Source: Lachnospiraceae bacterium (lineage in GTDB: Bacteria > Bacillota > Clostridia > Lachnospirales > Lachnospiraceae). From it: a stretch of 64,000 nucleotides of DNA. Below are positions 1-64,000 of this stretch, in pieces. The stretch is taken from contig JAQVHQ010000008.1 in NCBI GenBank assembly GCA_028696165.1, positions 1 through 64,000 on the forward strand, written 5' to 3'. The notes under the pieces are model-generated. The model searched no databases. It saw only the letters and a program-made list of their open reading frames with translations, and was not told the origin of the DNA. The first letter of the stretch is position 1. Every line of letters starts with the position of its first letter. The translations under genes and the position numbers were made by a program.

Positions 1-63
1 ACGGACGCGAAGTCCAAGAAAGGAAGCCGATATACCATTGCTACCTACATTCTAACAGCTTAA
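1..63 (+). CDS. C-terminal end of a probable sensor histidine kinase (partial)
   Basis: Frame 1 is open from the window edge to a TAA at 61-63 and gives about 20 residues containing KKGSRYTIATYI. This resembles the last strand of a histidine-kinase ATPase domain, which often ends in a G-S-x-F/Y-T-(I/V) pattern. The next gene encodes a phosphotransfer (Hpt) protein, which fits a hybrid kinase upstream. Too little is present to prove the family, so the call rests on the motif and the neighbour. Confidence 0.45.
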   Translation, partial: TDAKSKKGSRYTIATYILTA

Positions 64-142
64 GTAACAAGATGGATAATTCCTTACTGGTTGTAAGGGA
101 TATTAACCATAAATACATTGTAGTAGAGAGGAGATTAATACA

Positions 143-502
143 ATGAGCGATATTATGAAAATACTGGATGATATAGGTGCAGAGACTGAAGATGCACTGG
201 AGCGTTTTATGAATGATGAGGAGATGTATCTGAAATATGTCCGCAGCTTTCCCGAAGAACATAGTATGCCAGATCTGGTGGCGGCAGTAGAACGCAAGGA
301 TTATGATGCAGCGGAGAAATCCGTACATGCCTTGAAAGGAATCGTGAATAACCTGGGATTTCTTCCACTTGCAGATGCTGCTATAGATATGCTGGAAGAA
401 CTAAGAGACGAGAACATTGAAGACGCACTGGAAGCTTACGAAGATGTAAAGACAGAGTATCGGAAGTTTACGGATGCCATAAATACATGGAAAGCAGAAT
501 AG
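143..502 (+). CDS. Hpt-domain histidine phosphotransfer protein
   Basis: A 119-residue, all-helical, acidic protein whose length is that of a stand-alone Hpt domain. The motif HALKG (residues 62-66) is the phosphorylation site of Hpt domains, with His62 the predicted phospho-acceptor and the Lys and Gly conserved around it. It would carry phosphate between a hybrid sensor kinase and a response regulator in the cytoplasm. An AGGAG ribosome site precedes the ATG. It lies 79 bp after a probable kinase end and stops at a strong bidirectional terminator, so it is probably the last gene of a phosphorelay operon whose front is outside the window. Confidence 0.88.
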   Translation: MSDIMKILDDIGAETEDALERFMNDEEMYLKYVRSFPEEHSMPDLVAAVERKDYDAAEKSVHALKGIVNNLGFLPLADAAIDMLEELRDENIEDALEAYEDVKTEYRKFTDAINTWKAE

Positions 503-558
503 ACAATTAAGATATCCTGAGAAAGACTTACGGGATTATAAGGAAAATGATACAAAAT

Positions 559-592
559 AAGCCTGAGCTTAAATAAACTCAGGCTTGTTTTT
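559..592. terminator. Bidirectional intrinsic terminator
   Basis: The arms AAGCCTGAG and CTCAGGCTT form a 9-bp stem with a 10-nt loop, followed by GTTTTTA. It sits between the convergent Hpt gene and the MATE gene and can serve both. Confidence 0.85.
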
Positions 593-1955
593 ATGCTTCC
601 AAAGGCTTGATTTTTAATCGGTAAATTCGTTTAAACAAATAGAAAGAAGCGATTACAGATATGATTTCTGCAATCGGGAAGGACCACCAGATTGCCTGCA
701 GTCCAAAGGCATGGCTTAGGAAGTAAGCAACCGGAACCAGTACGAAGAGCTGGCGTGCCAGGGATACAATCAGACTGTAGGTACCATTTCCCAGTGCCTG
801 GTAGACGGAACCTGTGATGATACAGTAACCGGCGAACAGGAAACTGATGCTGATGATACGAAGGGCAGGTACGCCTATTTCCAACATATTGGCAGAAGCA
901 TTGAACAGCCCCAACAGCTTATCTGGAAGGAACATAAACATAGAAATACCGATGAGCATCATGCAGGTTGCGGCGATGGCGGACAGTTTGTAGGTTTCCA
1001 TGATTCGCTTAGGATTCCTGGCACCATAGTTGAATGCAATGATTGGAACCATGCCGGAATTCAAACCGAAGACAGGCATGAAGAAAATGCTGTTTAATTT
1101 AAAGTAAACACCGAATACCGCAGTTGCAGTTGAAGTAAATGCCAGTAAAATCTTATTGAAACAGAAAGTCATGACAGAACCTATGGACATCATGATGATG
1201 GATGGAATACCAACCACATAAATCTGCTTGATAGTATGCCAATGCAGGCGCATAGCCTTCCAGCTAAACTGGAGTTCCTTATTATAGCGAAGATTCAGGA
1301 ACAGAGAGATAAAGGCTCCCAGAATCTGTCCTGAGACAGTTGCAATAGCTGCACCGGCTACTCCTAATTTTGGAAAACCAAGTAATCCAAAGATTAAGAT
1401 CGGGTCAAAGATAATGTTAAAGATAGCTCCCACTGCCTGGGAAATCATAGATAGATGTGTTCGTCCGGTAGACTGCAGCAGTCGTTCCAATGTGATAACG
1501 AAGAATGCTCCGAAGGAAAGGCCGCAGACAAGAGTCATATAGTCATGTCCAAAAGCGCAGATTTCAGCATCAGAAGTCTGAATCTTAAAAAAGACATCAG
1601 TAAGAGATACCGTGATAACTGCAAAGATAATATAGCTGATTAATGCCAGAAGCAGCGCATTGTGGGCCACTCGATTAGCACCTTTGTAATCATGCTCTCC
1701 AAGATTTCTGGAAAGCAGTGCATTGATACCTACGCAGGTTCCAGATACGATGGAAATCATTAGATTTTGCACCGGAAATGCTAAAGATACAGCAGACAGT
1801 GCATTTTCATTAATCTGTGCTACGAACATGCTGTCTACGATGTTATACAGAGCCTGGATCATCATTGAGATGATCATGGGTAGTGCCATAGTAAATAGTA
1901 GTTTTGGAATGGGCATCGTTCCCATTTTGTTTTCCTGGTGTACAGTTTGTTCCAT
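591..1955 (-). CDS. MATE family efflux transporter
   Basis: A 454-residue polytopic membrane protein with the two-fold MATE architecture of about 12 hydrophobic segments. It opens with a typical N-terminus (PIPKLLFTMALPMIISMMIQ) and has the early motif ALYNIVDSMFVAQ. Such proteins export cationic drugs or metabolites using Na+ or H+ gradients. The start at 1955 is chosen over an upstream in-frame ATG at 2066 because a GGAGG lies 6 nt before it and the upstream extension is not conserved-looking. Divergent from the GreA gene. The substrate cannot be told from sequence. Confidence 0.93.
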   Translation of the reverse strand: MEQTVHQENKMGTMPIPKLLFTMALPMIISMMIQALYNIVDSMFVAQINENALSAVSLAFPVQNLMISIVSGTCVGINALLSRNLGEHDYKGANRVAHNALLLALISYIIFAVITVSLTDVFFKIQTSDAEICAFGHDYMTLVCGLSFGAFFVITLERLLQSTGRTHLSMISQAVGAIFNIIFDPILIFGLLGFPKLGVAGAAIATVSGQILGAFISLFLNLRYNKELQFSWKAMRLHWHTIKQIYVVGIPSIIMMSIGSVMTFCFNKILLAFTSTATAVFGVYFKLNSIFFMPVFGLNSGMVPIIAFNYGARNPKRIMETYKLSAIAATCMMLIGISMFMFLPDKLLGLFNASANMLEIGVPALRIISISFLFAGYCIITGSVYQALGNGTYSLIVSLARQLFVLVPVAYFLSHAFGLQAIWWSFPIAEIISVIASFYLFKRIYRLKIKPLEA

Positions 1956-2078
1956 AAGAGCCTCCCTCGAATTAAGTAGTACGTAAAACGGATGTATATA
2001 CTTCATATTTAAAATAAAATCACATCTGACTATAAATATGATAACGAACCTGAATATATATGTCAATGAAAGATGGGC

Positions 2079-2107
2079 TTGATTCGTAAAAATTGGTGCG
2101 CTATACT
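2079..2107 (+). promoter_or_regulatory. Sigma-A-type promoter of the GreA-family gene
   Basis: TTGATT (2079-2084), a 17-nt spacer and TATACT (2102-2107), about 70 nt upstream of the start codon. Confidence 0.7.
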
Positions 2108-2174
2108 ATAAGCTGCAAGGTAAAGGGATAATGAAAGTGGTATTACCATGAAAATAGAAATGGGGAAATAAATA

Positions 2175-2678
2175 ATGAGAGAACAATTGACAAAAAGTGA
2201 TGTGCAAAAAATAGAGGAAGAAATCGAACACCGGAAGCTGGTTATTCGCAAGGAGGCCATAGAAGCAGTAAAGGAAGCAAGGGCTCATGGGGACTTAAGT
2301 GAAAATTTTGAGTACCATGCTGCAAAGAAATACAAAAATCAAAATGAAAGCCGCATTCGTTATCTGGAGCGTATGTTAAGAACAGCAGAAATCGTATCGG
2401 ACACTTCAAAAGAAGATGAAGTGGGAATCAATAATACAGTTGAAGTGCATTTTGAAGATGATGATGAGACGGAAGTATATCGTCTGGTAACTTCTATCCG
2501 GGGAAATTCTGTAAAAGGATTGATCAGCACAGAATCACCGATTGGAAAGGCAATCCTTGGAAAGAAGATTGGTGACCGGGTGTACGTAAAGGTCAACGAG
2601 AATGCAGGGTATTATGTGGTAATTAAATCAATTCAGAATACCCAGGATGACAGCCAGGATTCCATACGTGGATTCTAG
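2175..2678 (+). CDS. GreA/GreB-family transcription elongation factor
   Basis: A 167-residue protein with the Gre layout: an N-terminal antiparallel coiled coil (residues about 1-75) whose acidic tip HGDLSENFEYHAAK carries the Asp and Glu that reach into the RNA polymerase secondary channel, then a C-terminal FKBP-like domain ending in a GDRVYVKV-type strand. It would stimulate transcript cleavage in stalled polymerase. The C-terminal tail is longer and more polar than in canonical GreA, so it may be a second Gre paralogue rather than the housekeeping copy. GGGGA precedes the ATG, and a clear promoter lies upstream. Confidence 0.9.
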   Translation: MREQLTKSDVQKIEEEIEHRKLVIRKEAIEAVKEARAHGDLSENFEYHAAKKYKNQNESRIRYLERMLRTAEIVSDTSKEDEVGINNTVEVHFEDDDETEVYRLVTSIRGNSVKGLISTESPIGKAILGKKIGDRVYVKVNENAGYYVVIKSIQNTQDDSQDSIRGF

Positions 2679-2723
2679 AATGGAAATTAATAAATAAAAA
2701 TAGAAATAAAATCAAAAAAGATG

Positions 2724-2752
2724 TTGACAAAATGAGAACCATGCGATAGAAT
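2724..2752 (+). promoter_or_regulatory. Strong promoter of the tRNA-Gly pair
   Basis: A consensus TTGACA (2724-2729), a 17-nt spacer and TAGAAT (2747-2752), 50 nt before the first tRNA. This is the closest match to consensus in the first 10 kb and is as expected for stable RNA. Confidence 0.85.
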
Positions 2753-2801
2753 AACTTTTGTCGCTGAAAAGAAATTCTTTTCATGACAAAACTTTATAAG
2801 T

Positions 2802-2872
2802 GCGGGTGTAGTTCAATGGTAGAACACTAGCCTTCCAAGCTAGATACGTGGGTTCGATTCCCATCACCCGCT
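2802..2872 (+). tRNA. tRNA-Gly (anticodon TCC)
   Basis: A full cloverleaf can be drawn. The acceptor arms GCGGGTG and CACCCGC pair over 7 bp. The anticodon stem CTAGC/GCTAG carries the loop CTTCCAA with TCC at 2834-2836, and the T arm has GGTTCGATTCC. The discriminator base is T and CCA is not encoded. It reads GGA/GGG codons. Confidence 0.97.
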
Positions 2873-2875
2873 TAT

Positions 2876-2948
2876 GCGCGAGTGGCTCAGTTGGTGGAGC
2901 GCGACCTTGCCAAGGTCGAGGCCGCGGGTTCGAGTCCCGTCTCGCGCT
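2876..2948 (+). tRNA. tRNA-Gly (anticodon GCC)
   Basis: The acceptor arms GCGCGAG and CTCGCGC pair over 7 bp. The anticodon stem CGACC/GGTCG carries the loop TTGCCAA with GCC at 2909-2911, and the T arm has GGTTCGAGTCC. CCA is not encoded. It lies three bases after the TCC isoacceptor and is surely co-transcribed with it. Confidence 0.97.
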
Positions 2949-2955
2949 CTTTACT

Positions 2956-2984
2956 AAGACGAGTCGTTGATTCGTCTTTTTTTG
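2956..2984 (+). terminator. Terminator of the tRNA operon
   Basis: AGACGA pairs with TCGTCT and is followed by a run of T residues just after the second tRNA. Confidence 0.8.
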
Positions 2985-3076
2985 ATTGTTAATTTGTACA
3001 TAGGATGACTGATGAACCTGAATATAGTGATGATAGTTCAATTAACATATAGTAGAAAGAATAAGGTGAATGAGAA

Positions 3077-4105
3077 ATGACAAGGCAGGAAAAAATCCGT
3101 AGAAGAAAAGCCGCCAGAAGGAGAAAAATAATTGCATTGATCATGGGGCTTTGCATTATAGTGTTACTTGCAGTGGCTGTTTTTCTTGTGATTAAAAATC
3201 GATCACAGGACGCAGAAAAAAAGAATGTGCAGGAAACACAATCAGAGAATAATGACAATACACATCTGGAAGATGCGTCAAATGATTCGGCAGAAGATAC
3301 AGCAAATCAGGCAGAGACTGCAGAACCAGAGCCTGCAATGCTGGAACTGACAGAAACACAGAAGTATACGGGCGATTTGCTTTTGGTTAATGACCAGTAT
3401 CCATATCATTTTGAAGAAAATGCGGATTCTCTTCAGTTGGTAAATATCAAAGAAGCACAGACAGTATCTTATGCGGTGAATAAAGAGGATATGCAGCTTG
3501 CTTTGAGGATTATGGCACCGTTGGATCAGATGATTGCAGCCTGCAACAGTGCACTGAATGTTACAACAACAGGAATCAGCAGTGCCTACCGTTCTATAGA
3601 ATATCAGCAGTCCGTATATGATCAGTATGTGGCAGATTATGGACAGGAATATGCAGATGCCTATGTGGCAACACCGGGATATAGTGAACATCATACAGGA
3701 CTTGCTATGGATCTGGGGATATACTATGAGGATGGAAGTGAGGGTAGTTTCTCAGAGAGTGAGAATGCAGTCTGGATGGAAGAAAATGCCTATCATTACG
3801 GGTTTGTTCGCAGATATAAGGAAAGTAAAGTGGCAATTACCGGGATTAATAATGAGGCGTGGCATTTCCGTTATGTAGGAATACCACATGCGACTTATAT
3901 GAATAATAATGATTTGTGTCTGGAAGAGTATCTTGATTTATTAAAGACAACAACTACGCAGGAGACACCGCTTCAGATAGACTGTGAGACGGGTTCTTAT
4001 CAGGTCTTTTATACAAATGCAGTGAGTATTCCACAGCCGGAAGGAACTTACGAGATATCAGGCAATAATTCAGATGGTTATATCATAACAGTATCCGTTG
4101 GATAA
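3077..4105 (+). CDS. VanY-type D-Ala-D-Ala carboxypeptidase (peptidase M15B)
   Basis: A 342-residue protein with a very basic N-terminus, one membrane segment (about residues 18-39), an acidic Asn/Glu/Asp-rich linker to about residue 95, then an extracellular M15B domain. The zinc-site motif SEHHTGLAMD (203-212) supplies His205 and Asp212, and EAWHF (260-264) supplies His263, as in VanY. It probably trims the terminal D-Ala of peptidoglycan stem peptides as a membrane-anchored enzyme. No vanR/S/H/A genes are near, so a housekeeping or L,D-remodelling role is more likely than glycopeptide resistance. The gene is followed after 16 nt by a HAAS-type membrane protein, probably in the same transcript. 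Confidence 0.9.
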   Translation: MTRQEKIRRRKAARRRKIIALIMGLCIIVLLAVAVFLVIKNRSQDAEKKNVQETQSENNDNTHLEDASNDSAEDTANQAETAEPEPAMLELTETQKYTGDLLLVNDQYPYHFEENADSLQLVNIKEAQTVSYAVNKEDMQLALRIMAPLDQMIAACNSALNVTTTGISSAYRSIEYQQSVYDQYVADYGQEYADAYVATPGYSEHHTGLAMDLGIYYEDGSEGSFSESENAVWMEENAYHYGFVRRYKESKVAITGINNEAWHFRYVGIPHATYMNNNDLCLEEYLDLLKTTTTQETPLQIDCETGSYQVFYTNAVSIPQPEGTYEISGNNSDGYIITVSVG

Positions 4106-4121
4106 AAAAACTAGGAGATTT

Positions 4122-5114
4122 ATGATGGAAAAAGAATTAATAGAACGCTATCTATATGCTGCTGGAAAGTATTTACCAAAAAAAGAGAGAGAACATATAA
4201 AAAAGGAAATCAGACAGGCTATTGAGGAACAGTGCAAACAGCTTCAGCAGAAAGAAGCCGATGTGTCGGAACAGGAGATAATTCGAAGAGTACTGGTTGA
4301 TTTTGGCTCACCGGCGCAGGTCGCAGTGGAGTATTCCGGACGTGAAAATCAATACCTGATTGGACCTAAAAGGTATTTGCGTTACATATCAGTTCTACGA
4401 TTGGTGTTGGGCTGTGTGGCAGCAGGGATACTTATAAGTGGAATTGTAACGATTGCGGCAGGAAGCCCTGTCCCCTGGTATACAGTTTTATGGGAGAATA
4501 TCGGTGATATGATTTCTGCGATGATTATGGCTTATGGAATTGTGACACTGGTTTTTTCTCTTATGCAAAGACGTGGCAATAGTCATATTTTCTCAGATCC
4601 TCAGTTGGATGAACTTCCGGAGATCCCCCACAACAGGGAGAAGATACCGAAGCTTCCCTCTATATTGAGTATTGCTTTTATCATAGTACTTACTGCTATG
4701 ATTTTACTGGTTCCGCAGTATTTGGCCTATGCGGTGCAGGGCAGTGTGAGAATTCCCATATTTCGAAGTGCAGTTATCCGGTCACATTGGACAACAGTGA
4801 TTCTGATTGCAGCTATTGGAGTTGTTAAAGAATGTATTCGCCTGTATGATGGCAGGTACTCTATGAGAGTTGTAATTACATCTATAGCAGCCGACGCCTG
4901 CGAAATCGTCTTCTGTGCGAATTTACTTCTTATGGAACAGATTATTAATCCACAGTTTGTGCAGATATTAGAACAGATCCTGGCAAAGCTGCATTTGCAA
5001 TGGGATGTGTTTACACAGAATCTGCCGGTATGGATTCTGGTGGCGATGTCTTTGATATATATATTGGATATGCTAGTAGCATTTGGCAAGGGTGTTCGAT
5101 ATGCCAGACACTAG
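4122..5114 (+). CDS. HAAS-type (DUF1700-like) integral membrane protein
   Basis: A 330-residue protein. The first ~85 residues form a charged helical domain (ELIERYLYAAGKYLPKKERE, then DFGSPAQVAVEY) typical of the HAAS/DUF1700 signalling domain found with PadR regulators. About six hydrophobic segments follow, from residue 90 to the end. The start at 4122 is preferred over 4098 because AGGAG at 4113-4117 is correctly placed and the earlier start would overlap the VanY gene. Function unknown. Its position suggests an envelope-related role with the carboxypeptidase. No padR gene is adjacent. Confidence 0.72.
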   Translation: MMEKELIERYLYAAGKYLPKKEREHIKKEIRQAIEEQCKQLQQKEADVSEQEIIRRVLVDFGSPAQVAVEYSGRENQYLIGPKRYLRYISVLRLVLGCVAAGILISGIVTIAAGSPVPWYTVLWENIGDMISAMIMAYGIVTLVFSLMQRRGNSHIFSDPQLDELPEIPHNREKIPKLPSILSIAFIIVLTAMILLVPQYLAYAVQGSVRIPIFRSAVIRSHWTTVILIAAIGVVKECIRLYDGRYSMRVVITSIAADACEIVFCANLLLMEQIINPQFVQILEQILAKLHLQWDVFTQNLPVWILVAMSLIYILDMLVAFGKGVRYARH

Positions 5115-5246
5115 TTTTCGTGGTACTATGACTGTGAACACGCATGGTGGACGGGCATGGAGAGCAGTTTGGTTGATTTAATTTGAAAAAAAGAGTATGA
5201 TAGAAGATAATTTGATGGTGCATATATTATATATGGAGGTATTATT

Positions 5247-5876
5247 ATGAAAGTATTATTAGTTAATGGAAGTCCGCATAAAAATGGCTGTACTTTTACG
5301 GCTTTGACAGAAGTTGCTTCAGAACTTGAAAAAGCAGGAATCGAGACAGAGATATTCCAGATGGGAAGTTCGAATATTCGCGGATGTAACGGATGCGGAG
5401 TGTGTGGACGCAATCAGAATGGACGTTGTGTACATGACGATGATGCAGTAAATGCGCTGCTTGAAAAAGCAGAAACATGTGATGGGTTTGTGGTAGGCTC
5501 GCCAGTTTACTATGCTTCTCCAAATGGTTCTCTACTGGCACTTTTAGACCGTGCTTTTTATGCGGGAAATAGTTTCGCTTATAAACCGGCAGCGGCAGTG
5601 GTTTCTGCCAGACGTGCAGGAACAACGGCTTCACTGGAAGTGCTGAACAAGTACTTTACAATCAGTAATATGCCGGTGGTATCTTCAAAGTATTGGCCGA
5701 TGGTTCACGGAAACTGTGCCGAAGAGGCGAAGCAGGATCTGGAAGGTATGCAGATTATGCGTACACTGGGAAGGAACATGGCATGGCTGTTAAAGTCTAT
5801 TGAAGCAGGCAGGAAGGCGGGAATAGAACTTCCACAGCCGGAAGAGGTAAATCAGAGGACGAACTTTATCAGATAG
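5247..5876 (+). CDS. Iron-sulfur flavoprotein / NADPH-dependent FMN reductase-like protein
   Basis: A 209-residue flavodoxin-fold protein. The N-terminal LVNGSPHKNGCT loop binds FMN phosphate. It is followed by a compact cysteine cluster, Cys47, Cys50, Cys53 and Cys61 (CX2CX2CX7C), as in iron-sulfur flavoproteins that carry a 4Fe-4S cluster, and by a VGSPVYYASPNG loop. It is likely a cytoplasmic electron-transfer or quinone/nitro-type reductase in an anaerobe. The AGGTATTATT region supplies a ribosome site. The following gene is a second flavodoxin-like protein 42 bp downstream, so the pair may be a redox operon. The physiological substrate is not evident. Confidence 0.85.
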   Translation: MKVLLVNGSPHKNGCTFTALTEVASELEKAGIETEIFQMGSSNIRGCNGCGVCGRNQNGRCVHDDDAVNALLEKAETCDGFVVGSPVYYASPNGSLLALLDRAFYAGNSFAYKPAAAVVSARRAGTTASLEVLNKYFTISNMPVVSSKYWPMVHGNCAEEAKQDLEGMQIMRTLGRNMAWLLKSIEAGRKAGIELPQPEEVNQRTNFIR

Positions 5877-5918
5877 ATATCTGAATAGATAATGAGAGAA
5901 TAGAATTGAGGACAGAAC

Positions 5919-6401
5919 ATGAATATTTTAATTGCATATGCGGGCAAAACGGGTACAACTAAGACGTGTGCACATATGCTGGCAGATAAGCTGAACCGTG
6001 CCACAGTTGTGGATTTGAACAAAGAGAATATTAATCCGGAAAAATTTGAAATCATAGTTGTAGGCAGCAGCGTACGTATGGGAATGATTCAGAAGAGTCT
6101 TCAGAAATGGCTGAAGGAAAACTGGGAAGTTTTAAAACAGAGAAAACTGGCATGTTTTATCTGCAATGGATTTCTGGAGCAGGAAAAGCAGATACTGGCA
6201 GGAAACTTCTCCCAGGAGTTTATGGATCACGCATTCTATGTACGAAGCTTTGGCGGCGAACTGGATGTGAATAAATTAAAAGGATTCGATAAGTTTGTGG
6301 CAAAGAATGTAATGCGTTCTGCGCAGGGAAAAGCAATGGGAACACCGAAAATTCTGGAAGACCGTATTGCAGAACTGGCAAACGAGATTCTTGGACTTTA
6401 A
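5919..6401 (+). CDS. Flavodoxin-domain protein (HemG-like fold)
   Basis: A 160-residue protein starting MNILIAYAGKTGTTKTCA, the phosphate-binding loop of flavodoxins, with a second FMN loop VVGSSVRMGMIQ. The overall layout resembles the flavodoxin_5 family that includes protoporphyrinogen oxidase HemG. No haem-synthesis gene is nearby, so that activity is not inferred. It is probably a small FMN electron carrier co-transcribed with the iron-sulfur flavoprotein upstream, and it ends at a strong terminator. Confidence 0.8.
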   Translation: MNILIAYAGKTGTTKTCAHMLADKLNRATVVDLNKENINPEKFEIIVVGSSVRMGMIQKSLQKWLKENWEVLKQRKLACFICNGFLEQEKQILAGNFSQEFMDHAFYVRSFGGELDVNKLKGFDKFVAKNVMRSAQGKAMGTPKILEDRIAELANEILGL

Positions 6402-6403
6402 AT

Positions 6404-6464
6404 AAAAAAGCAGAAACATCCGTTGAAACCAGATTGGCATAAAACGGGTTGTTTCTGCTTTTTA
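6404..6464 (+). terminator. Intrinsic terminator of the flavoprotein operon
   Basis: AAAAAGCAGAAAC (6405-6417) pairs perfectly with GTTTCTGCTTTTT (6451-6463) across a 33-nt loop. Confidence 0.8.
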
Positions 6465-6490
6465 AGTTCCATTATACTAAAAGAATATGA

Positions 6491-6610
6491 TATAATATAC
6501 GCGATGGCAATGAAGCGAAGCGGAATCGAGCTTGCACTGCAAAATAGTGCGAGCGCAAGAAAGGTTCGGCGTTGTGCTTGCACAAAAGCGGAACCATGGT
6601 AGGTAGTAGT
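6491..6610 (+). promoter_or_regulatory. Promoter and structured 5' leader of the PHP operon
   Basis: A TATAAT box at 6491-6496 is followed by about 110 nt of leader. The leader holds two hairpins: GCTTGCACT/AGTGCGAGC (6530-6538/6546-6554), and a nested one closed by GGTTC/GAACC (6563-6595) with TTGTG/CACAA inside. Neither has a T-run, so they are not plain terminators. The leader is G+C-richer than its surroundings. Confidence 0.45.
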
Positions 6611-6622
6611 GAGGTGAATAAA

Positions 6623-7450
6623 ATGAAATTTGACATGCATACGCACACAAAAGAAGGTTCGCTGGATGCAAAGGCGGAATTGGTTTCCATTGCGAGGAAA
6701 TTAAAAGAAAAAGGATTTCAGGGCATGCTGATAACTGACCATAATTCTTACAAAGGCTATCAGATGTGGGAGTATGTGAAGGAAAAGTATAAAGATCTGG
6801 AAGATTTTGTGATATTAAAGGGAATAGAGTATGATACAGTAGATGGAGGTCATATATTGGTTGTGCTGCCTGATCAGGTTCACTGCAAGTTATTGGAACT
6901 GCGAGGCATGTCAGTTAAGAAATTGGAAGAGCTTGTGCATGGCCTGGGTGGAATTCTTGGTCCGGCGCATCCCTACGGAACAGGTTTTTTTGCACTGATG
7001 CATAATTGGTATGTGCAGCGTCATCTGGATATTATCCCTAAGTTTGATTTTATAGAATCTTTTAACTCCTGTTCAGACAAAATTGCCAACAAACTGGCAA
7101 AGGAACTGGCAGCAAGATATAAAAAGCCTGAGTTTGCAGGGTCTGATGCACATCATCTCCGCAATCTGGGGACGGCATTTGTGGAGTTTACAGACAATAT
7201 TACCTGTAACAACGATTTGATTCGTGCGATTCGAAGACGGCAGGGGATTTATGCCGGGAGCTGCGAAGATGATATAGAGTGGAATGAACCAAATAGAATT
7301 ATCAGATGGATGGGAATAGTGGGGTACTGGATTTATAATAAGTTTGGTTCTCTGATGTATGCCTATTCCAGAATAAAGACACAGCGGCAGTATAAACATA
7401 CGGTCGTATACCAGGACAAAGAAATGGAGAATAACGAATATGGCTATTAA
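6623..7450 (+). CDS. PHP-domain metal-dependent phosphoesterase-like protein
   Basis: A 275-residue protein that starts MKFDMHTHTKEGS, the first PHP motif (HxH metal ligands). It continues with LITDHNSYKG and KGIEYDTVDGGHIL, then a HPYG motif and GSDAHHLRNLGTAFVEF near residue 180, so all expected PHP metal-binding stretches are present. It is likely a metal-dependent phosphoesterase. The start at 6623 is set by GAGGTG at 6611-6616. It opens a four-gene operon, with the next gene overlapping its end, and its role may be tied to those genes. Substrate unknown. Confidence 0.85.
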   Translation: MKFDMHTHTKEGSLDAKAELVSIARKLKEKGFQGMLITDHNSYKGYQMWEYVKEKYKDLEDFVILKGIEYDTVDGGHILVVLPDQVHCKLLELRGMSVKKLEELVHGLGGILGPAHPYGTGFFALMHNWYVQRHLDIIPKFDFIESFNSCSDKIANKLAKELAARYKKPEFAGSDAHHLRNLGTAFVEFTDNITCNNDLIRAIRRRQGIYAGSCEDDIEWNEPNRIIRWMGIVGYWIYNKFGSLMYAYSRIKTQRQYKHTVVYQDKEMENNEYGY

Positions 7451-8432
7451 CAAAGCTGCAAAAGCAGTATTAAAGGCACTTTCTTTCCCGGATTTTGACT
7501 TGAAGGTTTCCAGAAAGCTGGCAAACATGAAAGCGGTGGATCCCTTGAAACTTTTATATAAAACCATTGATTACCAGGTTTATAATGGTGATTACGAAGT
7601 GCCTATGCGTATCTATATTCCGGATGAACATGTGAAAGCCGGTAAGAATATGGAACGCAATACATTTCCGGTACTGCTTTTTTTCCATGGAGGCGGATTT
7701 GTTACAGAGAGTGTAGATACTTACAATAAAGTATGCTGGAATCTGGCCAACAGTACAAATCATGTGGTAGTATCAGTAGATTACCGACTGGCGCCAGAAC
7801 ACCGCTTCCCTATTGGTATTGAGGATTGTTATGCAGCGGCTAAGGCTATATTCCAGGAACGCACGATTCTTAATGTGGATCCAGACAGGATTACCATCAT
7901 TGGTGATAGTGCGGGCGGTAATATTACTGCAGTCCTGTGCCAGATGGCGAGAGACCGCGGAGATTTTACCCCAAAGAGACAGATACTGATTTATCCATGT
8001 ACTGACAGTGATTATTCCGAACATTCCATACATCCATCGGTGATGGAGAATGGCACGGATTATCTTTTGACTAGAAAAGATATGGAAGAATATATGGATT
8101 TATATAAGAGCTGTGATGAGGATTTGGAAAATCCATATCTGGCACCCCTAAAAGCAAAAGATTTATCACATTTGCCAAAAACGCTGTTGATTACTGCACA
8201 GTATGACCCTTTAAGAGATGAGGGTGAGGCTTATGGAAAACGGCTTATAGAAGCGGGAAATGATGTAGAGATGCACCGGATTGATGATGCGCTGCATGGA
8301 TTTTTTGCCCTGTCAACAAAGTATTTTCACGTAAAGGATACGTTGGAATATATTAATTCATTTTTAAGTGAGGTTTGGGAAGATGTTTCAATCCAGGAAG
8401 ACAAGATGGAGGAAGCTGGAGAATGCTGCTAA
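7440..8432 (+). CDS. Alpha/beta-hydrolase, hormone-sensitive-lipase-type esterase
   Basis: A 330-residue esterase of the HSL family. It has the oxyanion-hole motif HGGGF (83-87), YRLAPEHRFP (115-124), the nucleophile elbow GDSAGG (155-160, Ser157), an acid residue in YDPLRDEGEAY and the His in ALHGFF. It would hydrolyse short-chain acyl esters in the cytoplasm. No signal peptide. Its start overlaps the PHP gene by 11 nt and its end overlaps the next gene, which indicates translational coupling in one operon. Confidence 0.9.
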   Translation: MAINKAAKAVLKALSFPDFDLKVSRKLANMKAVDPLKLLYKTIDYQVYNGDYEVPMRIYIPDEHVKAGKNMERNTFPVLLFFHGGGFVTESVDTYNKVCWNLANSTNHVVVSVDYRLAPEHRFPIGIEDCYAAAKAIFQERTILNVDPDRITIIGDSAGGNITAVLCQMARDRGDFTPKRQILIYPCTDSDYSEHSIHPSVMENGTDYLLTRKDMEEYMDLYKSCDEDLENPYLAPLKAKDLSHLPKTLLITAQYDPLRDEGEAYGKRLIEAGNDVEMHRIDDALHGFFALSTKYFHVKDTLEYINSFLSEVWEDVSIQEDKMEEAGECC

Positions 8433-9645
8433 GATATTCCCGGCAACCAGCAATAAGAAGGATGAGCGGGTTTTCCGCTTTGCCTGTGAATTAACAGAAG
8501 ATGTTCAGGAAGAACCACTGCAGGAAGCACTTGATCGTACGATGCAGTCTTTTTCTCTGTTTTCCTGTGTGTTAAGAAAAGGCGTTTTTTGGAATTATTT
8601 TGAGGAATCCAATATTAAACCGGTAGTGCGTCAGGAATATAAGCCGGCATGCAGCAGGCTTTATGAGAGGGACAAACAATCCCTGTTATTTGAAGTCACA
8701 TATTACAAAAAGAGGATTAACCTGGAAATCTTTCATGCCCTGGCAGATGGAACAGGAACCTTGCAATTTCTGAAATCTCTGGTATATCAATATCTGATGC
8801 AGGTACATCCCAAAGAAGTTCCGGGACCATTGACCAGACTGGACTTTGATGTAAGCGACCAGGAGAAGGCAGAAGACGGATTTCAGAAGTATTATGAGAA
8901 AGACACCAGTAAGATTAAGATTCCCAAGTATAAAGCGTATCAGTTTTCGAGTCCAAAGAGAGATGTGGGACAGTTAAAATTAATCGAAGGCCGAGTATCG
9001 GCAAAACAAGTAGTGGCACTTTCAAAGAAATACAATACTACAGTAACAGTGTTTTTGACAGCCGTATTCTTATGTGCGATTCAAAAGGAGATGAGCCAGC
9101 GTGACAAGAAGAGACCGGTAGCTCTGATGATCCCGGTTAATCTTAGAAACTTTTTCCCTTCAGAATCTGTGCGCAATTTCTTCGGGTGGATTGATATCGG
9201 TTATGATTTTAAATATAAAAGTGCTGCATTGGAGGATGTTATAACCTATGTGGCGGCTTTTTTTAAGAAAGAGATTACCAAAGAGCGCATGGCAGTGCGC
9301 ATGAATGGGCTGGTGGGATTGGAACAGAATATATTCATGAGAATTATTCCGCTGGAAATAAAATTATTCTTCATGCAGCTGGGAACCTTTAGCAGCATGT
9401 CAGCTGATACAGCAGTATTTTCCAATGTGGGCCGGATTCAGATGCCGGAGGAATGCAGTCCCTATATTAAATTGTTTGATATATTTACCAGTACACCAAA
9501 GATAGAACTTTGTATGTGCTCTTATCAGGATGAGATGGTTCTTAGTTTTACGACGGCTTATGAAGACGTGAATATATTCCGTAATTATTTTCGAATGTTG
9601 ACAAAACAGGGTGTGGAAGTAGAGATTACTTCCCTTCCGGAATAG
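8383..9645 (+). CDS. Condensation-domain-like / alcohol acetyltransferase-like acyltransferase
   Basis: A 420-residue protein with the HxxxDG signature of the CoA-dependent acyltransferase/condensation superfamily (FHALADG, His118 and Asp122) and a later NVGRIQMP stretch matching the family's second half. The N-terminal WRKLENAAKIFPAT is typical of the alcohol-acetyltransferase-like branch found in gut Firmicutes. The start at 8383 has GTGAGG 9 nt upstream. The gene overlaps the esterase gene. Paired with an esterase, it could make what the esterase cleaves, or transfer an acyl group to a surface or lipid acceptor. The acceptor is unknown. Confidence 0.72.
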   Translation: MFQSRKTRWRKLENAAKIFPATSNKKDERVFRFACELTEDVQEEPLQEALDRTMQSFSLFSCVLRKGVFWNYFEESNIKPVVRQEYKPACSRLYERDKQSLLFEVTYYKKRINLEIFHALADGTGTLQFLKSLVYQYLMQVHPKEVPGPLTRLDFDVSDQEKAEDGFQKYYEKDTSKIKIPKYKAYQFSSPKRDVGQLKLIEGRVSAKQVVALSKKYNTTVTVFLTAVFLCAIQKEMSQRDKKRPVALMIPVNLRNFFPSESVRNFFGWIDIGYDFKYKSAALEDVITYVAAFFKKEITKERMAVRMNGLVGLEQNIFMRIIPLEIKLFFMQLGTFSSMSADTAVFSNVGRIQMPEECSPYIKLFDIFTSTPKIELCMCSYQDEMVLSFTTAYEDVNIFRNYFRMLTKQGVEVEITSLPE

Positions 9646-9654
9646 GAGGCGCGT

Positions 9655-10320
9655 ATGTTATATTGTGAGAAATGTAAAGTGACAGTTCGCTCTAAACATG
9701 ACCGATGCCCCCTGTGTCAGGGTGAGTTAGCCGGTGCTTATGAAGAAAATGAGAGGATTTTTCCGGTAGTAGAAGCAGAGAAGACACCATATCCCATGAT
9801 TCACCGGATTATTGCCTTTGCGGCAATTGCAGTATGTGTTATATGTGTGGCAGTAAACTGGATTGTGACGCCTCATTACCGTTGGTCCTGGTATGTGGTT
9901 GGAGCTACTATATGTACCTGGATTGTGGTAAATGTGGGAATTGCCAAAAGGAAGAATCTCATGAAGAATACACTCTGGCAGCTGCTTATTATAGAGGTAC
10001 TTCTTGCAGCGTGGGATGGATTCTTAGGATGGAATCGCTGGTGGGTGAATTTTTTCTTCCCTATCGGTATACTTCTGGCTTTTGTGGTAATGCTGACGAT
10101 TACGATTGTGTGGAAGCTGAGCTCGCCGCAGTACATGATTTATCTGCTGGCAGTTAATGTGACCGGTTGTATTCCAATAATTCTGCTGTTGACCAGAGCA
10201 GTGACCACTCCACTGCCATCGGTTATCTGTGCGGCAGTTTCTATTTTAAGTCTTGCGGCATTTTTTATATTTCAGCGCAGGGCAGTTATCAGTGAGATAC
10301 ACAAGAAATTTCATATATAA
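9655..10320 (+). CDS. Zinc-ribbon membrane protein (DUF6320-like)
   Basis: A 221-residue protein that starts with a small zinc ribbon (CEKC...CPLC, residues 4-22), followed by about six hydrophobic segments from residue 48 to the end. It matches the arrangement of DUF6320 proteins, which commonly accompany the acyltransferase-like gene upstream. AGGAGG ends the intergenic gap of 9 nt. It is the last gene of the PHP-esterase-acyltransferase operon. A membrane partner or carrier role is possible but not shown. Confidence 0.65.
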   Translation: MLYCEKCKVTVRSKHDRCPLCQGELAGAYEENERIFPVVEAEKTPYPMIHRIIAFAAIAVCVICVAVNWIVTPHYRWSWYVVGATICTWIVVNVGIAKRKNLMKNTLWQLLIIEVLLAAWDGFLGWNRWWVNFFFPIGILLAFVVMLTITIVWKLSSPQYMIYLLAVNVTGCIPIILLLTRAVTTPLPSVICAAVSILSLAAFFIFQRRAVISEIHKKFHI

Positions 10321-10346
10321 AATAAAACATCAAAGGAGACAATATT

Positions 10347-11654
10347 ATGTGGGCAAAAGAAAGCGTATTGTATCAAATCTATCCGTTAGGATTCTGTGGA
10401 GCACCTCATGAAAATGATGGGAAATTAGTATCGAGAATTACAAAAGTTATGGAGTGGACAGATCATTTCCAGGAATTGGGTATTTCTGCAGTTTTATTTA
10501 ATCCTATCTTTGAATCCGACCGTCACGGTTATGACACCAGAGATTACCGGACTTTAGATGTTCGTTTGGGAACGAATGAAGATTTTAAGAAAGTTTGTGA
10601 GGATTTACACGCACACGGAATCAAAGTAATTTTGGATGCTGTATATAATCATGTGGGAAGAGGATTCTGGGCATTTGCAGATGTTCTTCAAAATAGAGAA
10701 AATTCTCCATATAAAGATTGGTTTTATATTAATTTTGGCGGTAATAATGGTTATAATGACGGTTTATACTACGAGGGCTGGGAAGGTCATTACGAATTAG
10801 TAAAACTGAATCTTCAGAATCCGGCTGTAGTGGACTACCTGTTAGAAAGTACTAAGTTCTGGATGGAAGAATTTGGTATCGACGGTCTTCGCCTGGATGT
10901 GGCTTATATGGTGGATCGCGAGTTTATGAAACGTCTTCATTACTTTACAAGAGAAATAAATGAGGAGTTCTTCCTGCTGGGAGAGATGCTCTTCGGCGAT
11001 TACAAGCAGATTGTAAATAATGATATGCTGGACAGTGCAACGAATTATGAGTGTTATAAGGGGCTGTTCTCAAGCTTTAACGACAAAAACCTATTTGAGA
11101 TTGCCCATTCGCTTAACCGCCAGTATGGTGGGGAACAGTGGTGTCTGTATCGTGGCTTAAATCTAATGAACTTCGTGGATAATCATGATGTATCCAGAAT
11201 TGCAACAATTTTAAAAGACAAGAAGCATCTGCCACTGGTATATGCAGTTATGTTTGGCATGAATGGTATCCCATGTCTCTATTATGGAAGTGAGTGGGGT
11301 ATCGAGGGAGATAAGAACAAGGGCGATGATGATTTGAGACCTTGTATCGAGAAACCGGAAGAAAATGAATTGACAGAAACGATCAAGCAGCTCATCAAGA
11401 TTCATAAAGCAAGTCCGGCATTGTGCTATGGCGATTACAGAAATGTCATGATTCAAAATCAGCAGCTGGTTATGGAGCGTAAATGTGATTCGGAACGTGT
11501 CTTAGTAGCAGTGAATTTATCTGACCAGCCATGTACGATTCACTTTGACGCACAGGTGGGAGAAGGAATTGATTTATTTACAGAAGAGTCTGTATCATTT
11601 ACCGGAGCTTATGATATGCCGGCATATAGCTTTTATTACTGGAAGGTAAAATAG
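10347..11654 (+). CDS. GH13 alpha-amylase-family glycosidase
   Basis: A 435-residue intracellular protein (no signal peptide) with all GH13 motifs: DAVYNHV, GLRLDVAYM with nucleophile Asp184, LLGEML with acid/base Glu213, and FVDNHDV with Asp281. It lacks the extra N-terminal domain of neopullulanases and is a compact (beta/alpha)8 barrel plus a C-terminal beta domain. It probably hydrolyses or transfers short alpha-glucans taken up by the cell. AAAGGAGA precedes the ATG. It follows the DUF6320 gene by 26 nt, so it may share its transcript. The precise linkage specificity is open. Confidence 0.9.
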   Translation: MWAKESVLYQIYPLGFCGAPHENDGKLVSRITKVMEWTDHFQELGISAVLFNPIFESDRHGYDTRDYRTLDVRLGTNEDFKKVCEDLHAHGIKVILDAVYNHVGRGFWAFADVLQNRENSPYKDWFYINFGGNNGYNDGLYYEGWEGHYELVKLNLQNPAVVDYLLESTKFWMEEFGIDGLRLDVAYMVDREFMKRLHYFTREINEEFFLLGEMLFGDYKQIVNNDMLDSATNYECYKGLFSSFNDKNLFEIAHSLNRQYGGEQWCLYRGLNLMNFVDNHDVSRIATILKDKKHLPLVYAVMFGMNGIPCLYYGSEWGIEGDKNKGDDDLRPCIEKPEENELTETIKQLIKIHKASPALCYGDYRNVMIQNQQLVMERKCDSERVLVAVNLSDQPCTIHFDAQVGEGIDLFTEESVSFTGAYDMPAYSFYYWKVK

Positions 11655-11776
11655 CAGTTTCATAGCAGACAGATTAGAAACTATGAGTTTGTTATTGGCA
11701 GATTAACAGAGCATATTAAACAGGATATCAAAGCAGACAGCATAAATAGTATTGCAGAGATTGTAGGGAGCAGCAG

Positions 11777-12211
11777 ATGGAAAAATTTAGTTGTACGCAT
11801 AAAGCACAGTATTATGAGACCGATCAGATGGGTATTGTACATCATTCAAATTATATCCGCTGGTTTGAAGAGGCACGGACAGAACTTCTTCGCCATATTG
11901 GATATCCATATAAACGAATGGAAGAGGAAGGTATTATCTGCCCGGTACTTAGTGTGGAGTGTCAGTACCGGTCTATGGTTCATTTTGAAGATGTAGTTCT
12001 AATTGAGCCGGTTGTTGAGAAATTTAATGGTATAAAACTGTTTTTAAAATATGAGATATATGACAGCGAAACAGGGGAACTGCGCACCACGGGAAAAAGC
12101 GTGCACTGTTTCTTGAATGAACAGGGGCAGCCGGTATCTTTAAAGAAGACAAAACCGGATTTATATGATACACTGATACAGGCTATGGAAGCTGGAAAAT
12201 CAGAAGCATAG
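11777..12211 (+). CDS. Acyl-CoA thioesterase, YbgC/FadM (4HBT) hot-dog family
   Basis: A 144-residue hot-dog protein. The segment YETDQMGIVHHSNYIRWFEEAR (residues 13-34) carries the catalytic Asp and the helix of the 4-hydroxybenzoyl-CoA thioesterase family. It hydrolyses acyl-CoA thioesters in the cytoplasm, with unknown chain preference. AGGGAG lies before the ATG. The 122-nt gap upstream shows no clear terminator. Confidence 0.9.
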   Translation: MEKFSCTHKAQYYETDQMGIVHHSNYIRWFEEARTELLRHIGYPYKRMEEEGIICPVLSVECQYRSMVHFEDVVLIEPVVEKFNGIKLFLKYEIYDSETGELRTTGKSVHCFLNEQGQPVSLKKTKPDLYDTLIQAMEAGKSEA

Positions 12212-12319
12212 TTAAACGGGCTGCAGACAGCAGGTATGTTAGCGTACCTGGAAGAATATGCAGTTATAATGAATTGATAAAGACCATGAAGTAGTAAATA
12301 TGAGAAAGAAGGTGAAGCT

Positions 12320-13439
12320 GTGGTTGAATTAGATCAATTTAAATATACGTTGAATTCGTATGTAGAACCATTAGTGGAAGTGAGGGATTCACTTTGACCT
12401 GGCTAACAAAGAGCAAAAAATCCAGGAATTAGAGCGTGAGATGGAGGCTCCGGACTTTTGGGACCAGCCAGAGAGAGCGCAGGAAATGATGAAACAGTTA
12501 AACTCCCTTAAATCCGATGTGGAGACTTATGAAAAACTCATAACCGAAAAAGAGGACATGGAGACATTAATCGAGATGGGATATGAGGAAAATGATGAAT
12601 CGCTCATACCGGAGATTCAGGAATTGTTAAATCAGTTTGAAATCAATTTTGAGAGTATTCGAATAAAAACTCTGCTGTCAGGAGAATATGACAGCAATAA
12701 TGCAATTGTAAAATTAAATGCAGGAGCAGGCGGAACAGAGTCCTGTGACTGGGCCAGCATGCTGTACCGCATGTACACCAGATGGTCAGAAAAACATGGA
12801 TTTACCATTGAAGTGCTGGATTATCTGGATGGAGATGAAGCGGGTATCAAGTCCGTGACTTTCCAGGTGAATGGTGAGAATGCATATGGCTATCTGAAAT
12901 CAGAAAAAGGAGTACACCGTCTGGTTCGAATTTCGCCATTTAATGCAGCAGGCAAACGCCAGACTTCCTTTGTATCCTGTGATGTCATGCCTGATATTGA
13001 GGAAGATTTAGATATCGAAATCAAGGATGATGAGATTCGAATTGATACTTATCGTTCTTCAGGTGCCGGTGGACAGCATATTAATAAGACTTCTTCTGCG
13101 ATTCGTATTACCCATCTGCCTACCAATACCGTAGTGCAGTGCCAGAATGAGCGTTCACAGTTCCAGAATAAGGACAAGGCTATGCAGATGCTGAAAGCCA
13201 AACTTTTCCTCTTAAAACAGCAGGAAAATATGGAAAAACTGTCCGGTATCCGTGGAGATGTTACAGAAATCGGATGGGGTAACCAGATTCGTTCTTATGT
13301 AATGCAGCCATACACTATGGTCAAAGACCACAGAACCAATGAAGAGAGCGGCAATGTGGATGCAGTTATGGACGGAGATTTAGACTCTTTTATCAATGCA
13401 TACCTAAAGTGGATTGCACTGTCAAAAAAACAATCTTAA
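12320..13439 (+). CDS. prfB: Peptide chain release factor 2, expressed by programmed +1 frameshift
   Basis: The gene starts at GTG 12320 (AAGGTG upstream), reads 25 codons ending ...VEVRDSL, and meets an in-frame TGA at 12395-12397. A +1 slip on CTT TGA C (12392-12398) continues as DLANKEQKIQ and runs to 13439, giving a 372-residue RF2. A Shine-Dalgarno-like GAGGGA at 12382-12387 precedes the slip site, as in other prfB genes. The motifs SPF (stop-codon recognition) and GAGGQ (peptide release) are intact. RF2 ends translation at TGA and TAA, and low RF2 favours the slip, so expression is self-regulated. An annotation that begins at the downstream ATG (12441) would miss the true N-terminus. 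Confidence 0.96.
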
Positions 13440-13443
13440 ACGC

Positions 13444-13472
13444 TTGCATTCAACGCTTTAATGTGTTAATAT
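13444..13472 (+). promoter_or_regulatory. Probable promoter of the ACT-hom-lysC operon
   Basis: TTGCAT (13444-13449), a 17-nt spacer and TAATAT (13467-13472), right after prfB and 50 nt before the ACT-domain gene. Confidence 0.55.
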
Positions 13473-13521
13473 CTTCGTTGTGAGTACAAATGTATTCCGT
13501 GAGCGAACAAAGGTGGTGCAC

Positions 13522-13965
13522 ATGAAAGAAAAGACAAAATACTTTGTCGTGAAGGAAAAAGCGGTTCCGGAAGTACTGCTTAAAGTGGTGGAAGCCAAGA
13601 AACTGTTGGACACAGAAAAGGTGATGACAGTTCAGGAAGCTACCGAGCAGGTAGGAATCAGCAGAAGTTCATTTTATAAGTATAAAGATGACATTTTTCC
13701 TTTTCACGATGATGCCAAGGGAAAAACCGTTACGTTTATTATCCAGATGGATGATGAGCCAGGACTATTATCTATGGTGCTGGGAGCTGTTGCAGAGCAT
13801 TCCGGTAATATTCTGACCATACATCAGAGTATTCCAATTAACGGAATTGCAACTTTGACACTCAGTATTGATATACTTCCTGCTAAGGGAGATGTGGAAG
13901 CCATGATTCATAAGATTGAAAGCCTTGACGGTGTTCATTATTTAAAAATATTAGGTAGGGAGTGA
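13522..13965 (+). CDS. ACT-domain protein, PheB/UPF0735 type
   Basis: A 147-residue protein with a small N-terminal helix-turn-helix-like part (VQEATEQVGISRSSFYKYKDD cut at about residue 55) and a C-terminal ACT domain (from about residue 70: TVTFIIQMDDEPGLLSMVLG). Proteins of this type sit beside homoserine dehydrogenase genes in many Firmicutes and are thought to sense an amino acid. The start at 13522 has AAGGTGGT upstream; a longer in-frame start at 13480 is less likely. The next gene begins within a few bases, so the operon is coupled. The ligand could be threonine or another aspartate-family amino acid, which is inference. Confidence 0.85.
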   Translation: MKEKTKYFVVKEKAVPEVLLKVVEAKKLLDTEKVMTVQEATEQVGISRSSFYKYKDDIFPFHDDAKGKTVTFIIQMDDEPGLLSMVLGAVAEHSGNILTIHQSIPINGIATLTLSIDILPAKGDVEAMIHKIESLDGVHYLKILGRE

Positions 13966-13970
13966 TACGG

Positions 13971-15188
13971 ATGATAAGCATAGCAGTATTGGGTTACGGA
14001 ACAGTAGGTTCCGGAGTAGTAGAGGTAATTAATACTAATCAGGCAAGCATTAATAAGAAAGCTGCCGAAGAAATCAACATTAAGTACGTATTAGATTTGA
14101 GAGATTTTCCCGGAGATCCTGTTCAGGATAAGATTACTCATGATTTTGAGGATATCATCAATGATCCGGAGATTCAGATTGTAGTAGAGGTTATGGGTGG
14201 ATTACATCCGGCTTATGAATTTACAAAAAGAGCCTTAGAGGCTGGTAAGAGCGTATGTACCTCCAACAAAGAGCTGGTTGCGCAGCACGGTTTGGAATTA
14301 CTTGAGATCGCAAAATCAAAAGATATCAATTATCTGTTTGAGGCAAGCTGCGGAGGCGGTATTCCAATTATCCGTCCATTGAATTCTTCTCTTACAGCAG
14401 ATGAAATCGATGAGATTACTGGTATCTTAAATGGTACAACCAACTATATCTTAAGCAAGATGACCACAGATGGTTCTGACTTTGACGTGGTATTAAAAGA
14501 CGCCCAGGACAAAGGGTATGCAGAACGCAATCCGGAAGCTGATGTGGAAGGATATGATGCCTGCAGAAAAATCGCGATTCTTTCTTCTTTGGCATATGGC
14601 TGTCACGTGGATTTCTCTGATATTTACACAGAAGGAATTACCAAAATCACAGCAACAGATATCAAATATGCGAAGAAATTAGGATACAGCATCAAATTAC
14701 TGGCTACCAGTAAGAAAATCGGAGATAAATTCTATGCTATGGTATGCCCGGCTTTCGTCGGCCAGGACAGCCCATTATATAGTGTTAATAATGTATTCAA
14801 TGCAATCTTTGTACATGGCAATGTCTTAGGAGATGCCATGTTCTACGGAAGCGGAGCAGGAAAATTGCCAACAGCAAGTGCTGTAGTAGCGGATGTAGTA
14901 GACTGTGCAAAACATCTTCACCGCAACATCATGATGAGCTGGAGCAGCAAGCGCCTGGAACTTATGGATGTGAAGCAGGTAGAGAGCCGTTTCTTCGTAA
15001 GAAAAGCAGGAAGCTTAACTGCAACACTTTCTGACGTGGAAGCAATCTTTGGACCGGTTGAACCAATCGGACTGGCAGATGTGACAGATGAATTTGCATT
15101 TATCACACCAGAGATGAATGAGGAGACCTTTAAAGAAAAAGCGAAACAGCTTGGAGGATATATCAGCCGTATTCGAATCAAAGACTGA
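13971..15188 (+). CDS. hom: Homoserine dehydrogenase
   Basis: A 405-residue enzyme with an N-terminal Rossmann fold (VLGYGTVGSGVVEV), the conserved TSNKELVAQHG and GILNGTTNYILSKM stretches, and the catalytic-domain motif AERNPEADVEGYDACRKIAIL. It reduces aspartate semialdehyde to homoserine, the branch point to threonine and methionine. Start 13971 is preferred over the GTG at 13962 because of spacing from the GGGAG ribosome site. The C-terminal part after residue 320 is an ACT-like regulatory segment. It is the second gene of the threonine-branch operon. Confidence 0.95.
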   Translation: MISIAVLGYGTVGSGVVEVINTNQASINKKAAEEINIKYVLDLRDFPGDPVQDKITHDFEDIINDPEIQIVVEVMGGLHPAYEFTKRALEAGKSVCTSNKELVAQHGLELLEIAKSKDINYLFEASCGGGIPIIRPLNSSLTADEIDEITGILNGTTNYILSKMTTDGSDFDVVLKDAQDKGYAERNPEADVEGYDACRKIAILSSLAYGCHVDFSDIYTEGITKITATDIKYAKKLGYSIKLLATSKKIGDKFYAMVCPAFVGQDSPLYSVNNVFNAIFVHGNVLGDAMFYGSGAGKLPTASAVVADVVDCAKHLHRNIMMSWSSKRLELMDVKQVESRFFVRKAGSLTATLSDVEAIFGPVEPIGLADVTDEFAFITPEMNEETFKEKAKQLGGYISRIRIKD

Positions 15189-15205
15189 TAATTGAGGAGA
15201 TTATT

Positions 15206-16405
15206 ATGAAATATATCGTAGTATTAGGAGACGGTATGGCAGATGAGCCTATCGCCGCATTAGATAATCAGACGCCTTTACAGTACGCTAAGACACCGAT
15301 GATGGATGAGTTATCCAAAGTATCCGAAATCGGACTGGTACATACGATTCCGGAAGGCATGAAGCCGGGAAGTGATACAGCTAACTTATCTGTTATCGGA
15401 TATGATCCAAGACAGTATTATACGGGCCGTTCACCACTTGAAGCTTTAAGTATCGGAGTAGATATGAAGGATACTGATGTAGCACTTCGCTGCAACATCG
15501 TGACTCTTTCTGAGGAAGAGCCTTATGAAGAGAAGACTATTATCGATCATAGCTCTTCAGAAATCAGTACAGAGGATGCAGCTGTTTTACTGAAAGCAGT
15601 CTGTGAAGAATTGGAAGATGAGACCTATCAGTTCTATGTGGGTACCAGCTACCGTCACTGCCTTATCTGGGCAGAGGGACAGGTTGTGGAATTAACAGCA
15701 CCTCATGATGTGCTGGGACAGGTGATTGGACAATATCTGCCGACAGATGACAAACTTCGCTGGATGCAGAAGAGAAGTTATGAAATACTTTCCAAACATC
15801 CACTGAATCTGGAACGAAAGAAACAGGGATTAAATCCTGCCAATAGTTTCTGGTTCTGGGGAGCAGGAACAAAACCGGCGCTGTCTTCTTTTGAAGAGAC
15901 ATTTCATAAAAAAGGTGTCATGATTTCTGCTGTGGATTTATTAAAAGGAATTGCAGTGGGAACCGGACTTCATAATATTGAGGTAGAGGGCGCTAATGGC
16001 GGACTTCATACAAATTATGAAGGAAAGGCACAGGCAGCTGTGGATGCACTTTTAAAGGAAGGTTATGATTTCGCATACATACATGTGGAAGCACCGGATG
16101 AGATGGGACACCAGGGCAGTATGGAACGTAAGGTTCAGGCTATTGAGTATCTGGATGAACGTGTCATTCGCTATGTGAAGGAACGTATGGATAAGTCGGG
16201 AGAAGAGTATAGGATTCTGGTATTGCCGGATCATCCAACCCCAATCTGTGTCCGCACGCACACTTCTGATGCAGTTCCATATCTTTTGTATGATAGTTCC
16301 AATCTGCAGAATCATACATGGAATTATAATGAAGCCGAAGCTAAATCAAGCGGTAATGATATTGCAAAAGGCTGTGAAATTATGGAACATCTGTTTCACG
16401 AATAA
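15206..16405 (+). CDS. Phosphoglycerate-mutase-like (ApgM-type) probable homoserine kinase
   Basis: A 399-residue protein of the alkaline-phosphatase/iPGM superfamily. The nucleotide/metal site begins GDGMADEP (residues 8-15), followed by PGSDTANLSVIGYDP with the catalytic Ser, HVEAPDEMGHQG, and a C-terminal LPDHPTP and HTSDAVPYL set of metal ligands. The family was first named for archaeal cofactor-independent phosphoglycerate mutase, but the bacterial branch (TIGR02535) is the proposed homoserine kinase. Lying between hom and lysC, with no GHMP-type thrB in the window, it most likely phosphorylates homoserine. That is inference from context plus family knowledge. Confidence 0.82.
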   Translation: MKYIVVLGDGMADEPIAALDNQTPLQYAKTPMMDELSKVSEIGLVHTIPEGMKPGSDTANLSVIGYDPRQYYTGRSPLEALSIGVDMKDTDVALRCNIVTLSEEEPYEEKTIIDHSSSEISTEDAAVLLKAVCEELEDETYQFYVGTSYRHCLIWAEGQVVELTAPHDVLGQVIGQYLPTDDKLRWMQKRSYEILSKHPLNLERKKQGLNPANSFWFWGAGTKPALSSFEETFHKKGVMISAVDLLKGIAVGTGLHNIEVEGANGGLHTNYEGKAQAAVDALLKEGYDFAYIHVEAPDEMGHQGSMERKVQAIEYLDERVIRYVKERMDKSGEEYRILVLPDHPTPICVRTHTSDAVPYLLYDSSNLQNHTWNYNEAEAKSSGNDIAKGCEIMEHLFHE

Positions 16406-16446
16406 GATATCTTATAATACGAAGATAAAATAATTTGGAGGACGTT

Positions 16447-17655
16447 ATGCTAATAGTTAAAAAATTTGGCGGTACTTCTGTAGCAAATAAAGAAAGAATC
16501 TTTAATGTAGCCAGAAGATGTATCGAAGATTACCAAAAAGGAAACGATGTAGTTGTTGTATTATCCGCTATGGGTAAATACACAGATGAATTGATTGCAA
16601 AGGCTGAGGATATCAACCCTAAGCCACCAAAAAGAGAGATGGATATGTTATTTACCATTGGAGAGCAGATGTCTGTTTCCCTGATGGCTATGGCGATGGA
16701 ATCTTTGGGAGTACGTGCTGTATCTCTGAATGCATTTCAGGTAGCTATGCATACCACCAGCACTTATGGTAATGCAAGATTAAAAAGAATCGACAGCGAG
16801 CGTATCCGCCATGAGCTGGATGATCGTAAGATTGTTATCGTTACCGGTTTCCAGGGCGTAAATAAATTTGATGATTATACCACTTTGGGAAGAGGTGGTT
16901 CCGATACAACCGCCGTTGCTTTAGCAGCAGCACTCCATGCAGATGCATGCGAGATCTATACAGATGTTGATGGTGTATTCACCGCAGATCCGAGACTTGT
17001 TAAGAATGCACGTAAATTAGATGAAATCACTTATGATGAGATGTTAGATTTGGCTACTCTGGGTGCTGGTGTACTGCACAATCGTTCTGTAGAGATGGCT
17101 AAAAAATATGGTGTACAGTTAGTGGTACGTTCAAGTTTGAATAATTCAGAAGGAACCGTAGTGAAGGAGGATGTTAAAGTGGAAAGAATGCTGATTAGTG
17201 GAGTTGCATTAGATAGAGATGCAGATAGAATTGCTGTTATGGGACTTAAGGATGAACCGGGTATTGCATTTAAGTTATTTGACTGCCTGGCTAAGAAGAA
17301 TATCAATGTAGATGTTATTCTCCAGTCTATCGGACGTCACAACACGAAGGATATCTCTTTCACTGTTTCTGATAAAGATGTGGATGATGCTATGGCTGTT
17401 ATCGAAGCTAACAAGGCTAGATTGAATTTTGAAGATGTTCAGTGCAGCAAGGATGTAGCTAAGCTGTCTATCGTTGGCGCTGGTATGATGTCTAATCCTG
17501 GTGTCGCTGCTAAGATGTTTGAGTGTCTGTTTAATGAGGATATTAATATTAATATGATTTCTACTTCGGAGATTCGTGTTACTGTTCTGATTAATGAGAA
17601 GGATGCTGAGAGAGCTATTAATGCTGTACATGATGCTTTTGGGTTGAGTGAATAG
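16447..17655 (+). CDS. lysC: Aspartate kinase
   Basis: A 402-residue aspartokinase. KKFGGTSVA (residues 4-12) begins the kinase domain, and GRGGSDTTAVALAAAL and TDVDGVFTADPR form its active site. Two ACT domains occupy about residues 265-402 and would bind lysine or threonine for feedback. The start at 16447 has GGAGG at 16437-16441. It is the last gene of the operon. From about position 17380 the codons shift toward GTT, GCT and ATT, unlike the GTA/GCA/ATC habit of the first two thirds. This marks the start of a G+T-rich zone around the hairpin element that follows. Confidence 0.95.
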   Translation: MLIVKKFGGTSVANKERIFNVARRCIEDYQKGNDVVVVLSAMGKYTDELIAKAEDINPKPPKREMDMLFTIGEQMSVSLMAMAMESLGVRAVSLNAFQVAMHTTSTYGNARLKRIDSERIRHELDDRKIVIVTGFQGVNKFDDYTTLGRGGSDTTAVALAAALHADACEIYTDVDGVFTADPRLVKNARKLDEITYDEMLDLATLGAGVLHNRSVEMAKKYGVQLVVRSSLNNSEGTVVKEDVKVERMLISGVALDRDADRIAVMGLKDEPGIAFKLFDCLAKKNINVDVILQSIGRHNTKDISFTVSDKDVDDAMAVIEANKARLNFEDVQCSKDVAKLSIVGAGMMSNPGVAAKMFECLFNEDININMISTSEIRVTVLINEKDAERAINAVHDAFGLSE

Positions 17656-17829
17656 ATTTTAGATTGTCTTTTGGATTGTCTTTTTCGGGAGGGTGTCGCT
17701 GCAGGGTGGCACTTGGCGCCATTGTGAGAAGAATGGATGTACCTGTGCAGCGTAGGACGCACCTGTGTAGCGTAACCTGTATGTCATGTGAGAATGGATG
17801 TACCTGCATAGGATGTACCTGCATAGGAC
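17656..17829. repeat. Non-coding stretch with short imperfect direct repeats
   Basis: Between lysC and the hairpin element, variants of GGATGTACCTGCATAGGA and GGACGCACCTGTGTAGCG recur several times. No convincing gene or terminator is seen here. Confidence 0.5.
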
Positions 17830-18100
17830 GCACCCGTACGCCATGTGAGACTATGGAGGGCGTGAGAACCGTGGAAGGCTGTGAAAAAGGGATGCCACAC
17901 TAGAACGCAGGCAACGCTTCGTCAAACTATCTGCTAACAACGTCTAAGGCGCTCGGGAGAGTCCTCGCGCCTAAGTCATTGTAAGCAGAGGATTTTGACT
18001 ACGCTAAGTGCGCTTGCTGAATTGTTCTAGCATGGCATCCCTTTTTCACAGCCTTCCACGGTTCTCACACCCTCCATAGTCTCACATGGCGTACGGGTGC
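17830..18100. repeat. Long hairpin element with structured core (copy 1)
   Basis: Two 77-nt arms (17830-17906 and 18024-18100) are inverted repeats that agree at 74 of 77 positions. They enclose a 117-nt core (17907-18023). The core aligns along its length with the core of the element at 37200-37383. Paired positions have changed together: for example, the closing helix is GCAGGC/GCTTGC here and GTGGGT/ACCCAC there, and an inner helix is CTGCT/AGCAG here and CTGTT/AACAG there. The arms of the two copies are unrelated. It looks like a structured RNA or a folded-DNA element and does not code. Confidence 0.8.
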
Positions 18101-18139
18101 TGGTTGTTCAGAAATGTTATGTAGTTTAGAACGTTGCGT

Positions 18140-18600
18140 GGAAATTTGCCAGGTAAAAGAGCAGGAGAAGTACGTGTCAAAATGACAAAAGTCGAGAAAT
18201 GACACGTAAAAGAGTTGGAGAAGTACGTGCCAAAACAGCAAAAGTCGAGAAATGACACGTAAAAGAGTTGGAGAAGTACGTGCCAAAACAGCAAAAGTCG
18301 AGAAATGACACGTAAAAGAGTTGGAGAAGTACGTACCAAAACAGTAAAAGTCAGAAATAAACACGTAAAAATGTTGGAAAAGTACGTGTCAAAAGGGCAA
18401 AAATAAGGAAATGACACGTAAAAGAGTTGGAGAAGTACGTGTCAAAATGGTAAAAGTCAGGAAATGACACGTAAAAGAGTTGGAGAAGTATGTGCCAAAA
18501 TAGTAAAAGTCAGGAAATGATACGTAAAAGTATTGGAGAAGTACGTATCAAAAAAACATAAGTCAAAATTTAAAATGTAAAGTGCTGAAAAAGTACATAT
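18140..18600. repeat. 53-bp tandem repeat array (about 8-9 units)
   Basis: The sequence CACGTAAAAG and its variants recur exactly every 53 bp, at 18150, 18203, 18256, 18309, 18362, 18415, 18468, 18521 and 18574. Each unit holds a dyad GACACGTA-N15-TACGTGTC (or a close variant). Units decay toward the right end. Since 53 is not a multiple of 3, the open frames on the minus strand here are not genes. The whole unit is conserved, so this is not a CRISPR array. Confidence 0.9.
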
Positions 18601-18616
18601 CAAATGGTCAGATTGT

Positions 18617-19156
18617 AGATTAGATTTAACGATTCCAAATAAAGAGGTAAAATATATTTACAATAGCACGATTATGGCGTGGATGAAAGAACGGCTTGTA
18701 AAAACAGATTTTGTATCAGGCAATAATTGATGGGGACACAGAGGTTATAAGTACACAGATTTCAGATGTATTGATGTCCACAATCAGTTATTATGACTCC
18801 AGGACAGAAGCTTTCTATCATGGATTGATGGCCGGTATTTTACAAAATATGAACAATTACTATCTGGAATCAAATCAGGAATCTGGGAACGGGAGATCGG
18901 ATTTGATTGTGCGATATAATAGTCTTCGAGGAATTGCAGTTATTATGGAATTTAAGTACAGCAAGCGGTACCTGGATAGGGAAAAGATGCAGATGTAGCA
19001 TTAGAACAGATTGAGAAGGAAAGATATGATGAGAGACTGCGTCAAGAGGGATATCAGAATATCGTGAAGTATGGTCTGGCGTTTTACCGGAAGGAATGCC
19101 TTGTGAAAAAATTAAGAATGTATCTTTGTGAAAATCAATATTTTGATGAAATATAA
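18617..19156 (+). pseudogene. 3' remnant of an AAA-ATPase-like / PD-(D/E)XK (DUF1703-type) protein
   Basis: Three frames together spell the C-terminal part of this common Lachnospiraceae family. First comes LTIPNKEVKYIYNSTIMAW up to a stop near 18729. Then, in another frame, LYQAIIDGDTEV through GRSDLIVRYNSLRG and VIMEFKYSKRY, up to 18998. Then in a third frame ALEQIEKERYDERLRQEGYQ to a TAA at 19154-19156. GRSDLIV plus EFKYSK is the nuclease core. Two frameshifts and the missing ATPase half show it is dead. It directly follows the 53-bp array. Confidence 0.8.
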
Positions 19157-19206
19157 AAAGATAAACTCCCAAATTGGTGTTGGAGATGTACTAGATCCTA
19201 GTAAAT

Positions 19207-19248
19207 GGAGGAAGCATTAGCAATATTCATATTGCCAATGCTTCCTCC
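19207..19248. terminator. Strong hairpin, possible terminator
   Basis: GGAGGAAGCATT pairs with AATGCTTCCTCC around a small internal loop and ATTC-type apex. It has no T-run on the + strand. It may end the DUF975 gene transcript on the minus strand or be a relic. Confidence 0.5.
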
Positions 19249-19279
19249 ATTAATACGTTGAATCTATAAGAATAATTAA

Positions 19280-20290
19280 TTAAAATTGCTGAGAATCATC
19301 AGTATCCTGAGATGATGTCTCACTATTACCGTCTTCATTTTCAGAATTAAGTTCTGGTGAAACTGGTGCATCTGGCTGTTGTGGTTCCGGATAAACCTGT
19401 TGATATCCATTTTTATCTTCATAAGTAGGTGGAAAATCATTGCTGTCGGGATTGGTTGGCGCGAAACCGGTATTGTCCTGATAAGGCTGCTGGTATCTGT
19501 CTGAATCTTGATAAGACTGCTGATATCCACCTGGTTCTTCATAATGCGGGCGGTCTAATTCGCCGGTCACATCCAGATAGAAATAAGTGGTGGTGGCAGC
19601 CATGTAAGGAACCAGCCAGAGCAATCCGATATAACAGGTAAACATGGAAAGAATCATCCATCCGATGAAGGATAGATAGATGTAGATCATCCTGCCCTTA
19701 TTTCCGCGCATCAGTTGGAAGCTTGTTTTCATGGATTCGATTGCTCCCATATCCGGGTTGTCTAAGAGGAGCTGGATGGACAGGGTAAATCCCAGTGTCA
19801 ATATCACTGCAATGATAGCTCCAATAAGCGAGAAAACAGAGGATAATAAGGACAAACCGATATTTAATTCATCGCTTATGGTAACTAATACACTGCAGAT
19901 AGTTCCCGGAAGTCCGCATACCAGACCTACCAGCATAAGCAGGAAAGAAACAACGATAAAGCGGTCCGGATGATGTTTAAATGCATAGAGTAAATCTCCG
20001 GTGCTGGTGCTTTTAGCCCGGCAGAAGTTTAGCAGAAGATAATTATATCCTGCTGAAAAAATGGTAAATACAAGGCTGATAATTAACATTATCCCTTCAC
20101 TTAAGGCGAAAGTAATGATATAGTTTGTATCAGAAGAACTTGCACTTGGTACCACGATTACAGTGGTAACGATAAGTGAGACGATGGTCATTCCTAATAT
20201 TAATAAAAGGAAAGCACCAATGGGAAGCCCCCAATGTCCATTTAGACGGGCACGGGCTAATTTTTTTAGTTCGGCTGAGGATCGTTTCAT
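19280..20290 (-). CDS. DUF975 family integral membrane protein
   Basis: A 336-residue protein. It begins MKRSSAELKKLARARLNGHW, the usual DUF975 N-terminus, and has about six hydrophobic segments to residue 225. The hydrophilic tail (residues 235-336) is rich in Gln, Tyr, Pro and Asp with repeats of the YQQ(S/P)YQD type and probably lies in the cytoplasm. Function unknown. ACGGAGA precedes the start. It is transcribed divergently from the DUF2752 gene. Confidence 0.8.
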   Translation of the reverse strand: MKRSSAELKKLARARLNGHWGLPIGAFLLLILGMTIVSLIVTTVIVVPSASSSDTNYIITFALSEGIMLIISLVFTIFSAGYNYLLLNFCRAKSTSTGDLLYAFKHHPDRFIVVSFLLMLVGLVCGLPGTICSVLVTISDELNIGLSLLSSVFSLIGAIIAVILTLGFTLSIQLLLDNPDMGAIESMKTSFQLMRGNKGRMIYIYLSFIGWMILSMFTCYIGLLWLVPYMAATTTYFYLDVTGELDRPHYEEPGGYQQSYQDSDRYQQPYQDNTGFAPTNPDSNDFPPTYEDKNGYQQVYPEPQQPDAPVSPELNSENEDGNSETSSQDTDDSQQF

Positions 20291-20343
20291 GATATTCTAT
20301 CTCCGTTCTAGATTATTTGTGTGTAATATATACAGGAGGCAAT

Positions 20344-20787
20344 ATGAAAACATCAACATTATCACAGGAAAATCAAAATTTATATTGGATAGGCTGGTGT
20401 CTGCTGGGTGTCGGCTTCTGCCTGATACTTATACAGCAGATGCTGCATGTATCTATATTAGGAATGTTTCCGGAGTGTATGATGCGCCATTATCTGGGAC
20501 TTTACTGTCCGGGATGCGGCGGTACAAGGGCTGTTGTGACACTTCTTCAAGGTGATATCAGAAGCAGTCTTCATTTCCATCCGGTTATTCTCTACACCGT
20601 TATATTGTATCTCTGGTTTATGATTTCTAATACGATTCAGATAGCATCCAAAGGAAAAATTGCCATTGGATTAAAATACAGAAATCTCTATGTATATATT
20701 GCATTGGTTATTGTTTTGATAAATTGGATATTTAAAAATTATATGCTGATTCGTTATGGAGTTACACTTACCGGTGGTCTGTCCTGA
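20344..20787 (+). CDS. DUF2752 family small membrane protein
   Basis: A 147-residue protein with three to four hydrophobic segments. The motif LYCPGCGGTRA, followed by LLQGD and HFHP, is diagnostic for DUF2752. AGGAGG at 20334-20339 fixes the start at 20344 rather than 20317. Members are found beside DUF975 or TM2-type membrane proteins in many Firmicutes. No function is established. Confidence 0.85.
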   Translation: MKTSTLSQENQNLYWIGWCLLGVGFCLILIQQMLHVSILGMFPECMMRHYLGLYCPGCGGTRAVVTLLQGDIRSSLHFHPVILYTVILYLWFMISNTIQIASKGKIAIGLKYRNLYVYIALVIVLINWIFKNYMLIRYGVTLTGGLS

Positions 20788-20838
20788 ATTAGAAGATTAA
20801 AAATCAGGCAGTCGTATCAGCAGAATGTGGTGATTATC

Positions 20839-21309
20839 TTACAGTTCGTTTCCAGCAGAACTGCCGGAATCAGTACTGTTGCTTCCGTCATCAAAGTAGT
20901 AAGAACCACCATTGTCATAATCATTGCCATAATCATAGTCGAAATTATAGCTGTCACCTAAATACTGGTCCAGATAATCTTCCATAAATTCCTCGATTCC
21001 CTGTTCCGTGGTGAAATCATAATTTTGAAAAGCACTGCCAAGAGCAGCCACAACGGAAACCAGACTTACAATCGAAATGATTACTGTCAGAACCAGACTT
21101 CCTATAGAAAGCCCCAATCCTACTTTTGCATTGGTACTCATTCTGCCGGCACCGCGGGACAGCGCTGCAAAAAGAATAGCGAGAGCTGCAAAGAGAAAAC
21201 CACATCCACAACATAAAAATACCAGAGAACAGATACCCATAACAAGGGCGGCTGTCGCCATTCCATTTTTCTCTGGCAGTGGGGCGGAATAATTCATATT
21301 TCCTTCCAT
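20839..21309 (-). CDS. DUF4190-like small membrane protein
   Basis: A 156-residue protein. Two hydrophobic hairpins (about residues 16-50 and 63-92) resemble the DUF4190 fold (GMATAALVMGICSLV and AKVGLGLSIGSLV). An acidic Asp/Tyr/Ser-rich tail follows. GGAGG lies 6-7 nt before the ATG at 21309. It is convergent with the DUF2752 gene. Function unknown. Confidence 0.75.
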   Translation of the reverse strand: MEGNMNYSAPLPEKNGMATAALVMGICSLVFLCCGCGFLFAALAILFAALSRGAGRMSTNAKVGLGLSIGSLVLTVIISIVSLVSVVAALGSAFQNYDFTTEQGIEEFMEDYLDQYLGDSYNFDYDYGNDYDNGGSYYFDDGSNSTDSGSSAGNEL

Positions 21310-21420
21310 ATAATACCTCCATTTAGTTTACTTATCTTACATTTTAGCACGTTGATATATGTAGCACAAGCGAGAAATTAGATATGCATATCATGGGATG
21401 TACGCCAGTGGCTGATAGAA

Positions 21421-21449
21421 TTGACGTAGATGTGGGAAACTGGTACAAT
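21421..21449 (+). promoter_or_regulatory. Promoter of tex
   Basis: TTGACG (21421-21426), a 17-nt spacer and TACAAT (21444-21449), 37 nt before the start codon. Confidence 0.75.
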
Positions 21450-21485
21450 CATGAAAGTGAATAAAATGGTTTTTAGGAGGAAGTT

Positions 21486-23636
21486 ATGGATATCATACAG
21501 GCATTAACCCAGGAATTGAAAGTACAAAAATGGCAGGTAGAAGCTGCTGTAAAATTAATAGATGAGGGAAATACAATTCCCTTTATTTCCAGATATCGTA
21601 AAGAGGTAACCGGTACTTTAGATGATGAGCAGCTTCGTAATTTATACGAGCGTCTCACATATCTTCGTAATCTGGAAGAGAAAAAGCAGCAGGTTTTAGG
21701 CAGTATTGAGGAACAGGGCAAACTAACAGAAGAACTTAGAAAGCAGATTGAAGCAGCTGCGACCTTAGTGGTTGTGGATGATTTATACCGCCCATACAGA
21801 CCAAAGAGAAGAACCAGAGCAACTATCGCCAAGGAGAAGGGATTAGAGCCATTGGCGAATATCATATCACTTCAGATGACGGATAAGGCGATAGAAGAAG
21901 AGGCGAAGGAATTTCTCTCAGAAGAAAAAGAAGTGAATACAGTTGAAGAGGCTATTGAAGGGGCTAAGGATATCATCGCAGAGCATATCTCTGATGAGGC
22001 GGATTACCGTATCTTTATTCGTAAGAAAACAGTTCAGGCTGGAAAAATCATATCTGTTGCCAAGGATGAGAAGGAACAGTCTGTATATGAGATGTATTAT
22101 GACTATGAAGAGCCTATTTCAAAAGTTGCAGGACACAGAACCCTTGCCCTAAATCGTGGTGAGAAGGAAAAATTGTTAAATGTCAAGATTCTTGCGCCAG
22201 AGGAAGATATTATTCGCTACCTGGAAAAAAAGGTAATTACCAGAGATAATAAACACACAACACCTGTTTTAAAAGCTGTTGTGGAAGACAGCTACAAACG
22301 TCTGATAGCACCTGCCATTGAGAGAGAAATACGTAACGATATGACTGAAAAAGCAGAAGAGGGCGCTATTAAAGTATTTGGAAAAAATTTAGAGCAGCTT
22401 CTTATGCAGCCTCCAATTATGGGACAGGTGGTCCTGGGATGGGATCCGGCTTTCCGTACGGGCTGTAAACTGGCAGTAGTAGATCCCACAGGAAAGGTTT
22501 TGGATACCACGGTTATCTATCCCACTGCTCCAACTTCAGAAGCGAAGATTGCAGCAGCTAAGGAGACATTGAAGAAGCTTATCCGCAAGTATCATGTAAC
22601 TCTTTTCTCCGTAGGAAATGGAACGGCTTCCCGTGAGTCAGAGCAGATTATTGTGGAACTTTTTAAGGAAATTCCAGAAAAGGTACAGTATGTGATTACA
22701 AATGAGGCAGGAGCATCTGTATATTCTGCAAGTAAATTGGCAACAGAGGAGTTCCCGAATTTTGATGTTGGTCAGAGAAGTGCGGCATCTATTGCCCGTC
22801 GTGTACAGGATCCTCTTGCTGAACTGGTAAAAATCGATCCTAAATCCATCGGTGTAGGACAGTATCAGCATGATATGAACCAGAAAAAATTGGGAGAAGC
22901 ATTAACAGGTGTAGTGGAAGATTCTGTTAATAAAGTCGGCGTGGATTTAAATACAGCATCCGCTTCCCTGTTGGAATATATTTCCGGAATATCCAAAGTG
23001 ATTGCGAAGAATATCGTAACTTACCGTGAGGAAAATGGAAGATTTACCAGTCGTCGTGAATTGCTCAAAGTAGCAAAACTAGGACCAAAAGCATATGAAC
23101 AGTGTGCAGGATTTACCAGAATTCCAGGAGGGAAGAATCCATTAGATGCCACCAGCGTGCATCCGGAAAGTTATGAAGCAGCGACAAAATTATTGAAAAA
23201 GCTCGGATTTACCGCTTCTGATATCGGAACCAGTGGACTTACCGGCATATCACTTATGGTCAAGGACTATAAGAAGATGGCCGAGGAACTGGAAATCGGT
23301 GAGCCAACACTTAGAGATATTGTAAAAGAATTGGAAAAACCGGGACGTGACCCTCGTGATGAGATGCCGAAACCGATTCTTCGTACAGATGTACTGGATA
23401 TGAAGGACTTGAAAGAAGGCATGATTTTAAAAGGAACCGTACGTAATGTAATTGACTTTGGAGTGTTTGTAGATATCGGAGTACATCAGGATGGACTGGT
23501 GCATATTTCTCAGATTACAAATAAAAAGTTTATCAAACATCCATTGGAAGTCTTAAGTGTGGGGGATATTGTAGAGGTTAAGGTCTTAAGCGTGGATATT
23601 AAAAAGAAGAGAATCGCTTTGACCATGATTATCTAA
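21486..23636 (+). CDS. tex: Tex family transcription accessory / RNA-binding protein
   Basis: A 716-residue protein of full Tex length: an N-terminal helical domain (FISRYRKEVTGTLDDEQLR), a YqgF/RuvC-like domain (GWDPAFRTGCKLAVVD near residue 320), helix-hairpin-helix repeats (near 500), and a C-terminal S1 domain from about residue 645 (GTVRNVIDFGVFVDIG). Tex binds RNA and transcription complexes in the cytoplasm. TAGGAGGAAG lies before the ATG, and a good promoter lies upstream. Confidence 0.95.
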   Translation: MDIIQALTQELKVQKWQVEAAVKLIDEGNTIPFISRYRKEVTGTLDDEQLRNLYERLTYLRNLEEKKQQVLGSIEEQGKLTEELRKQIEAAATLVVVDDLYRPYRPKRRTRATIAKEKGLEPLANIISLQMTDKAIEEEAKEFLSEEKEVNTVEEAIEGAKDIIAEHISDEADYRIFIRKKTVQAGKIISVAKDEKEQSVYEMYYDYEEPISKVAGHRTLALNRGEKEKLLNVKILAPEEDIIRYLEKKVITRDNKHTTPVLKAVVEDSYKRLIAPAIEREIRNDMTEKAEEGAIKVFGKNLEQLLMQPPIMGQVVLGWDPAFRTGCKLAVVDPTGKVLDTTVIYPTAPTSEAKIAAAKETLKKLIRKYHVTLFSVGNGTASRESEQIIVELFKEIPEKVQYVITNEAGASVYSASKLATEEFPNFDVGQRSAASIARRVQDPLAELVKIDPKSIGVGQYQHDMNQKKLGEALTGVVEDSVNKVGVDLNTASASLLEYISGISKVIAKNIVTYREENGRFTSRRELLKVAKLGPKAYEQCAGFTRIPGGKNPLDATSVHPESYEAATKLLKKLGFTASDIGTSGLTGISLMVKDYKKMAEELEIGEPTLRDIVKELEKPGRDPRDEMPKPILRTDVLDMKDLKEGMILKGTVRNVIDFGVFVDIGVHQDGLVHISQITNKKFIKHPLEVLSVGDIVEVKVLSVDIKKKRIALTMII

Positions 23637-23662
23637 TAAGAACACTTAGGAGAAATTAAATT

Positions 23663-24370
23663 ATGAAAAAATTAATTGGTATTATTGCAGTCTTTTTGCT
23701 GGCAGTTGGTCTGCTGGCAGGATGTGAAAGCAAGAAAGATACATCTGTGACGGAAACAACCGGCAGTCAGACGGAGACGCAGGGTGAGTCCGGTACAACG
23801 GCTTCGGGCAGTGACGGAGAAGGTTTAGTGGTAGAAGAGACAGGCTCGGCAGATTCGGCAAATGACGAAGTTGGCACAGCTGAGGGCGACAGCCATGACG
23901 AAGTAGTAAAAGCGGATCCAGCGCAGAAGGGCAGTGTAGAGACTGCAGCGGGAGGAATTGCAGTAATTGATGAAACGGAATTGATAGTCTATGTTGATTC
24001 TGCATTGGAAGAAGCTTTTGAGAAGGGAATTGTCACAACTTATAACATAAGCCAGCCAAAAGTGAAGATAGAAGTAAAATCGGATTCCACTGCTAAATTA
24101 TTGAAAAAAATAAAGAAGGGTACAGAATGTGATCTATTCTTCTATAAAGATTCCAGCAAGATGGATGACTTTGAAAAAAAAGATTTTGTTAAAAAGGGAA
24201 CTTCGGTAGAGCTGCTGGATAGCCCTCTTTATACGCTTGTACTGTTAGCTCATGGAGATGAAAAGGATATACAGACCATAGCGGCTAATGATTTTTTTGA
24301 GTTTTTACTTTCAGAAGAAGCTATGAGCATCTTTGCAGATTATGGATTCTCAGAACATGTTAATGAATAA
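23663..24370 (+). CDS. Lipoprotein with shortened ModA-like domain
   Basis: A 235-residue protein. The signal peptide ends in a lipobox LLAGC (Cys20 or so), and a low-complexity Thr/Glu/Ser/Gly/Asp linker runs to about residue 100. The last ~135 residues begin like molybdate-binding ModA (ELIVYVDSALEEAFEKG, then TECDLFFYKDSSKMD) and end like ModA (FFEFLLSEEAMSIFADYGF), but the second lobe of about 100 residues is missing. It may bind molybdate weakly, serve as a sensor, or be a decayed relic. It precedes xdhC and moaC, which supports a molybdenum link. No modBC genes are present here. Confidence 0.7.
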   Translation: MKKLIGIIAVFLLAVGLLAGCESKKDTSVTETTGSQTETQGESGTTASGSDGEGLVVEETGSADSANDEVGTAEGDSHDEVVKADPAQKGSVETAAGGIAVIDETELIVYVDSALEEAFEKGIVTTYNISQPKVKIEVKSDSTAKLLKKIKKGTECDLFFYKDSSKMDDFEKKDFVKKGTSVELLDSPLYTLVLLAHGDEKDIQTIAANDFFEFLLSEEAMSIFADYGFSEHVNE

Positions 24371-24392
24371 TCACAGAAAGAAGTGGTGACGT

Positions 24393-25400
24393 ATGCAGAA
24401 TTTAATTACGATAGCATTAGAAGAATTGAGAAATGGAAATTCAGTGGAATGGGTAACAATTGTTCGTGCCAGCGGTTCTATTCCCAGGGGCGCAGGTTCC
24501 AGGATGCTGGTGCTTTCTGATGGGAACTTTCATGGAACAATCGGTGGTGGAAAGCTTGAGTATGAGGCATACAAATTAGCACATAGTTTACTGCTTCAAG
24601 CGGAGTCTCAGCTGAAGGAATATACACTGGAAGCGAAGATGGCTTCGGAACTTGGCATGGTATGCGGCGGCAATGAGACGGTGTATTTGCAATATATGGC
24701 ACCAACTACAGAAAATATAGAATTGTGTGAGGCTATTGAACATGCCTGCAGACAGAATACCAGGTATTGGCTGTCTACAAGAATAAGCGAACAAAATGGG
24801 AAGAGTTGGGAGATGCAGGTGTTAAGCCAGCCAATCGATAAGATTCCGGTAGAAAATGGTGTAAACCCTTACCCTTATTATGGACAACTGGATGGTGAGA
24901 CATATTTTGTGGAAAATCTTACGCATCTGGGGACTGTGTATGTGTTTGGCGGCGGTCATGTTGCCCAGGCTTTAGTTCCTGTCCTTTCCAGAGTAGAGTT
25001 TTCCTGCGTGGTTTTAGATGATCGGGAGGAATTTGCATCTGAGGAATTATTTCCTACAGCCAGTAAGGTGGTTGTATGTGATTTTAAAAAACTGGAAGAA
25101 TCTGTGGATATTACTGCTAATGATTATGTAGTGATTATGACACGTGGACATCTGTGTGACTTTGATGCACAGGAGTTTTCACTGCGCAGGCATCCTTATT
25201 ATGTGGGAGTTATGGGAAGCAGAAAGAAAATTGCTTTTGTGACGAAAAAGTTGTTGGAGACTGGTATACCGCTGGAAGATATTCAGAGCTGCCATATGCC
25301 AATTGGAACGGATATTGGGGCAGAGACGCCGGATGAACTGGCGATTAGTGTTGCGGGAGAATTGATTGCTATGCGTGCGAAGAAGAGAAAAGAGGCTTGA
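24393..25400 (+). CDS. XdhC-family molybdenum-hydroxylase maturation protein
   Basis: A 335-residue protein with the XdhC/CoxI N-terminal domain (VRASGSIPRGAGSRMLVLSDG, GTIGGGKLEYEA) and a C-terminal Rossmann domain (VYVFGGGHVAQALVPVLS near residue 180; GVMGSRKKI near 275). XdhC proteins bind molybdenum cofactor and help insert its sulfurated form into xanthine-dehydrogenase-type enzymes. The gene lies 22 nt after the ModA-like gene and 3 nt before moaC, so it forms one operon. A client enzyme is encoded at 46.1-49.8 kb. Confidence 0.9.
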   Translation: MQNLITIALEELRNGNSVEWVTIVRASGSIPRGAGSRMLVLSDGNFHGTIGGGKLEYEAYKLAHSLLLQAESQLKEYTLEAKMASELGMVCGGNETVYLQYMAPTTENIELCEAIEHACRQNTRYWLSTRISEQNGKSWEMQVLSQPIDKIPVENGVNPYPYYGQLDGETYFVENLTHLGTVYVFGGGHVAQALVPVLSRVEFSCVVLDDREEFASEELFPTASKVVVCDFKKLEESVDITANDYVVIMTRGHLCDFDAQEFSLRRHPYYVGVMGSRKKIAFVTKKLLETGIPLEDIQSCHMPIGTDIGAETPDELAISVAGELIAMRAKKRKEA

Positions 25401-25403
25401 TTT

Positions 25404-25889
25404 ATGGGAGATGAATTAAAGAAGCTGACTCATTTTGATGGGGCAGGTAATGCGATTATGGTTGATGTGGGGGATAAGAAGGTTACACGCAGGGAGGCTG
25501 TAGCTACTGGAAATATCCGGGTGAGCAAAGAGGTGTTGGAGGCTGTGGTGAATGGAACTTCTAAGAAGGGGGATGTTCTTGGAGTTGCCAGAGTTGCGGG
25601 GATTATGGCGGTGAAGCAGACTTCGAATCTGATTCCTATGTGTCATACGCTTTTGATTGAGAAGTGCAGTGTGGATTTTGAAATTGAGGAAGAGAGACTT
25701 GAGATTTGCGTGTTTTGCAGAGTGATGATTGACGGGAAGACTGGGGTGGAGATGGAAGCTCTGACTGGGGTTAGTGTTGCTTTGCTGACGATTTATGATA
25801 TGTGTAAGGCGATTGATAAGAGGATGGAAATTGGCGGGGTGCACCTTGTGGAGAAACACGGGGGGAAGAGTGGGGATTTTGTTTATTAG
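25404..25889 (+). CDS. moaC: Cyclic pyranopterin monophosphate synthase
   Basis: A 161-residue MoaC of normal length. The signature LIPMCHTL (near residue 75) and [23 protein letters not shown] (about residues 110-132) hold the active-site residues. It converts the 3',8-cyclo-GTP intermediate to cPMP in molybdenum-cofactor synthesis. No moaA is nearby. Codon choice is unusually G-rich (many GGG, GTG, TTG) compared with xdhC upstream, as the gene lies in the G+T-rich zone that surrounds the large hairpin 12 nt downstream. Confidence 0.95.
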
Positions 25890-25901
25890 GATGGTGGGAC
25901 G

Positions 25902-26210
25902 GCACAAAAAGCAATCGCCATCCCACACCAGCTCGGCCCTGTGCAGACACCAGCGCACAAAAGAAAGCTTCGGGCACTAAGTTCTACTAGAATAAATAGC
26001 AGCCAGGAATGTTGAACCAACCACATTCGATGTATTTTCTGATGAAAATCCATCTCAAGTGGTTTTGAAATTGGGTTTTGTGAACCCAATTTCATCAACT
26101 TTCCTGGCTGCTATTTATTCAAGTAGAACTAAGTGCCCTGCGTAATTTCTTTTGTGCGCTGGTGTCTGCACAGGGCCGGGCTGGTGTGGGATGGCGATTG
26201 CTTTTTGCGC
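25902..26210. repeat. Giant hairpin element with two-hairpin core (cloverleaf-like)
   Basis: Arms of about 108 and 110 nt (25902-26009 and 26101-26210) are inverted repeats with roughly ten differences, clustered in the middle. The 91-nt core folds into two more hairpins. One is CCAC-GATG-ATTTTC closed by GAAAAT-CATC-GTGG; the other is GAAATTGGGTT/AACCCAATTTC. The core is unrelated to the cores at 17.9 and 37.2 kb. No open frame uses it. It begins 12 nt after moaC, so it could end that operon, but its size far exceeds a terminator. Confidence 0.8.
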
Positions 26211-26215
26211 CTGGG

Positions 26216-26446
26216 TGTTGGAGACGGGAGGCGATGAGGAAGGGCTGGATTTGTGGGTGGTGGTCAGGCCGCCCTCATGGAGGCGCTGCGCTGTCCATGA
26301 GGGCTACGGTGAGTGGGGCGGGTGGCTACGGTGAGTGGGGCGGGTGGTTGCGGTGGGTGGTTGCGGTGGGTGGTTGCGGTGGGTGGTTGTGGTGAGTGGG
26401 GTGAGTGGGTGTTGTGGCGTAATGGGGGATATGTATGATATAAAGG
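26216..26446. repeat. GT-rich degenerate short-repeat tract
   Basis: Between the hairpin and the mutarotase gene, units such as GTGAGTGGGGCGGGTGG and TTGCGGTGGGTGG repeat in tandem with small changes. No gene is supported here. Confidence 0.7.
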
Positions 26447-27325
26447 TTAGTGGATTGTTATTTTGTAGTTGGTTTTGAAGGTGGCGTTTGGGTCTAGGTA
26501 GTTGTTGTATTCGCGGGTTTCTAGGGTTCCGTCGAAGTCGGCTTTGTCGCTGCGGCCGTACCAGGGTTCGATGCAGACGAAGGGGGCGTGTTTTCCTGTT
26601 GGGGACCAGATTCCAAAGAGTGGGGCGTTGAAGTCTACGGTGAGGTAGGGGGTCTTGTCTTTGGAGTGCAGGGTTACGCTTTGGGTTTGGTGGTGTTCGA
26701 AGATTAGGGCGTCTTCGTCGAAGAGGGTTTCGGTGATTTTCAGGATTCCGTCTTCGGTTTGGAAGGTTTTGGTGGTGGGGCTTAGGAGTCCTTTTTCGTT
26801 CAGAATTCCTGAGGTTAGGGGCTCTGGTGTGTGGAAGTTTAGATAGCAGTCGGTTTGCTGTTCGTCTTTGTTGAGTGGACATAGGAAAGCCGGGTGTCCG
26901 CCGATGGAGAAGTGCAGCGTTTTCTCGTCTGTATTTGTGACTTTCCAGAGGACGGTCAGCATGTTGTCTTTTAGTTCGTATCCCAGGTCTAATTGGAAGT
27001 TGAAGGGATAGATTTTTAGTGTTTCTTCATTTTGATTTAGTCTAAACCAGATGGTGTCTTCGTCTTCTTCTAAGTAGGTGAATTCCTGATCTCTGGCGAA
27101 GCCGTGTTGGGACATGGGATAGAGTTTTCCGTTGTAGGCGTAGCGTTTGTCGGTGAAGTTTCCTACCAGTGGAAACAGGATGGGGGAGGTTCTACCCCAG
27201 TAGGAGGGGTCGGCCTGCCACATGTATTCCTGATTTGTGGCTTTTTTAATGATTGATTTTAATTCTGCTCCGGCGGTGGATATGGTTATTTTTAAAGTTT
27301 CATTTTCTAGAATATGCAGACTCAT
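26447..27325 (-). CDS. Aldose 1-epimerase family protein (LacX-like)
   Basis: A 292-residue beta-sandwich epimerase of the galactose-mutarotase superfamily. It has an N-terminal GAELKSI strand, GRTSPILFPLVGN, SQHGFARDQEF with the catalytic-type His, SIGGHPAF with the second conserved His, and FVCIEPWYGRSD near the end. It probably interconverts anomers of hexoses or hexose phosphates. Single gene. Although coded on the minus strand, its + strand is very rich in G and T (50 of 60 bases at 26461-26520), so its codons are A/C-rich, unlike its neighbours. Confidence 0.85.
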   Translation of the reverse strand: MSLHILENETLKITISTAGAELKSIIKKATNQEYMWQADPSYWGRTSPILFPLVGNFTDKRYAYNGKLYPMSQHGFARDQEFTYLEEDEDTIWFRLNQNEETLKIYPFNFQLDLGYELKDNMLTVLWKVTNTDEKTLHFSIGGHPAFLCPLNKDEQQTDCYLNFHTPEPLTSGILNEKGLLSPTTKTFQTEDGILKITETLFDEDALIFEHHQTQSVTLHSKDKTPYLTVDFNAPLFGIWSPTGKHAPFVCIEPWYGRSDKADFDGTLETREYNNYLDPNATFKTNYKITIH

Positions 27326-27521
27326 TTTGGGGTCCCTCCTGTTTTTTATTATTGTATTTAGTATAGCATGTTCGTAGATATATGAAAATTAGAATTCTTC
27401 AAATTAGTAAAATGATGAGGCACCATCGTTCCTTTGGAACTGTGCTGAAGAGATTCAGTGAATTGGTAGAGGAATATTTTTCGTATAATTTTAAAATAAT
27501 CAAAAAGAGGTTACGTAAGCA

Positions 27522-27566
27522 TTGACAAAATACATATACTGTATATAATAATATATATACAGTATA
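27522..27566 (+). promoter_or_regulatory. Promoter and palindromic operator of the GntR-ABC operon
   Basis: TTGACA (27522-27527) and TATAAT (27544-27549), 16 nt apart. A perfect 13-bp inverted repeat, TATACTGTATATA / TATATACAGTATA (27535-27547 and 27554-27566), overlaps the -10 box. That is the expected place for autorepression by the YtrA-type regulator encoded 30 nt downstream. Confidence 0.85.
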
Positions 27567-27596
27567 TACAGAAATAACAATGAAATGGAGATTCAT

Positions 27597-27971
27597 ATGA
27601 AGATAGTTATTTCAAATCATTCGGAATTACCAATTTATGCGCAGGTGAAAGAACAGATTAAAGAGCAGATTATGACTGGTGTGATTTTGGAGGGAACGAA
27701 GCTTCCTTCTATCAGGCAGTTGGCTAAGGACTTAAAAATCAGTGTGATTACCATTACCCGGGCGTACAGTGAACTGGAAAGCGAGGGGTATATTGCTACC
27801 ATGCAGGGGAAAGGAAGTGTGGTGCTTGGAAGGGACAATGATTTGCTGCGTGAACAATATCTCAGGCGAATTGAAGAGGCTTTGGAGACGGCCATTGAGA
27901 CCGCCAGATTTTTAAAGTTGAGTAATGAAGAGTTGATTGATATGTTAGGAAATTTAATAGATGATGAGTAG
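27597..27971 (+). CDS. GntR-family regulator, YtrA subfamily
   Basis: A 124-residue protein with a winged helix (residues 8-75: PIYAQVKEQIKEQI, LPSIRQLAKDLKIS, YSELESEGYI) and only a ~45-residue helical tail, the short form that defines YtrA. Such proteins repress the ABC transporter genes that follow them. TGGAG places the start at 27597, not 27585. A perfect palindromic operator covers its own promoter. The inducer is unknown; in relatives it is often a cell-wall antibiotic or other envelope stress. Confidence 0.9.
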   Translation: MKIVISNHSELPIYAQVKEQIKEQIMTGVILEGTKLPSIRQLAKDLKISVITITRAYSELESEGYIATMQGKGSVVLGRDNDLLREQYLRRIEEALETAIETARFLKLSNEELIDMLGNLIDDE

Positions 27972-28106
27972 TGTGACAGATGAAATGATTTGTCGAGATG
28001 AGATGATTTTCTGAGGTGGAGTAAATTTTGCCGGGATAAAATGATTTATTTAGAGAAAATAGTTCATTGAGTTGATTTTGCAGATGTGGGAATGGAGGAA
28101 GTGTTT

Positions 28107-28985
28107 ATGGGTGATTACGCATTAGAGGTGACGAATCTGACGAAGAAGTTTTCGGATTTCACACTGGACGATATTAGTTTCAAACTGCCAAAAGGATATA
28201 TTATGGGATTTGTAGGCAGAAACGGGGCGGGAAAAACGACGACTATTAATTTGATTACAAGTCTGTATCATAAAGACGCGGGCGAGGTGCGGATTGATGG
28301 GAACCGGGCGGAAGATGATAAGGTACTTTATAAGGAAAGCATCGGATATATTGGAGATGAATCTTATTTTCATGAGGCATTTAAAATTAAGGATATTGTG
28401 TCTATTCAAAAGGATTTCTACCCTACATTTCGTGAAGCGCAGTATATGCAGTATATTGAGCAATGGGAGCTGCCAACGGATAAGAAAATAGGTGAATTTT
28501 CTAAAGGCATGAAAGTTAAATTGATGTTTGCCGGAGTGCTTGCCAGGGACACCAGGATTTTGCTGTTGGACGAAGCGACTAGCGGGTTAGATCCGATTAC
28601 AAGAGATGAAGTTTTAGTGATGCTGCAGAAATATATAGAGGATGGAGAACGCAGCGTGCTCTTTTCTACACATATATTGGAAGATCTGGAGAAGATTGCA
28701 GATTATGTATTTTTTATCGAGAAGGGCGGGGAAGTGTTCTGTGATTATAAAGACCAGATTATGGAAGCTTACCGCATGGTAAAGGGTGGAACAGATGAAT
28801 TAACATCAGAGTTAGAGAAAGAAATTATCGGATTGCAAAAAAGCAGTGTTGGATTTCAAGGGATTGTCAGCAGAGAGGTTGGAGATACAATTGGGGATAA
28901 ATTTCTGGTGGAGCAGCCTGCAATTAATGATATTATCGTAGCTTTTCAAAAAAATATGGGAGGAAATCATACATGGGTGCAATAA
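28107..28985 (+). CDS. ABC transporter ATP-binding protein (YtrB/BcrA-like)
   Basis: A 293-residue ATPase with Walker A GRNGAGKTT (37-45), signature FSKGMKVKLMFAGVLA, Walker B ILLLDEATSGLDP and the His-switch FSTHILEDLE. The C-terminal ~80 residues form an extension seen in YtrB/BcrA-type transporters. GGAGGAAG sets the start at 28107 rather than 28086. The next gene overlaps by 13 nt and encodes the membrane partner. The transporter is likely exported-substrate or envelope-protective. Confidence 0.93.
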   Translation: MGDYALEVTNLTKKFSDFTLDDISFKLPKGYIMGFVGRNGAGKTTTINLITSLYHKDAGEVRIDGNRAEDDKVLYKESIGYIGDESYFHEAFKIKDIVSIQKDFYPTFREAQYMQYIEQWELPTDKKIGEFSKGMKVKLMFAGVLARDTRILLLDEATSGLDPITRDEVLVMLQKYIEDGERSVLFSTHILEDLEKIADYVFFIEKGGEVFCDYKDQIMEAYRMVKGGTDELTSELEKEIIGLQKSSVGFQGIVSREVGDTIGDKFLVEQPAINDIIVAFQKNMGGNHTWVQ

Positions 28986-29641
28986 AATATATGAAGATAG
29001 ATTTAAGATTTCTGAAGGTTCAGAAGGTTGTGCTGATTCTATTTCCTATTCTTGCTGTATTTATGGAGGCATTTGGGAAGATGGACTTTGCATTTGTATT
29101 TGGATACCTTTGTTTTGGGGCTATTATTATTGCTCCAACAGCATTTATGTATGAGCAAAAGGGATCTGATTTGTTTATAGCCATGCTACCGGGCAAACTT
29201 AAGGATAGGGTATGGGGAAGATTTTTGAATTTGATAATATTAATGTTGGGTGCTTTTCTTTGCGCTATGATATCACATTTTATTGCAGAAGGTTTTTCTT
29301 TTTCAATTAGTGGAATGGAAGCAGTATTTATGCTTGCGGCGTTCTGCATAAGCATTATGATTGGCAGTATACAGATGCTGGTGTTTTACAAAGTCGGGCG
29401 GGAAAAGAGCCAGCAGTGGCTTGCTATGTTTCGACTGATTCCAGGATTTGTTGTGTTCTTTGGAATTACCTATGCCAGTGATGCACTGATCAAAGAACCG
29501 GATTTGCTGAAGAATCTAGTGGGGATTTTGCAGCGACAGGCGGTGATGCTGGGAGGATTACTGGTGGTGATTTGTATTGCAGTTTTACTGGTGTGTGAGA
29601 TGCTGTCGGTAAAAATTTGCAGTAAAAAGGATGGGTATTGA
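28973..29641 (+). CDS. ABC-2 type permease subunit
   Basis: A 222-residue protein with six hydrophobic segments and the two-halved pattern of small ABC-2 permeases (AFMYEQKGSDLFIAMLPGKLKD is the cytoplasmic loop near residues 60-80). It overlaps the ATPase gene and should form the membrane channel with it. A strong terminator follows within 30 nt, ending the GntR operon. Confidence 0.85.
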   Translation: MGAIKYMKIDLRFLKVQKVVLILFPILAVFMEAFGKMDFAFVFGYLCFGAIIIAPTAFMYEQKGSDLFIAMLPGKLKDRVWGRFLNLIILMLGAFLCAMISHFIAEGFSFSISGMEAVFMLAAFCISIMIGSIQMLVFYKVGREKSQQWLAMFRLIPGFVVFFGITYASDALIKEPDLLKNLVGILQRQAVMLGGLLVVICIAVLLVCEMLSVKICSKKDGY

Positions 29642-29667
29642 TCGATTATATTAAATATAGGGGAGAT

Positions 29668-29700
29668 ACAGCAGCTGTGCTTAGTGCAGCTGCTGTTTTT
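29668..29700 (+). terminator. Terminator of the GntR-ABC operon
   Basis: ACAGCAGCTG pairs with CAGCTGCTGT over 10 bp and is followed by TTTTT. Confidence 0.9.
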
Positions 29701-29731
29701 AGGCTGCCATGCATGCGTAAAGGATAAAACA

Positions 29732-29759
29732 TTGCAATGACGCAGTGAAATGGTATAAT
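29732..29759 (+). promoter_or_regulatory. Promoter of the Nudix gene
   Basis: TTGCAA (29732-29737) and TATAAT (29754-29759), 16 nt apart, with a TGG just before the -10 box. Confidence 0.7.
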
Positions 29760-29797
29760 AGAAAGAACTTAAGAAGGATACAAGAGGTGAGAGATAG

Positions 29798-30355
29798 ATG
29801 GAAATATTAGATGTAGTTGATAAATATGGAGTACCTACAGGTGAAACTGTGGACCGTAGTGTGGCGCATCAGAAAGGAATCCGCCATAGGACTTCACATG
29901 TATGGCTGTTTCGAAGACGGAATGGTGTGTTAGAGGTGTTGCTCCAGAAACGCAGCCTCAATAAGGATTCTTTCCCGGGGTGTTTTGATATATCTACTGC
30001 GGGACATATTCCTGCTGGAGATGATTTTATTCCGTCGGCAATTCGAGAGGCAAGAGAAGAACTGGGAGTTACACTTTACGAGAATGAATTTATTTATTGT
30101 GGTCAGAGATGTTTTGAATTTCAGGAGAATTTCCATGGCAAACTCTTTCGTGACTGTCAGGTGAGTAATGTGTATGCAGTTTTTAAAAATCTGGAGGCAG
30201 CTGATTTTCAGATTCAGAAGGAGGAGCTGGAGGCAGTGATTTGGATGGATTTTGAAGAATGCAAGAAGGCAGTTGCAGAAAATCATATTCCTAATTGTAT
30301 ATGGATGGAAGAATTGGATATGCTGGATGATACATTGAAAAATAAAATAGTGTGA
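29798..30355 (+). CDS. Nudix hydrolase (YfcD/IDI-like)
   Basis: A 185-residue Nudix protein. The Nudix box runs from GHIPAGDD through REAREELGV (about residues 69-91), with Asp in place of the first Glu. The N-terminal half (VDKYGVPTGETVDRSVAHQKGIRHR) is like isopentenyl-diphosphate isomerase-type and YfcD-type Nudix enzymes. It hydrolyses a nucleoside-diphosphate-linked compound in the cytoplasm, identity unknown. A good promoter lies upstream, and the next gene follows after 30 nt. Confidence 0.88.
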   Translation: MEILDVVDKYGVPTGETVDRSVAHQKGIRHRTSHVWLFRRRNGVLEVLLQKRSLNKDSFPGCFDISTAGHIPAGDDFIPSAIREAREELGVTLYENEFIYCGQRCFEFQENFHGKLFRDCQVSNVYAVFKNLEAADFQIQKEELEAVIWMDFEECKKAVAENHIPNCIWMEELDMLDDTLKNKIV

Positions 30356-30385
30356 GGACATCAGAGAAAGAGAGGCAGATATTTT

Positions 30386-30862
30386 ATGGAGCGAATTATG
30401 AGAAAAGTGGAGGATTCACAGGTTGAAACTATACACATGGTACGGCCAAATCATCTGAACAGTGCCGGTAGATTGTTCGGGGGAATGCTTATGCAATGGA
30501 TTGATGAAGTGGCAGGATTAGTGGCAAAGCGCCACGCAAGGATGAATGTTATCACAGCTTCAGTAGATAATCTGAAGTTTCTGCAGGGTGCATATGTGGG
30601 AAATACAGTTGTGATTATTGGCAAAGTTACTTATGTAGGCAGAACCTCCATGGAAGTCAGAGTGGATACTTATGTGGAAGATGAGGAATGTATGAGACAT
30701 GTGATTAATCGTGCTTATTTTACCATGGTTGGTCTGGATGCGAATGACAAACCACAGGAAATTCCGGGGCTGATTGTTGATGGCGTATCTCAGCAGGCGG
30801 AGTGGGAAAGAGCTAAGAAGAGACGCCAGATACGCCTTACGAGAAATGAAGAAGGATTCTAG
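30386..30862 (+). CDS. Acyl-CoA thioesterase, YkhA-type hot-dog protein
   Basis: A 158-residue single hot-dog domain. MVRPNHLNSAGRLFGGMLMQWIDE (cut here at residues 18-37) has the Asn, Gly and Asp of the BFIT/YciA-YkhA thioesterase family, and SVDNLKFLQG follows. It hydrolyses acyl-CoA in the cytoplasm. Second gene of a probable Nudix-led operon. Confidence 0.9.
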   Translation: MERIMRKVEDSQVETIHMVRPNHLNSAGRLFGGMLMQWIDEVAGLVAKRHARMNVITASVDNLKFLQGAYVGNTVVIIGKVTYVGRTSMEVRVDTYVEDEECMRHVINRAYFTMVGLDANDKPQEIPGLIVDGVSQQAEWERAKKRRQIRLTRNEEGF

Positions 30863-30877
30863 TTGGAGGGACAAAAG

Positions 30878-31549
30878 ATGGAACGTGCACGACAGATGTC
30901 AGAATCCATAGAATTAGGGATTGTTCTTGCTCTTGCGGGTGGATTTATGGATGCTTATTCATATCTATGCAGAGATCATGTATTTGCCAATGCGCAAACG
31001 GGAAATCTGCTTCTTTTAGGAGTTAATCTGGCTGAAAAAAACTGGGATATTGCACTTCGCTATGCAAGCCCGGTGTGTGCCTTTGTGATTGGAATTGCCA
31101 TTGCAGATATTATACGTTTGGAATTTAAACAGTTGTCGCTGGTTCATTGGAGACAGATTATTGTGCTGGGTGAAGCAATTGTTCTGGCTATAGTAAGCCA
31201 GATTCCGCTTACTCAGAATCTGCTGGCAAACAGCCTCTTATCTTTTGCCTGTGGGATGCAGGTAGAGACTTTTCGCAAGATACGGGGCAATGGCATTGCC
31301 ACTACGATGTGTATCGGCAATCTGCGAAGCGCCACACAGTATATGTGCGAATACTTTATACACCATAAGAGGATAAATTTAGAAAAAGGATTTCTTTATT
31401 ATGGTATTATTGTATTTTTTGTGCTGGGAGCTATTATTGGAAATACTTTCATTAAATATCTGGGGCATTATGCAATAGCCGTGAATGCCGGTTTGCTTCT
31501 GCTTACCTTTATTATGATGTTTATTGATAAAGAAAAATCAACAGGATAA
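30878..31549 (+). CDS. YoaK/DUF1275 family membrane protein
   Basis: A 223-residue protein with six predicted helices. The family signature is clear: ALAGGFMDAYSYLCRDHVFANAQTGNLLLLG is split between helix 1 and the loop (the Asn-x-x-Thr-Gly-Asn region). GGAGGG at 30865 sets the start at 30878 rather than the TTG at 30863. Function unknown. It lies between a thioesterase and a DUF218 gene and is probably in the same operon. Confidence 0.88.
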   Translation: MERARQMSESIELGIVLALAGGFMDAYSYLCRDHVFANAQTGNLLLLGVNLAEKNWDIALRYASPVCAFVIGIAIADIIRLEFKQLSLVHWRQIIVLGEAIVLAIVSQIPLTQNLLANSLLSFACGMQVETFRKIRGNGIATTMCIGNLRSATQYMCEYFIHHKRINLEKGFLYYGIIVFFVLGAIIGNTFIKYLGHYAIAVNAGLLLLTFIMMFIDKEKSTG

Positions 31550-31562
31550 TGCGAGGAAATAG

Positions 31563-33023
31563 ATGAGACGAAAGATTGGGTTCCTGACATTTTTATTTAT
31601 AGTGCTCATGGCAGGAACATTTTTTTATGTTTATGAAAATGGAAATACTTTTTATGCATATATTAATGATCACAATGAACTGGAAAAAAATGTATACGGA
31701 GAGACTGTTCAGATAGAGTACAGTCAGGATGGGATTGTAGAACTGATTAATACAGAGTATCTGGATAATAATGTGAAACTCACTTTCAAGGCGGCAGAAC
31801 AGGGAGATACCTTAGTTACGGTCCAATACCGTTTGAAAGATCAGTCATCTGAGGATGCGGCATTTGTAGATGCCTCACGCTTTTATGAATTGCATGCAGG
31901 TCCATTATTAATTATCACAGAAGGAAAGTTTTTTGTGAATTTCAACGGATTTTATTATGTGGTTCTGGCTGGAGGAATCTGGTTTTTGGTACTGGGAATT
32001 GTATTGATAAGCGGTATCCGGAAGATGATTAAGGAAGCGCAGTTTACATATAAGCTAAATCATGCAGTGGGTATGCTGATTATTTCACTCATGTTAGGAA
32101 GCGTATTGTGTATCAGCTATTATTACTACAAGATAAAACCATGGAATTATAGTTTGGGACTTTATCAGGTCTGTGAAGAACTTCTTGCAGCCATAGAACA
32201 GATAGTGTATTATACAGCACCTGTGATTCTGCTTTTTGCGATTGCCATGGTAATCAGCAATCTTATACTGCTGATACGGGAAAAATTCCGGGCTACGAAT
32301 ATCCTTTGGTTGCTTTTGGGAATATTAACTGCTACAGTATCATTTTTTCTTATGGGGAATGGTATCTCTGATCTGGCAGGGCCACTTACAGGGAGAAAGG
32401 AAACTCTGTTGATAAATGTGGTGAATACAGTTTTTTTCTATCTGGAATGTATGCTGGCAGGAACTGCTTTTGGTACGGTCTTGGCAGCAAAACACAGACC
32501 TAAATATAATAAAAAGTTCATCCTTATTCCCGCATATGGATATGGCAAGGACGGGAAGCTGCATCCTTTACTCTACGATTGCGTGGATATGGCGATTACA
32601 TTTTATCAGGAACAGCTAAAAAAGAAGGGAAGAAAGGCTGTATTTGTTGTATCAGGCAGAAAAAGTCCCAAGGGAATAAATTTAGAAGAGAAGAACCGCA
32701 GTGGGGCTGAGGCAGTAAAATGCTGCCTCATAGAGAAAGACATTCCGCAGGAAGCTATTCTCATGGCGGATGGTGCTTCCACTGTTTACGAAAATATGTG
32801 TATTTGTAAAACAATGATAGAAGCAAAAAATACGAAAGCTCGTGCGGTAGTTGTTTCTGGCAGTCATCAGGCGTATTTCGATGGATTATCTGCAGGAAAA
32901 GCCGGATTAAGGGCAGAAGTTACCGGCTGCAAGTCAAGATGGTACTTCTGGCCAAATACATGGGCAAGAGCTCTGGTGGGGATGTTCTTTCACAACACAA
33001 AACAGAAGACAAAGGGGCAGTGA
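31563..33023 (+). CDS. Membrane protein with C-terminal DUF218 (SanA/YdcF-like) domain
   Basis: A 486-residue protein. Hydrophobic segments lie near residues 5-22, 120-145, 165-185, 215-240 and 250-290, and a DUF218 domain runs from about 318 to 480 (FILIPAYGYGKDGKLHPLL, VVSGRKSPKG, GASTVYENM, VVSGSHQAYF). DUF218 proteins such as SanA and ElyC act on envelope lipid-linked intermediates or barrier function. The N-terminal ~110 residues look extracytoplasmic. It lies 13 nt after the DUF1275 gene. Confidence 0.82.
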   Translation: MRRKIGFLTFLFIVLMAGTFFYVYENGNTFYAYINDHNELEKNVYGETVQIEYSQDGIVELINTEYLDNNVKLTFKAAEQGDTLVTVQYRLKDQSSEDAAFVDASRFYELHAGPLLIITEGKFFVNFNGFYYVVLAGGIWFLVLGIVLISGIRKMIKEAQFTYKLNHAVGMLIISLMLGSVLCISYYYYKIKPWNYSLGLYQVCEELLAAIEQIVYYTAPVILLFAIAMVISNLILLIREKFRATNILWLLLGILTATVSFFLMGNGISDLAGPLTGRKETLLINVVNTVFFYLECMLAGTAFGTVLAAKHRPKYNKKFILIPAYGYGKDGKLHPLLYDCVDMAITFYQEQLKKKGRKAVFVVSGRKSPKGINLEEKNRSGAEAVKCCLIEKDIPQEAILMADGASTVYENMCICKTMIEAKNTKARAVVVSGSHQAYFDGLSAGKAGLRAEVTGCKSRWYFWPNTWARALVGMFFHNTKQKTKGQ

Positions 33024-33026
33024 CAA

Positions 33027-33668
33027 ATGAGAATAAAAAACAGAGGCATCTCTATTGTGTGGAAAATCATAATTGTTATTTTGGAACTTATCGGGCTTCA
33101 GTTGGCGCTTAGACTTTTTACCGATAATGTGAACTGGAGTATGCTGAATTATTTTACTAATCTAAGTAATATTGCAGTTTTAATTTATTTTGCAGTCAGT
33201 GTAATTGCATTACTTAAGAACAAGGAAAAGGTTACGGTCTATCCGGCAGTGAAAGGAGCGGTCACTATGAGTATTACAGTGACTATGCTGGTGGCATATT
33301 TCCTCTTGGGCGGATTTAATATGGGAGGGAGTTCCTCGTTGACATTGATTTTGCTGCATGATGTATGTCCGCTGATGGTTTTGCTGGATTGGATTTTATT
33401 TGATGAAAAGGGGCTGTTGACTGGAAAATTTCCGCTTCAGGGTGTTGCGGCACCGCTGCTATACTTTGTGTATGCCATGATAGCGGCTAATATTGGAGAC
33501 GGTATAGGACATGGAAGCAGCAGGTATCCTTATCCATTCATAGATGTAGATGTATTGGGACTGCCAAAAGTTTTACTGATTGTTATCGGTCTGGTGGCGT
33601 TTTTTCTGGCATTGGGGTTTGGATTCTATCGGTTGGACAGATTTTTACATAGACGGGAAAAGAGATAA
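33027..33668 (+). CDS. Pr6Pr family six-helix membrane protein
   Basis: A 213-residue protein with six hydrophobic segments. YFTNLSNIAVLIYF (near residues 37-50), LLHDVCPLMVLLDW and YPYPFIDVDVLG match the Pr6Pr (FAR-17a/AIG1-like) family. Function unknown. It starts 4 nt after the DUF218 gene, so the two are surely co-translated or coupled. Confidence 0.85.
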   Translation: MRIKNRGISIVWKIIIVILELIGLQLALRLFTDNVNWSMLNYFTNLSNIAVLIYFAVSVIALLKNKEKVTVYPAVKGAVTMSITVTMLVAYFLLGGFNMGGSSSLTLILLHDVCPLMVLLDWILFDEKGLLTGKFPLQGVAAPLLYFVYAMIAANIGDGIGHGSSRYPYPFIDVDVLGLPKVLLIVIGLVAFFLALGFGFYRLDRFLHRREKR

Positions 33669-33674
33669 TACATT

Positions 33675-34439
33675 ATGATATATATAAGTCATTTATTAGA
33701 GGACTGTGAGATGAAGGACATAATAGAAAAGACAGGCGCAGGCTTGGAAAGTATTGAATTTTCTATTGCGGAGAACCTGGATTCTTTGTCTGAAAAACTT
33801 CGGGCCTATAAAGTTCGTCTGAACAATCTTGGAAAACCCGAACTGACTATGCATGGACCATTTCTGGATATCAATCCGGTGGCTTATGACAGGGAAATTC
33901 GGAAAATCACCATGCTTCGTTATGCACAGTCTTATGAGGCGGCCCGAGAACTGGAAGCAAAGAAAATCGTATATCATACTTGTCTTGATCCGGATGTGTA
34001 TCTGCTTACCGGATGGGCAGATCGTATGGTGGATTTTATGCAGGAATTTTTGGAAGAACGTCGTGATATTGAAGTGGTTATGGAAAATGTATATGATCTG
34101 GAATGGACGCCGATTTTAGATGTGGCTCAAAAGCTGTCCTATGAAAATTTTAGACTATGCCTGGATATGGGGCATGCCCATCGGTTTTCAACAATACCGG
34201 TATCAGAATGGGCGGAAAATTTAAAAAAATATATATCGCATATTCATGTGCACGATAATCTTCGGGATTGGGACAACCATTTGGCTCTTGGTAATGGTAG
34301 TATTCCTTTAGAGGAAGTATTTGCTTGCCTGCGAAGGCAGAAGAATATCACTTATACCATTGAGTGCAATACAAAGGAGGACGTGTTATTATCGTACCAG
34401 AGACTACAGAAACTATTGGCAGTTTCTGGCTGTCAGTAG
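33675..34439 (+). CDS. TIM-barrel sugar phosphate isomerase/epimerase family protein
   Basis: A 254-residue AP-endonuclease-2-type TIM barrel. Metal-ligand strands are visible as TMHGPFLDINP, VMENVYD, LDMGHAHRF, HIHVHDNLRDWDNHLALGNGSI and TIECN. Such proteins isomerise or epimerise sugars, or act on related small molecules. The gene ends the Nudix-thioesterase-DUF1275-DUF218-Pr6Pr run and is followed by a strong terminator. The substrate is not evident from the neighbours. Confidence 0.85.
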   Translation: MIYISHLLEDCEMKDIIEKTGAGLESIEFSIAENLDSLSEKLRAYKVRLNNLGKPELTMHGPFLDINPVAYDREIRKITMLRYAQSYEAARELEAKKIVYHTCLDPDVYLLTGWADRMVDFMQEFLEERRDIEVVMENVYDLEWTPILDVAQKLSYENFRLCLDMGHAHRFSTIPVSEWAENLKKYISHIHVHDNLRDWDNHLALGNGSIPLEEVFACLRRQKNITYTIECNTKEDVLLSYQRLQKLLAVSGCQ

Positions 34440-34487
34440 GGATATGCCGAGTGTACTTGAAATAGATAAATTAAAAGCTAAATATGT

Positions 34488-34527
34488 AAGCTGTCTGCAT
34501 TTGAAAAAATGTTCAGACAGCTTTTTT
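34488..34527 (+). terminator. Intrinsic terminator
   Basis: AAGCTGTCTG pairs with CAGACAGCTT over 10 bp and is followed by TTTTT, 50 nt after the TIM-barrel gene. Confidence 0.9.
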
Positions 34528-34682
34528 GCGGTGTGCAAGCATGGCGGAGGTATAAGAAAATCTTGTGAAAAAACGATAAAAAGATGGAAAAAATACACAA
34601 AGAAAGTGAGAATAAATATAAAAAATAGTGCACATCGACAGATTGCTGATTCTCAAGAACAGAATATCGCCATTTTGCAGAA

Positions 34683-34711
34683 TTGTATTTAGATAATTCG
34701 ATACTTATAAT
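34683..34711 (+). promoter_or_regulatory. Promoter of the UroD-GPH operon
   Basis: TTGTAT (34683-34688), a 17-nt spacer and TATAAT (34706-34711), 47 nt before the start codon. Confidence 0.7.
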
Positions 34712-34758
34712 GAAGTTATGAGAAAACATAGGGAATAAACTATAGGAGGGTGAGTAAC

Positions 34759-35763
34759 ATGTTAACGAAAAAACAGAACTTATTAGAAACTATCCATCAT
34801 GGCAAACCGGATCGGTTTGTAAATCAGTATGAACCATTTCAGATGGTCTACGGAACACCTTATACAGCAGGATATCCGATGGCTACAAAGGGTGGTCCCA
34901 ATGTAGTAAATGCCTGGGGAGTAACGATTTCATTCCCCGATGGCATGCCAGGACCATTCCCGGTACATGACGCTGAACATATCGTATGTAAAGACGTTGC
35001 AGACTGGAAGAAATATGTAAAAGCTCCAAATGTTATTTATACACCGGAAGAGTGGGCTCCATTTGTAGCTGAAGCGAATAAGATTGACCGCGATGAGTAT
35101 TTTGTAACTCCGTTTGTGGCACCAGGTGTATTCGAACAGTGTCATTATCTGCTGGAGATTCAGAATTGTCTCATGGACTTTTATATGGAACCGGAAGCTA
35201 TGCATGAACTGGTAGATTACATCACAGATTGGGAAGTTCAGTATGCTCATGAAGTATGTAAATATATCAAACCGGATGCACTGTTCCATCATGATGACTG
35301 GGGAAGCGGAAGCAATTCCTTTATTTCACCGGAAATGTTCCAGGAATATTTTGTACCCGCTTATCAGAAAATCTATGGCGCTTATCGTGAAGGCGGAGTA
35401 GAAGTAATCGTGCATCATTCAGATTCTTATGCTGCAAACCTGGTACCAGCTATGATTGATATCGGAATTGATATCTGGCAGGGTGTTATGACTTCCAATA
35501 AAATTGATGAATTGATTCCTAAATATGGCGACAAGATTACCTTTATGGGTGGAATTGACAGTGCTACTATTGATAGACCTGACTGGTCTAAAGAAGTGAT
35601 TGCATCGGAAGCAAAACGTGCTACAGAACAATACGGAAGAAAATCATTTATTCCATGTAATAGTATGGGTGGTCCGGAAAGTATCTATCCGGGAGTTTAT
35701 GACTATCTGACAGAAGAATTAGAGAAGATAAATCAAAAAATCTTAGCAGAAGGAACATTCTAG
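34759..35763 (+). CDS. Uroporphyrinogen-decarboxylase-family protein (methyltransferase-like)
   Basis: A 334-residue TIM barrel of the UroD/MtaA/CmuA superfamily. It has LFHHDDWGSGSNSFISPEMF (residues about 175-194), VIVHHSDSY and TFMGGIDSATID, but lacks the N-terminal RxxR substrate clamp of true HemE. In anaerobes most such proteins move methyl groups between corrinoid proteins and acceptors, or demethylate small compounds. The start at 34759 is set by AGGAGG at 34744-34749; a GTG at 34750 is too close. A GPH-type transporter follows after 26 nt, which suggests a transported substrate. No corrinoid protein gene is adjacent. Confidence 0.8.
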   Translation: MLTKKQNLLETIHHGKPDRFVNQYEPFQMVYGTPYTAGYPMATKGGPNVVNAWGVTISFPDGMPGPFPVHDAEHIVCKDVADWKKYVKAPNVIYTPEEWAPFVAEANKIDRDEYFVTPFVAPGVFEQCHYLLEIQNCLMDFYMEPEAMHELVDYITDWEVQYAHEVCKYIKPDALFHHDDWGSGSNSFISPEMFQEYFVPAYQKIYGAYREGGVEVIVHHSDSYAANLVPAMIDIGIDIWQGVMTSNKIDELIPKYGDKITFMGGIDSATIDRPDWSKEVIASEAKRATEQYGRKSFIPCNSMGGPESIYPGVYDYLTEELEKINQKILAEGTF

Positions 35764-35789
35764 GTTTCTAAAGAATTTGGGGGAAAACT

Positions 35790-37166
35790 ATGGGAGAAGA
35801 GAAAACTGCAAAAAAAGTAAGCTCTACGCAAAAACGATTTTTTGGTATTGGTGATTTTGGATTTACCTTAATGTCCAACATCGATACCTTCTATGCTACA
35901 TATTTCTTTACCAATATTGCAAAATTTTCATTGGGAATTGTAACGACAATCACTACCATCTCAGCAATTGTAGATGCGATTTTATCCTGTCTCTATGGAG
36001 CGTGGATGAACAAGATTAAACCTAAAAAATGGGGACGTTATCGTTCCTGGCTGATTTTGACACCGTGGATGGTTCCATTTCTTTATGCGCTGCAGTTCTT
36101 TAAGATTAATAATGGAATCGGCGGCATTATAGTTATGACCGTGGCCATGATCACCAGCCGTATCGCATGGAATATTCCTTATATTGCGAACATTTCCATG
36201 ATTAATGTAGCTGGTAAGACTACAGAAGACAGAATGGCTCTTTCTTCTACACGTATGGTCTGGACATCTTTAGGAAGCGTAATTTATTCTTATGCAGGTC
36301 CAATCGTAGTCGCTTTATTTGCAAATATGCTGGGTGAATCCAATGCATACGCTGCAACCGCATTTGTATTTGCAGCTTTGATGGCAGCAGGATATTTTGC
36401 TCATTTTAAAATGTTTACCGGATATGAGGAAACCGGTGAGGAAGAACTTGCGAGACTTCAGAAGGAAGCAGCAGCAAGAGCAGAAGATAAGAAACAGCAG
36501 AAAGTCAGTGCATGGGCAGCCATTCGCTGTAATCCTCATCTTATTGGATTGATTTTTTCCAGCACAACCAAATACATGGTATTATTCCTGGTAAATGGTA
36601 TTGCTGTATATTACTTTACTTATATCAGTCACAATCCGGCACTGTTGGCAACCTTTGTATTGATTACAAATTTGCTTGGTGTAGTAGCATCTTATGTATC
36701 AAAATATGTGGTTGCAAAATTATCTGCCAAGAGTACTATCGTGTATGGTTATCTGGTTATGGCAGTTGGTATGATTATTGCTTTTTTGATTTATCAAAAT
36801 ACCTGGGGCGTTATTGCTCTTATGTGTCTGGTAGTATTTGCTATGACACTTACGAATGCATGTGAACCGGAGCTCTTTGCAAATTGTGCTGGATATAGTT
36901 CAGCTAAGACGGGATATGATACTACTGGTACTGTTATGGGACTTTTGACTGTTCCTGTTAAGGTTGGTATTGTTATGCGAGGTATCCTGATTGGTGCCGC
37001 ACTTGCTATTGGTGGATTTTCTGCTGATATTGATCCGGCTACGGCTAGTGAAGCTGTTCAGAGAGGTATTTGTATTGGGTTTATGATTATTCCGGCGGTG
37101 GTTATCTTTGTGGGGGCTATGGTGCTGCTGTTTGGATACCGGCTGGATAGAGAGAATGTGGGTTAA
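35790..37166 (+). CDS. GPH-type (glycoside-pentoside-hexuronide) MFS transporter
   Basis: A 458-residue, 12-helix transporter. FGFTLMSNIDTFYATYFFTN opens helix 1, and GAWMNKIKPKKWGRYRSWLI is the GPH/MFS loop after helix 2. A charged central loop (residues 213-235) separates the halves. It probably imports the substrate of the UroD-family partner, which may be a glycoside or a methylated compound. From about 36900 the codon choice changes to GTT/GCT/ATT. This is the left edge of the G+T-rich zone around the hairpin element that starts 34 nt after its stop. Confidence 0.88.
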   Translation: MGEEKTAKKVSSTQKRFFGIGDFGFTLMSNIDTFYATYFFTNIAKFSLGIVTTITTISAIVDAILSCLYGAWMNKIKPKKWGRYRSWLILTPWMVPFLYALQFFKINNGIGGIIVMTVAMITSRIAWNIPYIANISMINVAGKTTEDRMALSSTRMVWTSLGSVIYSYAGPIVVALFANMLGESNAYAATAFVFAALMAAGYFAHFKMFTGYEETGEEELARLQKEAAARAEDKKQQKVSAWAAIRCNPHLIGLIFSSTTKYMVLFLVNGIAVYYFTYISHNPALLATFVLITNLLGVVASYVSKYVVAKLSAKSTIVYGYLVMAVGMIIAFLIYQNTWGVIALMCLVVFAMTLTNACEPELFANCAGYSSAKTGYDTTGTVMGLLTVPVKVGIVMRGILIGAALAIGGFSADIDPATASEAVQRGICIGFMIIPAVVIFVGAMVLLFGYRLDRENVG

Positions 37167-37199
37167 TGGTAATTGAGGTTTAGGTGGTTGCGGGGGGAC

Positions 37200-37383
37200 G
37201 CGGCTGCGCAAAAGGAGATATGATACAGGAACGTGGGTAACGCTTTGGTGAACTATCTGTTAACTGCGACTAAGATGCTCGGGGTGTGACCCTCGCACCT
37301 AAGTCTTAGTAAACAGAGGATTTCACCAAAGCTAAGGACACCCACTGATTGTTCCTGTATCAGATCTCCTTTTGCGCAGCCGC
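37200..37383. repeat. Long hairpin element with structured core (copy 2)
   Basis: Arms of 33 nt (37200-37232 and 37351-37383) pair with one mismatch. The 118-nt core (37233-37350) aligns with that of copy 1 at 17907-18023. Helices are preserved by paired changes, including GTGGGT/ACCCAC, GCTTTGGTGAA/TTCACCAAAGC and CTGTT/AACAG. Loops such as AACTATCTG, CTAAG, CTCGG, CCTAAGTC and CAGAGGATTT are almost unchanged. The element lies in the same position as copy 1, just after the last gene of an operon. Confidence 0.8.
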
Positions 37384-37655
37384 TACGCGTTGGCAGGGAC
37401 TGGGGATCAATTACGATTAACTGTGGGAAGAGGGGAAAAGATAAAAGATTAAAATATAGAGTTTGTTGTGGCTGTGAAGGCGCGTGCCGGGGCGGCACGG
37501 GGATTGTGGTGAGACGGGAGGTTAGGGGCTGAGTTTGTGGGTGGGGAGTTGATGTAGTGTGTGGGGAGTTGTTGTAGTGTGTGTGGATGGATAATGTGTG
37601 GGTGGGTGTGTTTTGGATACTTTGAGGTTTTGGGGTGTTTGATAAGATTTTTGGG
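37384..37655. other. Non-coding G+T-rich stretch
   Basis: No gene is supported between the hairpin element and the next stem-loop. The + strand is extremely rich in G and T (49 of 60 bases at 37501-37560), with short repeats such as GTGTGGGGAGTTG. Open frames here on the minus strand come from this bias. Confidence 0.6.
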
Positions 37656-37693
37656 GCGAGGATGAAGTTGGGGGCTTTATCCTCGCTTGTTTT
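37656..37693 (+). terminator. Possible terminator
   Basis: GCGAGGAT pairs with ATCCTCGC over 8 bp and is followed by TTGTTTTG. It lies 490 nt after the transporter gene and just before the octamer array. Confidence 0.55.
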
Positions 37694-37708
37694 GTGTTAA
37701 AATAGAAT

Positions 37709-37792
37709 GAGTTGTTGAGTTGTTGAGTTGTTGAGTTGTTGAGTTGTTGAGTTGTTGAGTTGTTGAGTTGTTGAGTTGTTGAGTTGTTGAGC
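37709..37792. repeat. Octanucleotide tandem array (GAGTTGTT, 10 units)
   Basis: Ten perfect copies of GAGTTGTT occupy 37709-37788, ending in a partial unit (GAG). Since 8 is not a multiple of 3, a TGA appears in each forward frame, so the array cannot be translated on the + strand. It ends only 8-9 nt before the regulator's reading frame opens. Confidence 0.95.
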
Positions 37793-37796
37793 TATA

Positions 37797-39509
37797 TTGG
37801 AATTGGGGTATGTTGCGTTTTGCAGTTGGTATGGCTTGATGTACTTGAAATATATGAGTTATGATGATTTGGGAAAGTTGGGGTGTGGGATGGAGAAGCG
37901 GTGGAAGCATTTGGTGAATCTTTCTATTATTTTTGAGAAGATGGTGGAGAGGGGATTTTCTGTTCGGATGAATTGGGGGGAGAATTCTGGGGTTAATCTT
38001 CAGGGGCTTAAGGGGATGAAGTTTTATGAGGATGGTCAGGATGTGGATCCGGAGTTTCTTTTGATTTGTCAGAGGGAGAGGGTTTCTGAATTGCCTGCGG
38101 CGGGGTGTTTGCTTTTGTTGGGGGATTGGAGTTGCCTGGTGGGTGCTGATGGGGTTAAGAGGGATGATTTTTGTAGTGAGAATGAGGTGGGTGGATCTGT
38201 TTTTGATGAAATGAAGGGGTCTTTGGCGGAGTTTATTTGGGTGGCTGAGGATTTGGATTTTTATGTGGTTTGGAATTTTTTGACGGATTTGTTTGTTCGG
38301 TATCGGGAGTGGGAGAAGGAGCTGGATGACATTTTGCAGGGGGAGTGTGATCTGAACGATATTTGTCAGTCGGGGCTTAGTCATTTTCAGAAGGTGCTTT
38401 TTGTGCATGATGAGTATTATTATATATTGGCTTGTCCGGAGTATGAGCCGGGGCGGACGAAGTTTGATTATAATTCTAATATTGGACATTATATGCAGGA
38501 CAGTGAGACTTTGGCACATTTTCAGACGAGTGCGGCTTATCAGGAGACTTTAAAAACTGTGGGCGGTCAGTGTTGGGACAGTGATTTTAATGATGAGGTT
38601 TGTCTGTATGCTAATATCTGGATTGAGGATTCTTATAAGGGACGGGTGATTATTCTGGAGACGAATCCGTCGCCGGGGAAACTTAGAGAGGTGACTTTTT
38701 TTGGAGACGTGATTAAACAGGCGATTTTGAATCGTTATGTATATCCTGGTGAAGATACGAATTCTATGCAGAGTATGCTGATGAATGCGATTAATAATGT
38801 GGAATTAAAAGCGGAAGTGTTGGAGGAGAAGGCTGCAGAAGTAAATTGGAAGATGGATGATCAGTACATCTGTGGGAAAATCGCTTTTGGGAAGGAAAAG
38901 ATATCTCATTATATGATTTTTGGAATCTGTAATACGATTAGACAGCAGATTAAAGGCAGCTGCACCTGTTATCTGGAGGGGGCTATCTATGTGTTGATTA
39001 ACCTGACTATTGGGAAAATGACTGAGCAGGAGCTTCGCATGCAGATGTCTTACATCATTCGGGAGGTATTGCTGCATGTGGGTGTCTCGAATGTATTTGA
39101 AAATCTTCTGGATTTGCCGATGCATATGCAGCAGGCTGAGATTGCTCTGTCTTATCCTATGGAGAAGAATTTTACCAGTTGGTATAATGAATTTAGTGAA
39201 GAGGTTCTGGATTACTGGCTGACTAAGGGGAAAGGGACTCTGCCCTGGAAGGGTATCATGGCAGATGGACTTCTCCGTATCAAAGAGTATGATAGAAAAA
39301 ACGGGACGGATTTGTATCAGACGTTAAAGGTTTATCTGATGTGTGAGAGAAACAGTACTTTGACGGCACAGACCCTGGCTATTCACCGGAGTACCCTGCC
39401 CCATCGTATCGAGCGTATTAACAAGGTGACGGGAGTGAATCTGGATGATTATCTCTCCAGACTGTATCTTATGATGTCTTTTGCTGTGGAAGATTTGGGA
39501 TTAGAGTAA
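37797..39509 (+). CDS. PucR/CdaR-type transcriptional regulator
   Basis: A protein of up to 570 residues. The last ~65 residues (LYQTLKVYLMCERNSTLTAQ, then IHRSTLPHRIERINKVTG) are a PucR C-terminal helix-turn-helix. The first ~300 residues are not recognised as a named sensor domain. The start is uncertain: TTG 37797 lies 8 nt after the octamer array with no clear ribosome site, and ATG 37854 is an alternative. It probably controls the UroD-GPH operon upstream or the threonine aldolase gene downstream. The first ~900 nt have a marked G+T bias and unusual codons; the last third returns to normal use. Confidence 0.75.
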   Translation: MELGYVAFCSWYGLMYLKYMSYDDLGKLGCGMEKRWKHLVNLSIIFEKMVERGFSVRMNWGENSGVNLQGLKGMKFYEDGQDVDPEFLLICQRERVSELPAAGCLLLLGDWSCLVGADGVKRDDFCSENEVGGSVFDEMKGSLAEFIWVAEDLDFYVVWNFLTDLFVRYREWEKELDDILQGECDLNDICQSGLSHFQKVLFVHDEYYYILACPEYEPGRTKFDYNSNIGHYMQDSETLAHFQTSAAYQETLKTVGGQCWDSDFNDEVCLYANIWIEDSYKGRVIILETNPSPGKLREVTFFGDVIKQAILNRYVYPGEDTNSMQSMLMNAINNVELKAEVLEEKAAEVNWKMDDQYICGKIAFGKEKISHYMIFGICNTIRQQIKGSCTCYLEGAIYVLINLTIGKMTEQELRMQMSYIIREVLLHVGVSNVFENLLDLPMHMQQAEIALSYPMEKNFTSWYNEFSEEVLDYWLTKGKGTLPWKGIMADGLLRIKEYDRKNGTDLYQTLKVYLMCERNSTLTAQTLAIHRSTLPHRIERINKVTGVNLDDYLSRLYLMMSFAVEDLGLE

Positions 39510-39642
39510 AATCGCAAGTCTGAAAGCAGAAGTATAGAGAAAAAAATTTAACATAAAAAATGAAATGATAAAGTTGAAGTGTAAAATATGAAAATAAAGT
39601 TATAAAAATATATCAAACACAAGACAGCAGGAGGAAAGAAAA

Positions 39643-40674
39643 ATGCAGCATTTTGACAGCGATTACATGGAAGGCGCTCATGAGAAGATTATAGAGAGGT
39701 TGGTTCAGACTAATCGGGAGCAGACACCAGGGTATGGAAGTGACATGTATTGTGAGAGCGCAAAAGAAAAAATAAAGACAGCATGTAAAAATCCAGATGC
39801 AAAAGTCTATTTCTTAGTGGGTGGAACCCAGACGAATGTTACGGTTATTGATACGCTGCTTAAATCCTATGAGGGTGTGGTGGCAGCAAAATCAGGACAT
39901 GTAGCTACACATGAAGCAGGTGCAATTGAGTTTGGCGGACATAAAGTTCTGGAACTGGAGGCACAGCAGGGAAAGTTGTCTGCAGAAACTGTAAAATCCT
40001 ACATAGCAGGATATTATAAAGACGAAAATTATGAACACATGGTTGCGCCGGGAATGGTGTACATATCCCATCCTACAGAATATGGAACGCTGTATACAAA
40101 AAGGGAACTGGAAGAACTGGCGAACGTGTGTCGGGAATATGAGATTCCGTTATATCTGGATGGTGCAAGATTAGGATATGGATTGGCCGCCAGTGATACG
40201 GATGTAGACCTGGAAACTTTATCAGAATGCTGCGATGTGTATTATATTGGTGGAACAAAAGTAGGAGCTTTATTTGGCGAGGCCGTTGTGGTAAATCATT
40301 ATCAGGAATGTTTTCACCGCTTTTTAAGCATTATGAAACAGCATGGTGCGCTTATGGCAAAAGGAAGAATGCTGGGATTGCAGTTTGATACTTTATTTAC
40401 AGATAATCTGTATCTTGATATAGCACGTCATGCGATTAAGATGGCTGAAAAATTGCGGAACGGATTAGAGAAGGCAGGCTGTCAGGTTTTTATTGATTCG
40501 CCTACCAATCAGCAGTTTGTAGTATTGGAAAATAAAAAAATGAAGGAATTATCTGAGCATGTTTCTTTCGGATTTTGGGAAAATTATGATGAGAACCATA
40601 CAGTCGTGCGATTTGCAACCAGCTGGGCAACCAAAGAGGAAGATATCGATAAATTATTGGAATTGCTGGCTTAA
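39643..40674 (+). CDS. Threonine aldolase family PLP enzyme
   Basis: A 343-residue fold-type I PLP enzyme. FLVGGTQTNVTVIDTLL, HVATHEAGAIE, LYLDGARLGYGL (PLP-binding Asp) and YYIGGTKVGALFGE with the Schiff-base Lys206 match low-specificity threonine aldolase/beta-eliminating lyases. It would cleave L-threonine or allo-threonine to glycine and acetaldehyde. GGAGG lies before the ATG. An aminopeptidase gene follows after 82 nt. Confidence 0.9.
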   Translation: MQHFDSDYMEGAHEKIIERLVQTNREQTPGYGSDMYCESAKEKIKTACKNPDAKVYFLVGGTQTNVTVIDTLLKSYEGVVAAKSGHVATHEAGAIEFGGHKVLELEAQQGKLSAETVKSYIAGYYKDENYEHMVAPGMVYISHPTEYGTLYTKRELEELANVCREYEIPLYLDGARLGYGLAASDTDVDLETLSECCDVYYIGGTKVGALFGEAVVVNHYQECFHRFLSIMKQHGALMAKGRMLGLQFDTLFTDNLYLDIARHAIKMAEKLRNGLEKAGCQVFIDSPTNQQFVVLENKKMKELSEHVSFGFWENYDENHTVVRFATSWATKEEDIDKLLELLA

Positions 40675-40756
40675 ATGACAAGAAAACTTCCAGTGGATTA
40701 CAGCGCAGCACAGTAAGTATGACAAGGCGTAGTTGAGATAGAAAGAAGACAAGACG

Positions 40757-42547
40757 ATGAGAGAACAGATAGCAGACAGAATTGAAAAATTACAGAAAAG
40801 TATGCGGGCGAGAGATATTGATGCCTATATTATCCCTACAGCAGATTATCATCAGAGTGAATATGTGGGGAACCATTTTAAAAGCAGAGAGTTTATGACC
40901 GGATTTACCGGTTCAGCAGGTACGGCAGTTGTTACAATGAGAGAAGCCTGCCTTTGGACAGATGGAAGATATTTTATCCAGGCAGAAGAGCAACTGTCAG
41001 GAAGTGGAATTATACTGCAGAAGATGGGCGAGCCCGGGGTACCGGATATTTGCGAATACCTGGAAGAAAAACTGCCGGAAGATGCCATACTGGGATTTGA
41101 CGGACGAACAATTGGCTATGAGCAGGGAATGAAATATGAGGAAATAGTGTTAAAGAAGCACGGAAGTATTGCCTATCAGGAAGATTTGGTAGACAATATC
41201 TGGGAGATGCGGCCTGAGATTTCCAAAGAACCTGCTTTCCTTTTGGAAGAAAAGTATGCGGGTGAAAGCACAGAGACAAAGCTTAAGAGACTTAGGAAAG
41301 TAATGAAAGAGAAAGGCACGAATCTACACATATTAGCTACGCTGGATGATATTGACTGGCTGCTGAATATTCGTGGGAAAGATGTGACTTATTTTCCATT
41401 ACTGCTTTCTTATGCAATGGTAAGCATGAATTGGGTTGATTTATATGTGGATGAGACAAAACTTGATTCGGGTTTAAAAAAATATCTGGAAGATAATAAA
41501 GTGATCATTCATCCATATGATGACATCTACGAAGCGGTAAAAGAAATCTCTAAAGAGGAAAATGTCCTGATAGATCCGCTTGGTACCAATTATGCTATGG
41601 TTAAAAATATTTCATCAGATGTAAATATTATAAAAGGGGAGAATCCAACCATTCTCATGAAGTCTATGAAGAATGCAACTGAGATAAAAAATATCAGAAA
41701 TGCGCACATTAAAGATGGTGTGGCATGTACAAAATTCATGTACTGGTTGAAGATGAATATTGGTAAGATAAAAATCACAGAAATTAGTGCATCTGAAAAA
41801 CTGGAAGAATTTCGCAGACAGCAAAAACTGTATATGCAGCCAAGCTTTGATCCGATTTGTGCCTATAAGGAACATGCTGCAATTGTGCATTATTCAGCGA
41901 CGGCGGAATCAGCATCAGAACTGAGAAAAAGTGGCATGGTGCTTATGGATACCGGTGCTAATTATTATGACGGTTCAACGGACATTACCAGAACGATGGC
42001 ACTTGGCCCGGTAAGCGAATTGGAGAAAGAACATTTCACCTTGGTTGCCATGGCAAATCTGCGTTTAGCTGATGCAAAGTTCCTTCATGGATGTACAGGT
42101 GCCAATCTGGATTATGCGGCCCGGGAGATATTCTGGAAGCGGGGATTGGATTTTAAACATGGAACCGGGCATGGCGTAGGTTATCTTGGAACAATTCATG
42201 AAGGCCCCATTGCCTTCCGCTGGAGAATCGGCGAACATAATCAAATGTTGGAAGATGGTATGATAATTACAGATGAACCCGGGTTATATATCGAAGGCTC
42301 TCATGGAATCCGTACAGAAAATGAACTGCTGGTATGCGAATCAGAAGAAAATGAATATGGGCAGTTTATGCACCTGGAACCAATTACTTTTGTGCCTATT
42401 GATTTGGAACTTATTAAGCCGGAGATAATGACTGAGGATGACAGAAAACTGTTGAATCAATATCATAAGCAGGTATTTGAAAAAGTAAGCCCTTATCTTG
42501 ATGAGAAGGAGTGCAGGTGGCTTGAAAAATACACTTGCGAAATATAA
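40757..42547 (+). CDS. Xaa-Pro aminopeptidase (peptidase M24B)
   Basis: A 596-residue, three-domain M24B enzyme as in eukaryotic-type APP1. Two creatinase-like N-terminal domains are followed by a pita-bread domain with all metal ligands: DTGANYYDGSTDITRT, HGTGHGVG, TDEPGLYIEG and TENELLV. It removes N-terminal residues next to proline from peptides in the cytoplasm. The ribosome site is weak. The MATE gene begins 36 nt after its stop. Confidence 0.93.
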   Translation: MREQIADRIEKLQKSMRARDIDAYIIPTADYHQSEYVGNHFKSREFMTGFTGSAGTAVVTMREACLWTDGRYFIQAEEQLSGSGIILQKMGEPGVPDICEYLEEKLPEDAILGFDGRTIGYEQGMKYEEIVLKKHGSIAYQEDLVDNIWEMRPEISKEPAFLLEEKYAGESTETKLKRLRKVMKEKGTNLHILATLDDIDWLLNIRGKDVTYFPLLLSYAMVSMNWVDLYVDETKLDSGLKKYLEDNKVIIHPYDDIYEAVKEISKEENVLIDPLGTNYAMVKNISSDVNIIKGENPTILMKSMKNATEIKNIRNAHIKDGVACTKFMYWLKMNIGKIKITEISASEKLEEFRRQQKLYMQPSFDPICAYKEHAAIVHYSATAESASELRKSGMVLMDTGANYYDGSTDITRTMALGPVSELEKEHFTLVAMANLRLADAKFLHGCTGANLDYAAREIFWKRGLDFKHGTGHGVGYLGTIHEGPIAFRWRIGEHNQMLEDGMIITDEPGLYIEGSHGIRTENELLVCESEENEYGQFMHLEPITFVPIDLELIKPEIMTEDDRKLLNQYHKQVFEKVSPYLDEKECRWLEKYTCEI

Positions 42548-42582
42548 AGAGAAAAGCCGTACAAAAGAGGAGAACAGCACGA

Positions 42583-43926
42583 ATGAGCAATAAAAATGCA
42601 AGTGATTTTACACAAGGAAATATTTTAAGTAAACTGGTCAAGTTTATGATTCCTATTCTGGGAGCATTGATTTTACAGGCTATGTATGGAGCGGTAGATT
42701 TATTAATCGTAGGTCAGTTTGGAACAACTTCCGGTATTTCCGCAGTATCGACCGGAAGCAGTATTATTAATCTGGCAACATTTACAATCACAGGTCTGGC
42801 TATGGGTGTTACCGTGCTTATAAGCAGATACATTGGAGAAAAAAAGGAAGAGCGCATTGGCAAATTAATTGGCGGAGTTATCTGTTTCTTCGTATGTCTG
42901 TCGATTATACTTGCAATAGTATTGCTGATATTTGCTAAGCCGTTGTCAAAACTTATGCAGGCTCCGGAAGAAGCTTTGGAACTGACGGTTCTGTATGTAA
43001 GAATCTGTGGCGGTGGAATTATATTTGTTATAGGATATAACATCATAAGCAGTATCTTCCGTGGTTTGGGGAATTCAAAACTTCCGTTGATATTTGTGGC
43101 GATTGCCTGCGTGGCTAATGTGGTAGGCGATTTGGTGCTGGTAGCAGGATTTCATATGAACGTGGCGGGTGCGGCAATAGCAACGATTTTTGCCCAGGCG
43201 GTCAGCGTAGTACTTTCAATAGTGATCATCAGAAAACAGAAATTGCCATTTCACATCAGAAGAGAAGATATATGCTTTTCTGGAGAAGTGAAAAAATTTC
43301 TTCAGATTGGATCACCAATTGCATTGCAGGAACTTCTGACAAACCTGACCTTTCTGGCTCTCTGTGCTTTTGTAAATCGCCTTGGGTTGGAGGCATCATC
43401 GGGCTATGGTATTGCAAATAAGCTGGTGGGATTTGTTTTATTGATTCCATCATCTCTTATGCAGTCCATGTCCTCCTTTGTGGCTCAGAATGTGGGAGCA
43501 AGAAAAGAAAAAAGAGCGACTCAGGCTATGTTCTGCGGGATGGCAGTGGGAGTTGGTATTGGTATCTTTGTGGCGGCATTTACCTTCTTCAAAGGAGATT
43601 TGCTGGCGTCATTGTTTACGAAGGATACGGAAGTTATAGTAAAAGCTTTTGAGTATCTTAAGGGATTTAGTCCGGAAGCTATGGTTACCTGCGTGATGTT
43701 CAGCTTTATGGGATATTTTAACGGACATGAAAAGACATTGTTTGTCATGTCTCAGGGGCTTGCACAATCATTTATCGTGCGTCTGCCCATGTCCTACATA
43801 ATGAGTATTCAGCCAAATGCTTCTTTGACCATGATTGCACTGGCAGCACCTACAGCTACTGTGTTTGGAATATTGATTAATTTTATCTATTACCAGAAGT
43901 TTAAAAAACAGATAAAATTTGAATGA
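42583..43926 (+). CDS. MATE family efflux transporter
   Basis: A 447-residue MATE protein with FTQGNILSKLVKFMIPILGA at the start and AMYGAVDLLIVGQFG in helix 1-2, plus about 12 helices in two halves. GAGGAG upstream supports the start at 42583, not the earlier frame start at 42535 that overlaps the peptidase gene. Distinct from the MATE protein at 0.6-2.0 kb. Substrate unknown. Confidence 0.92.
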   Translation: MSNKNASDFTQGNILSKLVKFMIPILGALILQAMYGAVDLLIVGQFGTTSGISAVSTGSSIINLATFTITGLAMGVTVLISRYIGEKKEERIGKLIGGVICFFVCLSIILAIVLLIFAKPLSKLMQAPEEALELTVLYVRICGGGIIFVIGYNIISSIFRGLGNSKLPLIFVAIACVANVVGDLVLVAGFHMNVAGAAIATIFAQAVSVVLSIVIIRKQKLPFHIRREDICFSGEVKKFLQIGSPIALQELLTNLTFLALCAFVNRLGLEASSGYGIANKLVGFVLLIPSSLMQSMSSFVAQNVGARKEKRATQAMFCGMAVGVGIGIFVAAFTFFKGDLLASLFTKDTEVIVKAFEYLKGFSPEAMVTCVMFSFMGYFNGHEKTLFVMSQGLAQSFIVRLPMSYIMSIQPNASLTMIALAAPTATVFGILINFIYYQKFKKQIKFE

Positions 43927-44001
43927 TGTGTTAAAGGATAGATAGCATATTAAGACTCCACCTTTGTAGGCGGTGAGTGTTTTGAGGAGGAGATAGGCAA
44001 G

Positions 44002-45183
44002 ATGTATTGTGGAAATTGTGGAAATCAAATACCGGATGATGCTAAATTTTGTCCCAAATGCGGGACGTTAACACAAGAAAAAGCATCATATGTACAGCCG
44101 GAGGAAAAGTATTCTAAGATAGAAAATTCTAAGAAACATAAGGCAGAAGGCAGAAATACAGATAAAACGAAAACAGATATTATGCCCATTCTGATTGTGG
44201 GCGTGGGTGCATTGATTGTCGTGCTTGGTGTTATTTGCTTTATCCTGTTTACAAATGGAAAGAAGGATAAAGAAGATACGAAGCAGGCAGCACAAGCCCA
44301 GGAACAACAGACTGAGGAAGCAGAAGAGGCAAAACCGGAAGAAACAAAACCGGAGGAAGAACCTGAAGAAGTGCAGGAGGAAGCGCAACCTGCAGCAGAT
44401 GAGGCACCAGAATCACAGGAATCTGTCACGGGGCAGGAGGAACCTAAGGAATATATATTAGTAAATAGTTCCACAAGTCTGCTTACCCAGGCAGATATGG
44501 ATGGACTCAGCGCAGAAGAACTTCGTCTGGCGATTAATGAGATATATGCCCGACATGGAAGAAAGTTTAAAGATCAGGAACTGCAAAATTATTTTAATGC
44601 AAGAGGCTGGTATCATGGAACCATAGAACCGGATGCATTTGACGAAAGCTTGTTGTCTGACATAGAAAAGCAAAATGTACAGCTGCTAAGTGCCAGAAAA
44701 GATGCAGCAGGAACAGCATCTGCATCCAGTAATACAGGTGGTGTCAATTACGTAAGTGCCTATGCCGGACTGGTTGCCAGGGCAGCATCCGTGCCCAATA
44801 ATATCTCCTGGTATTGGTTGTGGGATATGGACGAAGATGGCATTCTGGAACTTATCATCAATGAAAAAACATGCGAGGCAGATGCCATCATACGTATCTA
44901 TACATATGATGGAAGTAATGCAATACAGTTGGGTGAACAGCCAGGTGGACATGGATGGGCGTGCTATATAGATGGCACGACAGGATTAGTCTTAGAATAT
45001 GCGCATATGGGATATGAGTGGGTAAATCTGATTAATAAAAATGGTAATTCGATTACAGTAACTAAACTTCTCGACCACGAAGTAGGTGTAGGAGATGAAA
45101 TTGGAACAACACTTCCAAGAAATGAATTGTACGGGTGTGATGTAAATAGTCAGGCTTTGCTGGCTGGCGGGGTGCCTTACTAA
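44002..45183 (+). CDS. Zinc-ribbon membrane protein with YARHG domain (copy A)
   Basis: A 393-residue protein. The N-terminal zinc ribbon CGNCGNQIPDDAKFCPKCG is followed by one membrane helix (about residues 54-78), a Glu/Pro/Ala-rich linker (85-150) and an extracytoplasmic YARHG domain (LRLAINEIYARHGRKFKDQE, near 175-195). The C-terminal ~140 residues form another domain with an Asp-rich DMDEDGILELII stretch resembling a calcium loop. Function unknown. GAGGAGGAG precedes the start. A paralogue with the same front lies at 60275, across the catabolic island. Confidence 0.85.
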   Translation: MYCGNCGNQIPDDAKFCPKCGTLTQEKASYVQPEEKYSKIENSKKHKAEGRNTDKTKTDIMPILIVGVGALIVVLGVICFILFTNGKKDKEDTKQAAQAQEQQTEEAEEAKPEETKPEEEPEEVQEEAQPAADEAPESQESVTGQEEPKEYILVNSSTSLLTQADMDGLSAEELRLAINEIYARHGRKFKDQELQNYFNARGWYHGTIEPDAFDESLLSDIEKQNVQLLSARKDAAGTASASSNTGGVNYVSAYAGLVARAASVPNNISWYWLWDMDEDGILELIINEKTCEADAIIRIYTYDGSNAIQLGEQPGGHGWACYIDGTTGLVLEYAHMGYEWVNLINKNGNSITVTKLLDHEVGVGDEIGTTLPRNELYGCDVNSQALLAGGVPY

Positions 45184-45201
45184 AAATCAATATAGGATGT
45201 T

Positions 45202-45240
45202 CAAGAATAGAGCTGTCGCACTGCGGCAGCTCTATTCTTG
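45202..45240. terminator. Strong perfect hairpin after copy A
   Basis: CAAGAATAGAGCTG pairs with CAGCTCTATTCTTG around CGC/GCG. It has no long T-run, but its place after the stop fits a terminator. Confidence 0.65.
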
Positions 45241-45485
45241 AATATTCTTGTTCATAGTTGTCCATTTTGTATTTTACTGTTTACATTTAAATTCTTATAA
45301 ATGGAATCTGTAGAACGGTTCATTAAAATCACACGGGGCATATAGAACCGCACTTTTAGTTAATGCCCCATTATGCTATATTTTCCTGACTAAATCAAGC
45401 AAATGGGGCATATACAAGCCAACTTTTTCCTGATGCCTCGATATTGATCTTAAAACGAGGCAGAGGAGCTTGAAGGGCTGTATAT
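45241..45485. other. Non-coding stretch with duplicated GGGGCATATA motif
   Basis: Two degenerate copies of a ~40-nt unit occur at about 45333-45372 and 45399-45440. Each begins GGGGCATATA and ends ATGCCCC or ATGCCTC, so each can fold on itself. No gene is seen. This may be a remnant of the front of the nuclease gene's original flank or a small repeat. Confidence 0.45.
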
Positions 45486-45947
45486 ATGCCCTGCTCATAT
45501 GAATCCTATTGTGAATACACAAATACGAAAAACATAGGAAATGTGGAACTAAATCCGGCAGATATTGACCTGATGGGACTGGTGATTATTCGAATCGGGG
45601 AGAGACTTGGGGGAGATGTTACGGATATTATCCAGTTTCTGCATGGGATTTTCTATGATGTGGACGAAGTGGGGAAGTATATAGATTTCTCAAAGAATCA
45701 GAAGTTCCGGGAGGAGATGGAGCGAATGGCACTTACGGGAGAACATTGGATCGAGTATGGAGAACACAGGCAGATGGAGAAGACTAAGGAAGCGGAGCAG
45801 CGGGCAGAGGAAGCAGAGAAAAAGCTAGAAGAGGAACGCGCAAAGATGGAAGAGGAACGCATGAGGGCAGAAGAAGAACATCTGAAGGTACAAAAGGATC
45901 TCAAAGAGAAAATAAAAAAATTAGAGGAACAATTGAAGAACAGGTGA
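45486..45947 (+). pseudogene. C-terminal remnant of an Rpn-type PD-(D/E)XK nuclease/transposase-like protein
   Basis: A 153-residue frame. The middle part (IIQFLHGIFYDVDEVGKYID, then EEMERMALTGEHW) resembles the tail of Rpn-family recombination-promoting nucleases found in many copies in Lachnospiraceae, and the last ~55 residues are a highly charged Glu/Lys coiled coil. The nuclease core is absent and the N-terminus has no homologous look, so it is most likely a truncated gene. Could be a small real coiled-coil protein, but that is less likely. Confidence 0.6.
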
Positions 45948-45971
45948 TTTTATATTTAACATGTAGAGCAA

Positions 45972-46012
45972 ATGGGCTGTTGCACTAAGAAAAGGTGCGG
46001 CAGTCTATTTTT
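45972..46012 (+). terminator. Intrinsic terminator before the molybdenum hydroxylase genes
   Basis: GGCTGTTGCAC pairs with GTGCGGCAGTC around AAGAAAAG with one mismatch and is followed by TATTTTT. Confidence 0.7.
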
Positions 46013-46026
46013 ATGAATTTTTGTTT

Positions 46027-46058
46027 TTGACATTTTATCGACAGTGTCAATCTATAAT
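46027..46058 (+). promoter_or_regulatory. Promoter region with dyad, molybdenum hydroxylase operon
   Basis: TTGACA (46027-46032) and TATAAT (46053-46058) are 20 nt apart, which is long for a plain promoter. TTGACA is also one half of an inverted repeat TTGACA-N12-TGTCAA (46027-46050), so an activator may bind here. Confidence 0.5.
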
Positions 46059-46122
46059 TACGATAATTCTTACAAATAAGCTACCAATAGATAGGATTAG
46101 ACAGGAAGGGGGCAGCATAGGT

Positions 46123-48393
46123 ATGGAAAAAGATTATCATTATATTGGAAAAGCTCTCTCCAACGATGGTGTATATGGAAAAGTTACAGGTTCTGCAGAG
46201 TATTGTTCCGACATGGAATCCGTAGGGATGCTGCATATGAAATGCAAGGCCGGAGAAGTGAGCCACGGGATGATTACCAGGATAGATTCCGAAGAGGCGT
46301 GGAAAGTACCAGGGGTGCGTGCAATATATACATGGGAAAATACACCCAATCGCTATTTTGACAGGGGAAGAGTCAGTCTGACAGAGGCTGATAATGCTCC
46401 AAATCAGGAGAGACTATTTGACAGACACATACGTTTCTATGGAGAACGGGTAGCAGCTGTTGTGGCAGAGTCTGTGGAGGATGCAGAAGAAGCTTGTAAT
46501 AAGATAAAGGTAGAATATGAAGAACTTCCGTTGGCCGTATCCATGGAAGCTGCAATGCAGCCAGACGCTCCACAGCTCCATACAAGTGGAAATGTGTATG
46601 AGACTCAGACTTCCTACGGAGATTATGGAGGCGTCCAGAGTGAATGTAAATATCAGACCAGAGTCCATATTGGAAGAATGACACATTTATCTATGGAAAC
46701 TCAGTGTGTACGGGCGTGCTATAGCAAAAGCGAGCGGAAGCTGACCGTATGGACAGGAACCCAGACTGTATATGGAGCCAGAGCTACCATTGCAGAATTT
46801 CTGGATATGCCTTTTAGCAAGGTTCGGGTAATCAAACCATTGATGGGTGGATCTTTTGGATGCAAGCAGGAAATGATACTTGAGCCACTGGTATCCTATG
46901 TAGCGAAAGATCTGCAGGCAGATGTGAAGTTTGTATATACAAGAGAAGAGCAGATTGTAAATGCAATGCTAAAACATAGTCTGGATGGCCAGATAGAGAG
47001 CAAAGTGGACAGAGAGGGGACGATTCAGGGCATCTCTCTGGATGTCTGCATGGACAGTGGTGCTTATCAGACGATAAGCCCTTCTTACCTGCGGACCATA
47101 GGAGGTAAGCTGGGCAAAGTATATAAGATGAAAAATATCAACTATCATGGAAGAGCGGTGTGTACAACCACTCCTGTTAATGGAAGCTTCCGGAGCTGGG
47201 GATCGTCAGAAGCAACTATGCTGGTGGAATCTCATTGGAATTATGTGGCCAAACAGCTGGGCATGGATCCGGTGGAATTTCGCTTGAAAAATCATCTCCA
47301 ATATGGAGATCGTGAAGTCCTGCATGGAGCATCTGTCGGAGAAGTGCGCTTTGAAGAATGTCTACGACAGGGAAGCGAGCGCTTTCAGTGGCAGGAACGA
47401 AAAGCTGCATGTGCAAAGAAAAATCAGAAAAAGGGACGTTATCGTTATGGAGTGGGTATGGCACTTTGCTCTCATACGACATCCTTCTATCCTTATCAGA
47501 CTGAGGTGGCCAGTGCGGCAGCGCGGATTCAGGATGACGGAAGTCTGGTGGTGCATGTGCCTATTCATGATCATGGCTGTGGTACCGTTATGGCTATGAA
47601 GAAGATTGCAGCAGAGATACTTCAAGTGAAGCTGGATCGGATCACATTAAATGAAGCGGACACAGAGAATATGCCTTATGACTATGGATGTTATGCCAGC
47701 CGTACAGTATATACATTGGGACGGGCGGTCAAAGAATGCTGTGAGAAATTGTTGGGAAAAGCAAAGATGGTAGCGGCTGCTCAATTAGGATGTGCAGACA
47801 ATACGATTCTATATGAAAATGGAGAGTTCTTTTCCGAACCAAATCTGGATAGACGTTTGAATCTTCATGAGGTATGGAAGTATTCGGTATTTACCATGGG
47901 TAAGGATTTGTATGAGATGTGTACTACAAATGCCAATGGCAATCCGGGAACGGCGGGCGCTCATTTCACCCAGGTAAAGGTGGATACCTATACTGGAGCG
48001 GTAGAGATAGAACATTGTCTTTCGGTTCATGATGTGGGTCGGGCAATTAACCCGGATATGTGTCGGGGACAGATTGGAAGTGGCATCCAGCAGGGGATTG
48101 GTATGGCTCTGCGGGAAGAGATTAAGATTGATCCGATTACAGGTCGGGCTTTGATTACTAATTTCAAAAACTACGAGGTGATGAATGCGGCAGACATGCC
48201 GGATTATGATTCACTGCTTATTGAAGAGGAGGAAGAGACTGGTCCATTTGGTGCAAAGGGTATCGGAGAAATTGTATTAGCACCAATTGCCCCGGCGCTT
48301 GTAGAAGCGGTGAATCAGGCTTTGGGTACAGAATTGACCACACTTCCGCTTACACCACCGGTAATATTGGAAGCAATTAAGGAGGTAGAATAA
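46123..48393 (+). CDS. Molybdenum hydroxylase, molybdopterin-binding large subunit (xanthine dehydrogenase family)
   Basis: A 756-residue subunit with the aldehyde-oxidase/xanthine-dehydrogenase fold. GGSFGCK (242-248) is a cofactor-binding loop, and GAKGIGE near the C-terminus gives the catalytic glutamate Glu716. The substrate-binding Arg stretch reads GSFRSWGSSE rather than the usual FRGFG, so the substrate may not be xanthine. It would hydroxylate an aromatic heterocycle or aldehyde using a Mo-pterin. Start 46123 has AGGAAGGGGG upstream. It is the first gene of an unusual large-small-medium order. It lies just upstream of the lyase island. Confidence 0.9.
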   Translation: MEKDYHYIGKALSNDGVYGKVTGSAEYCSDMESVGMLHMKCKAGEVSHGMITRIDSEEAWKVPGVRAIYTWENTPNRYFDRGRVSLTEADNAPNQERLFDRHIRFYGERVAAVVAESVEDAEEACNKIKVEYEELPLAVSMEAAMQPDAPQLHTSGNVYETQTSYGDYGGVQSECKYQTRVHIGRMTHLSMETQCVRACYSKSERKLTVWTGTQTVYGARATIAEFLDMPFSKVRVIKPLMGGSFGCKQEMILEPLVSYVAKDLQADVKFVYTREEQIVNAMLKHSLDGQIESKVDREGTIQGISLDVCMDSGAYQTISPSYLRTIGGKLGKVYKMKNINYHGRAVCTTTPVNGSFRSWGSSEATMLVESHWNYVAKQLGMDPVEFRLKNHLQYGDREVLHGASVGEVRFEECLRQGSERFQWQERKAACAKKNQKKGRYRYGVGMALCSHTTSFYPYQTEVASAAARIQDDGSLVVHVPIHDHGCGTVMAMKKIAAEILQVKLDRITLNEADTENMPYDYGCYASRTVYTLGRAVKECCEKLLGKAKMVAAAQLGCADNTILYENGEFFSEPNLDRRLNLHEVWKYSVFTMGKDLYEMCTTNANGNPGTAGAHFTQVKVDTYTGAVEIEHCLSVHDVGRAINPDMCRGQIGSGIQQGIGMALREEIKIDPITGRALITNFKNYEVMNAADMPDYDSLLIEEEEETGPFGAKGIGEIVLAPIAPALVEAVNQALGTELTTLPLTPPVILEAIKEVE

Positions 48394-48394
48394 T

Positions 48395-48859
48395 ATGATA
48401 ATTCACTTTGTGTTAAATGGAAAACAGACAACAGCAGATGTTCAGGCAGACAGACGGCTTCTGGATTTCATTCGGGAAGATCTTCATCTGACGGGGACCA
48501 AGGAAGGCTGTGGGGAAGGCGAATGCGGAGCTTGTACAGTTGTTTTAAATGGCAAAGCAATCCATTCCTGTCTCACATTGACTGGTCAGCTTGATGGAGG
48601 AGAATTATTGACCATAGAGGGATTGGAACAAAATGGAGAGCTGGATGAGATTCAAAAAGCATTTATAAAAAAAAGTGCAATTCAATGTGGATTCTGTACT
48701 TCAGGTATGGTGATGTCAGCAAAAGCACTTTTGATGGAAAACCCACATCCATCGAAGGAAGAGATTAAGAAAGCAATTTCCGGAAATATCTGCAGATGCG
48801 CAGGATATCGCGAAATTAAAGAAGCCATTCAACTGGTGGCAGAGAAAGAGGAGGAGTAG
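48395..48859 (+). CDS. Molybdenum hydroxylase, [2Fe-2S] small subunit
   Basis: A 154-residue protein with two 2Fe-2S sites: the plant-ferredoxin type Cys39, Cys44, Cys47 and Cys59, and the second domain's Cys98, Cys101, Cys133 and Cys135 (CGFC...CRC). It passes electrons between the molybdenum subunit and FAD. It starts 2 nt after the large-subunit stop. Confidence 0.95.
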   Translation: MIIHFVLNGKQTTADVQADRRLLDFIREDLHLTGTKEGCGEGECGACTVVLNGKAIHSCLTLTGQLDGGELLTIEGLEQNGELDEIQKAFIKKSAIQCGFCTSGMVMSAKALLMENPHPSKEEIKKAISGNICRCAGYREIKEAIQLVAEKEEE

Positions 48860-48861
48860 CT

Positions 48862-49770
48862 GTGGCGTGTGAACAATACATTCAGCCTGATACACTTAAA
48901 GAATTGGTGACAGGGCTTGCCAAAATGACTTCAGACAGTGTGATTTTGGCAGGTGGAACTGACTTGATTATAAAACTGCGAAGCCGGCATATGAATCCGG
49001 ATTGCATGTTAAGCCTCTGCAGGGTACCAGAACTCAAAAGTATCAGTGAGAGTGGTGGGTATCTGCGCATCGGAGCAATGGAGACTCATGATAACATTGC
49101 TAATAATACACTTGTTAGGAAGGAATGCAAAGCATTGGCCATGGCGTGTTCTCATGTGGGTTCTCAGCAGGTTCGAAACAAGGGGACTATAGGCGGAAGT
49201 CTTGGAAATGCTTCTGTAGCGGGAGATATGCTTCCGGTGTTGGTGCTTTTTCATGGTCTTGTCGAGATACTGGATAGTGCCGGCAAGACGAGAAAAGTTG
49301 ACGCACAGGAATTTACCTTGGGAATAGGAAGAACTATACTACAGCCACAAGAAGTGATAATGGCGGTATGGCTGCCATTACAAAGCCATCGGGAAAGCTG
49401 TTTTATCAAACTGGGAGGACGCCGTGAAGTGACCATTGCTGAGATTTCACTGGCTTTTTCCTGGGAAAGAAGTGGGCAACATTTTCATAAAATCGAAGGC
49501 GTTTTGGGAGCAGTAGATACCAAACCAATTTATCTGCAAGAAGTTGACGAGATTCTGGAAGACCGCAAAGTAGGAAAATATGAGATGGATCTTTTGGCGG
49601 ACAGCCTGTCTAAACGAATTCGGGCTATTCGTGAGAACAGGAAAAGGCAACCGCGACTTCGTATACAAGAATGTGAAAAAGTATACAAGGAAAGAGCAGT
49701 AAAAGGAATTGTATATGATGCATTGGAAATTATGATGAGAAAGACCGACAAAAAGTCAAAGAACATTTGA
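48862..49770 (+). CDS. Molybdenum hydroxylase, FAD-binding medium subunit
   Basis: A 302-residue protein. LAGGTDL (29-35) and GTIGGSLGNAS (108-118) are the FAD loops of this family. The start is GTG with GAGGAGGAG upstream, 3 nt after the small subunit gene. It completes a three-subunit hydroxylase. The acceptor cannot be predicted. Confidence 0.93.
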   Translation: MACEQYIQPDTLKELVTGLAKMTSDSVILAGGTDLIIKLRSRHMNPDCMLSLCRVPELKSISESGGYLRIGAMETHDNIANNTLVRKECKALAMACSHVGSQQVRNKGTIGGSLGNASVAGDMLPVLVLFHGLVEILDSAGKTRKVDAQEFTLGIGRTILQPQEVIMAVWLPLQSHRESCFIKLGGRREVTIAEISLAFSWERSGQHFHKIEGVLGAVDTKPIYLQEVDEILEDRKVGKYEMDLLADSLSKRIRAIRENRKRQPRLRIQECEKVYKERAVKGIVYDALEIMMRKTDKKSKNI

Positions 49771-49777
49771 CACTTTT

Positions 49778-49865
49778 TTGACAGCGGATATGGTAAAGTA
49801 TAATAAATTAAACAAAAGATAAACACGAGGGCGTGTATACAGAAATGTATATGCGCCTTTTATCG
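49778..49865 (+). promoter_or_regulatory. Promoter and leader stem-loop of the lyase operon
   Basis: TTGACA (49778-49783) and TATAAT (49799-49804), 15 nt apart. An earlier TTGACA at 49767 is part of a dyad GTCAAA-N5-TTTGAC (about 49756-49771). About 25 nt past the -10 box, GGCGTGTATAC/GTATATGCGCC (49830-49840/49847-49857) forms a stem followed by TTTTA. It is either an attenuator in the lyase leader or the terminator of the hydroxylase operon. Confidence 0.5.
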
Positions 49866-49944
49866 TTGTCAAAAACAGGTGCGAAAAGACACAGTGGTCA
49901 TTCAACAGGCTGAACTCGATATTAAAGAGAGGAAAGGAATTCCT

Positions 49945-51501
49945 ATGAAATATGAGAAAATGAGAGCAGAAGAAATAAGGAAAGTGGTTTTGCAGGATGA
50001 TACGGTTACTCTGGAAGAGTTTGCCGCAGTGGCGCGCTATCATGCGCGGGTGGTGCCGGGTGATGCATTTATGGCACGTATTGATAAAAGCCGGGCTTTG
50101 GTTGAACGTTTTTTAGATGAAGAAAGACCTGTGTATGGTGTCACTACCGGAGTGGGAGATAACGTTAAGTATGCAGTATCACGGGAAGAGGCATCTGTGC
50201 TTCAGAAAAATATGCTGCGAACTCATGCCGTGTCTGTGGGAGAAGCACTGAACGAAGAAGAGGCAAGGGCAATCATCTTTATGATTATATTAAATGCAGG
50301 TAAAGGTTTCTCGGCAATAAAAAGGGATACTATGGAACTCCTTTGTGAGATCTTGAACCATAACCTAATACCGTATGCACCGCGTAGTGGTTCGGTGGGA
50401 TATCTTTCTGTGGAGGCGCATATGGCACTTACTTTGATTGGAGAAGGTTACTTCCTTGTTAATGGCAATAAAGTTCCGGCGGCATCAGTCCTGGAGAAAG
50501 AAAGACTGACGCCTGTTACTCTTGGCTGCAAGGAAGGCTTGGTATTAATTACGGGAACAACCTCATCAACTGCCTACAGCCTATTAGCAGTATATGATGC
50601 TTACAGCTGCCTGAAACATGCAGAAATGGCCGGGGCGGTGGCTTACGAAGCACTTCATGCGACGACGAAAGCACTTGATTCCAGAATACATGAGCGAAAG
50701 GGATACAGACAACAGCAGGAAGCGGCAGAAAATCTTAGAATCCTTCTGAATGGAAGCGAAATCGCAGAACATTATCGTGACATAAAAGTGCAGGATGCGT
50801 GTGCACTGCGGGCAATGCCTCAGATACATGGGGCAGTGAAAAAATTGCTGGACGAAGTCTGCGAAGTGTTTCTTACAGAGATGAATTCCTGCTCAGATAA
50901 TCCTCTCATACTGGAGACGGAAGATGGCATGGGAGAAGCACTGATGAATGGGAATTTTGATGGCTCTTTTGTTGCTACCCATGCAGATATGCTGACAATT
51001 GCATGTGCGAATCTGGCAGGATTAGTAGAGAGAATTACGGATCGGCTTATGAACCATCACGTAAACGAGGGCCTTCCATCCTTTTTGATTCCCAATGCAG
51101 GAGTGAACAATGGGTTTATGATTATCCAGTATACGCAGGCTGCATTGACAGCAGAATTAAAACTCTTGGCAGCTCCGGCGTCACCAGATAGTATTACCAC
51201 CTGTGCAGGACAGGAGGATCCGGTGTCTATGGCATACCGGGCGGGACAGAAAGCATATGAAGCGGCAGAAAAATTGAAATATATGGTTGCATTGGAACTT
51301 TTTGCCGCAGAACAGGCAATCGATATGCGGGAAGAATCCGAAAGAGAGTCAGAGATTCTGGCTGCTATTCACGATAAAATCAGAGAAACAATTCCGGTAA
51401 TTTCAGAGGATGCTTATTTGCATGAATATATAGAACGCATGTATGAACTGGTAGACAGTCAGGAATTGATACGACTGGTGGAAGATAAAACAGAAGCGTA
51501 A
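49945..51501 (+). CDS. Ergothionase-like lyase of the histidine ammonia-lyase superfamily, MIO-less (paralogue 1)
   Basis: A 518-residue protein with the ammonia-lyase fold along its length: VYGVTTGVG with the catalytic Tyr64, LQKNMLRTHAVSVGE, SCSDNPL, NNGFMIIQYTQAA and AGQEDPVSMA. Where HAL has GSVGASGDLAPLAH, this protein has GSVGYLSVEAH (149-159): the Ala-Ser-Gly triad that makes MIO is missing and the loop is three residues shorter. Ergothionase, which removes trimethylamine from ergothioneine, is a known lyase of this fold that works by acid/base chemistry. Together with the BCCT transporter gene, this suggests a trimethylammonium substrate. Start 49945 by the AGGAAAGG site. Confidence 0.8.
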   Translation: MKYEKMRAEEIRKVVLQDDTVTLEEFAAVARYHARVVPGDAFMARIDKSRALVERFLDEERPVYGVTTGVGDNVKYAVSREEASVLQKNMLRTHAVSVGEALNEEEARAIIFMIILNAGKGFSAIKRDTMELLCEILNHNLIPYAPRSGSVGYLSVEAHMALTLIGEGYFLVNGNKVPAASVLEKERLTPVTLGCKEGLVLITGTTSSTAYSLLAVYDAYSCLKHAEMAGAVAYEALHATTKALDSRIHERKGYRQQQEAAENLRILLNGSEIAEHYRDIKVQDACALRAMPQIHGAVKKLLDEVCEVFLTEMNSCSDNPLILETEDGMGEALMNGNFDGSFVATHADMLTIACANLAGLVERITDRLMNHHVNEGLPSFLIPNAGVNNGFMIIQYTQAALTAELKLLAAPASPDSITTCAGQEDPVSMAYRAGQKAYEAAEKLKYMVALELFAAEQAIDMREESERESEILAAIHDKIRETIPVISEDAYLHEYIERMYELVDSQELIRLVEDKTEA

Positions 51502-51529
51502 TAAGGAAAACAGTTAGGAGAAAGAGAAG

Positions 51530-53062
51530 ATGGTACAAGAGACAATATATTTGGGAGCAGAACTTAGCCTGGAAACTTTTATGAAGATTGTCAGGGGGCA
51601 TGCTAAGGTGGAATTCTTGCCAGAATATACAGCCAGAGTGAAAAAATCCAGAGCAGTAGTAGAAAGATTTGTTGAAGAAAACCGGGCAGTATATGGATTG
51701 ACCACCGGTTTTGGAGCATTAGTCAGTCAACGAATCGATAAAAGCCAGGCAGAGCTGCTGCAGAAAAACATTGTATTAACACATTCTGTTTCGGTGGGAG
51801 AGCCCTTTGAGGAGGAAGTGGTAAGAGCGATTATACTCATGGTACTTCAGAGCCTTGGAAGAGGAGTGAGTGGTGTGCGTATGGAACTTCTGGAACTGTA
51901 TCGACAGTTCTTAAACAGAGGATTGGTGCCATACACACCGAAGGAAGGCTCTGTAGGATATCTGTGTGCGGAAGGCCATATAGCGGCAGCAGCCATAGGA
52001 GAAGGCAAAGCGTATGTAGAAGGAAATCTGTATGATGCCAAAACAGCTCTTTCCATGGTGGGACTATCTCCCATTGTTTTAAGTTACAAGGAAGGGCTGG
52101 CATTACTTAATGGAACTACATCAGCAACTGCTCTTGCAGCAATTGGTATTTATGATTTGCAGCAATTGTCGAAAACAGCAGATATTGTAGCAGGACTTTC
52201 ACTGGAAAGTTTAGGGGGACTTTTAAAAGCATATGACGACAGAATTCTGGACTGCAGACCACAGAAAGAGATGTATGAGACAGCGCATAATATTCAAAAA
52301 CTACTGGCAGATTCCCAGGTAATAGAAAGTTTCAAGGACACTCATATTCAGGATGCCCTGTCGCTTCGCTGTATCCCGCAGCTTCATGGTGCGGTTAAGA
52401 GAGTCTTAAATGATGCAGCGGATGTGATACAGACAGAGATCAACAGCTGTGGGGATAATCCGATTATTGCAGGTGAACCTGGATTTGAGGAAGCCTTGTC
52501 CAATGGTAATCCGGATGCTTCCTATGTAGGTATTGAGATGGATGCAGCCTGTGTGGCGGCGGTGAATCTGGCAAAAATGTCAGAGAGAAGAAATGCTCGC
52601 TTTCTGGATAGTAATCTGTCGGATATGCCCTGGTTCCTTGTGAAGAAACCAGGATTAAATTCCGGTCTTATGATTCCACAGTATACTCAGGCAGGGCTTT
52701 TGAATGAACTTCGCGGGCTTGCTACTGCGTCCACCATAGACAGTGTATCTACCAGCGCAGGTCAGGAGGATTATGTGTCTATGGGATATAATGCCTGCTG
52801 TAAGTCATTAACGGTGGTTAAAAAGGCAGAATATATACTGGCAATTGAATTGATGTCTGCATATCAGTCTCAGCAGTTTATTGATAAAAATTTACAGAGG
52901 GGAAAAGGCTCTAGAGCTGTCTGGAAACTGGTGGGCAGTGAGGTTCCGGTTATGGAGGAAGACATGTATCTTTATCCTTATCTGGAGAAGTTAAAGACAT
53001 TGATTCATCAGGGAGCACTGATTCAAGCCGTAGAGGAAGAAATGGGTATTCTGGAAAATTAA
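51530..53062 (+). CDS. Ergothionase-like lyase of the HAL superfamily, MIO-less (paralogue 2)
   Basis: A 510-residue protein. The HAL landmarks are VYGLTTGFG (Tyr55), LQKNIVLTHSVSVGE, SCGDNPII, NSGLMIPQYTQAG and AGQEDYVSMG. The MIO loop is replaced by GSVGYLCAEGH (140-150). It is the most divergent of the three: residues 61-70 read FGALVSQRID, and the stretch after NGNPDASYVG differs from paralogues 1 and 3, so its substrate may differ. It starts 28 nt after paralogue 1 with TTAGGAGAA before the ATG, in the same operon. Confidence 0.78.
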   Translation: MVQETIYLGAELSLETFMKIVRGHAKVEFLPEYTARVKKSRAVVERFVEENRAVYGLTTGFGALVSQRIDKSQAELLQKNIVLTHSVSVGEPFEEEVVRAIILMVLQSLGRGVSGVRMELLELYRQFLNRGLVPYTPKEGSVGYLCAEGHIAAAAIGEGKAYVEGNLYDAKTALSMVGLSPIVLSYKEGLALLNGTTSATALAAIGIYDLQQLSKTADIVAGLSLESLGGLLKAYDDRILDCRPQKEMYETAHNIQKLLADSQVIESFKDTHIQDALSLRCIPQLHGAVKRVLNDAADVIQTEINSCGDNPIIAGEPGFEEALSNGNPDASYVGIEMDAACVAAVNLAKMSERRNARFLDSNLSDMPWFLVKKPGLNSGLMIPQYTQAGLLNELRGLATASTIDSVSTSAGQEDYVSMGYNACCKSLTVVKKAEYILAIELMSAYQSQQFIDKNLQRGKGSRAVWKLVGSEVPVMEEDMYLYPYLEKLKTLIHQGALIQAVEEEMGILEN

Positions 53063-53127
53063 ATATAGTACATTTTTCCGCTTTCACCAAAGGAAAAAAG
53101 GATTCGTACAACGAGGAGGAGATTGTT

Positions 53128-54759
53128 ATGAAAGAAAAAGTCACACTTAGAAAACCGGTTTTTATTACCATGTGCATCGTCTACATAGGTATTATTATAC
53201 TTGGACTGGTATCACCGGAAGCATTTGCAGCTGTGGAGGATACGATTGTTACTTTCGCATGTTCAAACTTTGGATGGGCATATGAGTTGTTGACCCTGGC
53301 GCTGGTTGGATTTTGTGTATGGGTGATTTTCTCAAAGAAAATTGGCAGCATCAAGTTAGGGGGAAAAGACGCAAAGCCTATCATGGGTAAATGGAGCTGG
53401 TTTGTTATTTCTCTATGTGGTGGAATTGCTACAGGAATAGTGTTCTGGGGAATTGCAGAACCGGTCACTCATTTTATGTCAGGGATACCTGGATTTGCCG
53501 ATATAGGTACAGAGAACAGTAGCGCAGCTTTGCTTGCACTTAGTACCTGTTATCTGCATTGGGGTGTCTCGGAATATGCTTATTATTGTGTGGCTGGAAT
53601 CGTCATTGGAGTTGCTGTGTACAATCTGAAATTACCTTATAGAATAAGCTCATGCTTATACCCGCTGATTGGAAAAAGAGCAATGGGTGCAGTTGGAACG
53701 GTCATTGATATTCTCTGTGTCTTTGGTCTTGCGGGAGGTGTTTCTGCTTCGTTGTGTGAAGGGGCTTTACAGATTGGTGCGGGAATTGGTATTTTGCAGA
53801 ATGTTACACCGGGTAAAGTTATGTGGATTATTATATTAATCGCAGTAGTTATTACCTTTATTCTCTCCAGCTATACAGGAATCAGTAAAGGTGTACGTTT
53901 CTTCTCTGATAAAAATGCAAAACTTTTTATTGTTCTGCTTGCATTTGTACTGTTTACAGGACCTACCAGCTATATCCTGAATCTGGCAACGGAGGCGTTT
54001 GGATTCCATGTGACGAACTTTTTCCGCCAGTCTCTTTATCTGGGTGCTTTTGACAAAGACCAGTGGCCAACGTGGTGGACAGTTAATTATTGGAGCTGGA
54101 TGATTGCTTATGCACCATTGATGGGAATCTTTCTTGCGAAAGTTGCCAGGGGAAGAACACTCAAAGAGTTTGTTTTGTATAACTTCCTGTATCCGGGAAT
54201 ATTTGGTGTTCTGTGGTTTGGTGTATTTGGCGGTGCTTCTATTAATTTTCAGATTAAAAATGGAGTTATCTGGAATACGATGCAGACAAAGGGGACAGAA
54301 TCTGCAGTTTATGCATTCTTTGATAATCTGCCATTTTCGCAGATATTGTGTGTAGTATTTTTATTTACGGTATTTATTTCCATTGTAACTCTGGCAGATT
54401 CCATGACTACAACGATTTCATCGCTGTCTATCAATGTCAAGAATGCCGCAACGGTTGAACCGCCGGCTAAGGTCAAGATTTTCTGGGGACTGACATTGTC
54501 TCTGGTAGCATTTGTAAATCTGGCAACCGCAAACTCTGTAGGTGCAGTCAGTGGAATCGATGCGACAAAGCAGCTGGCAATTCTTGCCGCGTTCCCACTT
54601 TTGATTGTCATGATATTAATCGTTGTCAGCGGAGTTAAGATGCTGAGTCATTATGAACAGTATGATACCGTGGATCATCCGGAAGCATCTATTGTAGATC
54701 CAGCTTTTATCGCAGACTATGATGGTGATGATGCAGTAATTGACACTTTATTGACTTAA
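53128..54759 (+). CDS. BCCT family (betaine/carnitine/choline) transporter
   Basis: A 543-residue protein with 12 predicted helices. The BCCT landmarks are present: GIVFWGIAEPV (103-113), HWGVSEYAYY (144-153) and the tryptophan-rich helix WWTVNYWSWMIAYAP (316-330). The usual WxxWWxxW box has Met and Tyr in place of two tryptophans, which could alter substrate choice. Members import compounds with a quaternary ammonium group. Its place between lyase and hydratase genes suggests it brings in the betaine that the lyases split. GAGGAGG lies before the ATG. Confidence 0.92.
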   Translation: MKEKVTLRKPVFITMCIVYIGIIILGLVSPEAFAAVEDTIVTFACSNFGWAYELLTLALVGFCVWVIFSKKIGSIKLGGKDAKPIMGKWSWFVISLCGGIATGIVFWGIAEPVTHFMSGIPGFADIGTENSSAALLALSTCYLHWGVSEYAYYCVAGIVIGVAVYNLKLPYRISSCLYPLIGKRAMGAVGTVIDILCVFGLAGGVSASLCEGALQIGAGIGILQNVTPGKVMWIIILIAVVITFILSSYTGISKGVRFFSDKNAKLFIVLLAFVLFTGPTSYILNLATEAFGFHVTNFFRQSLYLGAFDKDQWPTWWTVNYWSWMIAYAPLMGIFLAKVARGRTLKEFVLYNFLYPGIFGVLWFGVFGGASINFQIKNGVIWNTMQTKGTESAVYAFFDNLPFSQILCVVFLFTVFISIVTLADSMTTTISSLSINVKNAATVEPPAKVKIFWGLTLSLVAFVNLATANSVGAVSGIDATKQLAILAAFPLLIVMILIVVSGVKMLSHYEQYDTVDHPEASIVDPAFIADYDGDDAVIDTLLT

Positions 54760-54809
54760 CGATGATAGTATCGCATTGGAAATTTAAAAAGTAAAAAGGG
54801 AGAAAAAAC

Positions 54810-56822
54810 ATGGAAAACAAAACAATTGATGAAGCTATGGTAATCAAACTAGATGATGTGCTTCCTGAATATCCCAAGATGGAAGAAGGATATCGCAGAG
54901 CACCAAGAAGAGAAGCAGAACTTTCAGAACATGACAAGGAGTTGGCACTTTGCAATGCCCTGCGTTATATTCCGGAAAAATATCATGAGCAGATGGTTGA
55001 AGAATTCATGGAAGAGTTAAAGGAACATGGAAGAATTTATGGCTATCGTTTTCGCCCGGAAGGAGCCATAAAGGGGAAATCAATTGATGAATATAAAGGA
55101 AATTGTATAGAAGGAAAAGCAATTCAGGTCATGATTGATAATAATCTGGATTTTGATGTGGCACTTTATCCATATGAATTGACCACTTACGGAGAGACTG
55201 GACAGGTATGTCAGAATTGGATGCAGTATCGTTTGATTAAAAAATATCTGGAAGCACTTACCAGTGAACAGACACTGGTCATGGAGTCAGGACATCCGGT
55301 AGGACTTTTCAAATCCCACGCTATGGCACCACGTGTTATTATCACGAATGGATTGATGGTGGGAGAGTTTGATAATCAGAAATCTTTTAATCGCGCAGCA
55401 GCAATCGGGGTGGCCAACTATGGGCAGATGACTGCCGGTGGATGGATGTACATCGGACCACAGGGAATCGTCCATGGAACTTTTAATACGTTGCTAAATG
55501 CAGGGCGCTTAAAATTAAATATTCCTCAGGAAGGAAATCTGGAAGGGCGTCTATTTGTATCCTCTGGCCTTGGCGGCATGAGTGGAGCACAGGGAAAGGC
55601 AGCTGAAATAGCAGGTGCAGTAGCCATTATTGCAGAAGTAGATGAGTCCAGAATCATCACAAGATATACCCAGGGATGGGTGAAGAAATATACAGACAGC
55701 CTGGATGAGGCCACAGCATGGGCAAAAGAAGAAATGGATGCAAAACGTCCATGTGCGATTGCATACCATGGAAATATTGTGGATTTGTTGGAGTATCTTC
55801 TAGAGAAAGAGATTCATGTAGATCTTCTTTCAGACCAGACGTCCTGCCATGCACAGTATGAAGGTGGTTATTGTCCACAGGGGTTGAGTTTTGAGGAACG
55901 TACCCGTATGCTGGATGAAAATAAAGAGGAATTCTGTAAGAGAGTAAAGCAGACACTGATTCATCACTATAAGTTGATTTGCAGATTGTCTGAGAAAGGA
56001 ACTTATTTCTTTGATTATGGAAACAGTTTCTTAAAGTCTGTATATGATGCCGGAGAACAGTCTATCTGTAAAAATAAAAAGGATGACACAGAAGGCTTTA
56101 TATTCCCTTCTTATGTGGAAGATATTCTTGGACCACAGCTGTTTGACTTTGGATATGGTCCATTCCGATGGGTGTGCCTGAGCGGAAAAGAAGAAGATCT
56201 GGAGACAACTGACCGGGCCGCTATGGAGTGTATCGATAAAGACAGAAGATACCAGGATTTGGACAATTACATCTGGGTGCGTGATGCAAAGAAGAACAAA
56301 CTCGTTGTAGGAACACAGGCAAGGATTCTCTATCAGGATGCCATGGGCAGAACAAAAATAGCGTTGAAGTTTAATGAGATGGTACGAAACGGAGAAATCG
56401 GACCTGTTATGATGGGAAGAGATCATCACGATACCGGCGGAACAGATTCACCTTTCCGTGAGACTTCTAATATCAAGGATGGTTCTAATATTATGGCTGA
56501 TATGGCGACACAATGTTTCGCTGGAAATGCTGCGAGGGGTATGAGTATGATCGCAATCCATAATGGAGGTGGAGTTGGTATTGGTAAATCCATCAATAGT
56601 GGTTTTGGTATGGTTTTAGATGGAAGCGAACGTGTAGACACGATTCTACGTATGGCTATGCCATGGGATACGATGGTGGGAGTTTCAAGAAGAGCTTGGG
56701 CTCGTAATGAAAATTCATTGACCACTTGTGTGGAATACAACCAGATCTATGGAGAGGAAAATCATATTACGCTGCCATATCTGGTTAAAGATGAGATTAT
56801 CAGAAAGGCAATAAAAGAATAA
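54810..56822 (+). CDS. Urocanate hydratase family protein (possible thiourocanate hydratase)
   Basis: A 670-residue protein of the long form of the urocanase family. The NAD-binding stretch SSGLGGMSGAQGKAAEIAG is near 250-268, DQTSCHAQYEGG near 343, GRDHHDTGGTDSPFRET near 537, and HNGGGVGIGKS near 590. Urocanase adds water to urocanate in histidine breakdown; a close relative acts on thiourocanate made by ergothionase. No hutI, hutG or ftcD lies in the window and no MIO-type HAL is present, so the second role fits better. AAAAAGGGAG precedes the ATG. Confidence 0.85.
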   Translation: MENKTIDEAMVIKLDDVLPEYPKMEEGYRRAPRREAELSEHDKELALCNALRYIPEKYHEQMVEEFMEELKEHGRIYGYRFRPEGAIKGKSIDEYKGNCIEGKAIQVMIDNNLDFDVALYPYELTTYGETGQVCQNWMQYRLIKKYLEALTSEQTLVMESGHPVGLFKSHAMAPRVIITNGLMVGEFDNQKSFNRAAAIGVANYGQMTAGGWMYIGPQGIVHGTFNTLLNAGRLKLNIPQEGNLEGRLFVSSGLGGMSGAQGKAAEIAGAVAIIAEVDESRIITRYTQGWVKKYTDSLDEATAWAKEEMDAKRPCAIAYHGNIVDLLEYLLEKEIHVDLLSDQTSCHAQYEGGYCPQGLSFEERTRMLDENKEEFCKRVKQTLIHHYKLICRLSEKGTYFFDYGNSFLKSVYDAGEQSICKNKKDDTEGFIFPSYVEDILGPQLFDFGYGPFRWVCLSGKEEDLETTDRAAMECIDKDRRYQDLDNYIWVRDAKKNKLVVGTQARILYQDAMGRTKIALKFNEMVRNGEIGPVMMGRDHHDTGGTDSPFRETSNIKDGSNIMADMATQCFAGNAARGMSMIAIHNGGGVGIGKSINSGFGMVLDGSERVDTILRMAMPWDTMVGVSRRAWARNENSLTTCVEYNQIYGEENHITLPYLVKDEIIRKAIKE

Positions 56823-56851
56823 AATTTTCTCAAGGGGGAAACTTTAGTAAA

Positions 56852-58555
56852 ATGAAGCAGGAAAAAAAGAATACAGAAGAAATAAATATAGAAGAGCCTG
56901 TCAATATAGCTCAGACGGTAGTAAAAGCTTTGGAACATGAGAATGTGGAATACGCGTTTGGAATTCCAGGGGAAGAAAATCTTGATTTTTTGGAAGCACT
57001 GGGTGAATCAGAAAAAATCAAACCAGTGATTGTGAGACATGAGCAGGGAGCTGCTTTTATGGCTGACGTATACGGAAGACTGACAGGTAAGGCTGGAGTA
57101 TGTTTTGCCACTTTAGGACCTAGAGCAACGAACCTGATTACAGGAGTCGCAGATGCCAATGGAGATGGAGCGCCTCTGGTTGCAATCACTGCGCAGGTGG
57201 CAACAGATAAGATTCATCTTACTTCTCATCAGTATCTGGACCTTGAGTGTCTTTTCCGGCCGATAACAAAACGTACGAAGATGGTAATGCGCCCGGAATC
57301 CGTGAATGAAATCGTGCGTATGTCATTTAAATATGCGGAAAATGAACGCCCCGGAGCAACACATATCTGTATTCCGGATGATGTGGCAAAATTACCCGTT
57401 GAAGAAGGCGTTGCAAGAAAACTTTTGAACAGACCTAAATTACAGAAAGAATACGCAGATGTATCCAATATCGAACATGCAGCAGCTATGGTGTTCAAGG
57501 CAAAGAATCCTGTTATCCTGGTAGGACATTCCGCGGTACGTTCTCATGCAGCAGAAGCACTACGGGCTTTTGCTGAGAACCTGCATATACCTGTAGTCAA
57601 CACGATGATGGCCAAAGGAATCATTTCTTATGACAGTCCATATTCTATGTGGACCGTGGGAATTCCTCAAAAAGATTATCCTAATGCAATTCTGGACCGT
57701 GCTGATGTTGTGCTGGCAGTAGGGTATGATATCGTAGAATTTGCACCAGTGAAGTGGAACATTAAGGATAACCACGAGATTATTCATATTGACTCCAGAC
57801 CGGCTCATATTAACAAATTATACCAGCCGCTGGTGGAAGTAGTAGGAGATATCAGCTATTCTCTGGAAATGATTTCTAATAGGTGTTCAGCGAAAGAAGA
57901 ACCACTGGAAGCTATGAAAATTAAAGCTATGATGGTGGAGGAAGATGCCGGCTATGCAGAGGATTATTCGTTCCCGGTAAAACCTCAGAAAATTCTGCAT
58001 GATGTTAGAAAAGCATTGGCACCGGATGATATTGTTATATCAGATGTGGGAGCCAATAAGATGTGGGTTGCCCGCCATTACCATTGCTATCAGCCCAATA
58101 CCTGCATCATATCCAATGGGTTTGCCACAATGGGAATTGCAGTACCAGGTTCTATAGCTGCTAAGATGGTTTATCCTCAAAAGCGCATTCTGGCTATAAC
58201 CGGAGACGGTGGATTCATGATGAACAGTCAGGAACTGGAGACAGCAGTACGTTACGAGATTCCAATTGTTGTGCTGATTTTAAGGGACAGCAGCTATGGA
58301 TTGATTAAATGGAAACAGGAAGATCGCTTCGGAAGACATTTCTTTGTGGATTTTGCAAATCCTGATTTTGTGAAACTGGCAGAAAGTATGCATGTAAAAG
58401 GATACCGTGTGGAAAAAGCAGAAGAACTTCCGGAAATTCTGGAGGATGCTTTTTCATCCGGTGTGCCTTGTGTGATTGACTGCCCAGTGGATTATGCTGA
58501 GAATACAAAACTGACAGAACATTTAAAAGAAGTGGAAGTCCGTTTATCGAAATAA
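56852..58555 (+). CDS. Thiamine-diphosphate-dependent enzyme, acetolactate synthase-like
   Basis: A 567-residue protein of the AHAS/AlsS superfamily. VRHEQGAAFM gives the cofactor-activating Glu64, GPRATNLITGVADANGDGAP follows near 95, and the TDP/Mg motif GDGGFMMNSQELETA starts near 451. The usual Asn of that motif region is in RDSSYG form. There is no small-subunit gene. It might condense or decarboxylate a 2-oxo acid. In this operon, sandwiched between a hydratase and a lyase, it may instead act on the ring-opened or thio-intermediate; this is inference. GGGGGAAA precedes the ATG. Confidence 0.82.
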   Translation: MKQEKKNTEEINIEEPVNIAQTVVKALEHENVEYAFGIPGEENLDFLEALGESEKIKPVIVRHEQGAAFMADVYGRLTGKAGVCFATLGPRATNLITGVADANGDGAPLVAITAQVATDKIHLTSHQYLDLECLFRPITKRTKMVMRPESVNEIVRMSFKYAENERPGATHICIPDDVAKLPVEEGVARKLLNRPKLQKEYADVSNIEHAAAMVFKAKNPVILVGHSAVRSHAAEALRAFAENLHIPVVNTMMAKGIISYDSPYSMWTVGIPQKDYPNAILDRADVVLAVGYDIVEFAPVKWNIKDNHEIIHIDSRPAHINKLYQPLVEVVGDISYSLEMISNRCSAKEEPLEAMKIKAMMVEEDAGYAEDYSFPVKPQKILHDVRKALAPDDIVISDVGANKMWVARHYHCYQPNTCIISNGFATMGIAVPGSIAAKMVYPQKRILAITGDGGFMMNSQELETAVRYEIPIVVLILRDSSYGLIKWKQEDRFGRHFFVDFANPDFVKLAESMHVKGYRVEKAEELPEILEDAFSSGVPCVIDCPVDYAENTKLTEHLKEVEVRLSK

Positions 58556-58599
58556 TGGAAATCAATCTTTGTTAAACAAAATTTCAGGAGGGAAACAAA

Positions 58600-60126
58600 A
58601 TGAAAAAGTGTATTGAATTAACAGATTGTAAGATTTCGCTGGATGAATTCATGCAGATTGTAAATAAGGAAGCTGCCATTTCTTTTAGCGAAGAAATGGT
58701 AATGAAAATAAAAAAAAGCAGAAAAATGATTAATGATTTCTTAGCAGAAAATCGTCCTATATATGGTGTGACCACTGGGTTTGGTGAAAATGTCCGATAT
58801 GCAATATCTCCAGATGATGCGATTACTCTTCAGAAAAATATTGTGAGATCTCATTCTGTTTCGGTAGGGGAACCTCTTTCGGAAACAAATGTAAGAGCAA
58901 TCATGTTAATGCAAATCTTAAATGTAGGAAAAGGTTATTCAGGAATTAAGCTGGATACCATTTCATTAATAAAAGATTTTTTGAATAATGACATATATCC
59001 TTTTGCACCAGGAAATGGTTCTGTAGGATATCTATCTGTGGAAGGTCATATTACGCTTACCTATATGGGGGAAGGATATATTTTCTATAAAGGTGAGAAA
59101 AAAGAAGCTACTTATGTATTAAAACAAATAGGGTTAAAACCGGTCGAGTTTGCATGTAAGGAAGGACTGAGTTTATTAAATGGTTCTACTTCCGTAACAG
59201 GGCTTGGACTTGTGGCGGTGTACGAGATGAAAAAGGCATTGGACAATTTAGAAGTATGTGGAGCGATGGTGTTTGAGGCATTGCAGGGAACCGTCAAATG
59301 CCTTGATGAAAGATTACATATTGTTAAAAATCATGAAGAACAGCTAAATACAGCAATAAAGATTGCACGTATGCTGAAAACAAGTGAAATATGTGAGAAA
59401 TATAAGGAGAGCAGGGTGCAGGATCCTTACGTGCTTCGTTGCATGGTTCAAATATTAGGTGCTGCCAGGAAGCTGGTAAAAGAAGCAGAAGAAGTAATCG
59501 TGGATGAAATGCATGGAGTTAGTGATAATCCGGAATTGTTTGAGGACAGTAACGGTGGAGTTGCTTTAATGAGTGGGAATTTTGATGGAAGTTATGTGGG
59601 AAGTCATGCTGATATGTTGGGAATGGCGGCTGCAATGGTCGGAAATCTGGCCGAGAGGTGTATAGACAGAATGGTAAACAGATATTTAAATAATGGTTTA
59701 CCAGCTTTTCTGGCTCCAAATCCTGGACTGAATAATGGGTTTATGATTCCGCAGTATACTGCAGCGGGACTTTTAAATGAAATAAAAATATTGGCAACCT
59801 CATGTAGTATAGACAGTATACCAACATGTGCGGAACAGGAATCACCGGTATCTTTTGCATATTTTGCCAGCAAAAAGGCAATCGAAATAGCAGAAAAGTT
59901 AGATTATATTATTGCAATTGAATATATGACAGCAGCGCAGGCAATTGAATTACAAAAGCCACTGAAACCATCTTCCGTGACAGAGACTGTGTGCAGTAAG
60001 ATCAGAGAAAAAGTTGATTTTGCAGAGAATGACAGATATTTTTATCCGGATATTGAAAATCTATTTTATATGGTGAAAAGTCAGGAACTTGTGGATTGTG
60101 CCCGTAATCAGAAAATGAGCCAATAA
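58600..60126 (+). CDS. Ergothionase-like lyase of the HAL superfamily, MIO-less (paralogue 3)
   Basis: A 508-residue protein. It shows IYGVTTGFG (Tyr55), LQKNIVRSHSVSVGE, GVSDNPE, NNGFMIPQYTAAG and AEQESPVSFA. The MIO loop is replaced by GSVGYLSVEGH (140-150). It shares with paralogue 1 the segments FGENVRYAIS/VGDNVKYAVS and GNFDGSxVxxHADML, so these two form one subgroup. It is more A+T-rich in codon choice than the rest of the operon. GGAGGG lies before the ATG, 45 nt after the TDP enzyme gene. Last gene of the operon. Confidence 0.8.
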   Translation: MKKCIELTDCKISLDEFMQIVNKEAAISFSEEMVMKIKKSRKMINDFLAENRPIYGVTTGFGENVRYAISPDDAITLQKNIVRSHSVSVGEPLSETNVRAIMLMQILNVGKGYSGIKLDTISLIKDFLNNDIYPFAPGNGSVGYLSVEGHITLTYMGEGYIFYKGEKKEATYVLKQIGLKPVEFACKEGLSLLNGSTSVTGLGLVAVYEMKKALDNLEVCGAMVFEALQGTVKCLDERLHIVKNHEEQLNTAIKIARMLKTSEICEKYKESRVQDPYVLRCMVQILGAARKLVKEAEEVIVDEMHGVSDNPELFEDSNGGVALMSGNFDGSYVGSHADMLGMAAAMVGNLAERCIDRMVNRYLNNGLPAFLAPNPGLNNGFMIPQYTAAGLLNEIKILATSCSIDSIPTCAEQESPVSFAYFASKKAIEIAEKLDYIIAIEYMTAAQAIELQKPLKPSSVTETVCSKIREKVDFAENDRYFYPDIENLFYMVKSQELVDCARNQKMSQ

Positions 60127-60274
60127 TAGAAAAGATTAGTATAAAGAAACATAAATTTAACCCTCCCTGATAAATATTTGTATTTACAGTGTAGTATAAA
60201 TCGCTTACAATTGCATTATAAGAAATTGATGATTACTATTCACTAAGATAAAGTGAAAACAAGGGAGGACAAAT

Positions 60275-61432
60275 ATGTATTGCGGAAATTGTGGGAATAG
60301 AATACCGGATGATTCAAGCTTTTGTCCGGAATGTGGTACTCCGCTTGAGGATATGCACGAAAAAAAGCAAGGAGAAACTTATTTTAAAAGTAAAAAATAT
60401 CAATACGAAGAGGATGAACCAGAGAAAAAATCAAGTGTACTGCCGGTACTGATTACATGTGTTGGTTGCCTGATTGTGGTGGGCATTATCATTATAGGAT
60501 TTATGATATTGGGTAATACAAAAGGAGACGAAACAGCGCAGGCAGAGAGTGCTTCAGAACCTCAGGTACAAGTGGGAGAAGAAGTACAGGCTGGTGAGAA
60601 TGATACAGAGGCGAAAGATCCGGATGAAGTGGAAAAAACAGATATTGTAGAGCCGGAAGAAACTCCTGAAAGCTTATCGCCGGAAGAAATACAGGCCGCA
60701 GAAAAGGCAGAAGCACAGGCAAAGGCCAAGGCGGAAGCAGAGGCAAAAGCTAAGGCTGATGCTCAAGCGGCAGCAGCAGGGGAATATGTGATAGCGAATA
60801 GTTCAACCGTAACTTTGACGCAGGCAGACATATCAAGTCTCAGTGCAGACCAGCTTCGCCTGGCCATTAATGAAATCTATGCCCGCCATGGACGAATGTT
60901 CAAAGATCAGGAACTGCAGGCATATTTCAATGGAAAAAGCTGGTACCAGGGAACTATTCAACCAGATGCATTTCAGGAAAGTATGCTGTCTGCTTTAGAA
61001 AGACAGAACATACAGCTTATAAGTGCAAGAAAAGATTCTTTGACTGGACAGGCAGGAACTTCGTCGAATTCTGCAGGTGCGGTCGTTGGAAATGTCAGTC
61101 TGTATCCAGGAGACTATCATGATATTCGTATTTATGGGGACAATCCTGAGCGTGTAAATAATTATGTTACCGTAGTGATTTCGAATGTGACATCAACCGG
61201 ATTTGATTTTAAGATAACGAGATATAATACCCAGACGAATAATTATGACGTGATATTCAGGTCGCATACCGCTGTTTTTACCGGTAATGGAACAACAGCC
61301 ACATATTATGGACAGCAGTACACACTGAACTTCTCATTCCCAAGAATAACCGAACTGACCGTAACTGGATTCTCGGATGCAGAGGGAATCACATTTGCAA
61401 ATAATGGCATACCAGGACATGAATTCAGTTGA
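60275..61432 (+). CDS. Zinc-ribbon membrane protein with YARHG domain (copy B)
   Basis: A 385-residue paralogue of the gene at 44002. The zinc ribbon CGNCGNRIPDDSSFCPECG is followed by one membrane helix (about residues 53-80), an acidic then Ala/Glu/Lys-repeat linker (90-165, strongly helical), a YARHG domain (LRLAINEIYARHGRMFKDQE), and a different C-terminal beta-rich domain of ~110 residues. The first ~230 residues match copy A in plan and the C-terminus does not. Function unknown. GGGAGG lies before the ATG. Confidence 0.85.
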   Translation: MYCGNCGNRIPDDSSFCPECGTPLEDMHEKKQGETYFKSKKYQYEEDEPEKKSSVLPVLITCVGCLIVVGIIIIGFMILGNTKGDETAQAESASEPQVQVGEEVQAGENDTEAKDPDEVEKTDIVEPEETPESLSPEEIQAAEKAEAQAKAKAEAEAKAKADAQAAAAGEYVIANSSTVTLTQADISSLSADQLRLAINEIYARHGRMFKDQELQAYFNGKSWYQGTIQPDAFQESMLSALERQNIQLISARKDSLTGQAGTSSNSAGAVVGNVSLYPGDYHDIRIYGDNPERVNNYVTVVISNVTSTGFDFKITRYNTQTNNYDVIFRSHTAVFTGNGTTATYYGQQYTLNFSFPRITELTVTGFSDAEGITFANNGIPGHEFS

Positions 61433-61440
61433 TTGATATA

Positions 61441-61490
61441 TAAAAGGCTTAGAGAGGAATTTATAAATCTTCTTTAAGCCTTTATCATTT
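61441..61490 (+). terminator. Terminator after copy B
   Basis: AAAGGCTTA pairs with TAAGCCTTT across a 24-nt loop and is followed by ATCATTTT. Confidence 0.7.
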
Positions 61491-61519
61491 TGTGGGAATT
61501 TTGCAGGAATATAGAACAC

Positions 61520-61570
61520 AAAAAAAGAGTTATTAGATTTATTTCCTTCAATCTAATAACTCTTTTTTAT
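61520..61570. terminator. Perfect long hairpin with A/T flanks, bidirectional terminator
   Basis: AAAAAAGAGTTATTAGAT pairs perfectly with ATCTAATAACTCTTTTTT over 18 bp with a 12-nt loop. Confidence 0.85.
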
Positions 61571-61585
61571 TCGATGATATCTCCA

Positions 61586-61915
61586 TTGGACTATACCTTT
61601 CTGTTGGTTAATTCCAACCCTTCGTTTGAATTTGTGTTAAAAAATGATTTAATTACTTCTCTTACTTTTCTGGTGGTCTGTACCATCCTTTTCTTAAAAT
61701 TTTTCTTTGAGGTAAATCATTACGTTCTTGGTGGTCTGTACCATCCTTTCTTAAAATATTGTTTTAAGGTAAATCATTTACATTTTTGGTGGTCTGTACC
61801 ATCCTTTGCTTAATATTTGTTTTGAGGTAATTCTTCTACTTTTCTGGTGGTCTATACCTTCCTTTCTTAAAATATGAGATAAATCACTTAATATTTCGGT
61901 GGTCCATCCTCCTTA
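61586..61915. repeat. 58-bp degenerate tandem repeat array
   Basis: GGTGGTCTGTACCATCC and variants start at 61672, 61730, 61788 and 61846 (exactly 58 bp apart), then 61898 (52 bp later), with a worn copy near 61588. The whole unit, including a CTTAAAAT and GAGGTAAATCA stretch, is conserved, so these are not CRISPR spacers. Each unit carries a small dyad GGT-CTGT-ACC. Confidence 0.85.
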
Positions 61916-62177
61916 GCTCGTTTCGTTTTTTCTATGATTGAAGTATACTAAATAAGATAAAAAAAGTCAAGAGTAAATTGATAATAAAACTAAAAAATAT
62001 AGATTGAATAATAATTGTATAAAATATAATGAATTAACTGAAAATTATCTAAAAATAAGATAACATATAAAATATCACAATATATATAAAATGCAGGATA
62101 ATTATCGTGCAATGCTTGGTGGAGATATGAAAGCGTCTATTGGTCATACTGATATTGCGAATATTCACAGGAAATAG
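61916..62177. other. A+T-rich intergenic stretch, no supported gene
   Basis: Very A+T-rich, with a poly-A/T tract around 61950-62090. A 28-codon frame at 62092-62178 contains IGHTDIANI, which faintly recalls the end of a tyrosine recombinase, but this is too short to call. Confidence 0.5.
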
Positions 62178-62222
62178 TAAAAGAGGTGCTGTCATAGATA
62201 GTGTGACAGTGCCTCTTTTATT
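62178..62222 (-). terminator. Terminator of the second UroD-family gene
   Basis: TAAAAGAGG...CTGTCA pairs with TGACAG...CCTCTTTTA. Read on the minus strand it ends in CTCTTTTA, 16 nt after the gene. Confidence 0.75.
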
Positions 62223-62237
62223 ATTTCAGCTTTAAAT

Positions 62238-63506
62238 TTAATATTTACCGTATTTATCCAATGTCTCGAACATAGCATCCAAATTCTCTGGTTTACAGTT
62301 TTCAAGGGAACCATTAAAGTCGAATATATAACCACCACCTGGCATGCAGTCATCTAGGAGTCTCTTTGTCTGCTCTACGACATCTTCTTTCTTTCCAAAT
62401 TCCAACTGCGAGATTGACAGATTGCCGCATATGCAGGCAGTGCCGCCCAATATCCTTTTAGCTTCTTTCATATCTACAGTTTCAAAATGATATAATACTT
62501 TTCCCTTAGGGACATCGGTTAGTTGTTCAAGACGGCTGTTATAAGGGCCTTCTGTGTAAATATATGGAGTAACGCCCATATCAATTAATGCCATCATAAT
62601 CTTCTTAAGTGGTTTCCAATACAGGCGTTCATACTGCTCGGCACTCATAAATCCGTCCATTGCCTTATGAAGTGGGAAGAATACTCGCTTAACCGGCATA
62701 TCCACATAGCGGAAGTACTGCAGATTAGCGATTTGTTGATTAGCGAACATATCACAGGCCTGTTCAATATATTCCTGCATATCTTCATCAATCAGATCTT
62801 CAAAGATACCCATGGTACTTCTAAAGTAATCACCCAGGATGTCATATGGTGCTTCAGATATTCCGGTTATTAATCCAGGGAATCCCATCTCACCCAGCTT
62901 TTGCTGGTACATTTTGCCTGCAGCAGAAGCATCAGCATCTGCTTTGCCAATTTTGGCAAGCAATTCATAAGCTTCCTGCATGCCCGGACTGTAAAGCGAA
63001 GATAAAAGTCCTGTATTCAATACAACTGTAGGTGTCAGCTGAATATTTGCAAGATTTTTGAGTGATGGATATGCACGCGGTATGTATTTACGAAGCATAA
63101 ATCCGGTAAAATCATTAAGCAGTTCAGGATATTCTTCCTGTGTCATCATCTCACGTTCGATAACCTGATGAGAACTATAGTCAGAAACCATGGTGCCAGG
63201 TTTGCCAGGCCAGTCAATCATCTGGGAATCCGCCAGTTCATTAGCCAGTCCACTGGTAAAACCTGAGAAGAGATGGGTATCACACATAGGATGTTCTGCA
63301 TAGAATTTTAAAGCTGCTTCACCGGCCTGTTCATAATTATAATAGATATCCTTATAACTGGAACCGTGCGCACGCTGCATATAGGATGCAATAAATGGTG
63401 CAACAGGTACCCGGTCTGGTGTACCGAGAGCAATCGCTGTGTTAACACGATTTAATCTTTCGGAAAATTTTGACTGTGCTCCTTGATTTGTTGTACTTTC
63501 ACTCAT
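62238..63506 (-). CDS. Uroporphyrinogen-decarboxylase-family protein (methyltransferase-like), paralogue 2
   Basis: A 422-residue UroD-superfamily TIM barrel, larger than HemE (~350). The ends of the barrel are clear: TPYIYTEGPYNSRLEQL, ACICGNLSISQLEFG and PGGGYIFDFNGSLENCKPENL. It lacks HemE's N-terminal Arg clamp. In anaerobes this subgroup often acts on methylated compounds with corrinoid partners. GAAGGT before 63506 sets the start rather than 63527. It is divergent from a partial gene with a palindrome at its promoter. A link to the trimethylamine released by the lyase island is possible but unproven. Confidence 0.8.
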   Translation of the reverse strand: MSESTTNQGAQSKFSERLNRVNTAIALGTPDRVPVAPFIASYMQRAHGSSYKDIYYNYEQAGEAALKFYAEHPMCDTHLFSGFTSGLANELADSQMIDWPGKPGTMVSDYSSHQVIEREMMTQEEYPELLNDFTGFMLRKYIPRAYPSLKNLANIQLTPTVVLNTGLLSSLYSPGMQEAYELLAKIGKADADASAAGKMYQQKLGEMGFPGLITGISEAPYDILGDYFRSTMGIFEDLIDEDMQEYIEQACDMFANQQIANLQYFRYVDMPVKRVFFPLHKAMDGFMSAEQYERLYWKPLKKIMMALIDMGVTPYIYTEGPYNSRLEQLTDVPKGKVLYHFETVDMKEAKRILGGTACICGNLSISQLEFGKKEDVVEQTKRLLDDCMPGGGYIFDFNGSLENCKPENLDAMFETLDKYGKY

Positions 63507-63633
63507 AAAAATACCTTCTTTCCCCAATGTTTACGGTTTGTTAAATACATAAAACTAAATTTGAAATTCCGAAAATTCCATAACTCTTTTCTTAGTATAA
63601 GCGTTTTCTTTACCTTTGGACAGCCACCGTATG

Positions 63634-63669
63634 TTGTCTTTTTCGAGGGTTCATGCTACAATTTGTAGC
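63634..63669 (+). promoter_or_regulatory. Promoter with operator-like palindrome
   Basis: TTGTCT (63634-63639), a 17-nt spacer and TACAAT (63657-63662) preceded by TGC. GCTACAATTTGTAGC (63655-63669) is a perfect 7-bp dyad lying on the -10 box, a likely autoregulatory site for the gene that begins at 63682. Confidence 0.7.
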
Positions 63670-63681
63670 GGGGTGAAGTAT

Positions 63682-64000
63682 ATGAAAATAACAGCAGAAA
63701 TTTTATTCTATATATTATCAAAAAAGTACGATGTTAAAAGCGAAACTATTGGAAAAAAAGGAATTTTGCTCAAGGGTATTCGGATGTATCGTGTGGGGAC
63801 GGAGATAAAAGAGGGTATACTTTATGTGCTTGCGGAATCATTGATAAAAGATTTTTTTGCAGCAGAAGACAGAAGAAACCAGACTCTTTGCTTCCTTATT
63901 TGTGAAGACTGCAATATGAATATAGAGGAGAAGCAAGAAAATCATGCGCTATGGAAAAAACGAGTGTGTGAAAAAGAAGTGTCGGCAGTAGTGTCGGGAA
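63682..64000 (+). CDS. N-terminal part of an unidentified protein, possibly a PucR-type regulator (partial)
   Basis: An open frame runs from ATG 63682 to the window edge (106 codons), with GGGGTGAAG upstream. It begins MKITAEILFYILSKKYDVKS and looks like the sensory front of regulators of the PucR/CdaR type often found divergent from UroD-family genes. No DNA-binding domain is in view. The palindrome on its -10 box supports a regulator. The family call is weak. Confidence 0.5.
   Translation, partial: MKITAEILFYILSKKYDVKSETIGKKGILLKGIRMYRVGTEIKEGILYVLAESLIKDFFAAEDRRNQTLCFLICEDCNMNIEEKQENHALWKKRVCEKEVSAVVSG

Follow-up and report, generated by a model that had tools for sequence, protein, structure and literature searches.

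Giant hairpin repeats with copy-specific arms behind genes of a Lachnospiraceae genome

Known palindromic repeats

REP, REPIN and BIME sequences, described together with RAYT transposases (PMC3116915, PMC3733652, PMC6006769), are extragenic palindromes that are dispersed in many copies downstream of genes. Their stems are imperfect and carry conserved mismatches, and a short motif is conserved where the hairpin has its 5' foot. The element located behind moaC in a Lachnospiraceae bacterium (contig JAQVHQ010000008.1; the window referred to below is the whole stretch of 64,000 nt that was analysed) resembles them in all of these respects. It belongs to a family, here termed A, that is represented by 57 copies in the genome alongside at least 12 copies of a second family, B, most of them directly behind genes. 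Unlike REPs, which measure 20-65 nt, these hairpins are roughly ten times as long (180-456 nt in most cases), their foot is GGAC (46 of 53 family A and 12 of 12 family B copies) rather than GTAG/GTGG or CGTC, their arms are private to each copy and enclose a large conserved two-hairpin core, and they are not linked to a RAYT gene, the genome's own RAYT being flanked by another palindrome. Whereas CGTC-tagged REPs bear the CGTC tag at one end and an unpaired CCA-type tail at the other, the reverse strand of the giant hairpins has CCA at the 5' and GTCC at the 3' side, apparently the opposite order. No earlier description of the element was found in open-access papers, and the giant hairpins fall among the extragenic palindromic repeats as an undescribed repeat.

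The terminal inverted repeats of TIRtrons and TIRYTs carry a GGGGWSAS motif (PMC3733652), and the giant hairpins likewise have a G-rich foot motif adjoining the palindrome, but no transposase is encoded between or near them and both core and arms are unrelated. With bacterial MITEs and small intergenic repeats such as BOX and RUP of the pneumococcus (PMC3049150) they share a short, non-coding, dispersed fold-back form, but the terminal inverted repeats of MITEs are common to the copies whereas the arms of the giant hairpins match only within a copy. Homogenised arms and an inverted spacer, finally, are features of quasipalindromes that are corrected by template switching (PMC8604942, PMC8794818, PMC7202029). 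The known cases found are short hairpins or single loci, whereas here the process would act on dozens of arms longer than 75 nt within one repeat family.

The element behind moaC

An earlier note, made from the letters of the window alone, had described a near-palindrome of about 310 nt after moaC. This structure is real: the DNA folds back over 311 nt (window positions 25901-26211, forward strand), and its minimum free energy of -239 kcal/mol lies far below the -103.7 ± 5.1 kcal/mol of 100 dinucleotide shuffles (z -26.7). The 5' arm (25901-26010) and the 3' arm complementary to it (26101-26211) are 110 and 111 nt long, close to the 108-110 nt first proposed, and pair almost fully with 94% Watson-Crick pairs. 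The moaC gene (25404-25889, forward strand; TIGR00581, E 1.5e-57) ends in a stop codon 11 nt 5' of the first arm. The conserved foot motif GGAC (25897-25900) stands between the two and outside the hairpin, as does the conserved 3' tail TGGGTGTTGG (26212-26221) on the other side. The outer part of the 5' arm (approximately 25901-25950) is specific to this copy and the inner part (approximately 25951-26010) contains conserved internal loops. Mismatches clustered in the arms had been taken for partial decay, a reading that is not supported, since in the inner arms they are mostly conserved features present in most copies, namely an A.A mismatch in CTAAG/CTAAG, a fixed T.G and asymmetric loops.

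The 90-nt core (26011-26100) is recognised by a covariance model of family A, R1, with 98.5 bits and forms two stems, as had been noted. Hairpin I (26019-26064) is closed by AACCAC...GTGGTT, harbours the conserved ATTC / TCA internal loop and terminates in the apical TTTTC-TGAT-GAAAA. Hairpin II (26066-26094) is a perfect stem, TGAAATTGGGTT / AACCCAATTTCA, in which 26066-26077 pair with 26083-26094, giving 12 bp where 11 bp had been counted before. A hammerhead-like CUGAUGA in the core was considered and rejected by inspection, the motif being just the apical loop of a stem.

A dispersed core and a second family

When the own genome was searched at the DNA level, the core recurred at ten other places with 75-93% identity whereas the outer arms did not, and each of these cores caps a giant hairpin of its own. 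The R1 model, trained on eleven of the 57 own-genome copies, detects at least 57 full-length cores in the genome of 3.77 Mb. All 57 are situated within inverted arms, mostly of 75-180 nt, and span 215-456 nt in total by arm alignment, with copies E33 and E51 being irregular. The moaC hairpin is one copy of a dispersed repeat and not a lone palindrome. The search of related genomes that the earlier note had called for yielded R1 copies, two to ten per genome, in seven of the 149 other genera by which the family was sampled. The own genome alone was matched in a class-wide sample of 391 genomes under strict filters by which weak matches are lost. An exact core pattern, which fits one subgroup only, had no match in viral contigs or in a set of genome contigs that leaves out records near the own genome.

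In 81 cores from eight genera, ATTC, TGATG and TCA stand out as strongly conserved motifs, and each of the 34 core base pairs varies on both sides, 90.1% of cells being paired compared with 35-45% in slid controls. Divergence per site is lowest in the core loops (0.156), followed by the core stems (0.292) and the inner-arm stems (0.439). That the core loops diverge least argues that something still constrains the copies.

The window contains two further elements, of 271 nt (17830-18100, forward strand) and 184 nt (37200-37383, forward strand, 33 nt behind a stop codon), which carry another core and belong to family B. Family B is found in nine other genera, and these do not overlap with the other carriers of family A. 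The cores of A and B show no likeness apart from the motif CTAAG. In both families GGAC directly adjoins the 5' arm on its outer side, the arm opens with G and closes with C, and TG(G) follows outside the 3' arm. The feet of family B in an independent carrier assembled in five contigs, G101, are the same. The earlier note had seen in the moaC element the layout of the 17.8 and 37.2 kb elements without their core sequence, and had suggested that it may be a separate family of similar kind. As layout, termini and a site behind a stop codon are common to all three and the cores of A and B are unrelated, that reading was right. A TTGGCTA-like sequence often flanks family B copies on both sides (G101 L193-L212) and could belong to the element or form an outer stem.

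Arms matched within each copy

The outer arms have a median identity of 94.5% within a copy, compared with 48.6% between copies and 46.3% for shuffled sequence, and the similarity between copies is limited to the outermost 6 nt or so. Even where two copies have cores that are 95-99% identical, the identity is only 63-87% in their inner arms and 57-79% in their outer arms. In 14 pairs of related copies, which are not independent of each other, 154 sites have changed in both arms and 33 in one arm. The G+C content of the outer arms is 56.8% as against 41.3% in sampled parts of the genome. The idea that arms are captured gene or phage fragments was rejected for want of matches: a 126-nt outer arm is matched nowhere else in the genome, one long arm has no match among phages and the whole element none among plasmids or phages.

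A stem selected as RNA should tolerate G-U and purge A-C. The conserved stems of the own genome contain 75 G-U (55 + 20) and 76 A-C (58 + 18), a count that leaves out the fixed A.A and T.G mismatches. The arms contain 128 and 108, respectively (P 0.22), with 44 and 29 in the own-genome outer arms alone and 6 and 10 in G101 alone. Since G-U and A-C are about equally frequent, the stems reveal no bias towards an RNA strand, and it is concluded that the arms are kept matched at the DNA level. Strong covariation can arise at the DNA level without visible selection at the RNA level, which matters for the discovery of structured RNAs by covariation.

Template switching between inverted repeats leads to the overwriting of arms and the inversion of the spacer (PMC8604942; see also PMC8794818). 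Copy E19 (C67:13078-13167; L090 / L031) would be a natural product of such a switch: its core runs in the opposite direction to the GGAC/TGG feet and the host gene, the 5' arm complements the 3' arm exactly (100%) and the conserved loops have been erased. The concordant changes in related pairs and copy E19 are both as found in quasipalindromes corrected by template switching, and template switching during replication is most likely the agent that renews the match, although gene conversion by homologous recombination could act in its place. Because one genome offers arm homogenisation in many natural replicates, the tempo and signature of template switching become measurable.

Instability and cleavage by SbcCD are the expected fate of long palindromes. 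The genome nevertheless keeps dozens of them, and since it encodes SbcD, the lack of this part of SbcCD was rejected as the cause of their tolerance.

Position behind genes and the proposed origin

The placement of the moaC element 'just after an operon', as it had been put, is true genome-wide. Of the family A copies 35 of 57 start within 30 nt behind a same-strand stop codon and 45 of 57 within 120 nt, whereas on the 3' side ORFs of the opposite strand end within 30 nt in none and within 120 nt in four of the 57. Family B in G101 behaves in the same manner, with 14 copies on the 5' side in sense orientation versus 2 within 60 nt of a stop. The host genes are functionally unrelated and among those named include moaC, a Na/Pi symporter, clpB, aspS, tpiA, galE, codY and secA. 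The presence of CodY in itself suggests a member of the Bacillota. Pairs of elements that point towards each other, a few hundred bases apart at most, occur on C66 (L105), C8 (L083), C12 (L133/L135) and in G101 (L210). In the places examined they lie behind convergent genes, with one element per gene.

It is proposed that the moaC element probably belongs to a dispersed and non-coding type of giant palindrome whose arms are homogenised at the DNA level and which has spread non-autonomously. Fixed termini, the GGAC 5' foot and the 3' foot TGGGTGTTGG, would delimit a structure in which long inverted arms enclose the conserved core. Dispersal behind unrelated genes and the shared termini point to non-autonomous spread, with the copies entering transcription units at their 3' ends and in the sense direction. 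The conserved loops and mismatches of core and inner arms suggest that something recognises the hairpin, which might be a transposase or a factor that binds 3' ends. Counting against a mobile element, no enzyme was found that would mobilise it, and no pair of copies is close to identical from end to end, so there is no sign of recent movement. The strict sense orientation behind stop codons also goes beyond the needs of a passive repeat and could reflect selection for a function at 3' ends.

This orientation raises the question of what role so large an element has at transcript ends. A cis-acting structure of the mRNA 3' end, be it a terminator, a stabiliser or an RNase III site, could have been selected at each gene, a somewhat unlikely account that nevertheless draws on the placement of both families described above and on convergent gene pairs that bear one element each (C8, C66, G101 L210). 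The low divergence of the core loops points the same way, as may a relative scarcity of ordinary terminators downstream of the elements (4 of 57 compared with 41 of 247 control ORF ends; Fisher P 0.095). An intrinsic terminator, however, has a U-tract directly after the stem, and family A lacks one: the first 10 nt after the stem contain at least four T in 31 of 57 copies and six T in only one, with family B being somewhat T-richer. Nor are G-U pairs favoured over A-C, the host genes have no function in common and the element is absent from most genera of the family.

Extending the proposal of a homogenised dispersed repeat, one might tentatively see in these hairpins a class of giant palindromic elements at 3' ends that has so far gone undescribed in Bacillota, though the odds are somewhat against so broad a claim. 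An unknown machinery would read only termini and core while strand switching rewrites the arms, leaving at each locus a private inverted repeat, close to perfect and about 100 bp long, that is tolerated by an SbcD-positive cell and perhaps used to end or protect transcripts.

Y1 transposases as possible mobilisers

If the element were moved as single-stranded DNA by a Y1 transposase of the RAYT/TIRYT type with GGAC as its guide, it would be a non-autonomous and giant relative of REPs. This route is rather unlikely and the link to a RAYT-like transposase is suggestive only. The hairpins that flank RAYT-like genes of relatives in the family mostly start with GGGGACG (L144-L146, L148, L150, L154, L164), which is near the foot GGGG(GG)AC and the G that opens the arm. 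REPs too are mainly found downstream of genes (PMC3733652), and the parity of G-U and A-C fits DNA. Six of eight family A carriers possess a RAYT homologue, compared with 36 of the 150 genomes (P 0.0026 in a hypergeometric test that is uncorrected and concerns carriers that are phylogenetically related), but the association is absent in family B (4 of 10, P 0.19), five carriers of which have no match to any Y1 transposase. Moreover, no core lies at or near any RAYT gene, and the only RAYT-like Y1 gene of the genome (C96:52515-53270; 252 aa) has a different flanking palindrome (CGGGGGCAGGCG...). These three points, the different palindrome, the missing core and the Y1-free carriers, weaken RAYT as an evident mobiliser. 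The C96 gene (L071, L141), which is RAYT/TIRYT-like, is flanked by inverted copies of the palindrome CGGGGGCAGGCGAAAAC...GCCTGC, and the same palindrome is contained in the tail of copy E50.

Small RNA or artefact as improbable readings

The covariation of all 34 core pairs and the conserved loops might also be expected of a structured small RNA acting in trans. Homogenisation by itself, however, gives rise to covariation in stems, G-U and A-C are at parity, and a small RNA would have to exist in 57 or more copies that diverge and have arms of their own. No Rfam family was matched above the gathering threshold by the window, the element or 20 loci, and this explanation is very improbable. Nothing but the oddity of the structure speaks for a chance palindrome or an assembly inversion artefact, the latter named beforehand as what would refute the element, and either has a negligible probability given the z of -26.7, 57 related cores on different arms and family B copies in the five-contig genome G101.

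Other repeats near the elements

A short second hairpin repeat, GGCAGTGARGGCGCGTGCC...GGCACGGGGCTTG...GGTTAGGGGCTGAGTTTGTGGGT, is often located downstream of giant hairpins and frequently in tandem (L085, L082, L091, L096), and a possible variant of it is present at 26263-26310 of the window. On the 3' side of the moaC element, positions 26302-26417 contain G-rich and C-poor tandem repeats whose units are 13 and 22 nt long, GGGTGGTTGCGGT being an example. A separate hairpin with 27-bp arms and a 1-nt loop (45194-45248) lies just 3' of the stop codon at 45183 and shares the sequence GCTGTYGCACT with the region behind the stop codon of the next gene (45947).
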